From NCBI GenBank assembly GCA_015492515.1, contig WGEZ01000071.1:1-37910 (forward strand): 37,910 nucleotides of DNA, written 5' to 3'. Within the stretch, counting starts at the first letter, position 1; each line of letters opens with the position of its first letter. Of this stretch, positions 1-37,910 are shown one piece after another. This stretch comes from Nitrospirota bacterium (GTDB lineage Bacteria; Nitrospirota; Thermodesulfovibrionia; Thermodesulfovibrionales; JdFR-85). Both the position numbers and the translations under genes were made by a program. The notes beneath the pieces were generated by a model, which was given only the letters and a program-made list of their open reading frames with translations, made no database searches and was not told where the DNA came from.

Positions 1-150
1 GAGCACCTCACCGAGGTCCTCCATCTGGAGGAGATGACCCTCCTTCCGCCACCAGGGCGAGAGGACCCTGTCAGGGAAGATGATCACGTCGGAGGTGTAG
101 CTTCTGCCGTCAACAACTATCCTGCCGAAGGAGTAAGAATCGATCCGCAT
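1..150 (-). CDS. Mth938-like domain protein, 5' part only
   Basis: An open frame begins with ATG at 150 on the minus strand and runs off the left edge of the window, giving the first 50 residues (starting MRIDSYSFGRIVVDG). The pattern of 'IDSYSFGRIVVDGRSYTSDVIIFPDRV' followed by a WWRKEGH stretch is typical of the small Mth938/NDUFAF3-like (DUF498) family. Those proteins are about 110-130 residues of unknown biochemical role in bacteria, so roughly the first 40% is present. A TATAAT sequence directly abuts the start codon, but I see no matching -35 box. It reads in the same direction as mqnB behind it, with a 124-base gap. The family call rests on recognition of the N-terminal pattern only. 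Confidence 0.6.
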   Translation of the reverse strand, partial: MRIDSYSFGRIVVDGRSYTSDVIIFPDRVLSPWWRKEGHLLQMEDLGEVL

Positions 151-274
151 ATTATAAATTTATCAGAACAGGTCCGGTGGATGCCACCCTGGAGGCTGCT
201 GTTGACATCATAAAGGTTACCATCTGGTGATAATCGCTGTCCTGAGCTCTTGGATCACGCCCACCTGCAATACC

Positions 275-1057
275 TCATCGGCATAGGCCTCTCACCTCTC
301 CCTTCACTATCTCCATAACCGCCCGCTGGCACTCTGCGGCCGCTTCCCTCGATCTCCACCGTCTCCTGTCGCGGTTCTCCACGATGTTGCTGATCCCCCT
401 CACCTCCAGGAAGGGCACGCCATAGAGTGCGCACACATGGGCCACTGCTGCACCTTCCATGTTCTCACAGATCGCCCTGTACCTCCTCCTGAGCTCCTCC
501 GCCCTCTGCCTGGTGCCGGTCACTGTTGAGAGGGTCACGAAGGGGCCTGTCCTGAAGTCGATGAATGATTCCTTTATAATCGATATCGCCTTTTCTACAA
601 GCTCCCTGTTCAGTTGGATCTCGTTGTAGAAATATTCAGCATAGTCCTTCAGGCTCTCCCTCTTCCCTTCAACCCCTGAGCACTGAACCCTCGACCCTGA
701 ACCAAGAGGCATCCCCATGAACCTCATCCCCCTGAAGCCTCTCCGGGTGACGACCCCTTCGTCTCCGTATATCTCCCTCTCCGCAATCGCTATGTCGCAG
801 AGGTCGAGACCGGAGCCTGGATAGGCCCCTCCGATCCCGAAGTTTATCACCAACCCCGGAGCGAACCTCTCGATGAGCAGTGTCGTTGCATGGGCAGCGT
901 TGGCCTTACCCACGCCTGAGGCCAGGAGCGTGAGCTCTCTGCCGTGAAGGAGCCCCCTGTGGAAGGCCAGTCCACCTGCCTCTACCCGTCTCTTTCTTGA
1001 GAGCCCCTTCAGTATCTCCAGGCATTCAAACTCTACTGAACAGATAAGTCCTGTCAT
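275..1057 (-). CDS. mqnB: Futalosine hydrolase
   Basis: A 260-residue nucleosidase of the MTA/SAH nucleosidase-like fold. It would hydrolyse futalosine to dehypoxanthine futalosine and hypoxanthine in the futalosine route to menaquinone, in the cytoplasm. Visible motifs are the ribose-binding segment ASGVGKANAA (about residues 46-55), INFGIGGAYPG (about 71-81) followed by the EREIYGDEGV stretch characteristic of MqnB rather than Pfs, the ENMEGAAVAH active-site motif (about 197-206) and SNIVENRD (about 222-229). The length fits the family. There is no clear Shine-Dalgarno: the start codon at 1057 is preceded by a low-complexity 9-bp repeat tract. No other menaquinone gene is adjacent. Alternative: another purine nucleosidase of the same fold, but the GDEGV region favours MqnB. 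Confidence 0.85.
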   Translation of the reverse strand: MTGLICSVEFECLEILKGLSRKRRVEAGGLAFHRGLLHGRELTLLASGVGKANAAHATTLLIERFAPGLVINFGIGGAYPGSGLDLCDIAIAEREIYGDEGVVTRRGFRGMRFMGMPLGSGSRVQCSGVEGKRESLKDYAEYFYNEIQLNRELVEKAISIIKESFIDFRTGPFVTLSTVTGTRQRAEELRRRYRAICENMEGAAVAHVCALYGVPFLEVRGISNIVENRDRRRWRSREAAAECQRAVMEIVKGEVRGLCR

Positions 1058-1060
1058 TAT

Positions 1061-1177
1061 CGTTTGGCTCGTTTATCTCGTTTATCTCGTTTATCTCGTT
1101 TATTTGGTTTGTTTCGTTTATTTCGTTTATTTGGTTTATTTGGTTTAGCTCGTTTGTCTCGTTTGTCTGGTTTGTAT
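1061..1177. repeat. 13-unit 9-bp tandem repeat upstream of mqnB
   Basis: Thirteen consecutive 9-bp units of the type CGTTTATCT (variants CGTTTATTT, GGTTTATTT, CGTTTGTCT, GGTTTGTAT and similar) lie without interruption between 1061 and 1177. The array ends three bases from the mqnB start codon. The mqnB mRNA leader would therefore be a run of AAACG-type units with little secondary structure and no ribosome-binding site. Three adjacent identical units (1070-1096) suggest recent slippage. Confidence 0.95.
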
Positions 1178-1196
1178 TGCTGTGCCGGTGGTCGGG

Positions 1197-1271
1197 TTCT
1201 TGACTATCTTACAGGAATGGATGGATAATATTCCATCTTGAGGATGGCAGAGATTTCCGAGTTGTCAAGAA
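1197..1271. repeat. Inverted repeat in the mqnB/purH-like divergent spacer
   Basis: TTCTTGAC (1197-1204) and its exact complement GTCAAGAA (1264-1271) flank a smaller GGAAT/ATTCC pair. The left arm contains the -35 box of the plus-strand promoter; the right arm holds a TTGACA reading toward mqnB, for which no good -10 is seen. It may be an operator pair or a small palindromic element. Confidence 0.5.
1200..1229 (+). promoter_or_regulatory. Probable sigma-70 promoter of the purH-like gene
   Basis: TTGACT (1200-1205), an 18-base spacer and GATAAT (1224-1229), predicting a start near 1236 and a leader of about 95 bases to the ATG at 1332. Confidence 0.55.
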
Positions 1272-1331
1272 TCAATACCCGGTGTTTCAGGAAGCCGACA
1301 CCCCGGATCTGAAATCCATAGAGGAGGCCCT

Positions 1332-2618
1332 ATGAGTGAACTGAAGAAGATGTACCGCACAATCGTGGAGGACCCCTTTCCTCCTGAGATGACGATCAGG
1401 TTCGGAGAGCAGACCCTGCTCTACAGGAAGAAGACGTGGCGCATTCCCGATCCCGCATCGAACGAGTTGGTCGAGAGGGGGCTCCGATACGGTGAAAACC
1501 CTGACCAGCCCGCGGCGCTCTATGAGCTTGTCGGCGGCAACCTCATCTTAGGAGGTTGTGAGTTCATAAACCCCGGCAACGGCCTCGTGAGCAGCATAAC
1601 CGAGGAGGACATGATCCAGGTGGGTAAACATCCCGGCAAGACCAACCTCACCGACATAGACAACGCCCTGAACATCCTCAAGTTCATGACGAAACGGCCG
1701 ACGGCGGCGATAATGAAGCACAACAACCCCAGCGGCGTGGCCTGTGGAGAGACCCTCGCCGAGGCATACGAGAGGGCGAACAGGGCGGACAGGATCGCCG
1801 CCTTCGGAGGCTGCCTCGTGGTGAACAGGCCCGTGGACAGGGCGACGGCGGAGCTGATAAGCGAACGGTATCTTGAGGTGGTTGCAGCCCCTGATTATGA
1901 GGAGGGTGTTGTGGGTATCCTCGCAAGGAGGAAGAACCTCAGGATCATCCGGATAGGGAGGATCCATGACCTCGAGAGGTTCATGGACCTGCCGGTGGTC
2001 GAATTCAAGGCCCTCATCGACGGCGGGATCATAGTTCAGCAGTCCCAGATCAACAGGATACGCTCCAGGGATGACTTCCTGCCCGCCAGGGCGACCTATA
2101 AAGGCAGGGAGTACGCCATCAACAGGATGCCGACGGAGAGGGAGTATGAGGACATGCTCTTCGGGTGGCATGTGGAGCAGGGGGTCACGTCAAACTCGGT
2201 GATCTTCGTGAAGGACGGTGCGACCGTGGGGATAGGCACCGGAGAGCAGGACAGGGTTGGTGTCGCCGAGATAGCGGTCTTCAAGGCGTATGCAAAGTAT
2301 GCGGACTACCTATGCCACAGCAGATACGGCATATCCTGCAACCAGTTCGAACTCGATGTGAAGCAGGGCAGACGTGACCGGGCTGCACTCGAGGAGATCA
2401 GGGAGCAGACCAGAAAGGCGAGGGGCGGCCTGATCGGCTCGATCATGGTCTCCGACGCCTTCTTCCCCTTCAGAGACGGTGTGGATGTGGGGATCAGGGA
2501 GGGGATCACAGGTGTTGTCCAGCCCGGCGGCTCCGAAAGGGACTTCGAGGTGATCACCGCCTGCAACGAGGCTGATGTGACCATGGTATTCACCGGTCAG
2601 AGGCTCTTCAAGCACTGA
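1332..2618 (+). CDS. AICAR formyltransferase-only PurH-like protein
   Basis: A 428-residue protein matching the AICAR transformylase half of PurH, which transfers a formyl group from 10-formyl-THF to AICAR in the penultimate step of IMP synthesis. Visible landmarks are LRYGENPDQP (51-60), the catalytic Lys-His in KHNNPSGV (K129, H130), IAAFGGCLVVNRPVD, the long ILARRKNLRII stretch, DAFFPFRDGVD, VVQPGGSERD and a C-terminal VFTGQRLFKH. The N-terminal MGS-like IMP cyclohydrolase domain (about 190 residues) of bifunctional PurH is absent, and the sequence upstream does not encode it. The start is supported by GAGGAGG just upstream of 1332. Cyclohydrolase activity must be encoded elsewhere, or this is a second, specialised copy. 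The formyltransferase family call is strong; the in vivo reaction is inferred. Confidence 0.88.
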   Translation: MSELKKMYRTIVEDPFPPEMTIRFGEQTLLYRKKTWRIPDPASNELVERGLRYGENPDQPAALYELVGGNLILGGCEFINPGNGLVSSITEEDMIQVGKHPGKTNLTDIDNALNILKFMTKRPTAAIMKHNNPSGVACGETLAEAYERANRADRIAAFGGCLVVNRPVDRATAELISERYLEVVAAPDYEEGVVGILARRKNLRIIRIGRIHDLERFMDLPVVEFKALIDGGIIVQQSQINRIRSRDDFLPARATYKGREYAINRMPTEREYEDMLFGWHVEQGVTSNSVIFVKDGATVGIGTGEQDRVGVAEIAVFKAYAKYADYLCHSRYGISCNQFELDVKQGRRDRAALEEIREQTRKARGGLIGSIMVSDAFFPFRDGVDVGIREGITGVVQPGGSERDFEVITACNEADVTMVFTGQRLFKH

Positions 2619-2651
2619 GGACCTGGGGTCTATCTGCACGGCTCAACCTCT

Positions 2652-2714
2652 ACCCGGTTGCAGCGATAAGGGATGTTGACGAAGACAGCAGGCAGCTATC
2701 GCTGAAATCCGGGT
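2652..2714. repeat. Palindromic intergenic element, copy A
   Basis: CAGCGATA (2661-2668) and TATCGCTG (2697-2704) form an inverted pair, flanked by ACCCGG (2652-2657) and CCGGGT (2709-2714). The stretch 2662-2680 matches copy B at 35295-35313 in 18 of 19 bases (AGCGATAAGGGATG[T/A]TGAC). It lies between the convergent purH-like and tonB genes and could act as a bidirectional RNA hairpin, but has no U-tract. Confidence 0.75.
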
Positions 2715-2745
2715 CTTACCGCCTGCTCGGTGGTGCCTCTGAAGA

Positions 2746-3537
2746 TCACGGTCCTTCAGGGTCCAGCCTGTAGGCTATGGGGACGATGATCTTCGCCTCA
2801 ACAGGAGGGTCTGGAAAGGGCGATGCCTGCCTTATGGTCTCCACGGCGTTTCTGTCCAGTACGGCAAAGCCGGTACCCTTTATCACCTCTATGTCTTTAA
2901 CATAACCGCCTTTGCAGACCGTGAAGGCTACAACGACCTTCCCCGTCCAGCCCATCCGCCTTGCAATCCTCGGGTAGAGGAGGTTCTTCTGTATCAGCTC
3001 CCGTATGTAGTCGAAATGCTCCTTGAGGTATGCCTCCTTTGAATCAGGGAGGGCTCCATCGCCACCTCTGCCGGCCTCGGTCACCTCCTCGACGGTGTTG
3101 TCCGTGGAGCGGCCGTCACCCTGAAGGGCCTGGTACATCCCGTACCCCGATTGCATCGGCCCCTCCTCGTCACCCGGGCCCTGGCCCCTTTCCCCTTCGG
3201 CAACTCCCGGAACCTCCCGTACCGGCTCCTTCCCCTCCTCCACATGCCCCCTCTTCTCGAGCGGAACGGGTCTTTCCGGTGTGGCTTCCGTCCTCTCTGC
3301 AGCGGGGGCGACCGTCCGCGGGACCTTCCGTGGTTGTATCTTCCCGGTGATCATCTCCGCCACCGCCTCTTCTGAGGGGGCATCGGGCTCAGGAGCCGGG
3401 GCTTCCCCCTTAACGGTAAAGTCGACTATAAGCGCCCTCCTCTCCAGAGGTACGACGTTGCTCAGGGTGAACAAGACAACACCGGCCATGGCATGAAACA
3501 TGACGGATATGGCAACCCCCCAGCCCTGGTATCTCAT
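2746..3537 (-). CDS. tonB: Energy transducer TonB
   Basis: A 263-residue TonB. It has one N-terminal signal anchor (about residues 8-28, VAISVMFHAMAGVVLFTL, with the His found in TonB anchors), a long Pro/Glu/Arg-rich periplasm-spanning linker (about 45-160) and a C-terminal TonB domain (about 175-263) with YPRIARRMGWTGKVVVAF and a final PIAYRLDPEG. It couples the proton-motive force gathered by ExbB/ExbD to an outer-membrane receptor. Its start overlaps the exbD stop by four bases (ATGA), and it is the last gene of the nine-gene operon that begins with a TonB-dependent receptor at 11131, so it is probably dedicated to that receptor. The linker contains a Gly-rich insert (about 140-160) that is not diagnostic. 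Confidence 0.93.
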   Translation of the reverse strand: MRYQGWGVAISVMFHAMAGVVLFTLSNVVPLERRALIVDFTVKGEAPAPEPDAPSEEAVAEMITGKIQPRKVPRTVAPAAERTEATPERPVPLEKRGHVEEGKEPVREVPGVAEGERGQGPGDEEGPMQSGYGMYQALQGDGRSTDNTVEEVTEAGRGGDGALPDSKEAYLKEHFDYIRELIQKNLLYPRIARRMGWTGKVVVAFTVCKGGYVKDIEVIKGTGFAVLDRNAVETIRQASPFPDPPVEAKIIVPIAYRLDPEGP

Positions 3538-3914
3538 CTCCGCTCCTCTGTCTGGAGGCTCACCCTCCTGAACCCGAGGGTCTTCACCACGTCCAGCACA
3601 TCGACGAAGACCTGAAGCGCTGTGCCCCTGTCCGCCCTTATCAACAGGGGGGTATCCCTGTCAACGGTCCGCAGGACCCCCTTCAGGCCATCGAGCGTTA
3701 CTGGCCTTGAGTTCATGTACACCCTCCCCTCTCTGTCTATCCCGACGGTCACCGTCTTCAACGTCTCTGAAGGGGCCTTCGACGCCTCCGGGAGCTCGAC
3801 GGGGATCACCCCTGTGGCTATGAAGGTGGAGGTGGTAAGAACGATGGTGAGGAGCACGAGCATCACGTCCACGAGGGGGATCACGTTGATGTAATCAAAC
3901 CCTTTCTCTTCCAT
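3534..3914 (-). CDS. exbD: Biopolymer transport protein ExbD
   Basis: A 126-residue ExbD/TolR-family protein with one membrane segment near the N-terminus. The segment holds the proton-carrying aspartate in PLVDVMLVLLTIVL (about residues 13-26, Asp16), followed by a periplasmic domain with ELPEASKAP and LIRADRGTALQVFVDVLDVVKTLGF. It forms the inner-membrane motor with ExbB. The start lies inside the end of exbB (20-base overlap) and the stop overlaps tonB, indicating translational coupling. TolR is an alternative name, but the exbB-exbD-tonB order beside a receptor supports ExbD. Confidence 0.93.
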   Translation of the reverse strand: MEEKGFDYINVIPLVDVMLVLLTIVLTTSTFIATGVIPVELPEASKAPSETLKTVTVGIDREGRVYMNSRPVTLDGLKGVLRTVDRDTPLLIRADRGTALQVFVDVLDVVKTLGFRRVSLQTEERR

Positions 3915-4329
3915 TGGTTATCTCCCATCTCATAAGGATGACCTTCACCTTTCTCAGAAGAAGGTTGTAGAGCACCACAGACGGTATCGCCACGACGAGC
4001 CCCACGGCGGTCGCCTTCAGGGCAAGGGCGAGGCCGACCATGATCCTGCCTGTATCCATAAACCCCTCCCTGCCCATTTCGTGGAAGGTGAGCATGATGC
4101 CCAGGACGGTGCCGAGGAGCCCGATATAGGGGGCGTTGCTCCCTATGGTGGCTATTATATGGAGCTTCCTTGTGAGCTCCAGCTCGAGAAGCTTCCTGTC
4201 GTTGTAATCACCGGGGATTATGCTCCTGTACAGGAGGAGACGCTCAACAGCCACGGCCACGGCAGTAACGCTCAACAGAGCCAGAAGACCGATCACACCG
4301 TAATCAACGGCTATCTTGAGCCATTCCAT
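3895..4329 (-). CDS. exbB: MotA/TolQ/ExbB proton channel protein
   Basis: A short (144-residue) ExbB-type protein. The frame is open much further upstream, but the ATG at 4329 (MEWLKIAVDYG) is the likely start because an AAGGAGG lies 10 bases before it and the longer version would overlap the upstream gene by several hundred bases. It has three membrane segments: about residues 8-30, a second with the conserved GLLGTVLGIMLTF (about 70-85), and a third with VGLALALKATAVGLVVAIPSVVLYN (about 95-120). The large cytoplasmic loop of full-length ExbB is shortened, as is usual in the small ExbB forms of delta-type bacteria. It lies six bases from the SafE-like stop codon and overlaps exbD. Confidence 0.9.
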   Translation of the reverse strand: MEWLKIAVDYGVIGLLALLSVTAVAVAVERLLLYRSIIPGDYNDRKLLELELTRKLHIIATIGSNAPYIGLLGTVLGIMLTFHEMGREGFMDTGRIMVGLALALKATAVGLVVAIPSVVLYNLLLRKVKVILMRWEITNGRERV

Positions 4330-4334
4330 CTGTG

Positions 4335-4952
4335 TCACACCTCCTTGACCAGTATCCTTATGCCCATGATAACGATCATGAGTGCGGAGAGGGCCTGCAT
4401 ATACGGTACAAACCAGCTGACCTCGGCCTTCAACCTCCTGGAGATCAAGGACAGTGCACCACCCGTCAGGAGGATGGGTGAGAGGGTCAGTCCCAGCCCG
4501 TAGGCCAGACCGCAGGCGACACCGGAGAGGACCGACCCTTTCCCGGCAGCGAGCAGAAACACGGCGGCGAGGGGAGGACAGGGGATCAGGCTCGTGGAGA
4601 TCCCGAGCATAAGGAGCGACACCCCCCTGCCCGTGATCCGTCCCCCCTTCCGACACCGTCGCCTTCCGCCGACAAAGGGCAGGGAAAGCCCCGCGATTAC
4701 GAGGGTTGCACCGATGATGAGCCTGACGTTTCCGTCGACCGTCAGGGCCCGTCCTGAAAGAGCGGAGACGCCGCCGAGGGTGGCGTAACTGAGCAGCTTG
4801 CCGCTGAGGAAGAGGAGGGACGAGGCGACACCGTCCCTGAACCCCTCGCCCGTGCTCAGCAGATAAGGGCCGAGATAGGGCAGGCAGGAGAGGCTGCATA
4901 CGGTTGTACCGTACACCAGACCCAGCAGAAGCAGACCCGCTGCATCAGACAT
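4335..4952 (-). CDS. SafE/CcdA-like cysteine-bearing membrane protein
   Basis: A 205-residue, roughly six-segment membrane protein of the DsbD_2 / 'sulfite exporter TauE/SafE' type. I use the ATG at 4952 because GGAGG stands six bases upstream; a longer frame lacks this. Cysteines sit where CcdA-type proteins carry theirs: C19 and C23 in CSLSCLPYLGPY of segment 1 and C125 in SLIPCPPLA of segment 4. Members of this superfamily move thiol-reducing equivalents across the membrane (CcdA/DsbD) or take part in metal transport (UreH-like); which applies here cannot be told. It overlaps the activase gene by eight bases and precedes exbB, so it belongs to the receptor/reductase operon and may supply reductant or export a product or metal. 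Confidence 0.75.
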   Translation of the reverse strand: MSDAAGLLLLGLVYGTTVCSLSCLPYLGPYLLSTGEGFRDGVASSLLFLSGKLLSYATLGGVSALSGRALTVDGNVRLIIGATLVIAGLSLPFVGGRRRCRKGGRITGRGVSLLMLGISTSLIPCPPLAAVFLLAAGKGSVLSGVACGLAYGLGLTLSPILLTGGALSLISRRLKAEVSWFVPYMQALSALMIVIMGIRILVKEV

Positions 4953-5760
4953 GGATATCCTCCCCCCGGCTGATGAACGCCTCCTTAGCGACAAGGGCCG
5001 CACCGAGGGCGGTGGTGATCTGAGGAAGGTCGGGGACCACCACCTCCCTCATCAGTTCATCCTCCATTGCAGCCACCAGCCCCCTGTTCAGGGCAGGGCC
5101 TCCGTCGAAGAGGACCTTCTCCTCGATGCCGATCCTCTTTGCGAGCCGGAGGGTCCTCCTCGCTATGGAGTGGTGGATCCCGGCGATTATCTCACCCCTG
5201 TCGTGGTTTTCTGCCAGGAGGCTGATGATCTCAGACTCTGCAAAGACGGTGCATGTGCTGTTGATGACCACAGGCGCCCCCCTGCAGTTGAGATGATACT
5301 CACCAAGCTCGTCCACCCCCACCTCGAGGTTCCTCGCCGCCATCTCGAGGAACCTCCCCGTTCCAGCGGCACATCTGTCATTCATGACGAAGTTGCTGAC
5401 GTGGCCGTCGTCATCAAGGAGGATCACCTTCGAGTCCTGCCCGCCGATATTGATGACCGTCCTGATGCGACCGCAGGCCCCTCCGGCCCTCAGTGCACCG
5501 ACCGCATTGGCCGTGATCTCACTCACCGTTTCGTCCGCCTCTTTGAAGAGCTTCCTGCCGTAACCCGTGGACGTTATATAGAGGACCTCTTCCCGTCGGA
5601 TCCCTGAGTCCTCAAGGAGAGCGTCGAGTGCCTCGAGGGTGTTCCTGTGGAAGTGGCTCCCTGTGGGAGTGATCTTGTAGGCCCTTATCTCTTCCGCCTC
5701 GTCTATCAACACTATCTTTATCGCTGTTGAACCGATGTCTACACCTGCAAAACACCTCAT
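4945..5760 (-). CDS. 2-hydroxyacyl-CoA dehydratase-type activase (BcrAD/BadFG/HgdC ATPase)
   Basis: A 271-residue ASKHA-fold ATPase. In this family a homodimer with a [4Fe-4S] cluster at its interface uses ATP to fire low-potential electrons into a partner Fe-S enzyme. The motifs are complete: phosphate-1 loop AGVDIGSTAIK (5-15), INIGGQDSK (104-111), NDRCAAGTGRFLE with cluster ligand Cys130, CTVFAESE with second ligand Cys170, and the adenosine loop FDGGPALN. The ATG at 5760 is preferred over a GTG nine bases upstream because AAGGAGG lies eight bases before it. Start and stop overlap the upstream dehydratase-family gene (ATGA). The pairing with one dehydratase-type gene instead of two resembles DCCP/DCCR pairs more than HgdC with HgdAB. 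Confidence 0.9.
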   Translation of the reverse strand: MRCFAGVDIGSTAIKIVLIDEAEEIRAYKITPTGSHFHRNTLEALDALLEDSGIRREEVLYITSTGYGRKLFKEADETVSEITANAVGALRAGGACGRIRTVINIGGQDSKVILLDDDGHVSNFVMNDRCAAGTGRFLEMAARNLEVGVDELGEYHLNCRGAPVVINSTCTVFAESEIISLLAENHDRGEIIAGIHHSIARRTLRLAKRIGIEEKVLFDGGPALNRGLVAAMEDELMREVVVPDLPQITTALGAALVAKEAFISRGEDIHV

Positions 5761-7034
5761 ATACGCCACCTCCTTCTCCTGGCCTTTATGGACTCCATGA
5801 AGGCCTCCACCCTTGTGGAGAGCTGACCCCTGTCTTCCGGGCTGTAGTCCGTTTCCACGTAGAGCATCGGCACACCCGCTTCCGTCAGCTCATCGGCGAC
5901 AGCCTTCTGTTCCATCTCGTAGAGCTGGCATCCCGTGTATGCCTGATAGACGACCCCGTCCACAGCGAAGTCCTTCACCATCTCCAGCAGCCTTCTCTTC
6001 CTGTCATCATTCGGGACCAGGCAGGGACAGGTGCAGGGTTTGAGGTATCTGTCCGCAACGGCAGGGACCATGTCATGGAGGTCCTCCTCGTCGTAGGCGA
6101 CGGCGTCGTAGAGGAACCTCGACGAGGAACATACCTCATCCGCCACGACCACCCCTCCCGTCTCCTCGACGAGGAGGGGGAGCTTGAGGTTCGGAAAGAC
6201 CGGCGGAGACCCTGTGAGGAGGATCCTCGGGGCGTTCCGGTCACCGGCTGAGAGCCCCCGGGCCTTTCTTCCCTCCAGCTCGTCGTTGAGCGCTGAGAGG
6301 GCCCCGGTCCACCTCTCGATCTCATCGAAGAAGCAGGCGTTGGCCACCAGGAAGGCATCCTTGCCGTATATCAGGGGAGGAGAGGACCTCCTCAGGTTCA
6401 GCAGTCTCCTGTGCTCGAGGCGTGCCCTGTTCATCCTGCCGATCGCCGCCTTCAACCTCTTCCCGGTGATCCTGCGCCCCGTCCTCTCCTGGAGGGCCAG
6501 GGCGAACCTCCTTACCGAGTTCTGCCAGTAGTACCTCGCCTCCTCCGTATCCTTCACAGGCGGCACCTCCAGGGTATAGACGTCGTAACCCATCCCTGTC
6601 AAGATCCCGGCCGTCTTCTTCTTGTGGTCGCACGTCGTAGGAACCACCACCGTATCCAGCCTCCCCTGAGGGAGGTCGACTCCGAGCCGGAGCATCCCCA
6701 TCGTGGCCTTCACCAGGGGACAGGACCTGGAGGGCATGAAATCCGCCCCTGCCTGTTCGAGGCTGCGGGCGCCGCTGCAGATCCTGACGGGCACGGCGCC
6801 TGCTGCATAGATCAACTCCGCCGGCACCTGGATGCACATGACCCCGATCCTCTTCCCGCCGTCCCGTGGAGGTACTCCTTCGGTGTAATGCCTCCTGAAG
6901 AGGTCATAGAAGTAACCCATCGCCTCCAGCCTGTCAGGGAAGCCCTCCTCGATCTTCTTCAGGACCTCCCCGGCCTCCGTGACGAGCCGACGGCTTACGG
7001 CCATCCTCCTCCGCTGGATCCCCTCAGGCTCCAT
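5757..7034 (-). CDS. 2-hydroxyacyl-CoA dehydratase family protein, single-subunit double-cubane type
   Basis: A 425-residue member of the HgdB/BcrB/DCCP family, whose members carry Fe-S clusters and perform ATP-dependent reductions with a dedicated activase. The start at 7034 has AGGAGGG six bases upstream. Cysteines available as cluster ligands are C67, C86, C105 (SRSCPLVKA), C135 (VPTTCDHKKK), C302, C334/C336/C338 (KPCTCPC) and C369 (YTGCQLYEMEQ); the TTCDHKKK and TGCQLYEME motifs are typical of the family. Only one such gene is present, so the enzyme would be a homodimer, as in double-cubane [8Fe-9S] proteins that reduce small molecules, and unlike the paired HgdA/HgdB or BcrB/BcrC subunits. 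No CoA-transferase, CoA-ligase or beta-oxidation gene is nearby, which argues against acyl-CoA dehydration. The substrate is unknown. Confidence 0.83.
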   Translation of the reverse strand: MEPEGIQRRRMAVSRRLVTEAGEVLKKIEEGFPDRLEAMGYFYDLFRRHYTEGVPPRDGGKRIGVMCIQVPAELIYAAGAVPVRICSGARSLEQAGADFMPSRSCPLVKATMGMLRLGVDLPQGRLDTVVVPTTCDHKKKTAGILTGMGYDVYTLEVPPVKDTEEARYYWQNSVRRFALALQERTGRRITGKRLKAAIGRMNRARLEHRRLLNLRRSSPPLIYGKDAFLVANACFFDEIERWTGALSALNDELEGRKARGLSAGDRNAPRILLTGSPPVFPNLKLPLLVEETGGVVVADEVCSSSRFLYDAVAYDEEDLHDMVPAVADRYLKPCTCPCLVPNDDRKRRLLEMVKDFAVDGVVYQAYTGCQLYEMEQKAVADELTEAGVPMLYVETDYSPEDRGQLSTRVEAFMESIKARRRRWRI

Positions 7035-8013
7035 CGCCGACCCTCCTTTCCATCCTCCTGAAGAACCCCTCCTCGGTGGACTCATACACCGGAAGGCCGA
7101 TGAAGGTGACCCTGAGGCAGCCCTCCTCAGGACAGGCGGCCACACACTTGAAACACATCATACAGTCGTCCTTCACGATATCGGTGCTCACAAGGTCGTC
7201 GGCGATCTCCCTTATCCCGACGTCGCATACCCTGTAGCAGTTTCCACACCTCGTGCATCTTCCGCCGTCCTTCCTCAGCCTCAGGAGCGCCGCCTTCGAG
7301 AAGATGTAATGGAGCGCACTCATGGGACAGAAGAGGCAGAAGAAGCGCTTCTTCACAAAGGACCCTGCGAAGAAGACCCCTGTAACAGCCATCCCGAGGC
7401 CGGTGAGCACCGTCTTCGTCTTTGAACTGAAATCGACCACGAGCTGGCTGACATCCCCTGAAAAGAGGGGCAGGACCGTCCTGCCGGGACATATCATACA
7501 GAAGGGGGTCGAGAAGTCATGGGACAGCCTCGGCAGCCCCGCAAAGGAGTTGCTCATCCCGAGGGGGATGAGGATCAACAGGGCCAGCAGGACGTACTTC
7601 ACCTTCTTCAGCCCCCTGAACCCCTCCTCTGAATATGCACTGTATCTGAGGCCGATCCTTCTCCTCACCCTGGTCATCCAGTCCTGGACCGCTCCGACAG
7701 GGCAGAGGAACCCGCACCATGCCTTGTTGAAGAGAACGAGGAGGGCGATGAACGTGACAAGGCCGGTCAGGACGCCGAGCCCTCTGCCCGAGAGGAACCG
7801 TTCCACCGGGATGTTCATCTGATGCTGAAGACCGAAGAGGTAGCATGACGCACCCCTGTTCTCCACAAAGGGGCATGCAAAGGTGGGGAGGTGACTCCCC
7901 AGGTCCACTGCCAGGTAGCCTCCGTACAGGAGCAGTCCGAAGGCGGCTATCTGGACGCAGGACCTGAACCTGTTGATATCCGAGTTATTTACCGCCTGCC
8001 TAATCCTTCCCAT
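7024..8013 (-). CDS. NapH-like membrane polyferredoxin
   Basis: A 329-residue 4Fe-4S membrane protein of the NapH/RdxA/CcoG type. About four membrane segments fall near residues 20-37, 78-96, 140-157 and 198-216. Two cytoplasmic CxxxCP motifs follow segments, CGFLCPVGAVQDW (about 100-112) and CLFCPMSALHY (about 226-236). The C-terminal domain has two cluster-binding repeats, CTRCGNCYRVC and CMMCFKCVAAC, then a further Cys. NapH relatives pass electrons from quinol to soluble or periplasmic partners. Here the ferredoxin domain should face the cytoplasm, next to the activase. An additional CPF...C and FCMIC pair may be periplasmic. It overlaps both neighbours (14 and 11 bases), with GGGAGG nine bases before its ATG. 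Role in feeding the activase is inferred from context. Confidence 0.82.
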   Translation of the reverse strand: MGRIRQAVNNSDINRFRSCVQIAAFGLLLYGGYLAVDLGSHLPTFACPFVENRGASCYLFGLQHQMNIPVERFLSGRGLGVLTGLVTFIALLVLFNKAWCGFLCPVGAVQDWMTRVRRRIGLRYSAYSEEGFRGLKKVKYVLLALLILIPLGMSNSFAGLPRLSHDFSTPFCMICPGRTVLPLFSGDVSQLVVDFSSKTKTVLTGLGMAVTGVFFAGSFVKKRFFCLFCPMSALHYIFSKAALLRLRKDGGRCTRCGNCYRVCDVGIREIADDLVSTDIVKDDCMMCFKCVAACPEEGCLRVTFIGLPVYESTEEGFFRRMERRVGDGA

Positions 8014-8983
8014 TCAGCACCACCTCCCTATACGGCCTCTTCCGCCTCTCCCGGTAGGCATAGACCGCCGCTCCGGAAACGGTGAGGAACAGCACGCCCA
8101 CGAAGAGGCCCGAGGCGTAGGAGGTATACTCCCTCCGTGAGGGATAGTACCTCCACGGCAGGGTGGAGATGAGCCTTATCCGCTCATACACCTTTCCCGA
8201 ATACCGGCCTTTGTCCTCGACCTCGTACTCGGCGGTGACGATGAACCTCCCCCTGTGCCGGCTCTTGAACTCCGTCCATCTTCCGGGATAGTAATCCCTG
8301 ATGAGCTGAAACCGGGCGGCACCCCGGCTGTCAGTCACCACCTCCTTGGTCCATCCCTTTGCTGTCCTCAGCCTCACCATCGCACCCTGGACAGGCCTCC
8401 CCCTGTAGAGCACCTTGAACACAAGCCTGTCACCGGACATCACACGGGAGTGGAAGTTTCCGTCCCAGAGCCCTTCGGGAACTATCTCCAGGGGGACGGT
8501 GGCGAGTGACCGCGGGCTGATCCTCTCATCGTCATACCTGTACCCGTGTCCCCATGAGCAGTGATGATGGATGGTGAGCCACTTGGCCACCCTGACGGTC
8601 AGCACCTCGCCCTCAACACGCCTGTCAAGGACGTAGACGTTGTGCACACCATGCATCGGCCCGTCACCGAAGGGGGTCTTGAAGGAGAGGCTCACGCCCC
8701 CTCCACCCCTTCTCAGGGCCACCGCCTCCACGGAGCCGTCAGGATGAAGCACATAGGCCTCAGCATCCGGTGACAGGTCCCGGACGTCGAGCCGGTATGA
8801 ACGGACCGGCAGCGGCCTGTGTTCTGACTCGAACCGCTGACCACGGCCCCCGCCGGCCGGCAGGGGGCTGAGATGGAGGGGCTCCATCCCCGCTGCAGCA
8901 GTGCTGCAGGGCGGCACCAGAAGCGCGGCCGCTGAAAGGACGAGCCCGGCCGTCTTCAGGATGATCTCTGCAACGATACCCAT
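8000..8983 (-). CDS. Periplasmic DUF4198/NikK-like protein with His cluster
   Basis: A 327-residue protein with an N-terminal signal or anchor (about residues 5-30), an extracytoplasmic beta-rich region and a C-terminal membrane segment (about 288-308, SGLFVGVLFLTVSGAAVYAY) followed by a basic tail. The middle has VLYRGRPVQGAMVRL...TDSRGAARFQL, the Ig/carboxypeptidase-regulatory-like pattern found in DUF4198 proteins, some of which (NikK, CbtJ types) accompany nickel or cobalt transporters. A likely metal site is visible: H111 and H114, then the IHHHCSWGHG cluster with H139-H141, C142 and H146. It starts nine bases after the receptor stop and overlaps the polyferredoxin gene. The DUF4198 assignment is by architecture and pattern, and metal binding is inferred. 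Confidence 0.65.
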   Translation of the reverse strand: MGIVAEIILKTAGLVLSAAALLVPPCSTAAAGMEPLHLSPLPAGGGRGQRFESEHRPLPVRSYRLDVRDLSPDAEAYVLHPDGSVEAVALRRGGGGVSLSFKTPFGDGPMHGVHNVYVLDRRVEGEVLTVRVAKWLTIHHHCSWGHGYRYDDERISPRSLATVPLEIVPEGLWDGNFHSRVMSGDRLVFKVLYRGRPVQGAMVRLRTAKGWTKEVVTDSRGAARFQLIRDYYPGRWTEFKSRHRGRFIVTAEYEVEDKGRYSGKVYERIRLISTLPWRYYPSRREYTSYASGLFVGVLFLTVSGAAVYAYRERRKRPYREVVLNGKD

Positions 8984-8992
8984 GGCTCCCTC

Positions 8993-11131
8993 TCAAAACC
9001 TGTAGGTCAGCCTCACCATGAAGGTCCTCGGAGCGGCAGGCACGTACCTCTTGACACCCCTCGTGTCCTTCGTCACCTCCACCGCATACCTCTTGTCGAA
9101 GAGGTTGTCCACATTCAAAGCCACGTCAAGTCCACCCTTTTCGTAACCTATCATCGCATTCGTCAGAAGGGTGTAACCGCCGTATCTCTCCGTGTTTGCA
9201 TTGTCCATGTAGTAAGGCCCCCAGGTGTGGGACTGGACCCTGATCTTCAACCCCGAGGGGTGCCGGTAATGAGCGGAGAGTGTGTATTGATGAGCCGGGA
9301 TGTAGGGGAGCCTGTTGCCGCTTCTGTCGATGTTGACGACGGTGCTGTCAACCCTGACGGGTTCGGCGAACTCGTCGAACCTGTAGTCAGCGTATGCATA
9401 TGAGGCACCGAGGCTCAATGCCCCGGTCAGATGATACGTCCCGGAGAACTCGAACCCCTTCTTCTCCGTCCTTCCGGCGTTGATGTACCCGGAGGTGCCG
9501 TCGTCACGGATGATCCTGACGATCTCGTCATCTACAGGCGAGTAATAGAGGGCTGCATCGAACGTCCACTTCCGGTGTCTCGCCTTCAGACCGACCTCGA
9601 GGTTCTTGACCTTCACAAGCTCCAGGTCGGGGTTTTCACTCAGCTCGCCCTCGGTGGGGGTCTGAATCCCTGTAGAGGCATTTCCATAGAGATGAAAGAC
9701 GTCCGTCATCTTGTAGACAACACCGATACGCGGACTGAGGGCGTCGTATCTTCTCTCTATACCGTAATCACCGCAGTTTGTCAGCCTGGGGTCAGGGCAG
9801 GCAAGGTAGGTGCCCGAGCCCCAGTCGTAATCACCCCGTTTCCTTCCGCTTATATCGAACCTCACCCTGTCGAACCTTGCTCCGAGGTCCACTATCCACC
9901 TGTCAGAAGGCCTGAGTGACTCCTGCAGGTATACACCCCAGAGGAGCGTCTCCCTCGACTGTCGCTCTATCAGATCGCCGGCATCGTCGGAGAGGACCTC
10001 CGTTATCCTGCCCTTGTAGCCCGTCGAGTACTCGCTGTATTCGAAATAGTCCGTCTCCTGGTCGTCGTATCGTGCGGTAACCCCGGCTGTCAGCGTTCCG
10101 TCTATACCCCAGAGTGTATGGCTGCTGTTGACCTGGATATCCGTGCCGAAGGTCACGGTATCGGCATCATTGATCCTGCCCGTCACCGGATGATGATGAC
10201 GCCATTTGTTGACATAAACAACAGGCTTAAACTCAAGATTCCCCACCTCTCTGGTCAGCTTTGAGCTGAAGAAGAGGCTCTCAGAGTATCTGCCGGAGAA
10301 CTGCCAGGGACCGAACGTCTCTCTGGCCCTCCCCGTCTTCTTGTACTCCTGGAACTGTTCTTCGCTCAGGCTGCCGGGGAGCTGGAGCGAGGCCTTTGTA
10401 TAGCTGAGAACGCTCTCCACCGTCGTGCCGTCACTGAAGATGTAAGACGGCATGATGGAGAATTGGTTTGTCCAGAACTCATTCCATCGGCGCCATGAGT
10501 TGTCCGACCGCCTCCTGCTTCCGTTTACAGAGATGAAGAACCCCTCACCCAGTCCTGTTGAGTAGGAGAGGTGGTAGTTCTGGGTGTCGTGGCCTCCTGC
10601 CCCGAGCTTTATGACCCCTCCCTCGGTCTTGAAGGGGCTTTTGGTGATGATGTTTATCACCCCTCCTGCTGCATTGGCCCCCCAGAGGGTGGAGTTCGGA
10701 CCCTTGACGACCTCTATCCTCTCGATGAGGTGCGTGTCGATGAAATCGAGCCTCGTGAGGCTGTCAGGATCGGTTACGGGGACCCCGTTCAGCAGGACCA
10801 TTATCTCCCTCACCCCGTATCGGGCCTTCAGCCCCGAGCCCCTGATTATCAGTCTCGAGTCGTATCCCTGGTTCTTCGTATCGATCAGCAGCCCCGGGGT
10901 GCCTGTGAGCGCCTCCTTCAGGTTGAACATCTTTGTATCCTCGATCTCGGACTCGTCAACGACGGCCACGCTTGCCGGGACCTCCTCGGTCCTCCTCTCC
11001 AGCCTGGTCGCCGTGACGCTTATCTCCCCGAGTTCCTGTTCCGTCGTCGCCTCCCCCGAGGCCGACGCCTCAGGGCAGAGAGGCATCGCGGCACTGAGAA
11101 GCATCAGCGAGAAAAGAACTAAGCGCTTCAT
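8993..11131 (-). CDS. TonB-dependent outer-membrane receptor
   Basis: A 712-residue receptor. The start at 11131 (MKRLVLFSLMLLSAAMPL) is chosen over a longer frame because it gives a clean signal peptide and has GGAGG five bases upstream. A TonB box (EISVTATR) follows the signal peptide, then the plug domain with VPASVAVVDESEIED, IIRGSGLKARYG and VVKGPNSTLWGANAAGGVINIITK, and a 22-strand-type barrel ending in MVRLTYRF. Overall it resembles BtuB/siderophore-type receptors; I see no feature that fixes the ligand. It heads the block that ends with exbB-exbD-tonB, so receptor and motor are co-encoded. The 271 bases upstream contain several RNA-hairpin sequences but no recognisable cobalamin riboswitch. 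Confidence 0.93.
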   Translation of the reverse strand: MKRLVLFSLMLLSAAMPLCPEASASGEATTEQELGEISVTATRLERRTEEVPASVAVVDESEIEDTKMFNLKEALTGTPGLLIDTKNQGYDSRLIIRGSGLKARYGVREIMVLLNGVPVTDPDSLTRLDFIDTHLIERIEVVKGPNSTLWGANAAGGVINIITKSPFKTEGGVIKLGAGGHDTQNYHLSYSTGLGEGFFISVNGSRRRSDNSWRRWNEFWTNQFSIMPSYIFSDGTTVESVLSYTKASLQLPGSLSEEQFQEYKKTGRARETFGPWQFSGRYSESLFFSSKLTREVGNLEFKPVVYVNKWRHHHPVTGRINDADTVTFGTDIQVNSSHTLWGIDGTLTAGVTARYDDQETDYFEYSEYSTGYKGRITEVLSDDAGDLIERQSRETLLWGVYLQESLRPSDRWIVDLGARFDRVRFDISGRKRGDYDWGSGTYLACPDPRLTNCGDYGIERRYDALSPRIGVVYKMTDVFHLYGNASTGIQTPTEGELSENPDLELVKVKNLEVGLKARHRKWTFDAALYYSPVDDEIVRIIRDDGTSGYINAGRTEKKGFEFSGTYHLTGALSLGASYAYADYRFDEFAEPVRVDSTVVNIDRSGNRLPYIPAHQYTLSAHYRHPSGLKIRVQSHTWGPYYMDNANTERYGGYTLLTNAMIGYEKGGLDVALNVDNLFDKRYAVEVTKDTRGVKRYVPAAPRTFMVRLTYRF

Positions 11132-11162
11132 TCCGACCTCCGTCAATAGGGCGTTAAAAATT

Positions 11163-11209
11163 GACCCCACTTCAGGGTGTCCCCGTAGGCACGCCGCCGA
11201 AGTGGGGTC
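11163..11209 (-). terminator. Terminator-like hairpin just upstream of the receptor gene
   Basis: An 11-bp perfect inverted repeat, GACCCCACTTC (11163-11173) with GAAGTGGGGTC (11199-11209), is followed on the minus strand by AATTTTTAA, ending about 25 bases before the receptor start. Read toward the receptor it looks like an intrinsic terminator or attenuator. Alternatively it is the end of a decayed mobile or palindromic element, since TTGACCCCACTT-type sequences also occur at element ends. Confidence 0.55.
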
Positions 11210-11222
11210 GAGCATAGAAGGG

Positions 11223-11331
11223 AGGACAGTCCCGGAAGGACCGTCCTTCTGAGGAAACACAGCTGCTTCGACCGTCATCCCGATTTCAGCGGGCCGAGGG
11301 CAAGGAACGTCAATGGTCCCGGATTCCTTGC
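11223..11331 (-). other. Further stem-loop sequences in the receptor leader
   Basis: Two more inverted pairs precede the terminator-like hairpin: AGGACAGTCC/GGACCGTCCT (11223-11247, one mismatch, five-base loop) and GCAAGGAA/TTCCTTGC (11300-11331, perfect eight-base stem). Between them, 11275-11293 carries GTCATCCCGATTTCAGCGGG-like sequence that resembles the arms of copies A and B of the intergenic palindromic element. The region may be a regulatory leader or an accumulation of repeat remnants. Confidence 0.4.
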
Positions 11332-11402
11332 ACTGCAAGCCCCGTCCCCTGGTCGGGAGCTTCAGCGGTCAGAAAACGCCTCTCGAGTCAGTGGATGGAA
11401 GA

Positions 11403-11690
11403 TCAGGCTCTCGGAGGTCTGTCCTTCTGGAAGGTGATTATGAATGGCTTGAATTCGGGGTCCGCACCCTCGCGGTGAAAGGCCGAATCCGGAGGGAGCA
11501 GGTTGCAGAAAGGCTCATGAATCACCGGCAGCTCTGCGCTTACCGAAAGCGAGACACCCGATGCCTTGCAGACATCAAGCGTCACGAGGACCGTCCGGTC
11601 ATCATGACCGTAAACGTCGAAGGTCAACGGAGAGAGGATGCTCGCAAAAAGTGCCACCAGTATCAGTGCTGCCTTCAGTCTCATGGTCAT
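11403..11690 (-). CDS. Small secreted protein, unknown function
   Basis: A 95-residue protein (or 93 if it starts at the second ATG, 11684). An N-terminal signal peptide covers about residues 4-28 (KAALILVALFASILSPLTFDVYG). The mature part is about 67 residues with two cysteines (C41, C62) that could form a disulfide, and histidines H29, H58 and H72. I do not recognise a family. It reads toward the TonB receptor and lies 271 bases upstream of it. Its own promoter is near-consensus and so close that the transcript would begin almost at the start codon. A small Cys/His-bearing periplasmic protein beside a receptor and a His-rich protein could be a ligand or metal carrier; this is speculation. 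Confidence 0.65.
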   Translation of the reverse strand: MTMRLKAALILVALFASILSPLTFDVYGHDDRTVLVTLDVCKASGVSLSVSAELPVIHEPFCNLLPPDSAFHREGADPEFKPFIITFQKDRPPRA

Positions 11691-11692
11691 TA

Positions 11693-11722
11693 TTTATAGC
11701 AATAAGGGGTCACGTATGTCAA
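11693..11722 (-). promoter_or_regulatory. Near-perfect sigma-70 promoter of the small secreted protein
   Basis: On the minus strand TTGACA (11722-11717), an 18-base spacer and TATAAA (11698-11693). The predicted start, around 11686, falls between the two candidate ATGs at 11690 and 11684, implying a leaderless mRNA starting at 11684. Confidence 0.75.
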
Positions 11723-11751
11723 ACATCATACACCAGCGGGGGCGACGGCTT

Positions 11752-11769
11752 CAGTGACTTAAGTCACTG
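11752..11769. promoter_or_regulatory. 18-bp perfect palindrome, CRP/FNR-type operator candidate
   Basis: CAGTGACTTAAGTCACTG is a perfect palindrome containing GTGA-N6-TCAC, the core of CRP-family sites. Its centre is about 75 bases upstream of the predicted start of the small secreted protein gene (an activator-like position), and about 50-55 bases upstream of the cutA -35 box. Flanking GGCGAC (11741-11746) and GTCGCC (11780-11785) extend the symmetry. Confidence 0.6.
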
Positions 11770-11804
11770 CACCTGGAGGGTCGCCGCTGTCATGCTCAAA
11801 GCCC

Positions 11805-11834
11805 TTCATAAATTCCGATGACTTTCATTATAAT
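11805..11834 (+). promoter_or_regulatory. Probable promoter of cutA
   Basis: TTCATA (11805-11810), 18-base spacer and a perfect TATAAT (11829-11834), giving a leader of roughly 38 bases before the ATG at 11880. Confidence 0.55.
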
Positions 11835-11879
11835 TTTGAGAAAAGGCCCTCACAACGAGGGTGCGCCGGGGAGGTCTGG

Positions 11880-12197
11880 ATGGAATACATCGTCGTCCTC
11901 ATAACGGCTCCGGATGAGGAGGGAGCGGCGGGTATCGCAAGGGCGCTCGTTGAAGAGAGGCTCGCAGGATGCGTCAACATCCTGAAGGGGGTGCGTTCGA
12001 TCTACAGGTGGGAGGGCAGGATCGAGGATGAACCGGAGGCGCTGATGGTGGTGAAGACGAAGAGGGCCCTCTTCGGGGAGCTGCAGAAGAGGGTAAAGGA
12101 GCTCCATCCCTATTCAGTGCCCGAGATAGTAGCCCTGTCCATCGTCGAGGGCTCCGAAGGGTACCTGGGATGGCTCGACGGCGAGCTGAGGGACTGA
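11880..12197 (+). CDS. cutA: Divalent-cation tolerance protein CutA
   Basis: A 105-residue CutA. It shows the ferredoxin-like-fold pattern of the family: VVLITAPDEEGAAGIARALVEERLAGCVNI (about 5-34), SIYRWEGRIEDEPEALMVVKT (about 40-60) and HPYSVPEIVAL (about 76-86). CutA forms trimers, was first linked to copper and other divalent-cation tolerance, and its molecular role is unsettled. The start is supported by GGGGAGG five bases upstream. It is divergent from the small secreted protein of the TonB locus, with which it shares the regulatory gap, and convergent with the NifU-domain gene. Confidence 0.92.
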   Translation: MEYIVVLITAPDEEGAAGIARALVEERLAGCVNILKGVRSIYRWEGRIEDEPEALMVVKTKRALFGELQKRVKELHPYSVPEIVALSIVEGSEGYLGWLDGELRD

Positions 12198-12203
12198 TCC
12201 CTG

Positions 12204-12431
12204 CTAAACCGCCTCTACAGACTTGAGCTCGGGTATATCCTGCTTCATCGCCGCCTCGATGCCGCCCTTGAGGGTCATTATGGACATGGGGCATGTACCG
12301 CAGGCGCCGACGAGCTTCACCTTCACCACGTTGTCGTCCGTGATCTCGACGAGCTCGACGTCTCCGCCGTCCCTCTGGAGGGCCGGTCTGATCCTGTTTA
12401 TTACCTCTTCAACCTTCGTCCTGTCAAGCAT
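12204..12431 (-). CDS. NifU C-terminal domain protein
   Basis: A 75-residue protein consisting of the Nfu/NifU C-terminal domain only. It contains INRIRPALQRDGGDVELVEI (11-30) and the cluster-binding CGTCPMS motif (C44, C47), followed by the usual MTLKGGIEAAMK helix. Such proteins assemble or carry [4Fe-4S] clusters to client enzymes. The window encodes many Fe-S clients, including the activase, polyferredoxin and the NrfD-module ferredoxin. It is convergent with cutA (six bases apart). Confidence 0.93.
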   Translation of the reverse strand: MLDRTKVEEVINRIRPALQRDGGDVELVEITDDNVVKVKLVGACGTCPMSIMTLKGGIEAAMKQDIPELKSVEAV

Positions 12432-12525
12432 CTTCAGACCTCCGTTCTCTCTTTGATTGCCGCCGAGGCCGACCTCTGAACAGGGTGGGGATCATCAGCC
12501 ACCGTATGGCCCGCTCAGCAGGGTT

Positions 12526-12555
12526 ATTATAACAAACCGGGCGCTGACGGGTCAT
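12526..12555 (-). promoter_or_regulatory. Possible promoter of the NifU-domain gene
   Basis: Minus strand: ATGACC (12555-12550), 18-base spacer, TATAAT (12531-12526). The -35 match is only 4 of 6; the leader would be about 90 bases. Confidence 0.4.
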
Positions 12556-12563
12556 GATCCATA

Positions 12564-13415
12564 TCATACCTTCGACCTGGGGACGAAACCGTAGGACTCG
12601 TATATACCCTGGGCCTCGTCGGAGAGGATGAATTCGAGGAACTTCTCTGCATTCTCAGGGTTGGGGGCCTCTTCGAGTCTGGCAATGTAGTAATTCACCC
12701 TGTTACGCTGGTCGAGCCTCTCCCCCGGCTCCACGACATCGACCCTCAGGCCCCTTCTTCTGGCGTGCGTGAACTCGGTGGCCCAGACGGGCCCGACGTC
12801 CACGGTGCCCTTCTCGAGCCTCAGCGGTGTCTCCCTGTGGTGGACCACTGTAAGGATGGTGGTCCCCTCGGCACGCTTCTCCTCCATGATCCTCCTGACG
12901 AGCTCCTTGCCGCCGGCGCGTTCGTACATGTCGACTATGTAGGCGGTGATATCCTCCATGGCACCGGGCTGGGATATACGGACGTCATCCCTGCCGAGGT
13001 CGGTGACGGACTCGATCCCTGCCGGGTTGCCCTCGGGGACCATCAGGACGATCCTGTTGTGGAGGTATACGTGGTAGCTGTCTACGAGTCCGCGGGTGGA
13101 GAGCTCCTTCACGGCCTCCTCCGTAACAGAGGTGTAGATATCGGGCCTGCCCGTTATCAACCTGTCGTGAAAGAGTGCCCCACCGGCGAGTATCTGTTTG
13201 AGCTCGAGACCGGGAGGGAGGGTCTCATAGAATATCCTCTCCACCTCGGGATGCCTCTTCCGGAAGGCGCTGAGCAGGTCGTTCATCACCATGAACTGGT
13301 TGCCCGCCATGAAGAGGATGAGCTGGGCCTCGTCGGCGAACTCAAGGTTGTGGAGGTCGTCATCCCTGTTGGGCGGTATCTCCGGGTATCTCCCCTTCCG
13401 GGCTGGATCGAGCAT
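12564..13415 (-). CDS. Substrate-binding-like (PBP2, molybdate-type) protein without signal peptide
   Basis: A 283-residue protein of the type-2 periplasmic-binding fold, closest by pattern to molybdate/tungstate-type binding proteins: LILFMAGNQFMVMNDLLSAFRKRHPEVE (about 31-58), ILAGGALFHDRLITGRPDIYTSV, RIVLMVPEGNPAGIESVTDLGRDDVRISQPG (about 123-153) and a C-terminal FLEFILSDEAQGIYESYGFVPRSKV. The N-terminus (MLDPARKGRYPEIPPNRDDD) is hydrophilic, with no signal peptide, lipobox or membrane segment. The start is well fixed: a consensus promoter lies directly upstream, with GAGGG between it and the ATG, leaving no room for an N-terminal extension. No ABC permease or ATPase is adjacent. The protein is probably cytoplasmic, perhaps a ligand sensor or carrier. 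Fold assignment is good; ligand unknown. Confidence 0.75.
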   Translation of the reverse strand: MLDPARKGRYPEIPPNRDDDLHNLEFADEAQLILFMAGNQFMVMNDLLSAFRKRHPEVERIFYETLPPGLELKQILAGGALFHDRLITGRPDIYTSVTEEAVKELSTRGLVDSYHVYLHNRIVLMVPEGNPAGIESVTDLGRDDVRISQPGAMEDITAYIVDMYERAGGKELVRRIMEEKRAEGTTILTVVHHRETPLRLEKGTVDVGPVWATEFTHARRRGLRVDVVEPGERLDQRNRVNYYIARLEEAPNPENAEKFLEFILSDEAQGIYESYGFVPRSKV

Positions 13416-13424
13416 GACCCTCTT

Positions 13425-13453
13425 ATTATATCCATAAGGGCCTGCTCCGTCAA
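13425..13453 (-). promoter_or_regulatory. Consensus sigma-70 promoter of the binding-like protein
   Basis: Minus strand: TTGACG (13453-13448), 17-base spacer, TATAAT (13430-13425). Only nine bases separate the -10 box from the ATG at 13415, so the mRNA leader would be a few bases at most. Confidence 0.75.
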
Positions 13454-13490
13454 ACCGGCATGAAGACGAGAGCCCTCCAGGGGCGGCTCC

Positions 13491-13520
13491 TTGTCAGCTC
13501 GAGGGCGGGCAGGCTATAAT
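13491..13520 (+). promoter_or_regulatory. Probable promoter of the membrane protein gene at 13546
   Basis: TTGTCA (13491-13496), 18-base spacer, TATAAT (13515-13520); predicted start about 18-20 bases before the ATG at 13546. Confidence 0.6.
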
Positions 13521-13545
13521 GAGAACTGGATGAGGACGGCCCTGC

Positions 13546-14454
13546 ATGAGTTACTCAGAGGCTATAAGGGAGGGGTTCAGCGTCATAAACAGGAACTGGC
13601 AGCTTGTGATCATCCAGTTCGTCTTCACCGTACTGAGCTGTATCGGCTTCTTCCTGGTCGTCGTGCTTCCCCTCGCTGTAGCACTGGTGATGACGGGTGT
13701 ATCACCCTCTCTCCTGTCGAGGCTCCAGGGTTCACCGGAGGCGATCCTGTCCCGGTACTCCGGCCTCGCCCTTGCAGGCGGTGTACTGCTCTTCCTCTAC
13801 ATCCTCCTTGCCTCCGTGCTGGGTCTTTACGTCTTCGGCGCCTCGGCAGGGACCCTCTCAAGGGCTGTGAGGGATGCCTCGGAGAGGTTCAACATGAAGG
13901 CCTTCTTCGAGGAAGGCAGGAGGTGCTTCATGCCCCTCCTCGGCTTCTTCGCCGTCCTGGGGCTCATCGCCATCGGAGGCGTCCTCCTCTTTTTCCTTGC
14001 AGCAACCGCTGTATCCCTCACGGTCGCGTACGTCCAGGGCCAGTCACCGACCCTCTCAACGTTTCTCGGTGTATTCTTCGCATTGATCGGTCTTGTGTCG
14101 GGGTTTTTCGCCTTCTTCGGTCTCCTGTCGCTCCTCGTCTACGGTGTGGCCTCCATAGTCCTGAAGGGCACAGGGGCCGTCGCCGCGGTCAGGGAGACGG
14201 TCAGGTATATCCTGGACCGGCCGTCGGCCTTCTGGCTCTATGTGTTGCTGGCGGTCATGTACCTGCTCTTCACCCTCTCCCTCTCGCTGATCGGGTTCGC
14301 CCTGGAAGGACTCCACGGAGCGGGCCTGATACTGACCTTCCTCTACCAGCTCCTGGCTTACGGGCTCCAGGGGTATGCAGGCCTGTTCGTCCTCTCCACC
14401 GCCTTCGCCTACTACCACGGCACGGAACCGGGCGGGACCGGGGAGCCCTCCTGA
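13546..14454 (+). CDS. Multi-pass membrane protein, unknown function
   Basis: A 302-residue integral membrane protein with about six hydrophobic segments: near residues 17-52, 73-98, 128-160, 165-192, 226-246 and 258-288. A short cytoplasmic-looking N-terminus (MSYSEAIREGFSVINRNWQL) and amphipathic linkers such as RAVRDASERFNMKAFFEEGRRCF and AVRETVRYILDRPSAF resemble proteins of the DUF975/'glycerophosphoryl diester phosphodiesterase membrane domain' type, where internally repeated 'EGF..IkrNW..l' elements occur. I cannot assign a function. It has its own promoter and a weak ribosome-binding site, and is convergent with lipM (two bases apart). Confidence 0.75.
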   Translation: MSYSEAIREGFSVINRNWQLVIIQFVFTVLSCIGFFLVVVLPLAVALVMTGVSPSLLSRLQGSPEAILSRYSGLALAGGVLLFLYILLASVLGLYVFGASAGTLSRAVRDASERFNMKAFFEEGRRCFMPLLGFFAVLGLIAIGGVLLFFLAATAVSLTVAYVQGQSPTLSTFLGVFFALIGLVSGFFAFFGLLSLLVYGVASIVLKGTGAVAAVRETVRYILDRPSAFWLYVLLAVMYLLFTLSLSLIGFALEGLHGAGLILTFLYQLLAYGLQGYAGLFVLSTAFAYYHGTEPGGTGEPS

Positions 14455-14456
14455 AG

Positions 14457-15251
14457 TCACCTCGAGAAGGTCCACTCCGGCGACCGATACTTCTCCTCTT
14501 GAAGCCGGAGGGCGAGGTCCCTCTCTCCGGCAGAGGGCTCCAGGGATGCAAGCCTCACCTCGAAGGTCTCCTCAAAGGCCGCCCTGATGGCCAGCCTCAG
14601 CTCATCCACACTCAGCGCTGGCTTTACGTCCATGAGCCCTGTCATGAGGGTGCCGATCCCCCCGCCGTCGACATCCCTGAAGACAGCCGCCACCTTCCCG
14701 GTGTCCACCCTGAGCTGGATCGAGCCCTGCTGGAGGAACCCCTCCTTCCACCTCTTCTGCGCTGAACCGACCACCTTCCTGTTGTCTACGGAGAGCTCAC
14801 CGTAGGAGACCGACTGGAAGCAGAGAGCGCTCCTGGCAAGGACCCTCCCCCTCTCACGCCGGCTCTTCACCTGCACATCTATGCCGAGCGCCTTCAGCGC
14901 CCTGGAGAGCGCCCTGCTCAGCGCAGCATAGGTGCCCAGGACCCCTCCGGAAGAGAAGGGCCCGGCCTCCCTTGCCGAGAAGCTGTAGGTCAGCTCCATG
15001 TCATGGAGAATCGCCCGCCCCCCTGTGGGACGTCTCACCAGCGGTATCTCGTTGGCATTGCAGTAGGACGTGTCTATGTCCCTTACCCTCTGGAAGCATC
15101 CCATGCTTACAGAGGGCAAGGCCCAGGTGTAAAGCCTCAGCGTCGGCGGCGCCTCGCCCCTCAGCACCGTCCTGGCGATCGCCTCGTCAAGGGCCATATT
15201 GTAAGAGGCCTCTGCCGGGCCGTCGTCTATGAAACGCCAGATGGGTCGCAT
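14457..15251 (-). CDS. lipM: Octanoyltransferase LipM-like / lipoate-protein ligase family
   Basis: A 264-residue BPL/LplA/LipB-fold protein. I choose the ATG at 15251 (MRPIWRFIDDGPAEASYNMALDEAI), the usual family start, just after an AGGAGG; the frame is open 25 codons further up. Motifs are RRPTGGRAILH (73-83), CFQSVSYGELSVDNRKVVGSAQ with the candidate acyl-accepting Cys144 and Lys159, and LQQGSIQL. LipM transfers octanoyl from acyl carrier protein to the glycine-cleavage H protein as the first step of lipoate assembly. Cys144 before FQS supports LipM over LplA ligase, but the distinction from LipL or a ligase is not certain. No lipA or gcv gene is adjacent. A divergent promoter pair separates it from the zinc-ribbon gene. 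Confidence 0.8.
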   Translation of the reverse strand: MRPIWRFIDDGPAEASYNMALDEAIARTVLRGEAPPTLRLYTWALPSVSMGCFQRVRDIDTSYCNANEIPLVRRPTGGRAILHDMELTYSFSAREAGPFSSGGVLGTYAALSRALSRALKALGIDVQVKSRRERGRVLARSALCFQSVSYGELSVDNRKVVGSAQKRWKEGFLQQGSIQLRVDTGKVAAVFRDVDGGGIGTLMTGLMDVKPALSVDELRLAIRAAFEETFEVRLASLEPSAGERDLALRLQEEKYRSPEWTFSR

Positions 15252-15259
15252 CCGCCTCC

Positions 15260-15288
15260 TTGCCATTTTCACCATAAGGGGGTATAAT
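15260..15288 (+). promoter_or_regulatory. Probable promoter reading toward the zinc-ribbon gene
   Basis: TTGCCA (15260-15265), 17-base spacer, TATAAT (15283-15288). The first gene on this strand starts at 15445, so the leader would be about 150 bases. The boxes lie partly within the upstream open extension of lipM. Confidence 0.5.
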
Positions 15289-15291
15289 TTC

Positions 15292-15321
15292 ATTGTAATC
15301 CGCTCGCTCACCCGGTGGCAA
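15292..15321 (-). promoter_or_regulatory. Probable promoter of lipM
   Basis: Minus strand: TTGCCA (15321-15316), 18-base spacer, TACAAT (15297-15292). A start near 15285 would exclude the longest possible N-terminus and is compatible with the ATG at 15251. Confidence 0.45.
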
Positions 15322-15444
15322 GCCAATGGAATCGGCCCGCCGTGGAGAGGGCGGACGTGTCCGATCCGCAGCCGACAGGACTGACGGGGCTGCGGGATCT
15401 CCGTTCAGGGGTGAGAGGCCCTGATGTGAAGGAGGAGACGGGGG

Positions 15445-15639
15445 ATGGAGTACGTGAAGCCGCCCGAGGAGAGACCGGTTCACTGCCCTGTGTGCGGCAG
15501 GGAGCTCGGAGATGAACAGCGGAGGAAGGGGGGCTGGGAATGCGCCTGCGGCGAGTTCATACCCGAGGGGCTGGCAGTCGATTCGTTCCTCGGCTCCACC
15601 GAGAGGATCATGCCCCACTACGAGAGGAAGAAGAGATGA
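15445..15639 (+). CDS. Small zinc-ribbon protein
   Basis: A 64-residue protein with two Cys pairs, HCPVCGREL (about 14-22) and WECACGEFI (about 31-39), spaced as in a rubredoxin-like zinc ribbon. The remainder is charged, ending HYERKKR. AAGGAGG stands about 10 bases upstream of the ATG. I do not recognise a named family; nucleic-acid or protein binding is possible. It ends seven bases before the convergent dsrE stop codon. Confidence 0.65.
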   Translation: MEYVKPPEERPVHCPVCGRELGDEQRRKGGWECACGEFIPEGLAVDSFLGSTERIMPHYERKKR

Positions 15640-15646
15640 AACACCT

Positions 15647-16021
15647 TCAGAAGCTGATGTTGTCCCTCTCCAGCAGGAGCTCTCCGAGGAAGCTTCCCGG
15701 CCTGACCTCCGCATTCTCGATGAGCTCGGCGTCCTCCAGTCCGTAGGGCTTCACACAGGAGGCGCAGACATAGAACCTCACACCGAAGTCCTCTATAAGC
15801 GTCCTGAGCAGCCTGGATATGGGGGAGAAGCCCTCCCTCTTCTGCCACGTGATCGTCTCTGCAAAACCCTTCTTCGCCAGCATCACCCCCTCGTTGATAA
15901 GGAAGAAGTCCAGTTCGATGTCGAAGGCCCTCATGTTGGCGGCGAGCTGGAGTGCACCCGCCGCCTTATCAGGCCTGTCGAAGGAATGGTGCAGGATGAA
16001 GACGAACTTTTTCTCGGCCAT
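15647..16021 (-). CDS. DsrE-family protein
   Basis: A 124-residue DsrE/DsrF-like protein. It begins KKFVFILHHSFDRPDKAAGALQLAANMRAFDIELDFFLINEGVMLAKKGFAE, the alpha/beta pattern of the family, and carries FYVCASCVKPYGL (about residues 88-100), where a conserved cysteine of DsrE-type proteins falls. Relatives act as persulfide carriers in sulfur metabolism (DsrEFH, TusD) or are uncharacterised. No dsr genes adjoin it, so a sulfur-relay role is only suggested by family. The ATG has AAAGGGGGC upstream. Confidence 0.82.
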   Translation of the reverse strand: MAEKKFVFILHHSFDRPDKAAGALQLAANMRAFDIELDFFLINEGVMLAKKGFAETITWQKREGFSPISRLLRTLIEDFGVRFYVCASCVKPYGLEDAELIENAEVRPGSFLGELLLERDNISF

Positions 16022-16047
16022 GACAGCCCCCTTTCTGATGATGCGTT

Positions 16048-16077
16048 ATTATACCTGAAACAGCCCTTGAGGGTCAG
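16048..16077 (-). promoter_or_regulatory. Possible promoter of the dsrE-family gene
   Basis: Minus strand: CTGACC (16077-16072), 18-base spacer, TATAAT (16053-16048), 26 bases before the ATG at 16021. The -35 match is weak. Confidence 0.4.
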
Positions 16078-16130
16078 GCCTGTGGAAACCGCCTGGAGAG
16101 CAAGGCCCCTCCTGAGGCAGCGGTGTGCTG

Positions 16131-16139
16131 TGTTATAAT
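16131..16139 (+). promoter_or_regulatory. Extended -10 promoter immediately before the SpoIIM-like gene
   Basis: TGTTATAAT (16131-16139) fits the extended -10 motif TGnTATAAT. No good -35 is present, as expected for that class. The ATG at 16145 lies five bases downstream, so transcription would start at or within the first codon. Confidence 0.45.
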
Positions 16140-16144
16140 GATCC

Positions 16145-16711
16145 ATGGTAGAGCCGCGGGGAACCCTGGGCATCCTGAGGCCCGAAACAGTGGAGACCCT
16201 CCGTGAGGCGAGGCGGTTCATATACCTCTCTATGGCCCTCTTCCTCGCCGGCACCCTCATGGGCATCGCTTCTCCTGAACGGTTCGATGCACTCCTTGAG
16301 CCCCTGATGCGGCTCGCCGAGGAGCTGAGGGGACGGAGCATCGTCGTCGTCGTCATCACGATATTCATACAGAACAGCCTCTCCGCCTTCATCGCCGTCT
16401 TCCTCGGCTCCCTGGCAGGGATCATCCCCTTTGTCGGATCGCTGGTCAACGGCATCCTCCTCGGAGTGGTCATCTCCATCAACCCCGCTGCAGTGGTGAG
16501 CATACTTCCCCACGGTGTATTCGAGCTGCCGGCGGTCTTCATCTCCTGGGGACTCGGCCTCTGGCGCGGCGCCTGGCTGTTTCAGAGGAAGAGGGCCCGG
16601 ACGTTCCGGGAAAGGGCGAGGAAGGCCTACGCGGTCTTCTTCACCCTCGTCATACCACTGCTTCTGGCTGCGGCGCTGATAGAGGGCGTCTTCATCGCAT
16701 TAAGCGTATGA
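16145..16711 (+). CDS. Stage II sporulation protein M-like (SpoIIM/DUF95) membrane protein
   Basis: A 188-residue membrane protein with about four to five segments: near residues 26-44, 62-85, 89-112, 118-145 and 163-187. It carries the family signatures FIQNSLSAFIAVFLGSLAGIIP and LPHGVFELPAVFISWGLGL. SpoIIM proteins are part of the engulfment machinery in endospore formers, but homologues are widespread in non-sporulating bacteria and archaea, where the function is unknown; nothing here suggests sporulation. The gene may be translated from a leaderless mRNA. It is followed after 42 bases by the hypothetical gene at 16754. Confidence 0.8.
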   Translation: MVEPRGTLGILRPETVETLREARRFIYLSMALFLAGTLMGIASPERFDALLEPLMRLAEELRGRSIVVVVITIFIQNSLSAFIAVFLGSLAGIIPFVGSLVNGILLGVVISINPAAVVSILPHGVFELPAVFISWGLGLWRGAWLFQRKRARTFRERARKAYAVFFTLVIPLLLAAALIEGVFIALSV

Positions 16712-16753
16712 GCAACTGCAGGGATCGGGAGAAAGATCGAAAGGGGGAGAGCG

Positions 16754-17368
16754 ATGGCTGAATTAGGACGGATCGAGAGACCCGATGCATCGGTGTTCGA
16801 AGGCAAGAGGAAGCTCTACTGCGTCTCCAACGTGTATCTCTTCAAGGACGCTCCTGATGAATACCGCGAGCTCGTGGAGAGATACTGGGAGGAGGTGGCC
16901 CTCCATCTGAAGAAGCTCGAGCCCGCCGGGAAGATAGGGAAGATATTCTGCGAGGGCGTCAAGGCCGGGGGCGAAGAGGGCCTCGAAGAGCTGACCGGGA
17001 TCAACAGACACGCCCTGCCGGTCGTGAGGGAGAAGATCGAGGAGGGCGCCGTCCTCCTGCCTCTGGAGAGCGAGGAGACCCTCGGGCCCTTCATCGACTG
17101 GAGGAACTGTCTGGCCGTGGTGAGGACCGAGGAGGTCTCCTCGCGGGTCCTCAGGTTCTACGCCGAGGCCTATGAGAAGAGGATCGGCCATATCCAGGAG
17201 GTGATAGAACGGAACACCGGAAAGGGTGAGGCGGTGCTCCTCATCATGGCCGACGATGACAGGATGAGGCTCAGGCTTCCCGCCGACGTCGAGGTCTTCC
17301 TGGTGACGCCTCCGTCGTACGACACCCTCCTGAGGTGGCTGAGGGAGAGGCTGAAGGAGTCAACCTGA
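16754..17368 (+). CDS. Hypothetical soluble protein
   Basis: A 204-residue, highly charged, probably cytoplasmic alpha/beta protein with no signal peptide or membrane segment. The start follows AAGGGGGAGAGCG. Features seen are a helical region with conserved-looking YLFKDAPDEYRELVERYWEEV (about 28-48), GKIFCEGVKAGGEEGLEEL (about 62-80), a central RNCLAVVRTEEVSSRVLRFYAEAYEKRI (about 117-144) and a C-terminal beta/alpha element, AVLLIMADDDRMRLRLPADVEVFLVTPPSYDTLLRWL (about 159-195). I recognise no family. It is downstream of the SpoIIM-like gene and convergent with the sugar permease gene. Codon use is like its neighbours. Confidence 0.65.
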   Translation: MAELGRIERPDASVFEGKRKLYCVSNVYLFKDAPDEYRELVERYWEEVALHLKKLEPAGKIGKIFCEGVKAGGEEGLEELTGINRHALPVVREKIEEGAVLLPLESEETLGPFIDWRNCLAVVRTEEVSSRVLRFYAEAYEKRIGHIQEVIERNTGKGEAVLLIMADDDRMRLRLPADVEVFLVTPPSYDTLLRWLRERLKEST

Positions 17369-17375
17369 CCGGAGC

Positions 17376-18200
17376 TCAGCCCTTCACCGCCCCTGCAGAG
17401 AGGCCCCTCACGATCCTCCTCTGAAAGAGGAAGACCAGGAGCACAAGGGGAACGGTGGCCACTGTGGAGGCCGCGGCTATCTCTCCCCAGGGCAGTGTGT
17501 ACTCGCCCTGAAAGAGCGCTATGCCGACGGGCAGGGTCTGGAACCTCTTCTGCGTCATGATCAGCAGGGCGAAGAAGAACTCGTTCCATGCATAGATGAA
17601 CACAAGTATCGCTGCGGTAAAGACCCCTGGTGCGGCGATGGGGACCATGATCCTGAAGAGGGTCTGCATGTGGCTGCAACCGTCGACCCTGGCCGCCTTC
17701 TCGAGCTCCCGCGGCAGCTCGTTGAAGAAGCTCGTCAGTATCCAGACACCGAGGGGAAGGGTGAGCGTGACATAAGGGATGATGAGCCCCTGATAGCTGT
17801 TCAGCCAGCCGAGGGACTGCATGATCCTCCAGACAGGCCCTGCTATCGATATCTGGGGGAACATCGATACAAGGAGGAGGGCACCCATTATCAGCCCCTT
17901 GTACCTTATCCGCAACCTGGCGAGGGCATACCCTGCAAAGCTGGATATGAGGATGGTGGCGACGGTCGTGGCACCGGCCACTATGGCGCTGTTCCTCACG
18001 AAGTGCAGCAGGTCGTACCTCTCGATCGCCGAGCGGTAGAAGTGGAGCGTGCCGGAGGGGAGCAGCACCGGCGGGATCGCCGTTATCTCAAGCTCTGTCT
18101 TGAGGGAGGTGTCGAGGAACCAGAGAAAGGGCAGGAGGCTCATGAAGACCACCACACCGGTGACGGTGTAGAAGGCGAGCCTCGTGATCACCCTCTTCAT
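17376..18200 (-). CDS. Sugar ABC transporter permease, MalG/UgpE type
   Basis: A 274-residue inner-membrane permease with six segments. The ATPase-coupling EAA loop is LEKAARVDGCSHMQTLFRIMVPIAAPG (about 165-192). The N-terminal VVVFMSLLPFLWFLDTSLK pattern and C-terminal FFQRRIVRGLSAGAVKG-like ending are typical of the MalG subfamily. It overlaps the MalF-type gene by four bases (ATGA) and is the last gene of the sh3-binding protein-malF-malG operon. The substrate is probably a sugar, oligosaccharide or glycerol phosphate; the sequence does not decide. Confidence 0.9.
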   Translation of the reverse strand: MKRVITRLAFYTVTGVVVFMSLLPFLWFLDTSLKTELEITAIPPVLLPSGTLHFYRSAIERYDLLHFVRNSAIVAGATTVATILISSFAGYALARLRIRYKGLIMGALLLVSMFPQISIAGPVWRIMQSLGWLNSYQGLIIPYVTLTLPLGVWILTSFFNELPRELEKAARVDGCSHMQTLFRIMVPIAAPGVFTAAILVFIYAWNEFFFALLIMTQKRFQTLPVGIALFQGEYTLPWGEIAAASTVATVPLVLLVFLFQRRIVRGLSAGAVKG

Positions 18201-19105
18201 CCCATCTCCTGGAGGAACCGCCTCCCGACCACCCTGATGTACAGGAGGGAGACGACGAAGGTCACCAGGAAGACGAGCACGGAGATCGTCGAGCCGTACC
18301 CCATCAGGCCCTCGGCGAAGATCTTCTTGTATCCGTAGAACTGGAGCACATTGGTGGAGTCGGCAGGCCCTCCCTGGGTCATCACGAAGACGAGGTCGAA
18401 GACCCTGAAGGCGTCCATCGTCCTGAACAGGAGGGCAACGAGGAGGGCGGGCCTGATGAGGGGGAGGGTTATCCTCAGGAACTGCTGCCAGGCACTCGCA
18501 CCGTCTATCCTCGCCGCATCGTAGAGCTCATCAGGTATGACCTGGAGACCGGCCAGTATCAGCAGCCCCGCGAAGGAGGAGGTCTTCCATACGTCGGCAG
18601 CCACGATGGCCGTGAAGGCATAGGCGGGGTCCGCCAGCCATGCGACATAGCTCGACGTCTGGGAGCCGTAGAGGAGGAAGTTCAGGAGGCCGTACTTGTC
18701 GTTGAAGATGAACCGCCACATCTGGGAGGAGACCACGGTGGGGATGGCCCAGGGCACGAGTATGGCCGCCCTCACAAGCCCCCTCCCCCTGAAATGCCTG
18801 TTTATCACCAGGGCGATGGCGAGTCCGAGGAGGATCTCGAAGAACGTGGAGATGAAGACGAAGGCGAAGGTGTTCCCCAGGGCGTGAAGGGCGATCCTGT
18901 CGTGAAGGAGGTCCCTGTAATTGGTCAGCCCCACGAAGGGCTCTCCCAGCCGGGGAAGGCCGAGGATGATCCTGTGAAGGCTGAGGTAGAAGGAGTAGAG
19001 TATGGGGTAGAAGGCGAAGACCGCGACGAAGAGGAAACACGGCACGAGCAACACGACACCGAAGATCCTCTCTCTTGTCAGCAGCGACAGCCTCACTCCC
19101 GTCAC
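18197..19105 (-). CDS. Sugar ABC transporter permease, MalF/UgpA type
   Basis: A 302-residue permease with six membrane segments and the EAA-loop sequence YDAARIDGASAWQQFLRITLPLIRPA (about 198-223). The opening RERIFGVVLLVPCFLFVAVFAFYPILYSFYLSL matches sugar permeases of the CUT1 family. The start codon is GTG at 19105, overlapping the stop of the binding-protein gene (GTGA). It pairs with the MalG-type permease to form the transmembrane channel. No ATP-binding subunit is encoded in the operon, so a shared MsmK/MalK-like ATPase from elsewhere would be needed. Confidence 0.9.
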   Translation of the reverse strand: MTGVRLSLLTRERIFGVVLLVPCFLFVAVFAFYPILYSFYLSLHRIILGLPRLGEPFVGLTNYRDLLHDRIALHALGNTFAFVFISTFFEILLGLAIALVINRHFRGRGLVRAAILVPWAIPTVVSSQMWRFIFNDKYGLLNFLLYGSQTSSYVAWLADPAYAFTAIVAADVWKTSSFAGLLILAGLQVIPDELYDAARIDGASAWQQFLRITLPLIRPALLVALLFRTMDAFRVFDLVFVMTQGGPADSTNVLQFYGYKKIFAEGLMGYGSTISVLVFLVTFVVSLLYIRVVGRRFLQEMG

Positions 19106-20418
19106 CGCTCCAGGGCGAGGATCCTCTCGATCTCCTCACACGCCGCTCCGGCCTCCCTCTCGATCTCAGAGCCTGGATCGGATATCACCTTGCTGAAGTA
19201 GCGCTGCAGCACGTTGGAGAGGGCTGGATAGAGGGGGGTCGTCGGCCTGGGATAGGCGGTCAGGAAGACATCCTTCATCTCTGAAAACTGGGGGTTCGCC
19301 TTCAGGATCTCCCTGTCCTCGTAGAGCGCCGTCCTCGTGGGTGCCTTTCCCGCCCTGAGGGCGATCAGCTTCTGTATCCTCTCGCTGGTGAGGAAGCTGA
19401 CGAACCTCCACGCCGTCTCCTTCTTCCCGGAGAAGCTGCTTATGCCCACCTGCCAGCCGCCGAGTGTCGAGTAGCTCCTGCCTCCGGGGAAGTGCGGAAG
19501 CCTGGAGATGCCGACCTTTCCCGCTATCTTCGACTTCGAAGGATCGTTCGACACCCTCCATGCATAGGGCCAGTTCCTGTGGAAGACCGCCTTCCCCTGG
19601 ATGAAGAGGTCAAGTGACTCCGGCTCCTGGTAGGTGAGCACACCGCGGGGGGCGATCCTGCCGATGATCTCGTCCCTGACGAACCTGACGGCCTCCACCG
19701 ATGGACCCTCGGCAAGCCCGCACCTCCCGGCGGCGTGGTCCAGGAGCGTCCCGCCGTTGCTCAGTATGTACTCCATCATGTCACAGACGAGCCCCTCGTA
19801 CTGCTTGAACTGACCGGAGAAGCCGTAGATCTCCACACCCCTGCCCTTCTCTCCTCCGACGATCACCTCCGCCTGCCTCACCATCTCCTGCCATGTCTCA
19901 GGGGGGCTGAACCCGTACCGCTGAAGCAGGTCCTTGCGGTAAAAGAGCATCCCGCTGTCTATGAAGAGGGGCACGCCGTAGATCTTCCCCCTGTAGGTGT
20001 TGGCCATTATGGTGCCCCGGAGGAACCCGGCCTGTTCAGAGGGAGGGAAGAGGTCGTCAAGGGGCATCGCCCAGCCCGCGGCAGCAAACTCAGAGGGCCA
20101 GATGACGTCCATCAGGAAGACGTCGACATCCTTGCTCCTGTTCTTCAGCTTCTGGGTCAGGAGGTCGTGGAAGGCCGTCGACGAGTGGGGGCCGATCTCC
20201 CTGACCAGCCTTATGTCTGGGTTCTCCGCCTCGAAGCTCCGGTAGATCTCATCCCACACCTCGGGGATGTTCGGTTTCCAGGTGACGAAGCGGAGGGTGA
20301 CCCTCCCGTCATCCACTCCCCTCTCGCATCCCGCTGCAAGGAGCACGACGGTGAGGACGACGAGGAGGACCGCAAACGCGACACCGCCCTTGATCCCCGG
20401 CTTCACTATCTTATCCAC
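19102..20418 (-). CDS. Sugar ABC transporter substrate-binding lipoprotein (family 1)
   Basis: A 438-residue extracellular solute-binding protein. A hydrophobic leader ends in a lipobox (LLAAGCERG, Cys about residue 30), so the protein is membrane-anchored in the periplasm. Typical family-1 features are VTLRFVTWKPNIPEVWDEIYRSFEAENPDIRLV (about 38-70), DVFLMDVIWPSEFAAAGWAMPLDDLFP, YGVPLFIDSGMLFYRKDLLQRYGFSPPETWQEM and the GWQVGISSFSGKKETAWRFVSFL segment near the C-terminus. The start is GTG at 20418 with GGAAG five bases upstream, overlapping the sh3 gene by 13 bases. The likely ligand is a sugar or oligosaccharide of the CUT1 class; trehalose/maltose-type proteins are the nearest in feel, but this is not decisive. 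Confidence 0.9.
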   Translation of the reverse strand: MDKIVKPGIKGGVAFAVLLVVLTVVLLAAGCERGVDDGRVTLRFVTWKPNIPEVWDEIYRSFEAENPDIRLVREIGPHSSTAFHDLLTQKLKNRSKDVDVFLMDVIWPSEFAAAGWAMPLDDLFPPSEQAGFLRGTIMANTYRGKIYGVPLFIDSGMLFYRKDLLQRYGFSPPETWQEMVRQAEVIVGGEKGRGVEIYGFSGQFKQYEGLVCDMMEYILSNGGTLLDHAAGRCGLAEGPSVEAVRFVRDEIIGRIAPRGVLTYQEPESLDLFIQGKAVFHRNWPYAWRVSNDPSKSKIAGKVGISRLPHFPGGRSYSTLGGWQVGISSFSGKKETAWRFVSFLTSERIQKLIALRAGKAPTRTALYEDREILKANPQFSEMKDVFLTAYPRPTTPLYPALSNVLQRYFSKVISDPGSEIEREAGAACEEIERILALER

Positions 20419-20852
20419 AGCAGCTTCCCGGCGATCCAGCCCCTCTCACCGAACTCGTCCTCAACCTTCACCCACGAGCCCTTCCTCTTCAACACCTTGA
20501 AGGAGTCGTACTTGATGGCCGGGCTCACCTCGGTCTTCCTGTACCGCGTGCCGGGCCCTGTCCTTATATTCGCCTTCTTCACCCTCACGGCTGCACACTT
20601 CGTCTTCTCCGTGACGAGCTTCCTGAAGATCCAGTGGACGTCACCGTCCACATCCCTCACCTTGTACCAGTTCCCCTTCCGGCCCAGCTTCTCCAGGGGC
20701 ATGTATTTGAAGACCTGCCAGGTCTTCGCATACCTGGTGCCGGGCCCGCTCCTGAGGTTGGCCACCGGCGCCGTCACACAGAGTGCTTGGAGACTCCCGG
20801 TGAAGAGAAGAAGAACAAGAACGCTTACGCCAGCGATCAATAAACCCCTCAT
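20406..20852 (-). CDS. Secreted protein with two bacterial SH3 domains
   Basis: A 148-residue protein with a signal peptide (about 1-23) and two tandem SH3b domains. Each starts with the classic ANLRSGPGTRY (about 30-40) or ANIRTGPGTRY (about 95-105) and ends with a W-containing GNWYKV or GSWVKV and WI segment. SH3b proteins usually bind peptidoglycan or act as periplasmic adaptors. It is the first gene of the operon that continues into the sugar ABC transporter, and its stop overlaps the binding-protein start by 13 bases, so the link is translational. Confidence 0.85.
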   Translation of the reverse strand: MRGLLIAGVSVLVLLLFTGSLQALCVTAPVANLRSGPGTRYAKTWQVFKYMPLEKLGRKGNWYKVRDVDGDVHWIFRKLVTEKTKCAAVRVKKANIRTGPGTRYRKTEVSPAIKYDSFKVLKRKGSWVKVEDEFGERGWIAGKLLWIR

Positions 20853-20903
20853 CGCTCCTCCTTCTTGCCTGCGACCGTTGAAGCCTGTTGTTCTTTATCG
20901 ACC

Positions 20904-20920
20904 GGATGTCCTTGACATCC
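20904..20920. other. Short perfect hairpin in the sh3/bioA divergent spacer
   Basis: GGATGTC-CTT-GACATCC: seven-base perfect arms with a three-base loop, about 50 bases upstream of the sh3 start. It could be an operator or RNA hairpin. The rest of the 299-base spacer holds the bioA promoter and nothing else I recognise. Confidence 0.35.
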
Positions 20921-21018
20921 ACAGCGAAGGAACCATCCGCCCCCGCCGTCTCGATGCAGGGAGTTCGAGGCCGCCCCCCGTCTCAACCCGCAGCCCGACC
21001 CAGGGGCCTGCGGTGGTC

Positions 21019-21048
21019 TTGCCACAGGGAGAGCGGGCGCATTATAAT
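21019..21048 (+). promoter_or_regulatory. Probable promoter of bioA
   Basis: TTGCCA (21019-21024), 18-base spacer, TATAAT (21043-21048). The leader would be about 97 bases. I looked for a BirA-type operator (TTGTAAACC with its complement) and found none. Confidence 0.6.
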
Positions 21049-21151
21049 GGGTATACTCCCTTGCATATCGATAATATTACAAAAACCCTGGTGAAAAAAT
21101 GAACCCTCTGCACGAACCCCTCCGGAGAGCGGGCCCTGAGAGGACGGCGGT

Positions 21152-22537
21152 ATGGGGATAAGGGAAGAGAACGCGCGTCTGGAGGACCTTGACAGGAGAT
21201 ACCTCTGGCACCCCTTCACACAGATGAAGGAGTGGATAGAGGGGACACCGCTGATCATCTCCGAGGGGAGGGACTGCTTCATAAAGGACACCTACGGCAG
21301 GTGGTACATCGACGGTGTCTCATCCCTCTGGGTGAACATACACGGCCACAGGCGGCGGGAGATCAACGACGCCATCAAGGAGCAGCTCGAGCGGATCGCC
21401 CACTCCACCCTCCTGGGTTTGAGCAACGTCCCCGCCGTGAGGCTGGCCGAGAGGCTGGCCGACCTTCTCCGCTCCTCCTTCGCCGCCTGCAGAGGACCGA
21501 TCCCGGACAAGGTCTTCTACTCGGACAACGGTTCAACCTCTGTCGAGGTGGCCCTCAAGGTCTCCTTCCAGTACTGGAGACACCGGGGTCTGGAAGGAAG
21601 GAACGCCTTCCTCTCCCTGAACAACGCCTACCACGGCGACACCCTCGGTGCGGTGAGCGTGGGCGGGATAGGGCTGTTCCACTCCCTGTTCAGGCCCCTC
21701 CTCTTCAGGACCTACAGGGCGCCCTCCCCGTATTGTTACCGGTGCGAGCTCGGACTGGAGCATCCCTCCTGCAGGATGGCCTGCCTCGGGAGGATGGAGG
21801 AGATCCTGAAGGAGCACTCTGAAGAGATAGCCGCCGTCATCGTGGAGCCCGTCATCCAGGCCGCCGGAGGGATGATAGTGGCGCCGGAGGGGTTCCTCAG
21901 GGGCGTCAGGGAGCTCTGCAGCAGCTACGACGTCCTCCTGATCGCGGACGAGGTTGCAACGGGCTTCGGCAGGACCGGAAGGATGTTCGCCTCCGAACAC
22001 GAGGGGGTCGCGCCTGACATCATCTGCCTCTCCAAGGGGATCACCGGAGGCTATCTGCCCCTGGCGGCAACGGTAACGACCGAGGAGATATACAACGCCT
22101 TCCTCGGCGGGTACGGAGAGCTCAAGACCTTCTTCCACGGCCATTCCTATACGGGCAACCAGCTCGGCTGTGCCGCGGCCCTCGCCTGCCTCGAGATCTT
22201 CCACAGGGACGGGACGCTTCAGAAGCTGAGGCCGAAGATAGAGCTCCTCGAGGCCTGGCTGAAGGAGCTCCTCGAACTGCCCCACGTAGGAGACGTGAGG
22301 AACGCCGGCATGATGGCAGGCGTTGAACTCGTAAGCGACAAGGCGACGAAGGAACCTTACCCCTTCGAGGAGAAGATGGGCTGGCGGGTGGCGCTCGATG
22401 TGCGGAAGGAGGGTGTCTTCATCAGACCCCTCGGCGACGTCGTCGTGATCATGCCGCCACTGACCATAAGCACGGAGAACCTGAAGACGATGCTCGAAAA
22501 GATCAGGCGTTCCATCAGGAGGGTGACGGAGGGATGA
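21152..22537 (+). CDS. bioA: Adenosylmethionine-8-amino-7-oxononanoate aminotransferase
   Basis: A 461-residue PLP enzyme converting 7-keto-8-aminopelargonate to 7,8-diaminopelargonate with S-adenosylmethionine as amino donor (biotin synthesis). Recognisable sequences are [12 protein letters not shown] at the N-terminus (about 16-27), [67 protein letters not shown] with the PLP-contacting Asp, [15 protein letters not shown] with the Schiff-base Lys (about 294), and [19 protein letters not shown]. The start has GAGAGGAC upstream. No other biotin gene is adjacent. The stop overlaps the following ferredoxin gene by four bases. Confidence 0.93.
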
Positions 22538-22749
22538 AGGGAAGGATCGAGATCGACAGGGAGCTCTGCAAGGGCTGCAGCTACTGCGTTTCGGCCTGCC
22601 CGGGCGGGATCCTGGCCCTGGATTCCGAGTTCAATGCCTCCGGATACTACCCGGCGAGGATCATCGATCCTGACAGATGCACAGGCTGCGCCCTCTGCGC
22701 GGAGGTCTGCCCCGACGTGGCCATCCTGGTCTGGCGTGAGGAGGGGTGA
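22534..22749 (+). CDS. 2x[4Fe-4S] ferredoxin, KorD/PorD-like
   Basis: A 71-residue ferredoxin with two cluster motifs: CKGCSYCVSACP (about residues 12-23) and CTGCALCAEVCP (about 48-59). The layout, including an extra segment with NASGYYPARIID between motifs, matches the delta subunit of 2-oxoacid:ferredoxin oxidoreductases. The catalytic alpha/beta subunits do not follow: the next gene, 141 bases on, is an unrelated lipoprotein. It is translationally coupled to bioA (ATGA). It may be a stand-alone electron carrier or a displaced subunit. Confidence 0.85.
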   Translation: MKGRIEIDRELCKGCSYCVSACPGGILALDSEFNASGYYPARIIDPDRCTGCALCAEVCPDVAILVWREEG

Positions 22750-22824
22750 AGGCTCTTCTGTCTCGACGTCTGGTTCTGCAGGAGGGGGTCCATGGAAGGG
22801 GTGCTCAAACGTTAAAAAAACTAA

Positions 22825-22854
22825 ATGCCACAACCGGTCAGTGGATGGTATAAT
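22825..22854 (+). promoter_or_regulatory. Probable promoter of the glycine-zipper lipoprotein
   Basis: ATGCCA (22825-22830), 18-base spacer, TATAAT (22849-22854), 36 bases before the ATG at 22891. The surrounding A/T-rich tract contrasts with the GC-rich genes. Confidence 0.5.
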
Positions 22855-22890
22855 TAAAAAACAACATAGGAAAGAGCAAAGGAGGGAGCC

Positions 22891-23307
22891 ATGAAACGAT
22901 CCGTTTCATTGATAACGATCCTCGCCCTGCTGGTCCTGACGCTGGGGTGTACGGAGTATCACGCGCGCGGTGCGGCTGCCGGCGGCGCCGTAGGCGGCTT
23001 CGCCGGTGCGATACTGGATAAGAAGAACCCCTGGCGGGGAGGGGTCATAGGAGCCGCCCTCGGAGCGGTCCTCGGTGCGACCCTCACCGACATCTCACTC
23101 AGGGCGTCAAGGGAGGCGGCGGCCACAAGGAGACCCGTTGAGTACAGGACCACCGACGGCAGGGGCGTCTACCGTGCAGATCCGGTGACCTACGATGCAC
23201 AGACGAGATGCCACAAGATCCGCGAGAGGGTCTGGGAGGACGGCAGGCTCGTGAAGGACCAGATCAGGGAGGTCTGCGAGGGGGAGAAGTACGAGAGGAG
23301 ATACTGA
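22891..23307 (+). CDS. Glycine-zipper lipoprotein
   Basis: A 138-residue lipoprotein: signal peptide and lipobox (LVLTLGCTEY, Cys about residue 20), then a glycine-zipper region of two hairpin-like segments, AAAGGAVGGFAGAILD and GGVIGAALGAVLGATL (about 28-66), as in YMGG/17-kDa-antigen-like proteins. The C-terminal half is polar and includes a Cys pair (about 110 and 132) in CHKIRERVWEDGRLVKDQIREVC. A strong AAAGGAGGG precedes the ATG. Members are envelope proteins, often outer-membrane attached, of uncertain function. Confidence 0.85.
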   Translation: MKRSVSLITILALLVLTLGCTEYHARGAAAGGAVGGFAGAILDKKNPWRGGVIGAALGAVLGATLTDISLRASREAAATRRPVEYRTTDGRGVYRADPVTYDAQTRCHKIRERVWEDGRLVKDQIREVCEGEKYERRY

Positions 23308-23333
23308 AGGGCGCGGTCTCCCCTGAGGTGGTC

Positions 23334-24167
23334 TCAGCTCGGAACACCTCTGCGGAGGCCCCTCTTTCTCATCAGCTCATAGATCGTTATTGCCGCGGCG
23401 GAGGCCACGTTGAGGCTCTCCGCCCTCCCCGACATGGGGATGCAGAGGCTCAACCCTGCTGATCCCCTCACCTCCCGACTCACCCCGGCCGCCTCGTTGC
23501 CGAAGACGAGGGCCACGGGACCACTGACCACGGTGTCAAAGACCGTCTCCTCAGCCCCGGGTTCGGTGATCAGGATCCGGACCCCGTGCCTCCTGCACCA
23601 GTGGAGGAAGGACTCCCGAGGGGCGAAGAAGACCTTCAGCCCGAAGACACTCCCGGCGGACGCCCTCACCGCCTTCGGTGTGAAGGGGTTTGCAGAGCCC
23701 TTCAGGCAGACGAAGGACCTCACTCCGGCACCGTCGCAGACCCTGACGATCGTACCCGGGTTGCCAGGGTCCTGTATCCCGTCGGAGACGACGATGAGCT
23801 CATCCTCCCCCGGGGAGTGCCGGTCGATATCCCCCGCCGCCCTCACCCGCGAGAGGGCTATTATACCCTGGGGCGTCACCGTGTCGGAGATGCGGGCCAT
23901 CAGTCGATCATCTATCACGGTTACCGGCACGGAGAGCCCTTCGAGGACCCCTCCGTGCCTCCCTCCCCTCATGAACCCCTCCGTGACGAGCACCGCCTCG
24001 ACCGCCGCCCCGCAGGCCAGGGCCGTCGAGAGGGGCCTGGGCCCCTCGATCAGCACCTCTCCGGAGGGTCTCTCTGCCGAGGGCGCGTACTTCTCGGGCC
24101 TCGCCTTCACCTTAAGGATCCTCTTGACGAGCGGGTTACGAGGGGAGCGTATAACCCTCGACCTCAT
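23334..24167 (-). CDS. SpoU/TrmH-family RNA 2'-O-methyltransferase
   Basis: A 277-residue SPOUT methyltransferase. The N-terminal substrate-binding domain (RVIRSPRNPLVKRILKVKARPEK) is followed by the knotted catalytic domain with motif 1 VVSDGIQDPGNPGTIVRVCDGAG (about 148-170), motif 2 VALVFGNEAAGVSREV (about 221-236) and motif 3 LCIPMSGRAESLNVASAAAITIYE (about 243-266). It methylates ribose in rRNA or tRNA using SAM; TsnR/RlmB-like 23S rRNA activity is likely, but the target is unknown. The gene overlaps the end of the flippase-like gene by 32 bases and is the last of three co-directional genes. Confidence 0.9.
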   Translation of the reverse strand: MRSRVIRSPRNPLVKRILKVKARPEKYAPSAERPSGEVLIEGPRPLSTALACGAAVEAVLVTEGFMRGGRHGGVLEGLSVPVTVIDDRLMARISDTVTPQGIIALSRVRAAGDIDRHSPGEDELIVVSDGIQDPGNPGTIVRVCDGAGVRSFVCLKGSANPFTPKAVRASAGSVFGLKVFFAPRESFLHWCRRHGVRILITEPGAEETVFDTVVSGPVALVFGNEAAGVSREVRGSAGLSLCIPMSGRAESLNVASAAAITIYELMRKRGLRRGVPS

Positions 24168-25083
24168 CCCTCACCTTCCATCTGAGGTAGACGACTATCC
24201 CCGGGGTGGAGCCCGCCAGAAAGGAGAGGAACCATGCCAGGGATATGGAGGTGGCCATCTCGGGGCTCACGCCGGTGAGACCGAAGAGGAGCGTGAAGGC
24301 GCCCTCCCTTATGCCGAGCCCTGATATGGAGACCGGTATGGTGGTAAGAACGATGATGATCGGCAGGAAGAGGAAGAACTCCAGGGGGGATGCGCCGGCA
24401 CCCAGGCCCAGGGATATGACGTAGACGGAGAGGATGACCAGGACCTGGACGGCTATGGAGAGGAGGAAGGCCCTCAGGAGCACGGCGGGCCTCCTCCTGA
24501 ACCTGAGGAAGTACTCGTAGAAGCCCTTGACGGTTGCAAAGCGGTCTCCGAGCCTGAGGGTGAACACAAGGAGGCTGAAGACCACGAAGGCGAGGGCGAT
24601 GACGGGGACCGCCCATTCCGCACCGGTGCCCCTGATCCTTCCGATGCCGAAGGGGAGGGCCGCGAGGCCCAGGAACAGCAAGGCGGCGAACCCCGTGTAT
24701 CTGTCGGCGAAGACCGAAGCGAGCGACGAGGCGCTGCTCCTCGTATCCTTGTAGAGGTAATATATCCTCAGGGCGTCTCCTCCGACCAGACCGGGCAGGA
24801 TATGGTTGAAGAAGGCTCCCATCAGGTAGAGTGAAAACAGGCGTGAGGTGGCCGGGGCCGATCCGGGCGTCCCCTCGGGCAGGAAGGACCTCCACCTGAG
24901 GGTGGAGAGATAGAGGGTCAGCAGATAGAGCACCGACGCACCGAGAAACATCAGGGGGTTCATGGCCCTTATGGTGTGGTAGACCTCACCGGGGCCGGCC
25001 TTCTTCAGTACAAGGTACATGAGGGAGGAGCTTATCGAGACCTTGAGGATGAGGGTGAGGATCTTATTTCTCTTTCTGGCCAA
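24136..25083 (-). CDS. Flippase-like (AglD2/LPG-synthase TM region) membrane protein
   Basis: A 315-residue membrane protein with about eight segments. It shows the family pattern LTLILKVSISSSLMYLVLKKAGPGEVYHTIRAMNPLMFLGASVLYLL, a central GAFFNHILPGLVGGDALRIYYLYK (about 92-115) and a C-terminal LPIIIVLTTIPVSISGLGIREGAFTLLF (about 238-265). The lysylphosphatidylglycerol synthetase transmembrane/UPF0104 family includes proteins thought to act in lipid-linked sugar or lipid transfer. It overlaps the upstream glycosyltransferase by 20 bases, so the pair probably act together on a polyprenyl-phosphate sugar. Confidence 0.85.
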   Translation of the reverse strand: MARKRNKILTLILKVSISSSLMYLVLKKAGPGEVYHTIRAMNPLMFLGASVLYLLTLYLSTLRWRSFLPEGTPGSAPATSRLFSLYLMGAFFNHILPGLVGGDALRIYYLYKDTRSSASSLASVFADRYTGFAALLFLGLAALPFGIGRIRGTGAEWAVPVIALAFVVFSLLVFTLRLGDRFATVKGFYEYFLRFRRRPAVLLRAFLLSIAVQVLVILSVYVISLGLGAGASPLEFFLFLPIIIVLTTIPVSISGLGIREGAFTLLFGLTGVSPEMATSISLAWFLSFLAGSTPGIVVYLRWKVRDEVEGYTLPS

Positions 25084-26080
25084 GGATCTCTTTGATTACA
25101 TAGATCGGTTTTCTCTGGCTCTCATGGTAGACCCTGACGAGCATCTCGCTGATGAGCCCCATGCCTATGAGCTGAATCCCGACGATTATCAACAGTATGC
25201 CCAGCAGGAGGAGGGGCCTGCTCCCTATCTCCTCTCCGAAGAGGAGCTTCCTCAAGGTGAGATAGAGGGAGATGAGAAAGCCCGCCGAGCCTGCACCGAG
25301 ACCGAGGAGGCCGAAGAACTGTATCGGTTTTGTGGAGAAGCTCTGGAGGAACTTCACGGTGATAAGATCGAGGACGACCTTGATCGTGCGGGAGATGCCG
25401 TATTTTGAACTGCCCCGGTGTCTCCGATGATGCGTGGTCTCCACCTCCGCCACCCTCACGCCGTACCAGCTTGCCACGGCAGGGATGAACCTGTGCATCT
25501 CTCCGTAGAGGTTCAGGTTCTTGATCACCTCCCGCCTGTATGCCTTGAGGGAGCATCCATAGTCATGGAGCCTCACTCCGGTCACCTTGCTTATGAGCCA
25601 GTTCGCAACCATCGACGGGAGCCTCCGGCTGAAGAAGGGGTCCTTCCTCTTCCGTCTCCATCCGCTCACGAGGTCGTACCGGTCGATGCAGGCGAGGAGC
25701 CTCGGTATATCGGCGGGGTCGTTCTGGAGGTCGCCGTCCATGGTTACGATCACGTCGCCGCGCGCAAAGTCGAAGCCGGCGGCGAAGGCAGCGGTCTGAC
25801 CGAAGTTCCTCCTCAGGCTCAGGGCTACAACGTGGCTGTCCGAGAGGGCGAGCCCCTCGAGGAGCTCCGCCGTCCCGTCGGTGCTGCCGTCATCCACGTA
25901 TATGATCTCGTAATCGACCCCTGTCGAGGGGAGCACGTCGGCGAGCCTCCTGTGGAGCTCCTCTATGTTCTCCTCCTCGTTGTACAGGGGCACAACCACC
26001 GAGAGTCTCTTGAGCCATGCGGGTGCGTTCTTCGGAACCTCGGAAACACCCTCCCCTGAAACAGGGGCCTTCTCCTCCAT
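25064..26080 (-). CDS. Membrane GT2 glycosyltransferase (polyprenyl-phosphate sugar type)
   Basis: A 338-residue family-2 glycosyltransferase. The ATG at 26080 is preferred to one 12 bases upstream because GGGAG stands five bases before it. The catalytic domain (about residues 25-235) shows LSVVVPLYNEEENIEELHRRL, YEIIYVDDGSTDGT, NFGQTAAFAAGFDFARGDVIVTMDGDLQNDP with the DGD metal-binding motif, and LVSGWRRKRKDPFFSRRLPS. Two C-terminal membrane segments (about 250-272 and 290-312) resemble GtrB/DPM-like enzymes that load a sugar on undecaprenyl phosphate. It has its own promoter and is coupled to the flippase-like gene. Confidence 0.9.
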   Translation of the reverse strand: MEEKAPVSGEGVSEVPKNAPAWLKRLSVVVPLYNEEENIEELHRRLADVLPSTGVDYEIIYVDDGSTDGTAELLEGLALSDSHVVALSLRRNFGQTAAFAAGFDFARGDVIVTMDGDLQNDPADIPRLLACIDRYDLVSGWRRKRKDPFFSRRLPSMVANWLISKVTGVRLHDYGCSLKAYRREVIKNLNLYGEMHRFIPAVASWYGVRVAEVETTHHRRHRGSSKYGISRTIKVVLDLITVKFLQSFSTKPIQFFGLLGLGAGSAGFLISLYLTLRKLLFGEEIGSRPLLLLGILLIIVGIQLIGMGLISEMLVRVYHESQRKPIYVIKEILGQKEK

Positions 26081-26108
26081 GGTCTCTCCCATCGGCCGTT
26101 ATCAGTGT

Positions 26109-26138
26109 ATTTTACACATTCTCCCTCCCCGTTGCCAA
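26109..26138 (-). promoter_or_regulatory. Probable promoter of the GT2-flippase-methyltransferase operon
   Basis: Minus strand: TTGGCA (26138-26133), 18-base spacer, TAAAAT (26114-26109) with TG two bases upstream; leader of about 22 bases to the ATG at 26080. Confidence 0.55.
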
Positions 26139-26296
26139 CAAGCCTCGGTGCATCTCCGTTCCGTCGGCCGCAGGGACCGCTCTGACAGTGAGGGACGACG
26201 CGGGTCGACCTGTTGCCAAAACCGGTGGCGATCGGGTAGTTTATATCCTGAACCTGACCCCACCTGTCGCCGGGTCCGGGCGGAAGGAGGTTTCAC

Positions 26297-26572
26297 ATGG
26301 CTGAGATAAGGATCGAACGGAATCCCGACGAGGAGAGGCTCAGGGAGCTGGGTGTCTTCGACTGGCCCGTCTGGACAAAGGAGGCCTCCCGGTTCCCCTG
26401 GACCTACGATGAAGAGGAGACCTGCTACTTCCTCGAAGGTGACGTGACGGTCATCCCCGAGGGAGGGGAACCGGTCCAGATCGGCAAGGGCGACCTGGTC
26501 ACATTCCCGGCCGGGATGTCATGCACATGGAAGATCCGCAAGGGCGTGAGGAAGCACTACAGGTTCGGTTGA
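26297..26572 (+). CDS. Small cupin-domain protein (DUF861 type)
   Basis: A 91-residue single-domain cupin with DEEETCYFLEGDVTVIPEGGEPVQIGKGDLVTFPAGMSCTWKIRKGVRKHYRF, close to the EutQ-like (S)-ureidoglycine/ethanolamine cupin pattern found as free-standing plant and bacterial proteins. The usual metal-binding His pair of motif 1 is not evident (TCYFLEG), so metal dependence is doubtful. AAGGAGG stands six bases before the ATG. It stands alone, with the GT operon divergent on one side and the NSS transporter convergent on the other. Confidence 0.85.
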   Translation: MAEIRIERNPDEERLRELGVFDWPVWTKEASRFPWTYDEEETCYFLEGDVTVIPEGGEPVQIGKGDLVTFPAGMSCTWKIRKGVRKHYRFG

Positions 26573-26579
26573 CCCCCTG

Positions 26580-28073
26580 CTAACCCCTCCCTCCCGACCG
26601 GTGGTGTTCAGTCCTCCAGGGCCTTGATGCGATCACGAAGGCGGCGATCAGGGTGAGGAGCACCCAGTCCCTCCCGATCAGTATCAGGGATGTCCAGGAG
26701 TATCCTCCATAGGGCTTCTTCAGTTCATTGTACAGATCCCCCGAGAGGATTATACCGAGCACGAGGGGGACGAAGTACTTGATCAGGAAGTCCCACCATG
26801 GGCCGAGCTTGACGGTGGAGACCCTGTTGATGTGACCCCTGAGGACCTTCAACCTGAAGAACCACCCCACGAGCACACATTCAAAGATGCCCACCACAAC
26901 GAGGCCGTAGTGGGTGAGGAAGTGGTCCACTATGTCGAGCCACAGGAGTCCGGCCTGGGTGGTGAATATGATGGAGCCGCAGAAGCCGAGTATGGATACG
27001 AGGGCTATCAGCCTCTTCCGCTTGATCCCGAACTTGTCCACCATCGCGGAGGTGAAGGCCTCGATGATGGAGATGGACGACGACAGCCCGGCCACGACGA
27101 GACAGAGGAAGAATATCGCACCGAAGAGGTTCCCTCCGGGCATGAGGCTCACCGCCTTCGGATAGGCGACGAAGGCGAGGCCGATGCTCTGCGAGACCAC
27201 CTCGGAGATCGGCTTCCCCTGTGAAGCGGCCATGAAGCCCAGGACCGAAAAGACCGCAAAGCCGGCAAAGAGCGAATAGCCGCTGTTGATGAAGGCCGTC
27301 AGTACAGCGTTCCTGGAGATGTTCGCCTTCTCGGGGAGGTAGCTCGCGTAGGCGATCATGATCCCGAAGCCGAGGCTGAGGGTGAAGAATATCTGGCTGT
27401 AGGCGTCTATCCACACCTTCGGGTCGGAGAGCTTGGAGAAGTCGGGCGTCAGGTACGCCCTCACGCCCTCCATGGCGCCCTCGAGCGAGAGGGACCAGAA
27501 GACGAGCACCGCGGTCAACAGAAAGAGGAGGGGCATGAATATCTTGTTGGCGAGCTCTATCCCGCGCTGAACACCCCTGTGGACGATCACCCAGTTCACG
27601 AGCCATATGAAGAGGAGGGCGAAGAATATGGGTGTCCTTATCTGACCTATCTCAGACGGCGCACCGCTCACCGAGAGGAACTCCTTGAAGAAGAAGCTGT
27701 TCGGGTCGTCACCCCAGCCGAGGTTGAAGGAGAGGAGGAAGAAGTTGAGGCACCAGGCGATCACGACCGTGTAGTAGAGCACAATGCCGAACATCACGAA
27801 GGTCACGGCCCACCAGCCGAGCCATTCCCAGTTCTTCCTTATCTTTGCGTAGGCCAGGGGAGCTGAGCCGATGCGTTCGTGTCCCACACCGAACTCCAGG
27901 ATCAGCAGCGGCAGGCCGGCCGTCAGCAGGGCGGTGAGGTAGGGTATGAGGAAGGCCCCTCCGCCGTAGGTGTAGGCCATGTAGCTGAATCGCCAGATGT
28001 TGCCCAGCCCTATGGCAGAGCCTATCGCTGCAAGGAGAAAACCGAGCTGGCTCTTCCACTGTTCCCTCTTCAT
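26580..28073 (-). CDS. Sodium-dependent transporter, NSS/SNF family
   Basis: A 497-residue, roughly 12-segment member of the neurotransmitter:sodium symporter family, probably importing an amino acid with sodium. Family signatures are QLGFLLAAIGSAIGLGNIWRFSYMAYTYGGGAFLIPYL (about 7-44), which contains the sodium and substrate sites of segment 1, and SLGFGIMIAYASYLPEKANI (about 236-255). The ATG at 28073 overlaps the aroK stop (ATGA) and is preferred to a TTG nine bases upstream. Placement behind aroK and aroC hints at an aromatic amino-acid substrate, but genomic order alone does not prove it. Confidence 0.9.
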   Translation of the reverse strand: MKREQWKSQLGFLLAAIGSAIGLGNIWRFSYMAYTYGGGAFLIPYLTALLTAGLPLLILEFGVGHERIGSAPLAYAKIRKNWEWLGWWAVTFVMFGIVLYYTVVIAWCLNFFLLSFNLGWGDDPNSFFFKEFLSVSGAPSEIGQIRTPIFFALLFIWLVNWVIVHRGVQRGIELANKIFMPLLFLLTAVLVFWSLSLEGAMEGVRAYLTPDFSKLSDPKVWIDAYSQIFFTLSLGFGIMIAYASYLPEKANISRNAVLTAFINSGYSLFAGFAVFSVLGFMAASQGKPISEVVSQSIGLAFVAYPKAVSLMPGGNLFGAIFFLCLVVAGLSSSISIIEAFTSAMVDKFGIKRKRLIALVSILGFCGSIIFTTQAGLLWLDIVDHFLTHYGLVVVGIFECVLVGWFFRLKVLRGHINRVSTVKLGPWWDFLIKYFVPLVLGIILSGDLYNELKKPYGGYSWTSLILIGRDWVLLTLIAAFVIASRPWRTEHHRSGGRG

Positions 28074-28585
28074 CTTCCGCAAAGCTCCTTCACCCGCTGG
28101 ATCACCTCTTCGGCGATCTCCGCCGGAGAGAGGGAGTCCGTCTCTATCATCAGGTCCGCCTTCTCGTAGAATGGACGCCTGTACTCCAGGAGGTCCTTTA
28201 TCCGCTTGAGCGGGTCATCGACGTTCAGCAGGGGACGTTCCTCCGAGGAGCTGGTGCGTCTCAGGATCGTCTCCGGAGAGGCGGTAAGGCAGACTATCAC
28301 ACCCTTCTTCCTGAGGGCCTCCATGTTCTCCTCCCTCAGGACCACTCCGCCTCCCGTGGAGATCACCACGTTGTCCTCTTCCGAGAACCTCCTGACCATC
28401 TCCGTCTCCCTGTCGCGGAAGTAGGGCTCTCCGTAACGGCTGAAGATCTCCCTGATCGTCATGCCCTCGGCCTTCTCGATCTCGGCATCGAGCTCGACGA
28501 ACCTCATGCCGAGCCTGCGGGCTATCTCCCTGCCCACGGCGCTCTTGCCCGTGCCCATGAAGCCGGTGAGTACGATGTTCTTCAT
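28070..28585 (-). CDS. aroK: Shikimate kinase
   Basis: A 171-residue shikimate kinase phosphorylating shikimate at O3 in the chorismate pathway. It has a Walker A loop GFMGTGKSAVG (about 8-18), the shikimate-contacting D in ELDAEIEKAEGMTIREIFSRYGE with the nearby YFRDRETEMV (about 33-66), STGGGVVLREENM (about 76-88) and a lid-region RRTSSSEERPLL. It lies 62 bases downstream of aroC and overlaps the NSS transporter gene, forming an aroC-aroK-transporter unit. Confidence 0.94.
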   Translation of the reverse strand: MKNIVLTGFMGTGKSAVGREIARRLGMRFVELDAEIEKAEGMTIREIFSRYGEPYFRDRETEMVRRFSEEDNVVISTGGGVVLREENMEALRKKGVIVCLTASPETILRRTSSSEERPLLNVDDPLKRIKDLLEYRRPFYEKADLMIETDSLSPAEIAEEVIQRVKELCGR

Positions 28586-28647
28586 CGTCTGTCGAGAGAA
28601 GAGCCTCCGTTTTGACAGGGATTATAGCGAATCGGCCGAGGTTCAGT

Positions 28648-29823
28648 CTACAGGCTCTTCAGGAAGCCCTCGTAGTTACGTCGCGTCTCCTCCACGCTGT
28701 CTCCGCCGAACTTCTCCAGGAAGGCGTCAGCGAGCACAAGGGCGGTCATCGCCTCGCCGATCACCGTCGCCGCCGGCACCGCGCAGACATCGGACCTCTC
28801 GTAGGCGGCCTCAACGGTGCCGCCGGTCTCGATGTCGACGGATCTGAGGGGTCTGCGCTGGGTGGGTATGGGCTTCATGGCTGCCCTGACGACCACGGGC
28901 ATCCCGTTCGAGATCCCGCCCTCGATGCCCCCTGAGTGGTTCGTCTTCCTCGTAAAGCCCCTCCCCGTTGAGGCGGGAAATATCTCGTCCATCACCTCGG
29001 CACCGGGACGCCTTGACATCTCGAACCCGCCGCCGATCTCCACACCCTTCACGGCCTGGATACCGAGGAAGGCGTGGGCCAGACGGGCGTCGAGCCTCCT
29101 GTCCCACTGGATGTGACTGCCGAGCCCTACGGGAACGCCCACTGCATACACCAGGAACGTCCCGCCCAGGGAGTAGCCCCCCTCCGCAGCCCTCTCCACG
29201 GCCTCCCTCATCCGTGCCGCTGTATCAGCCTCCGGACACCTCAGCTCCGATGCCTCGGCGGCAGCAGAGAGAGACCTCAGATCCTCCTCCATCAGCTGCG
29301 ACGGCTCGATCTCCATCGAGACGTCGCCGATGGCTGTGACGAACCCTCCGACGGCTATGCCGAACTCCTCGAGGAGCCGCCTGGCAACAGCGCCGACAGC
29401 CACCCTCATGGCCGTCTCCCTTGCAGAGGACCTCTCCAGGATGTTCCTTATATCCCGCTGCCCGTACTTGAGGACCCCGGGCAGGTCGGCATGCCCGGGC
29501 CTCGGCCTGGTAACCGGTGGGGCAGAGCCCCTCTCCTCCCTCGCGGGTGACATCCCCCTCCGCCAGTTCTCCCAGTCGCGGTTCCTGATGAAGAGCGCCA
29601 GGGGCGAGCCCATCGTGAGGCCCCACCTGACCCCGCCGATGATCTCCACCCTGTCGGCCTCGATCTTCATCCTTCCGCCCCGACCGAAACCCGCCTGCCT
29701 CCTCATGAGCTCCCGGTCGATATCCTCGGGGTTTATCTCCAGGTTTGCAGGGATACCCTCGATGATACCCACGAGCCCCCTGCCGTGGGACTCTCCCGCC
29801 GTGAGGAACCGAAGCTTGAACAT
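28648..29823 (-). CDS. aroC: Chorismate synthase
   Basis: A 391-residue chorismate synthase, which uses reduced FMN to eliminate phosphate from EPSP. It carries the N-terminal LRFLTAGESHGRGLVGIIEGIPANL (about 4-28), ADRVEIIGGVRWGLTMGSPLALFIRNRDWENW, PRPGHADLPGVLKYGQRDIRNILERSSARETAMRVAVGA (about 109-147) and the C-terminal FTRKTNHSGGIEGGISNGMPVVVRAAMKPIPT (about 291-322). GGGGAG stands seven bases before the ATG. The length is at the long end of the normal range and nothing is missing. Confidence 0.95.
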   Translation of the reverse strand: MFKLRFLTAGESHGRGLVGIIEGIPANLEINPEDIDRELMRRQAGFGRGGRMKIEADRVEIIGGVRWGLTMGSPLALFIRNRDWENWRRGMSPAREERGSAPPVTRPRPGHADLPGVLKYGQRDIRNILERSSARETAMRVAVGAVARRLLEEFGIAVGGFVTAIGDVSMEIEPSQLMEEDLRSLSAAAEASELRCPEADTAARMREAVERAAEGGYSLGGTFLVYAVGVPVGLGSHIQWDRRLDARLAHAFLGIQAVKGVEIGGGFEMSRRPGAEVMDEIFPASTGRGFTRKTNHSGGIEGGISNGMPVVVRAAMKPIPTQRRPLRSVDIETGGTVEAAYERSDVCAVPAATVIGEAMTALVLADAFLEKFGGDSVEETRRNYEGFLKSL

Positions 29824-29858
29824 CTCCTTACTCCCCCGTGTTTGCTCCGACCTGGATG

Positions 29859-29884
29859 TGAAGCCCCCGACAGAGGGGGCTTCA
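29859..29884. terminator. Strong hairpin between the respiratory operon and aroC
   Basis: TGAAGCCCCC (29859-29868), a six-base loop and GGGGGCTTCA (29875-29884): a perfect 10-bp stem. No U-tract follows on the minus strand, so intrinsic termination is uncertain; it may be a processing or regulatory hairpin upstream of aroC. The remaining 216 bases to the pentaheme gene stop contain no gene I can support. Confidence 0.45.
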
Positions 29885-30100
29885 GGGAAAATCGGTCTAT
29901 TTACACAGCCGGCCCTCGTCTCGATCAGGGATCGGACGTCCAGCCGGCATCCACACAGACGATCCGCAGACAGCGGGCGGCGGCCTCACCCGCCGCTCCG
30001 AAGGCCCTCATCCTCCCGCCTCCGTCCGAAGGATCGGGCATGGGGGTGCATGGACAGGCTCCGGTCCTTCAGCCGTGACCGGGCGCCCTCTCCGGGGATC

Positions 30101-30949
30101 TCAATCCATATAGGTCTTCGAGAGCAGAAAGACCACCACGGCCATCCCGGCGAAGAGGAGCATGATGAAAGCGGAGAAGTTCCTCCTGAAGGCGAGCTCG
30201 GAGGAGGTCTCCTCTATCCTCTCCTGTATCACGTCCAGCTTCTTCGTGAACTCGTCGGTCCTGTTCTTCACGAGCGAGACGTCGATGGTGTGGAAGAGGG
30301 CGCGGAACTCCGCATGGGTGCGGAAGAGGGCCTTCCTCTCATCTTCGGTGTAAACCCCCGAGGCCCTCAGATCCTCAAGGTCCTTCTCGATATTCTCTAT
30401 CTTCTTCTCGACGAGGAAGAGGGCCTGTTTCATCGACTTCGCCCTCTCGTAGGAATGACAGCGGCTGCAGAGCCTGTCGTTTATTATCTCTATGCTCGCC
30501 TTGCTGATCCCGTGGGAGCCGTGACAGGTCACACAGTTCGGACCTCTCTTCCCGGCCTTCAGCGCCTTGCCGTGTCCGCTCTCGAGGTAGTTCCTGAGGA
30601 TGCCGACATGGCACTTTCCGCAGAACTCCGGGACCGCCGTATATCCAGGGGTCCCAAGGAAGCCCCTCTGGGGAGACATCGACATCGCGGCATCCTCCGG
30701 ATCTCCGCCGTGACAGTCGTGGCAGGAGACCCTGTTCTGGTAGTGCCAGCTGAGCTTCCACTCCTCGGCGACGTGCCTGTACTCGGGCTTCATGATCTCC
30801 GATGTGTGGCACTCCACACAGACGCTCTCTTCGACCTCCGCGCCTGCCCAGGGCTTGAGCAGGAACTCCCTTTCAAAGACCTCTCTGAAGTCGGCGAGGG
30901 CGGGTGAGGAGAGGATGTGAATGGCGGCAAGGAGCAGGATGTATCTCAT
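30101..30949 (-). CDS. Membrane-anchored pentaheme cytochrome c
   Basis: A 282-residue protein with a signal peptide (about 1-19) and five CxxCH haem sites: CVECH, CHDCH, CGKCH, CVTCH and CSRCH (between about residues 44 and 147). A long charged helical region follows (about 150-250, probable coiled coil, LVEKKIENIEKDLEDL), and a C-terminal membrane anchor (about 256-277, FIMLLFAGMAVVVFLLSK). The NapC/NrfH-like spacing with CHGSHGIS suggests a quinol-linked or electron-output role in the periplasm. Its start overlaps the cytochrome b stop by four bases, so it probably replaces cytochrome c1 or f as the electron acceptor of the bc module. Confidence 0.88.
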   Translation of the reverse strand: MRYILLLAAIHILSSPALADFREVFEREFLLKPWAGAEVEESVCVECHTSEIMKPEYRHVAEEWKLSWHYQNRVSCHDCHGGDPEDAAMSMSPQRGFLGTPGYTAVPEFCGKCHVGILRNYLESGHGKALKAGKRGPNCVTCHGSHGISKASIEIINDRLCSRCHSYERAKSMKQALFLVEKKIENIEKDLEDLRASGVYTEDERKALFRTHAEFRALFHTIDVSLVKNRTDEFTKKLDVIQERIEETSSELAFRRNFSAFIMLLFAGMAVVVFLLSKTYMD

Positions 30950-32013
30950 GAATACTTCCCCCAGAGCGTCAACAGGATCCAGAGCGTGAGGGTGAGGAGG
31001 AAGACACCGAGCAGGAGCGGCCTCCTCATTATGTTTCTCTCCTCCTTCGTGTCCAGGAACGGCCAGAGCAGGAAGACGCCGAGCAGGAGCAACTCGATGA
31101 ATATACCGAGGAACTTGTTCGGAATCAGCTTCAGCATCTGGTATGGAGCCAGGAAATACCAGCCCGGTTTGATATGGGCCGGCGTCTTGTAGGGGTCGGC
31201 AGGGACGTTGGCCTCTGCGGGGAGGAAGAGGGTGGGCATGAAGCTGATGATGAAGAACATGACCGCGAGATAGACCATCACCATGAAGAGCCCCTTCAGC
31301 AGGAAGTGGGGATAGAGCGGATATCCACCCGCCTGCCCCTCCGACCTCCTGAACGGGGAAGGCGAGATGCCCGTACGCCTGATGAGGAAGACGTGGAGCC
31401 CCATGAGGGAGACGAGGAAGGGCGGCAGGATCGCCACATGGAGGGCGAAGAACCTGTTCAGCGTCACACCTGAGACATGCTCCGTACCCCTCAGGAGCCT
31501 CGTCACATACTCTCCAAGATAGGGAAAGGCGGTCGGCATGGCGGTGACGATCGTCGTTGCCCAGTAACTCAGCTGGCTCCAGGGAAGCAGATAACCGCTC
31601 AGGCAGAAAAGCAACGCAAAGAGGAGCATCAAACCACCGGTCAGCCAGGTCAGCTCCCTCGGCTTCTTGTAGCTACCCGTAAAGAAAACGGAGAAGAGGT
31701 GCAGGAAGAGGACCGCCACCATCATGTTGCTCCCCACGACGTGCATCATCCTGAAGAGCCACCCGAAGGGGGCCTTCCTCATGATCTCCTGGAGACCATG
31801 GAAGGCGTAGTCGGCATGAGGTATGTAGTAGATGAGGAGGACGAAGCCCGTGACCGCCTGTATGGCGTAAGCAACAACGGCCACCATCCCGAGGGTGTAG
31901 AAGACACCGGCCTCTGAAGGCACCCTGTACCCCTTGAGATGGGTATCGACGAGCTCCGTGAGACCTATCCTTTCATCCAGCCACCTTATGATCCTCTGCC
32001 ACAGCGTCATCAT
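30946..32013 (-). CDS. Fused cytochrome b (b6 + subunit IV-like)
   Basis: A 355-residue cytochrome b with about eight segments. The start is at 32013/32010, overlapping the Rieske stop (ATGATGA); a longer frame is spurious because it would lie over the Rieske gene. Haem ligands are visible as H-x13-H in MHVVGSNMMVAVLFLHLF (segment B) and H-x14-H in ALHVAILPPFLVSLMGLHVF (segment D). The N-terminal part is b6-like and the C-terminal part corresponds to subunit IV. The Qo-site motif usually PEWY reads PGWY here (IKPGWYFLAPYQML, Gly about residue 284; codon GGC at 31164-31162), so the conserved proton-accepting glutamate is missing. It is co-transcribed with the Rieske and pentaheme genes. Confidence 0.92.
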   Translation of the reverse strand: MMTLWQRIIRWLDERIGLTELVDTHLKGYRVPSEAGVFYTLGMVAVVAYAIQAVTGFVLLIYYIPHADYAFHGLQEIMRKAPFGWLFRMMHVVGSNMMVAVLFLHLFSVFFTGSYKKPRELTWLTGGLMLLFALLFCLSGYLLPWSQLSYWATTIVTAMPTAFPYLGEYVTRLLRGTEHVSGVTLNRFFALHVAILPPFLVSLMGLHVFLIRRTGISPSPFRRSEGQAGGYPLYPHFLLKGLFMVMVYLAVMFFIISFMPTLFLPAEANVPADPYKTPAHIKPGWYFLAPYQMLKLIPNKFLGIFIELLLLGVFLLWPFLDTKEERNIMRRPLLLGVFLLTLTLWILLTLWGKYS

Positions 32014-32420
32014 CCTATCAGGATATTCTCCCCCTCTATCCGGAGGGAGAACCTGGGAAGGGGCTTCGGAGGAGGGCCTGACAGGACCACGCCGTCGAGA
32101 CTGAACACCCCTGCATGGCAGGGACAGATGAGCCTCCCCTTCCTCCCGTCGTACTCCACGAGACAGCCGAGGTGCGTGCACACCCTGGAGAGGGCTATGT
32201 ACCCCTTGCCGGGCCTGTTTATGATGATCACCGGCGTCTCTCTGTACACGACCTCCTTCGCGCCCCCTGTCGGGACCTCATCCTTCGGGATAACGATCCT
32301 TTCCACCCTCGCCTCACCGGTGGGGGGCGCGATGAACCTCAGCAGGGGGTACAGGAAAGAGAGCAGGGTCGTCGAACCCAGGAGGGCGAGCATGGATTTC
32401 AGAAACCTGCGCCTCTTCAT
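32010..32420 (-). CDS. Rieske [2Fe-2S] protein
   Basis: A 136-residue Rieske subunit of a bc-type complex. It has an N-terminal basic stretch and membrane anchor (MKRRRFLKSMLALLGSTTLLSFLYPLL, signal-anchor, Tat-like) and the cluster motifs CTHLGC (C81, H83, disulfide C86) and CPCHAG (C99, H102, disulfide C101). It accepts electrons from quinol at the Qo site of cytochrome b. The protein is short, lacking the longer insertions of mitochondrial forms. There is no Shine-Dalgarno; a consensus promoter ends six bases before the ATG, so translation is probably leaderless. The stop codon overlaps the cytochrome b start. Confidence 0.93.
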   Translation of the reverse strand: MKRRRFLKSMLALLGSTTLLSFLYPLLRFIAPPTGEARVERIVIPKDEVPTGGAKEVVYRETPVIIINRPGKGYIALSRVCTHLGCLVEYDGRKGRLICPCHAGVFSLDGVVLSGPPPKPLPRFSLRIEGENILIG

Positions 32421-32426
32421 TGAAAA

Positions 32427-32455
32427 AGTATAACAGAATAGACCCCGGTAGTCAA
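32427..32455 (-). promoter_or_regulatory. Internal sigma-70 promoter for the Rieske/cytochrome b/pentaheme genes
   Basis: Minus strand: TTGACT (32455-32450), 17-base spacer, TATACT (32432-32427). The predicted start coincides with the A of the Rieske ATG at 32420. Confidence 0.65.
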
Positions 32456-32470
32456 CAACACCGGGGGGTC
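32441..32470 (-). terminator. Inverted repeat after the NrfD gene, possible terminator or operator
   Basis: GACCCCGGT (32441-32449) pairs with ACCGGGG-GG-TC (32460-32470) with a two-base bulge. It follows the nrfD-type stop codon directly, is moderately U-rich downstream (TCTATTCTGTT), and overlaps the -35 box of the internal promoter. Confidence 0.4.
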
Positions 32471-33708
32471 TAATCGGTCGTTTTCAGGGCCTTCTCGCCC
32501 CTGACGGTGAACCTCAAATCACCCGTGTAGACGGGCATTGCAAACTTCAGCAGCAGCGTGTAGATGAGAGCACCGGCGGCCCATATGCCGATGGTGATCA
32601 CCCTCTCGACCATGGTCGGCGTGTACTCGTAGATCTCCCCCAGGGTCCCGGGTATGAAACCGGGCACGACCAGCCCCATCCCCTTCTCGATGTACACCCC
32701 TGAGATCACAAGGACGCAGGCCAGATTCAGGCTGAAGTAATGCTCCCTCGTCTTCGGCAGCAGAAACAGGATGAAGGCCGTGATATTGAATATCAGGGCC
32801 GTCCACATCCAGGGCACCATGCCCGTATGACCGTGAAGACCGAAGTACAGATACTTCATCGGTGCGAGGTGGATGCTGCCGGAGTAGAACTCCTTGAAGA
32901 ACTCAGCGGCGAAGAGGAAGAGGTTCAGCCCCATGGCATAGGCGATCAGCTCGGCGATCTTGAATATCGCCCTGTCCTCTATCTCTATCCTCGAGACCTT
33001 TCTGACGATCTGGAAGATTATCAGCATCAGGGCAGGCCCCGAGCAGAGGGCCGAGGCGATGAACCGCGGCGCCAGTATCGAGGCGTTCCAGAAGGGCCTT
33101 GAGGAGAGCCCGTTGTAGAGGAAGGCGGTGACCGTGTGGATGCTGATAGCCCAGGGGATGGAGATGATGATCAGGGGCTTGATTATCTGCATGTTCAGCT
33201 CCTTGCCGTGGGCGAGTTTGAACAGCGCATAGAAGGCGATGAAGAGGTTGAGGAAGAGATAGCCGTTCAGGACCAGCACGTCCCAGGCCAGCAGAGAGGA
33301 GGGGAAGTTCATGGCACCCACGATGGGCAGGATATGCCATACCCTCTCGGGCCTGCCGAGGTCGACCACGATGAAGAGTATGCACATCATGATGGCGGTG
33401 GCTGCCAGGAGCTCTCCGAAGAGCACTATCTCCTTAATGGGCCTGAAGTTATAGACGTAGGCCGGCACCACGAGGTAGACGGCGGCTGCGGCGACACCGA
33501 CGAGGAAGGTGAAGTTCGAGATGTAGAACCCCCAGGAGACCTGATCCCTCATGGCGGTCTCTATCAACCCGTGATTGAGCTGCTTTATGTAGGCCACCAG
33601 GCCCAGGAGGATGAAGAAGGTGAGGAAGGCGAGCCATCCGTAGTACCACTTGCTCCCCTTCGAGACGTGTTTAAGGGTCTTGAGAAAGTCGCTTATCACA
33701 TAATACAC
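32470..33708 (-). CDS. NrfD/PsrC-type quinone-interacting membrane subunit (DsrP/HmcC-like)
   Basis: A 412-residue membrane protein with about ten segments, of the NrfD superfamily as found in Dsr, Hmc, Qrc and alternative-complex-III modules. Recognisable parts are WGFYISNFTFLVGVAAAAVYLVVPAYVY (about 59-86), VVDLGRPERVWHILPIVGAMNFPSSLLAWDVLVLNGYL (about 114-152) and FWNASILAPRFIASALCSGPALML. The C-terminus has GLVVPGFIPGTLGEIYEYTPTMVE. It would oxidise or reduce menaquinone for the ferredoxin subunit encoded upstream. The start is GTG at 33708 with AAGGAG about 10 bases upstream. Confidence 0.9.
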   Translation of the reverse strand: MYYVISDFLKTLKHVSKGSKWYYGWLAFLTFFILLGLVAYIKQLNHGLIETAMRDQVSWGFYISNFTFLVGVAAAAVYLVVPAYVYNFRPIKEIVLFGELLAATAIMMCILFIVVDLGRPERVWHILPIVGAMNFPSSLLAWDVLVLNGYLFLNLFIAFYALFKLAHGKELNMQIIKPLIIISIPWAISIHTVTAFLYNGLSSRPFWNASILAPRFIASALCSGPALMLIIFQIVRKVSRIEIEDRAIFKIAELIAYAMGLNLFLFAAEFFKEFYSGSIHLAPMKYLYFGLHGHTGMVPWMWTALIFNITAFILFLLPKTREHYFSLNLACVLVISGVYIEKGMGLVVPGFIPGTLGEIYEYTPTMVERVITIGIWAAGALIYTLLLKFAMPVYTGDLRFTVRGEKALKTTD

Positions 33709-33730
33709 GGCCCGTACACTCCTTTCCTGA

Positions 33731-34663
33731 TCATGTGGCGAAGAAGTAGTAAAACTTCGGCAGCGTATTCAGGTCCTCCTTGAGGCGGAAGACCCTCTTG
33801 TTCTCGATGCAGTAACGTATCTCGCTATTCGGATCGAGGAGGTTGCCGAACTTCCTGGCACCCACGGGGCAGATCTCGACGCAGGCCGGATACCTGCCGG
33901 CCCTCGTCCTCTGTATGCAGAAGGTGCACTTCTCTACAACACCGACATACCTGGGCCTGTTGCCGAGATAATGGGTTTCCGTATTCAGTTCCTCTTTTGG
34001 TATCCTCGGCCTTCCCCAGTTGAACCGTCTCGCGCCGTAAGGGCAGGCCGCCATGCAGTAGCGGCAGCCGATGCACCAGTTGTAGTCTATGACCACGATG
34101 CCGTCGGGCTCCTTCCACGTCGCCTGTGTGGGACATGCCTTCACGCAGGGCGGGTTCTCGCACTGCTGGCACTGTACGGGCATGTAGAAGAAACCCTCCT
34201 CGGGGACCTTCTCGGGATAGTAGTACTTCTCCGCTCCTTCAAGGTCGTTGACCCACTTCTCGCCCTTCTTGAAGCGGAGCACCGTTATCCAGTGCACCTG
34301 GGGGTCCCTCGACTGGTTGTTCTCCCTCACACAGGCGTAGACGCATCTCCTGCACCCGATACATCTCGACAGGTCGAGCCCGTAGCCGAAGAGGGTGCCG
34401 GGGATCGCCTTCCTGGCATTGATGTCGATGCGGGTGTCGAACTTCTCGGAGTATTCCCTCTGGAGCCTCTCGATCACATCCCTTATCTCGTCCTGGCTCA
34501 TCTCGCGGAAGTGCTTCTGGAAGAAGGACTCCCAGACGGAAACGATCGTACTGCCGAAGGGAAACGCCGCGCCTGCAATACCCGCGGCCGTACCCTTCAG
34601 GAAGTCCCTCCGGCTGATGGATCGGCAGGGCCTTCCGCTTCTTCTGTCACTTTCTCTCGACAC
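33731..34663 (-). CDS. Tat-exported ferredoxin subunit with four [4Fe-4S] motifs (DsrO/HmcB/HybA-like)
   Basis: A 310-residue iron-sulfur protein. A Tat signal (SISRRDFLKGTAAGIAGAAF, about 15-34) sends it to the periplasmic face. Four cluster motifs follow: CIGCRRCVYACV, CQQCENPPCVKACP, CIGCRYCMAACP and CTFCIQRTRAGRYPACVEICP. GTG at 34663 is the likely start because GAGGAG lies five bases upstream; a GTG six bases earlier has no spacing. It overlaps the tetraheme gene and is followed by the NrfD-type subunit, the usual partner that anchors such proteins. A linker region (about 50-90) rich in charged residues is unusually long. Confidence 0.9.
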   Translation of the reverse strand: MSRESDRRSGRPCRSISRRDFLKGTAAGIAGAAFPFGSTIVSVWESFFQKHFREMSQDEIRDVIERLQREYSEKFDTRIDINARKAIPGTLFGYGLDLSRCIGCRRCVYACVRENNQSRDPQVHWITVLRFKKGEKWVNDLEGAEKYYYPEKVPEEGFFYMPVQCQQCENPPCVKACPTQATWKEPDGIVVIDYNWCIGCRYCMAACPYGARRFNWGRPRIPKEELNTETHYLGNRPRYVGVVEKCTFCIQRTRAGRYPACVEICPVGARKFGNLLDPNSEIRYCIENKRVFRLKEDLNTLPKFYYFFAT

Positions 34664-35267
34664 GTTCACTCCTCAATATCTCGTTCAAGGGGTTCCTCGG
34701 TATCTCCTCAGGAGAGAGCTCCCTGTACTTGATGTCCTCCGGCTTCATCGGAGGTGGAAGGGGCTTGATCGGCTTGAACCTCGGCCGGTGGGGGTTGTGG
34801 CAGTGGACGCAGAGACGATACTCCTTCTTCCCCCTCCAGTAGCCTGTCCTCTTGCCGTGCACACCGGCCTTCCAGTCACGGAAGATCGTTCCGTGACACT
34901 GGCCGCAGAGGTAGTAGGACTCCTCGAAGGAGACGAGCTTACCGCTTGCCAGCCGCAGCTTGTCCCTGTCGTCGGGGTTGTGGCAGTCGAGGCACCACCT
35001 CTGGTCGGCGGCATGGTTGAACCCCTTCGCTATTTCCGTATGGTAGCTGAGCTCCCTCCGCGTCGGGTTCGCCTCCATCCCGGCATGACACTGGGAACAG
35101 GGGAATATACCCTCCGAGAACGGCGGCGGAGGGACGAAGAACTTCGGGATATCCTCCTCCGCGGAGGGCTCGGATGGATGAAACAGCGGCATCAGCAGCA
35201 GAAACAGGGCCGCTGCACAGAGATGCCAGGTCCTCCTCTCACCAGGATGTCCCATGCCGTTCTCCAT
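34647..35267 (-). CDS. Tetraheme cytochrome c
   Basis: A 206-residue periplasmic cytochrome with an N-terminal hydrophobic signal (about 15-33) and four CxxCH sites: CSQCH, CLDCH, CGQCH and CVHCH (between about residues 57 and 159). Additional His residues (SYHTEIAKGFNHA, HGKRTGY) could be distal ligands. The C-terminal tail is Pro-rich (KPIKPLPPPMKPED). It is the first gene of the six-gene respiratory block, overlapping the ferredoxin-subunit gene by up to 23 bases, and is the likely electron-exchange subunit with soluble cytochromes. Confidence 0.9.
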   Translation of the reverse strand: MENGMGHPGERRTWHLCAAALFLLLMPLFHPSEPSAEEDIPKFFVPPPPFSEGIFPCSQCHAGMEANPTRRELSYHTEIAKGFNHAADQRWCLDCHNPDDRDKLRLASGKLVSFEESYYLCGQCHGTIFRDWKAGVHGKRTGYWRGKKEYRLCVHCHNPHRPRFKPIKPLPPPMKPEDIKYRELSPEEIPRNPLNEILRSERVERK

Positions 35268-35285
35268 TCATGAACTCGCCTCTGC

Positions 35286-35390
35286 ACGGATCCCAGCGAT
35301 AAGGGATGATGACAGCGGTCCGCCCGGGTCTGCAACGAATGAAGACCCTGTCTTGCTGTCCCATAACACCGGTTATCGCTGAACCCCGGT
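35286..35390. repeat. Palindromic intergenic element, copy B
   Basis: CAGCGATAA (35294-35302) and TTATCGCTG (35373-35381) are perfect nine-base arms about 70 bases apart. The left arm continues as AGCGATAAGGGATGATGAC, 18/19 identical to copy A at 2662-2680. An inner GGGTCT/AGACCC pair (35326-35347) adds a second stem. It lies in the divergent gap between the respiratory operon and the MobB-like gene. Confidence 0.75.
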
Positions 35391-35482
35391 TATAGTTAAA
35401 TTATATCAGAGAGGCCAGGATATACTACCCGTCTTCGGGGGAGAGATTCAAGGAAAAAGTTATTCACCGATCCGGAACGTTT

Positions 35483-35500
35483 TGTGAAAGTGAGTTCACA
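35483..35500. promoter_or_regulatory. Palindrome TGTGAA-N6-TTCACA overlapping a -35 box
   Basis: TGTGAA (35483-35488) and TTCACA (35495-35500) form a perfect six-base inverted repeat with a six-base spacer. The right arm doubles as the -35 element of the promoter for the MobB-like gene, a position suited to a repressor or a class II activator. It resembles a CRP/FNR-family site. Confidence 0.45.
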
Positions 35501-35523
35501 GCCTCCTGAGGCCGATGTATAAA
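35495..35523 (+). promoter_or_regulatory. Probable promoter of the MobB-like/ccsA/hemA operon
   Basis: TTCACA (35495-35500), 17-base spacer, TATAAA (35518-35523), start near 35530. Downstream, AAGGAGGG (35523-35530) precedes an ATG at 35533 that is followed at once by a stop (ATG GGT TAA), in the same frame as the real start at 35551. Confidence 0.5.
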
Positions 35524-35550
35524 AGGAGGGTTATGGGTTAAAATAGTTAG

Positions 35551-36270
35551 ATGGGACGGAAACTGATCTGCATAGGCGGCGCCCACAGCGGATGCGGCAA
35601 GACGACCGTTGCGGAGAACCTCCTCAGGCTCCTCCCGGGCTCGTGGTGTGCCGTGAAGTACACAAAGACGGCCTTCTACACATCGGTCAGACCCGCTCCC
35701 GATGCCGAAGACTCAAAGGACACCTCCCGCATGAGGGAGGCCGGGGCCGACGGCGTCGTCTGGGTCCAGTCACCTGAGACAGGGTTGAAGGAGGCCCTCT
35801 CCCTCGCCCTGGACATGCTTCCGGGGTGTGAGGGGGTGATGGTGGAGGGGAACTCCCCGATTGAGTTCCTGAGCCCCGATATAGTAATATTCGTCTTCGG
35901 GAAGGACCCGGGAAGGATCAAGCCCTCGGCGTCGAGGGCCCTCCGCAAGGCCGATCTCATAATCCATCAAGGTGATCCCCGGTCCGTCTCCGCCGGGGGG
36001 CTACCGCCCCTGAAGGGAGAGGTCATCCGGATCGATCTCAAGGAGGCCGATGGCTTCCGGATGCTGAAGGAGCGGGTGGTGGAGATGCTCCGGGGAGGGA
36101 CGACGGAAGGGCTGAGGGAGAGGCTCCTCGGCCGTGCAAGGGGCAGGACCATCACCTGCGCCGCCGCCAGGAAGATGGCGGAAGAGGAGGGCGTCCCCTA
36201 CCGTGAGCTGGGAAGGATCGCTGATGAGCTGCAGATAAGGATCACCAACTGTGAGCTTGGTTGTTTCTGA
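35551..36270 (+). CDS. MobB-like P-loop protein with C-terminal Cys domain
   Basis: A 239-residue protein. The N-terminal part is a P-loop NTPase with Walker A GAHSGCGKTTVAENLL (about 10-25) and MVEGNSPIEFLSPDIVIFVFG (about 97-117), similar to MobB, which assists molybdopterin-dinucleotide loading. The C-terminal 40 residues form a separate motif: C203 in CAAARKMAEEEGVPYRELGRIADEL, ending C234-x3-C238-F (CELGCF). That tail occurs in other Fe-S or molybdenum-related proteins of anaerobes and may bind metal. No ribosome-binding site precedes the ATG at 35551. It overlaps ccsA by one base (TGATG). Involvement in molybdenum or tungsten cofactor handling is inferred from the P-loop family only. 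Confidence 0.75.
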   Translation: MGRKLICIGGAHSGCGKTTVAENLLRLLPGSWCAVKYTKTAFYTSVRPAPDAEDSKDTSRMREAGADGVVWVQSPETGLKEALSLALDMLPGCEGVMVEGNSPIEFLSPDIVIFVFGKDPGRIKPSASRALRKADLIIHQGDPRSVSAGGLPPLKGEVIRIDLKEADGFRMLKERVVEMLRGGTTEGLRERLLGRARGRTITCAAARKMAEEEGVPYRELGRIADELQIRITNCELGCF

Positions 36271-37079
36271 TGGTTATACTCTTTGAATTAGCCCTCACCT
36301 TCTACTTCGCCGCCACCATCGTCGGTATCGCCGAGCTCTTCAGGGGGAGCAAGGCGACGACGAGGCTGATGTTCGTCCTTGTGGTGATAGGGTTCCTCCT
36401 CCATACGGTGGTGTTGATCGCGAGGTTCCTCCTCTCCGGACACCTGCCGATCACCAGCCTCCACGAGGCGGCCTCCTTCTTCTCATGGTGCATCGTACTC
36501 CTCTTCTTCTACGTCGAGTACCGTTACAGGATCGGCCTGCTCGGCTCCTTCATCATGCCCTGCGTCTTCGTACTGATGCTTTCCTCATCCGTACTACCCA
36601 GAGAGATCAAGCCCCTGAGCCCGATGCTCCAGAGCTCCTGGTTCAGCATCCATGTAGCCCTGGCGTTCCTGGGAGACGCCGCCTTTGCAATGGCCGCTGG
36701 CCTGGGGCTGATGTATCTCGTTCAGGAGTATTTCGTCAAGTCGAAGCACCTCGGCAGCCTCTTCCACAGGCTCCCGAGCCTGCAGATCCTGGATGAGATA
36801 AACTACAAGCTCATAACCCTGGGGTTCCCCCTGCTGACGCTCGCCATCGTCTCCGGCGCCATCTGGGCGGAGAGCGTCTGGGGGAGCTACTGGCGCTGGG
36901 ACCCGAAAGAGGTCTGGTCGCTGATCACATGGGTAGTATACGCCCTGGTGCTCAATGTAAGGCTCGTTGCAGGCTGGAGGGGCAGGCGGGCGGCCATTCT
37001 CTCCATAATCGGCTTCTGCATAGTGCTGTTCACGTTCTTTGGAGCAAATCTTCTGCTGAAGGGGATTCACACCTTTTGA
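36270..37079 (+). CDS. ccsA: Cytochrome c assembly protein CcsA/ResC type
   Basis: A 269-residue membrane protein with about eight segments, the haem-handling CcsA/CcmC-family member of the system II (or hybrid) cytochrome c maturation pathway. The haem-binding tryptophan-rich loop is WAESVWGSYWRWDPKEVWSLITW (about 205-227). Flanking histidines such as SIHVALAFLGDAAFAMA (about 129) fit haem ligands. The ATG at 36270 overlaps the previous stop (TGATG); a TTG nine bases upstream is the alternative. It immediately precedes hemA, a common arrangement, and serves the many c-type cytochromes of the window. A CcsB/ResB partner is not present here. Confidence 0.88.
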   Translation: MVILFELALTFYFAATIVGIAELFRGSKATTRLMFVLVVIGFLLHTVVLIARFLLSGHLPITSLHEAASFFSWCIVLLFFYVEYRYRIGLLGSFIMPCVFVLMLSSSVLPREIKPLSPMLQSSWFSIHVALAFLGDAAFAMAAGLGLMYLVQEYFVKSKHLGSLFHRLPSLQILDEINYKLITLGFPLLTLAIVSGAIWAESVWGSYWRWDPKEVWSLITWVVYALVLNVRLVAGWRGRRAAILSIIGFCIVLFTFFGANLLLKGIHTF

Positions 37080-37080
37080 G

Positions 37081-37910
37081 ATGACGATACTGGTTACCGG
37101 ACTGAACCACAAGACCGCCCCGGTTGAAGTGAGGGAGAGGCTCGCCTTTGACGGCCCCAAACTGAAAGAAGGGCTCGAGGGGTTCCTCCGGATACCGGAG
37201 GTCAGAGGTGTGGTGATCCTGTCCACATGCAACAGGGTGGAGGTCTACACCCATGTGAATGATCCCGAGAGGGCGGTCGGCTCGATCAAGGCCTTCCTCT
37301 CGGTGTTCCACTCCATCGAGCCCGGACTGCTCGAGGGCGCCCTCTATTTCCATACAGACCAGGAGGCCGTAAGGCACATATTCAGGGTCGCCTCCAGCCT
37401 CGACTCGATGGTGATAGGTGAGCCCCAGATCCTGGGACAGGTGAAGGAGGCCTTCGAGCTCGCCCTCTCCAGGAAGGCCACCGACGGAATCCTGAACAGG
37501 CTCCTGAAGAAGGCCATATCAGTGGCCAAGACGGTGAGGACGGAGACGAGGATCGCGGAGAACGCCGTATCCATCAGTTACGCCGCGGTGGAGCTGGCGA
37601 AGAAGATCTTCGCCGATCTCGACAGGAAGAGGTTCCTCCTCATCGGAGCCGGTGAGATGGCCGAGCTCGCCGCCAGGCACCTGATCGGCAACGGCGTCAC
37701 CGACGTCACCGTGGCCAACAGGACCTATGCCCGGGGGGTCGAGCTTGCAGAGGAGCTCAACGGCAGGGCGGTGAGGTTCGAGGAGTTCAAGAACGAACTC
37801 GTCAACACCGACATCGTCATCTGCTCCGCAGGCGCACCGACGTTCATACTCCTCGAAGAGGAGATGCACCGGATAATGAAGCAGCGGAGGCACAGGCCGG
37901 TGTTCATAAT
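37081..37910 (+). CDS. hemA: Glutamyl-tRNA reductase, 5' part (cut by window end)
   Basis: The first 276 codons of hemA, starting ATG at 37081, one base after the ccsA stop. The enzyme reduces glutamyl-tRNA to glutamate-1-semialdehyde, the first committed step of C5 haem synthesis. Seen are TGLNHKTAPVEVRERL (about 6-21), the catalytic cysteine C50 in ILSTCNRVEVY, FRVASSLDSMVIGEPQILGQVKEAF (about 100-124), and the NADPH-binding FLLIGAGEMAELAARHL (about 180-196). The frame is open to the window end, so about 65% of the usual 420 residues are present. Confidence 0.95.
   Translation, partial: MTILVTGLNHKTAPVEVRERLAFDGPKLKEGLEGFLRIPEVRGVVILSTCNRVEVYTHVNDPERAVGSIKAFLSVFHSIEPGLLEGALYFHTDQEAVRHIFRVASSLDSMVIGEPQILGQVKEAFELALSRKATDGILNRLLKKAISVAKTVRTETRIAENAVSISYAAVELAKKIFADLDRKRFLLIGAGEMAELAARHLIGNGVTDVTVANRTYARGVELAEELNGRAVRFEEFKNELVNTDIVICSAGAPTFILLEEEMHRIMKQRRHRPVFI

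Follow-up and report, generated by a model that had tools for sequence, protein, structure and literature searches.

Operon structure and gene content

The window, i.e. the whole stretch of 37,910 nucleotides analysed here, is contig 71 of an assembly of 2.19 Mb in 148 contigs and carried a compact operon of six genes on the minus strand. These genes coded, in order, for a tetrahaem cytochrome c, a DsrO-like protein, a DsrP-like protein, a Rieske protein, a cytochrome b and a five-haem cytochrome c, and their positions are summarized in Table 1 with those of the residues discussed below. The five-haem cytochrome c is likely to stand in place of cytochrome c1. The dsrA gene was present in the genome, and the DsrP and DsrO genes of the window were located apart from dsrMK, flanked by chorismate synthase and, past one frame of 239 residues, by a gene of the CcsB type for cytochrome c biogenesis (36261-37079, plus strand; region 35551-37079). 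This gene is divergent from the operon and fits it, as the operon is rich in c-type haems.

Table 1. Positions of the operon genes and of the cytochrome b residues considered
Feature	Coordinates	Strand	Basis or remark
Cytochrome c with four CXXCH (tetrahaem)	34647..35267	-	CXXCH count
DsrO-like ferredoxin-type protein, Tat signal	33731..34669	-	NCBIfam DsrO 186.6 bits, cut-off 200; Pfam Tat signal
DsrP-like NrfD-family membrane protein	32470..33708	-	NCBIfam DsrP 422.7 bits, cut-off 350
Rieske protein, CTHLGC and CPCH (CPCHAGVF)	32010..32420	-	ligand boxes intact
Single-chain cytochrome b, 355 aa	30946..32013	-	Pfam and fold match; ATG at 32013; intact frame
Cytochrome c, five CXXCH and C-terminal hydrophobic helix	30101..30949	-	motif count
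Tyr141	31591..31593	-	R. capsulatus Tyr147 position
Ala152	31558..31560	-	Thr in Gln type, Ser in Pro type
Glu267	31213..31215	-	R. capsulatus Asp278 position (1zrt_C match); acid kept in window
Qo motif Pro283-Gly284-Trp285-Tyr286	31156..31167	-	translation; Glu at 284 in most orthologues
Glu307 (GAG), candidate relocated acid	31093..31095	-	yeast Met295 / bovine 294 position; Glu in 2/53 rows

The cytochrome b of the window matched the Pfam families Cytochrome_B (2.2e-50) and Cytochrom_B_C (3.6e-18). Its predicted structure had a mean pLDDT of 84.8, and solved bc1 cytochrome b structures were aligned with it over about 350 residues with Z up to 39.1 (8smr). The protein is a member of the bc-type cytochrome b family in sequence and in fold, and the Rieske partner with CxHxxC and CPCH expected of a bc-type complex is encoded in the same operon. 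The haem b ligands His91, His105, His192 and His207, forming two His pairs, were invariant in 53/53 aligned rows. Residue 40 is Thr, at what we take to be the site of the helix-A Cys for covalent haem cN in the b6f type.

The Qo motif

Translation of 30946-32013 (minus strand) across the Qo motif gave KTPAHIKPGWYFLAPYQMLKLIPNK. The codons were located at 31167-31165 (Pro283), 31164-31162 (Gly284, GGC), 31161-31159 (Trp285) and 31158-31156 (Tyr286), and the second motif position, which is Glu in the PEWY type, is occupied by Gly284. The motif region gave an equal-length match with R. capsulatus cytochrome b (1zrt_C; fragment 2-45 on chain 264-307), and thus Gly284 falls on Glu295, Glu267 on Asp278, Pro265 on His276 and Ala268 on Asn279. 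The translation and this match bear out the earlier note, which had reported Gly at the conserved Glu place of the Qo motif. Its residue number 284 is right when counted from the ATG, and its interval 31159-31167 spans the Pro, Gly and Trp codons but leaves the Tyr codon just outside. Orthologues with Glu encode it by GAA or GAG; GGC differs from either in two or more bases, which makes a one-base error unlikely.

Residue 284 among orthologues

Full-length single-chain sequences with E up to 1e-60 were aligned, giving 53 distinct rows after removal of duplicates (35 from the order and 18 from the outgroup), and the split or partial homologues of Nitrospinota (PEWY) and haloarchaea (PDWY) were kept out of the alignment. 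Within the order, residue 284 was Glu in 22 sequences, Pro in 6, Gln in 5, Ala in one (L089) and Gly in one (the window). As Glu is found in 22/35 sequences of the order and in 18/18 of the outgroup, it is taken to be ancestral and lost once or twice; its presence in all 40 Glu-type and outgroup rows was taken as more than chance. Trp285 and Tyr286 were invariant across the compared rows, and the Rieske ligand boxes were present in 35/35 loci of the order.

All Gln-type sequences belong to a single genus, which the rpoB tree places as sister to the window genome (support 91). Further PGWYF and PAWYF cases were sought by DNA pattern in 395 genomes of the phylum, of which 25 and 22, respectively, had pattern matches. 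Among these 395 genomes no further cytochrome b of the Gly or Ala type was found beside the window (PGWYF) and G169, the genome of L089 (PAWYF), in a scan that misses sequence variants since both patterns need a next codon starting with CT or TT. Gly, which the earlier note had suggested checking for conservation, is thus present in the window alone, its genus being represented by one assembly.

Residue 307 as a candidate relocated acid

A search for a compensating acid, also suggested in that note, gave a positive candidate in Glu307. The bovine numbering was obtained from an equal-length match to 1be3_C, extended by two residues. Residue 307 lies 23 after the motif Glu, at the position of yeast Met295, bovine 294 and P. 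falciparum Val284. The yeast residue, Met295, is in contact with stigmatellin and further Qo inhibitors and appears in lists of Qo residues (PMC8307329), and the mapped Qo site includes it as well (PMC3741170). P. falciparum Val284, 23 residues after the motif Glu261, is a listed active-site residue (PMC7926518). Residue 307 is thus at a known Qo-pocket position, and both sequences with a small residue 284 have therefore gained a carboxylate in that pocket, on its facing helix.

The residue at 307 was Gln in 20/22 Glu-type, 16/18 outgroup, 5/5 Gln-type and 4/6 Pro-type rows, and Glu only in the window (Gly284) and L089 (Ala284). It is the sole residue common to these two and absent from the other 51 rows. 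An acid in exactly two rows was found in 10 columns, just one of which has the window and L089 as the pair; a rough estimate of the chance of hitting one given pair, 10 out of 1,378 row pairs (<1%), ignores kinship and concerns a pair noticed after looking. The codon is GAG in both sequences and CAG or CAA in the three others compared, and the change from CAG to GAG takes one base. Acids at 14, 23 and 34 were also considered as compensation; they are rare in Glu-type kin and were set aside as lying near the N-terminus.

The P. aeruginosa bc1 complex, in the 8smr alignment, has Val at the Glu position and Met at the 307 position. As the Gln and Pro types likewise have no acid at 307, relocation is not generally required.

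Other positions of the Qo site

Residue 152, presumably the position of R. capsulatus Gly158 and mitochondrial Gly143, was Ala in 39/40 Glu-type and outgroup rows (the exception, the Glu-type L015, has Ser), Thr in 5/5 Gln-type and Ser in 6/6 Pro-type rows, and the window and L089 keep Ala. In the 40 Glu-type and outgroup rows 72 columns reach 95% invariance or more, and of these only 152 and 284 are altered throughout the Gln and Pro types. An acid at 267 was present in 19/22 Glu-type and 15/18 outgroup rows, in the window (Glu) and in L089 (Asp), and in 0/11 Gln and Pro rows; this residue changes elsewhere too, with 8 changes on the tree. In these alignments the Gln and Pro types followed a different course, with no acid at 307 or 267 and with Thr or Ser at 152.

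Tyr141 was replaced in single members, by Asn in L012 and by Ser in L098, and Pro144 was changed to Ser in L098 and L099. A published survey of 9,993 sequences found 0 double changes among Tyr147, Glu295 and Tyr297 (PMC12199298). Natural double changes were seen here in L012 (Asn141 with Gln284) and L098 (Ser141 with Pro284), each from one assembly.

Trees and selection

The number of losses was analysed with columns 152, 266, 267, 280 and 284 removed. A single clade of the Gln and Pro types was rejected (p 0.0076), as was one of the Gly, Gln and Pro types (p 0.026); one clade of all four non-Glu types was not rejected (p 0.197). The window and L089 as one clade, with column 307 also removed, were not rejected either (p 0.579), so that the change in these two is possibly one event. 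The careful tree grouped Gly with Gln (89/78) and Ala with Pro (98/95), and the genomes of the window and L089 are far apart on rpoB. The DsrP tree groups the Gly, Gln and Pro genomes (support 81) whereas rpoB scatters the Pro type, and transfer is therefore likely.

The end branch of the window cytochrome b is long (0.41-0.42). The dN/dS of the window gene was 0.12 in its single computable pair, with dS near saturation; values of 0.05-0.07 were obtained in two computable Gln-type pairs against 0.05-0.08 in three Glu-type pairs. The intact ligands and the low dN/dS of the Gln type speak for working proteins.

Association with the DsrOP and tetrahaem module

The module was co-directional with the Rieske and cytochrome b genes in 12/12 Gly, Gln and Pro loci. 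It lay upstream in the Gly and Gln loci and downstream in the Pro loci, with only the DsrP end visible at the contig edge in L010. A convergent module was found within 6 kb in 10/22 Glu loci and in L089. No co-directional module was seen among the 22 Glu loci, 12 of which had no module in a flank that ended early in several cases; in one Glu locus (L009) the module lies about 11 kb away. The idea that Glu genomes are without the module was rejected on a look at both strands, the difference being one of orientation. The operon link comprises at most two independent pairs and has no statistical power, as the independent events number one or two.

The Rieske Phe of CPCHAGVF was present in 12/12 Gly, Gln and Pro operons; the Glu-type operons have Tyr in 13/22 and Phe in 9/22, and L089 has Tyr. 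Tyr at this position raises the potential of the cluster. COX1 (PF00115) was present in both kinds of genome and gave no separation. Two kinds of DsrP occur order-wide, with about 57-82% and about 41-49% identity to that of the window among the rows listed, and the first kind travels with a tetrahaem cytochrome where examined.

Proposed mechanism

The role of the PEWY glutamate in quinol oxidation is disputed, and a natural mutant series is offered by close orthologues whose residue there is Glu, Gly, Ala, Gln or Pro. The two substitutions, their coincidence in the window and L089, the intact ligands and the operon are directly observed. They are best explained, with a probability near one half (about 0.48), by a working menaquinol:cytochrome c oxidoreductase, menaquinone being assumed, whose Qo acid would have been moved by the changes Glu284 to Gly and Gln307 to Glu. 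Glu307 would lie on the next transmembrane helix and line the same pocket, where its carboxylate could fill the place of Glu284. The change to Gly would make space for this carboxylate to approach the quinol or its chain of waters, and the second proton may exit via Glu307 and/or Tyr141, water, Glu267 and the haem bL propionate. The module of tetrahaem cytochrome c, DsrO and DsrP is probably a second electron path from quinone to periplasm, beside the complex or bound to it.

The R. capsulatus enzyme still works with H276F or E295V singly; the double mutant hardly turns over, and a further N279S or M154T change brings activity back, as Tyr147 is then free to hand the proton on in the direction of Asp278 (PMC10583091). 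In simulations, Tyr147 is preferred as the first proton acceptor, and the favoured exit is the haem bL propionate (PMC12199298). Two features of the family may help the window protein: Pro265 at the His276 position, so that Glu would never have had that partner in this family, and Ala268 at the Asn279 position, which resembles the N279S rescue of H276F/E295V. Like that rescued mutant, the window protein is non-protonable at 276 and 295 and small at 279; it differs in having Pro, Gly and Ala there, together with Leu at the Met154 position and an acid at 307. By the same analogy, the near-inactive double mutant without protonable residues at 276 and 295 would also fit a disabled site in the window. 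The pair of Gly or Ala with Glu307 is a direct testable second-site hypothesis.

A broader account, in which the acid is relocated in the sequences with Gly or Ala284 and Glu307 and the carboxylates are given up in the module-fused Gln and Pro kin, where the Qo site would work without them or yield to DsrP, is rather unlikely as a whole.

Alternative explanations

Unlikely, too, is that Glu284 is dispensable in the family, with protons leaving via Tyr141, water, Glu267 and the haem propionate and with Glu307 incidental. The retention of Tyr141 and Glu267 in the window, the function of E295V and other single mutants (PMC10583091), the simulations favouring Tyr147 and the haem propionate (PMC12199298) and the Gln and Pro types without acid at 307 agree with it, but the presence of Glu307 in exactly the two small-284 sequences is left unexplained. 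The working E295V mutant and the Val of P. aeruginosa also indicate that the earlier note overstated its case in expecting loss of the acid to change quinol oxidation chemistry, which need not be altered fundamentally.

Demotion of the Qo site, with DsrP of the fused operon doing the quinol chemistry and the Rieske protein and cytochrome b only conducting electrons or running in reverse, is improbable. It would account for the orientation of the module (co-directional in 12/12 Gly, Gln and Pro genes against 0/22 Glu genes seen so), for the acid gone from 267 in 11/11 Gln and Pro rows and for the altered Tyr141 (L012, L098) or Pro144 (L098, L099). Against this, the haem ligands, Trp285 and Tyr286 are invariant, the Rieske boxes are kept in 35/35 loci, the Gln type is under purifying selection, and Glu is also gone in L089, where no module runs in the same direction.

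A similarly low probability is given to drift within lineages, or to adjustment of the site to a Rieske protein and quinone of low potential, with no connection to the DsrOP module. According to a review, the residue at the Glu position differs between lineages, in correlation with the potential of the cofactors and the type of quinone (PMC9162462), the Rieske Phe follows the Gly, Gln and Pro operons (12/12, against 9/22 Glu operons, with Tyr in L089), and the operon link rests on at most 2 independent comparisons; yet Glu is otherwise invariant (40/40 rows), and where it is lost, 307 or 152 has changed as well.

A sequencing or assembly error or a decaying gene is very improbable, although Gly is known from one genome in a single assembly of 148 contigs, since at least two base changes are needed, the kin are non-acidic too, the frame is open, the operon is tight and the ligands are intact. 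PEWY orthologues, which the earlier note would have read as a sign of error or strain-specific mutation, do occur (22/35), but the remaining evidence opposes that reading: beside the base changes, the rpoB sister genus has Gln and 13/35 orthologues of the order are without an acid.

Comparison with known systems

Classes of Qo motif in cytochrome bc complexes have reportedly been described by Kao and Hunte in 2014. Variation at this Qo residue is already established (PMC9162462; Val in 8smr; Asp in haloarchaea). The natural non-Glu motifs of P. aeruginosa bc1 and the haloarchaea have the fold, the position and the rest of the motif in common with the window, whereas here Gly, Gln and Ala occur within one otherwise-Glu order and Glu307 occurs in the Gly and Ala types. 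A search of the open-access literature for PGWY gave no match among the papers listed, the listings on Qo motifs and on Rieske proteins with DsrP likewise showed nothing on PGWY, and the available excerpt on anammox Rieske proteins (PMC12954380) contains no statement on PEWY. As far as these searches of the open-access literature show, the occurrence of Gly, Gln and Ala beside Glu in one order, the pairing with Glu307 and the shared operon are new.

The operons of Desulfuromonadia, Dadabacteria and Nitrospirota resemble that of the window in having, in most loci, Rieske, single-chain cytochrome b and then a multihaem cytochrome c; they differ in the motif, which is PEWY in 18/18 aligned outgroup sequences and PGWY in the window. 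The DsrOhPh-tetrahaem locus, proposed for electron transfer from quinone to periplasm in cable bacteria and relatives, has DsrO/DsrP-like proteins and a four-haem cytochrome c apart from dsrMK, as does the window (PMC13047784). In the window DsrP scores above the cut-off, DsrO just below it, and the four-haem cytochrome is present; unlike in that locus, the module belongs to the operon of the Rieske and cytochrome b genes.

The window genome has more cytochrome b genes on other contigs (L100-L103). Its extra sequences comprise a C-terminal half with PEWY (C17) and a b6-like half (C72), and two further Rieske/cytochrome b loci (C113 and C94) lack a PxWY motif. Elsewhere in the window, an acyl-CoA dehydratase activase adjoins a double-cubane-cluster anaerobic reductase (4945-7145, minus strand), and a TonB-dependent receptor is encoded at 8993-11338 (minus strand).
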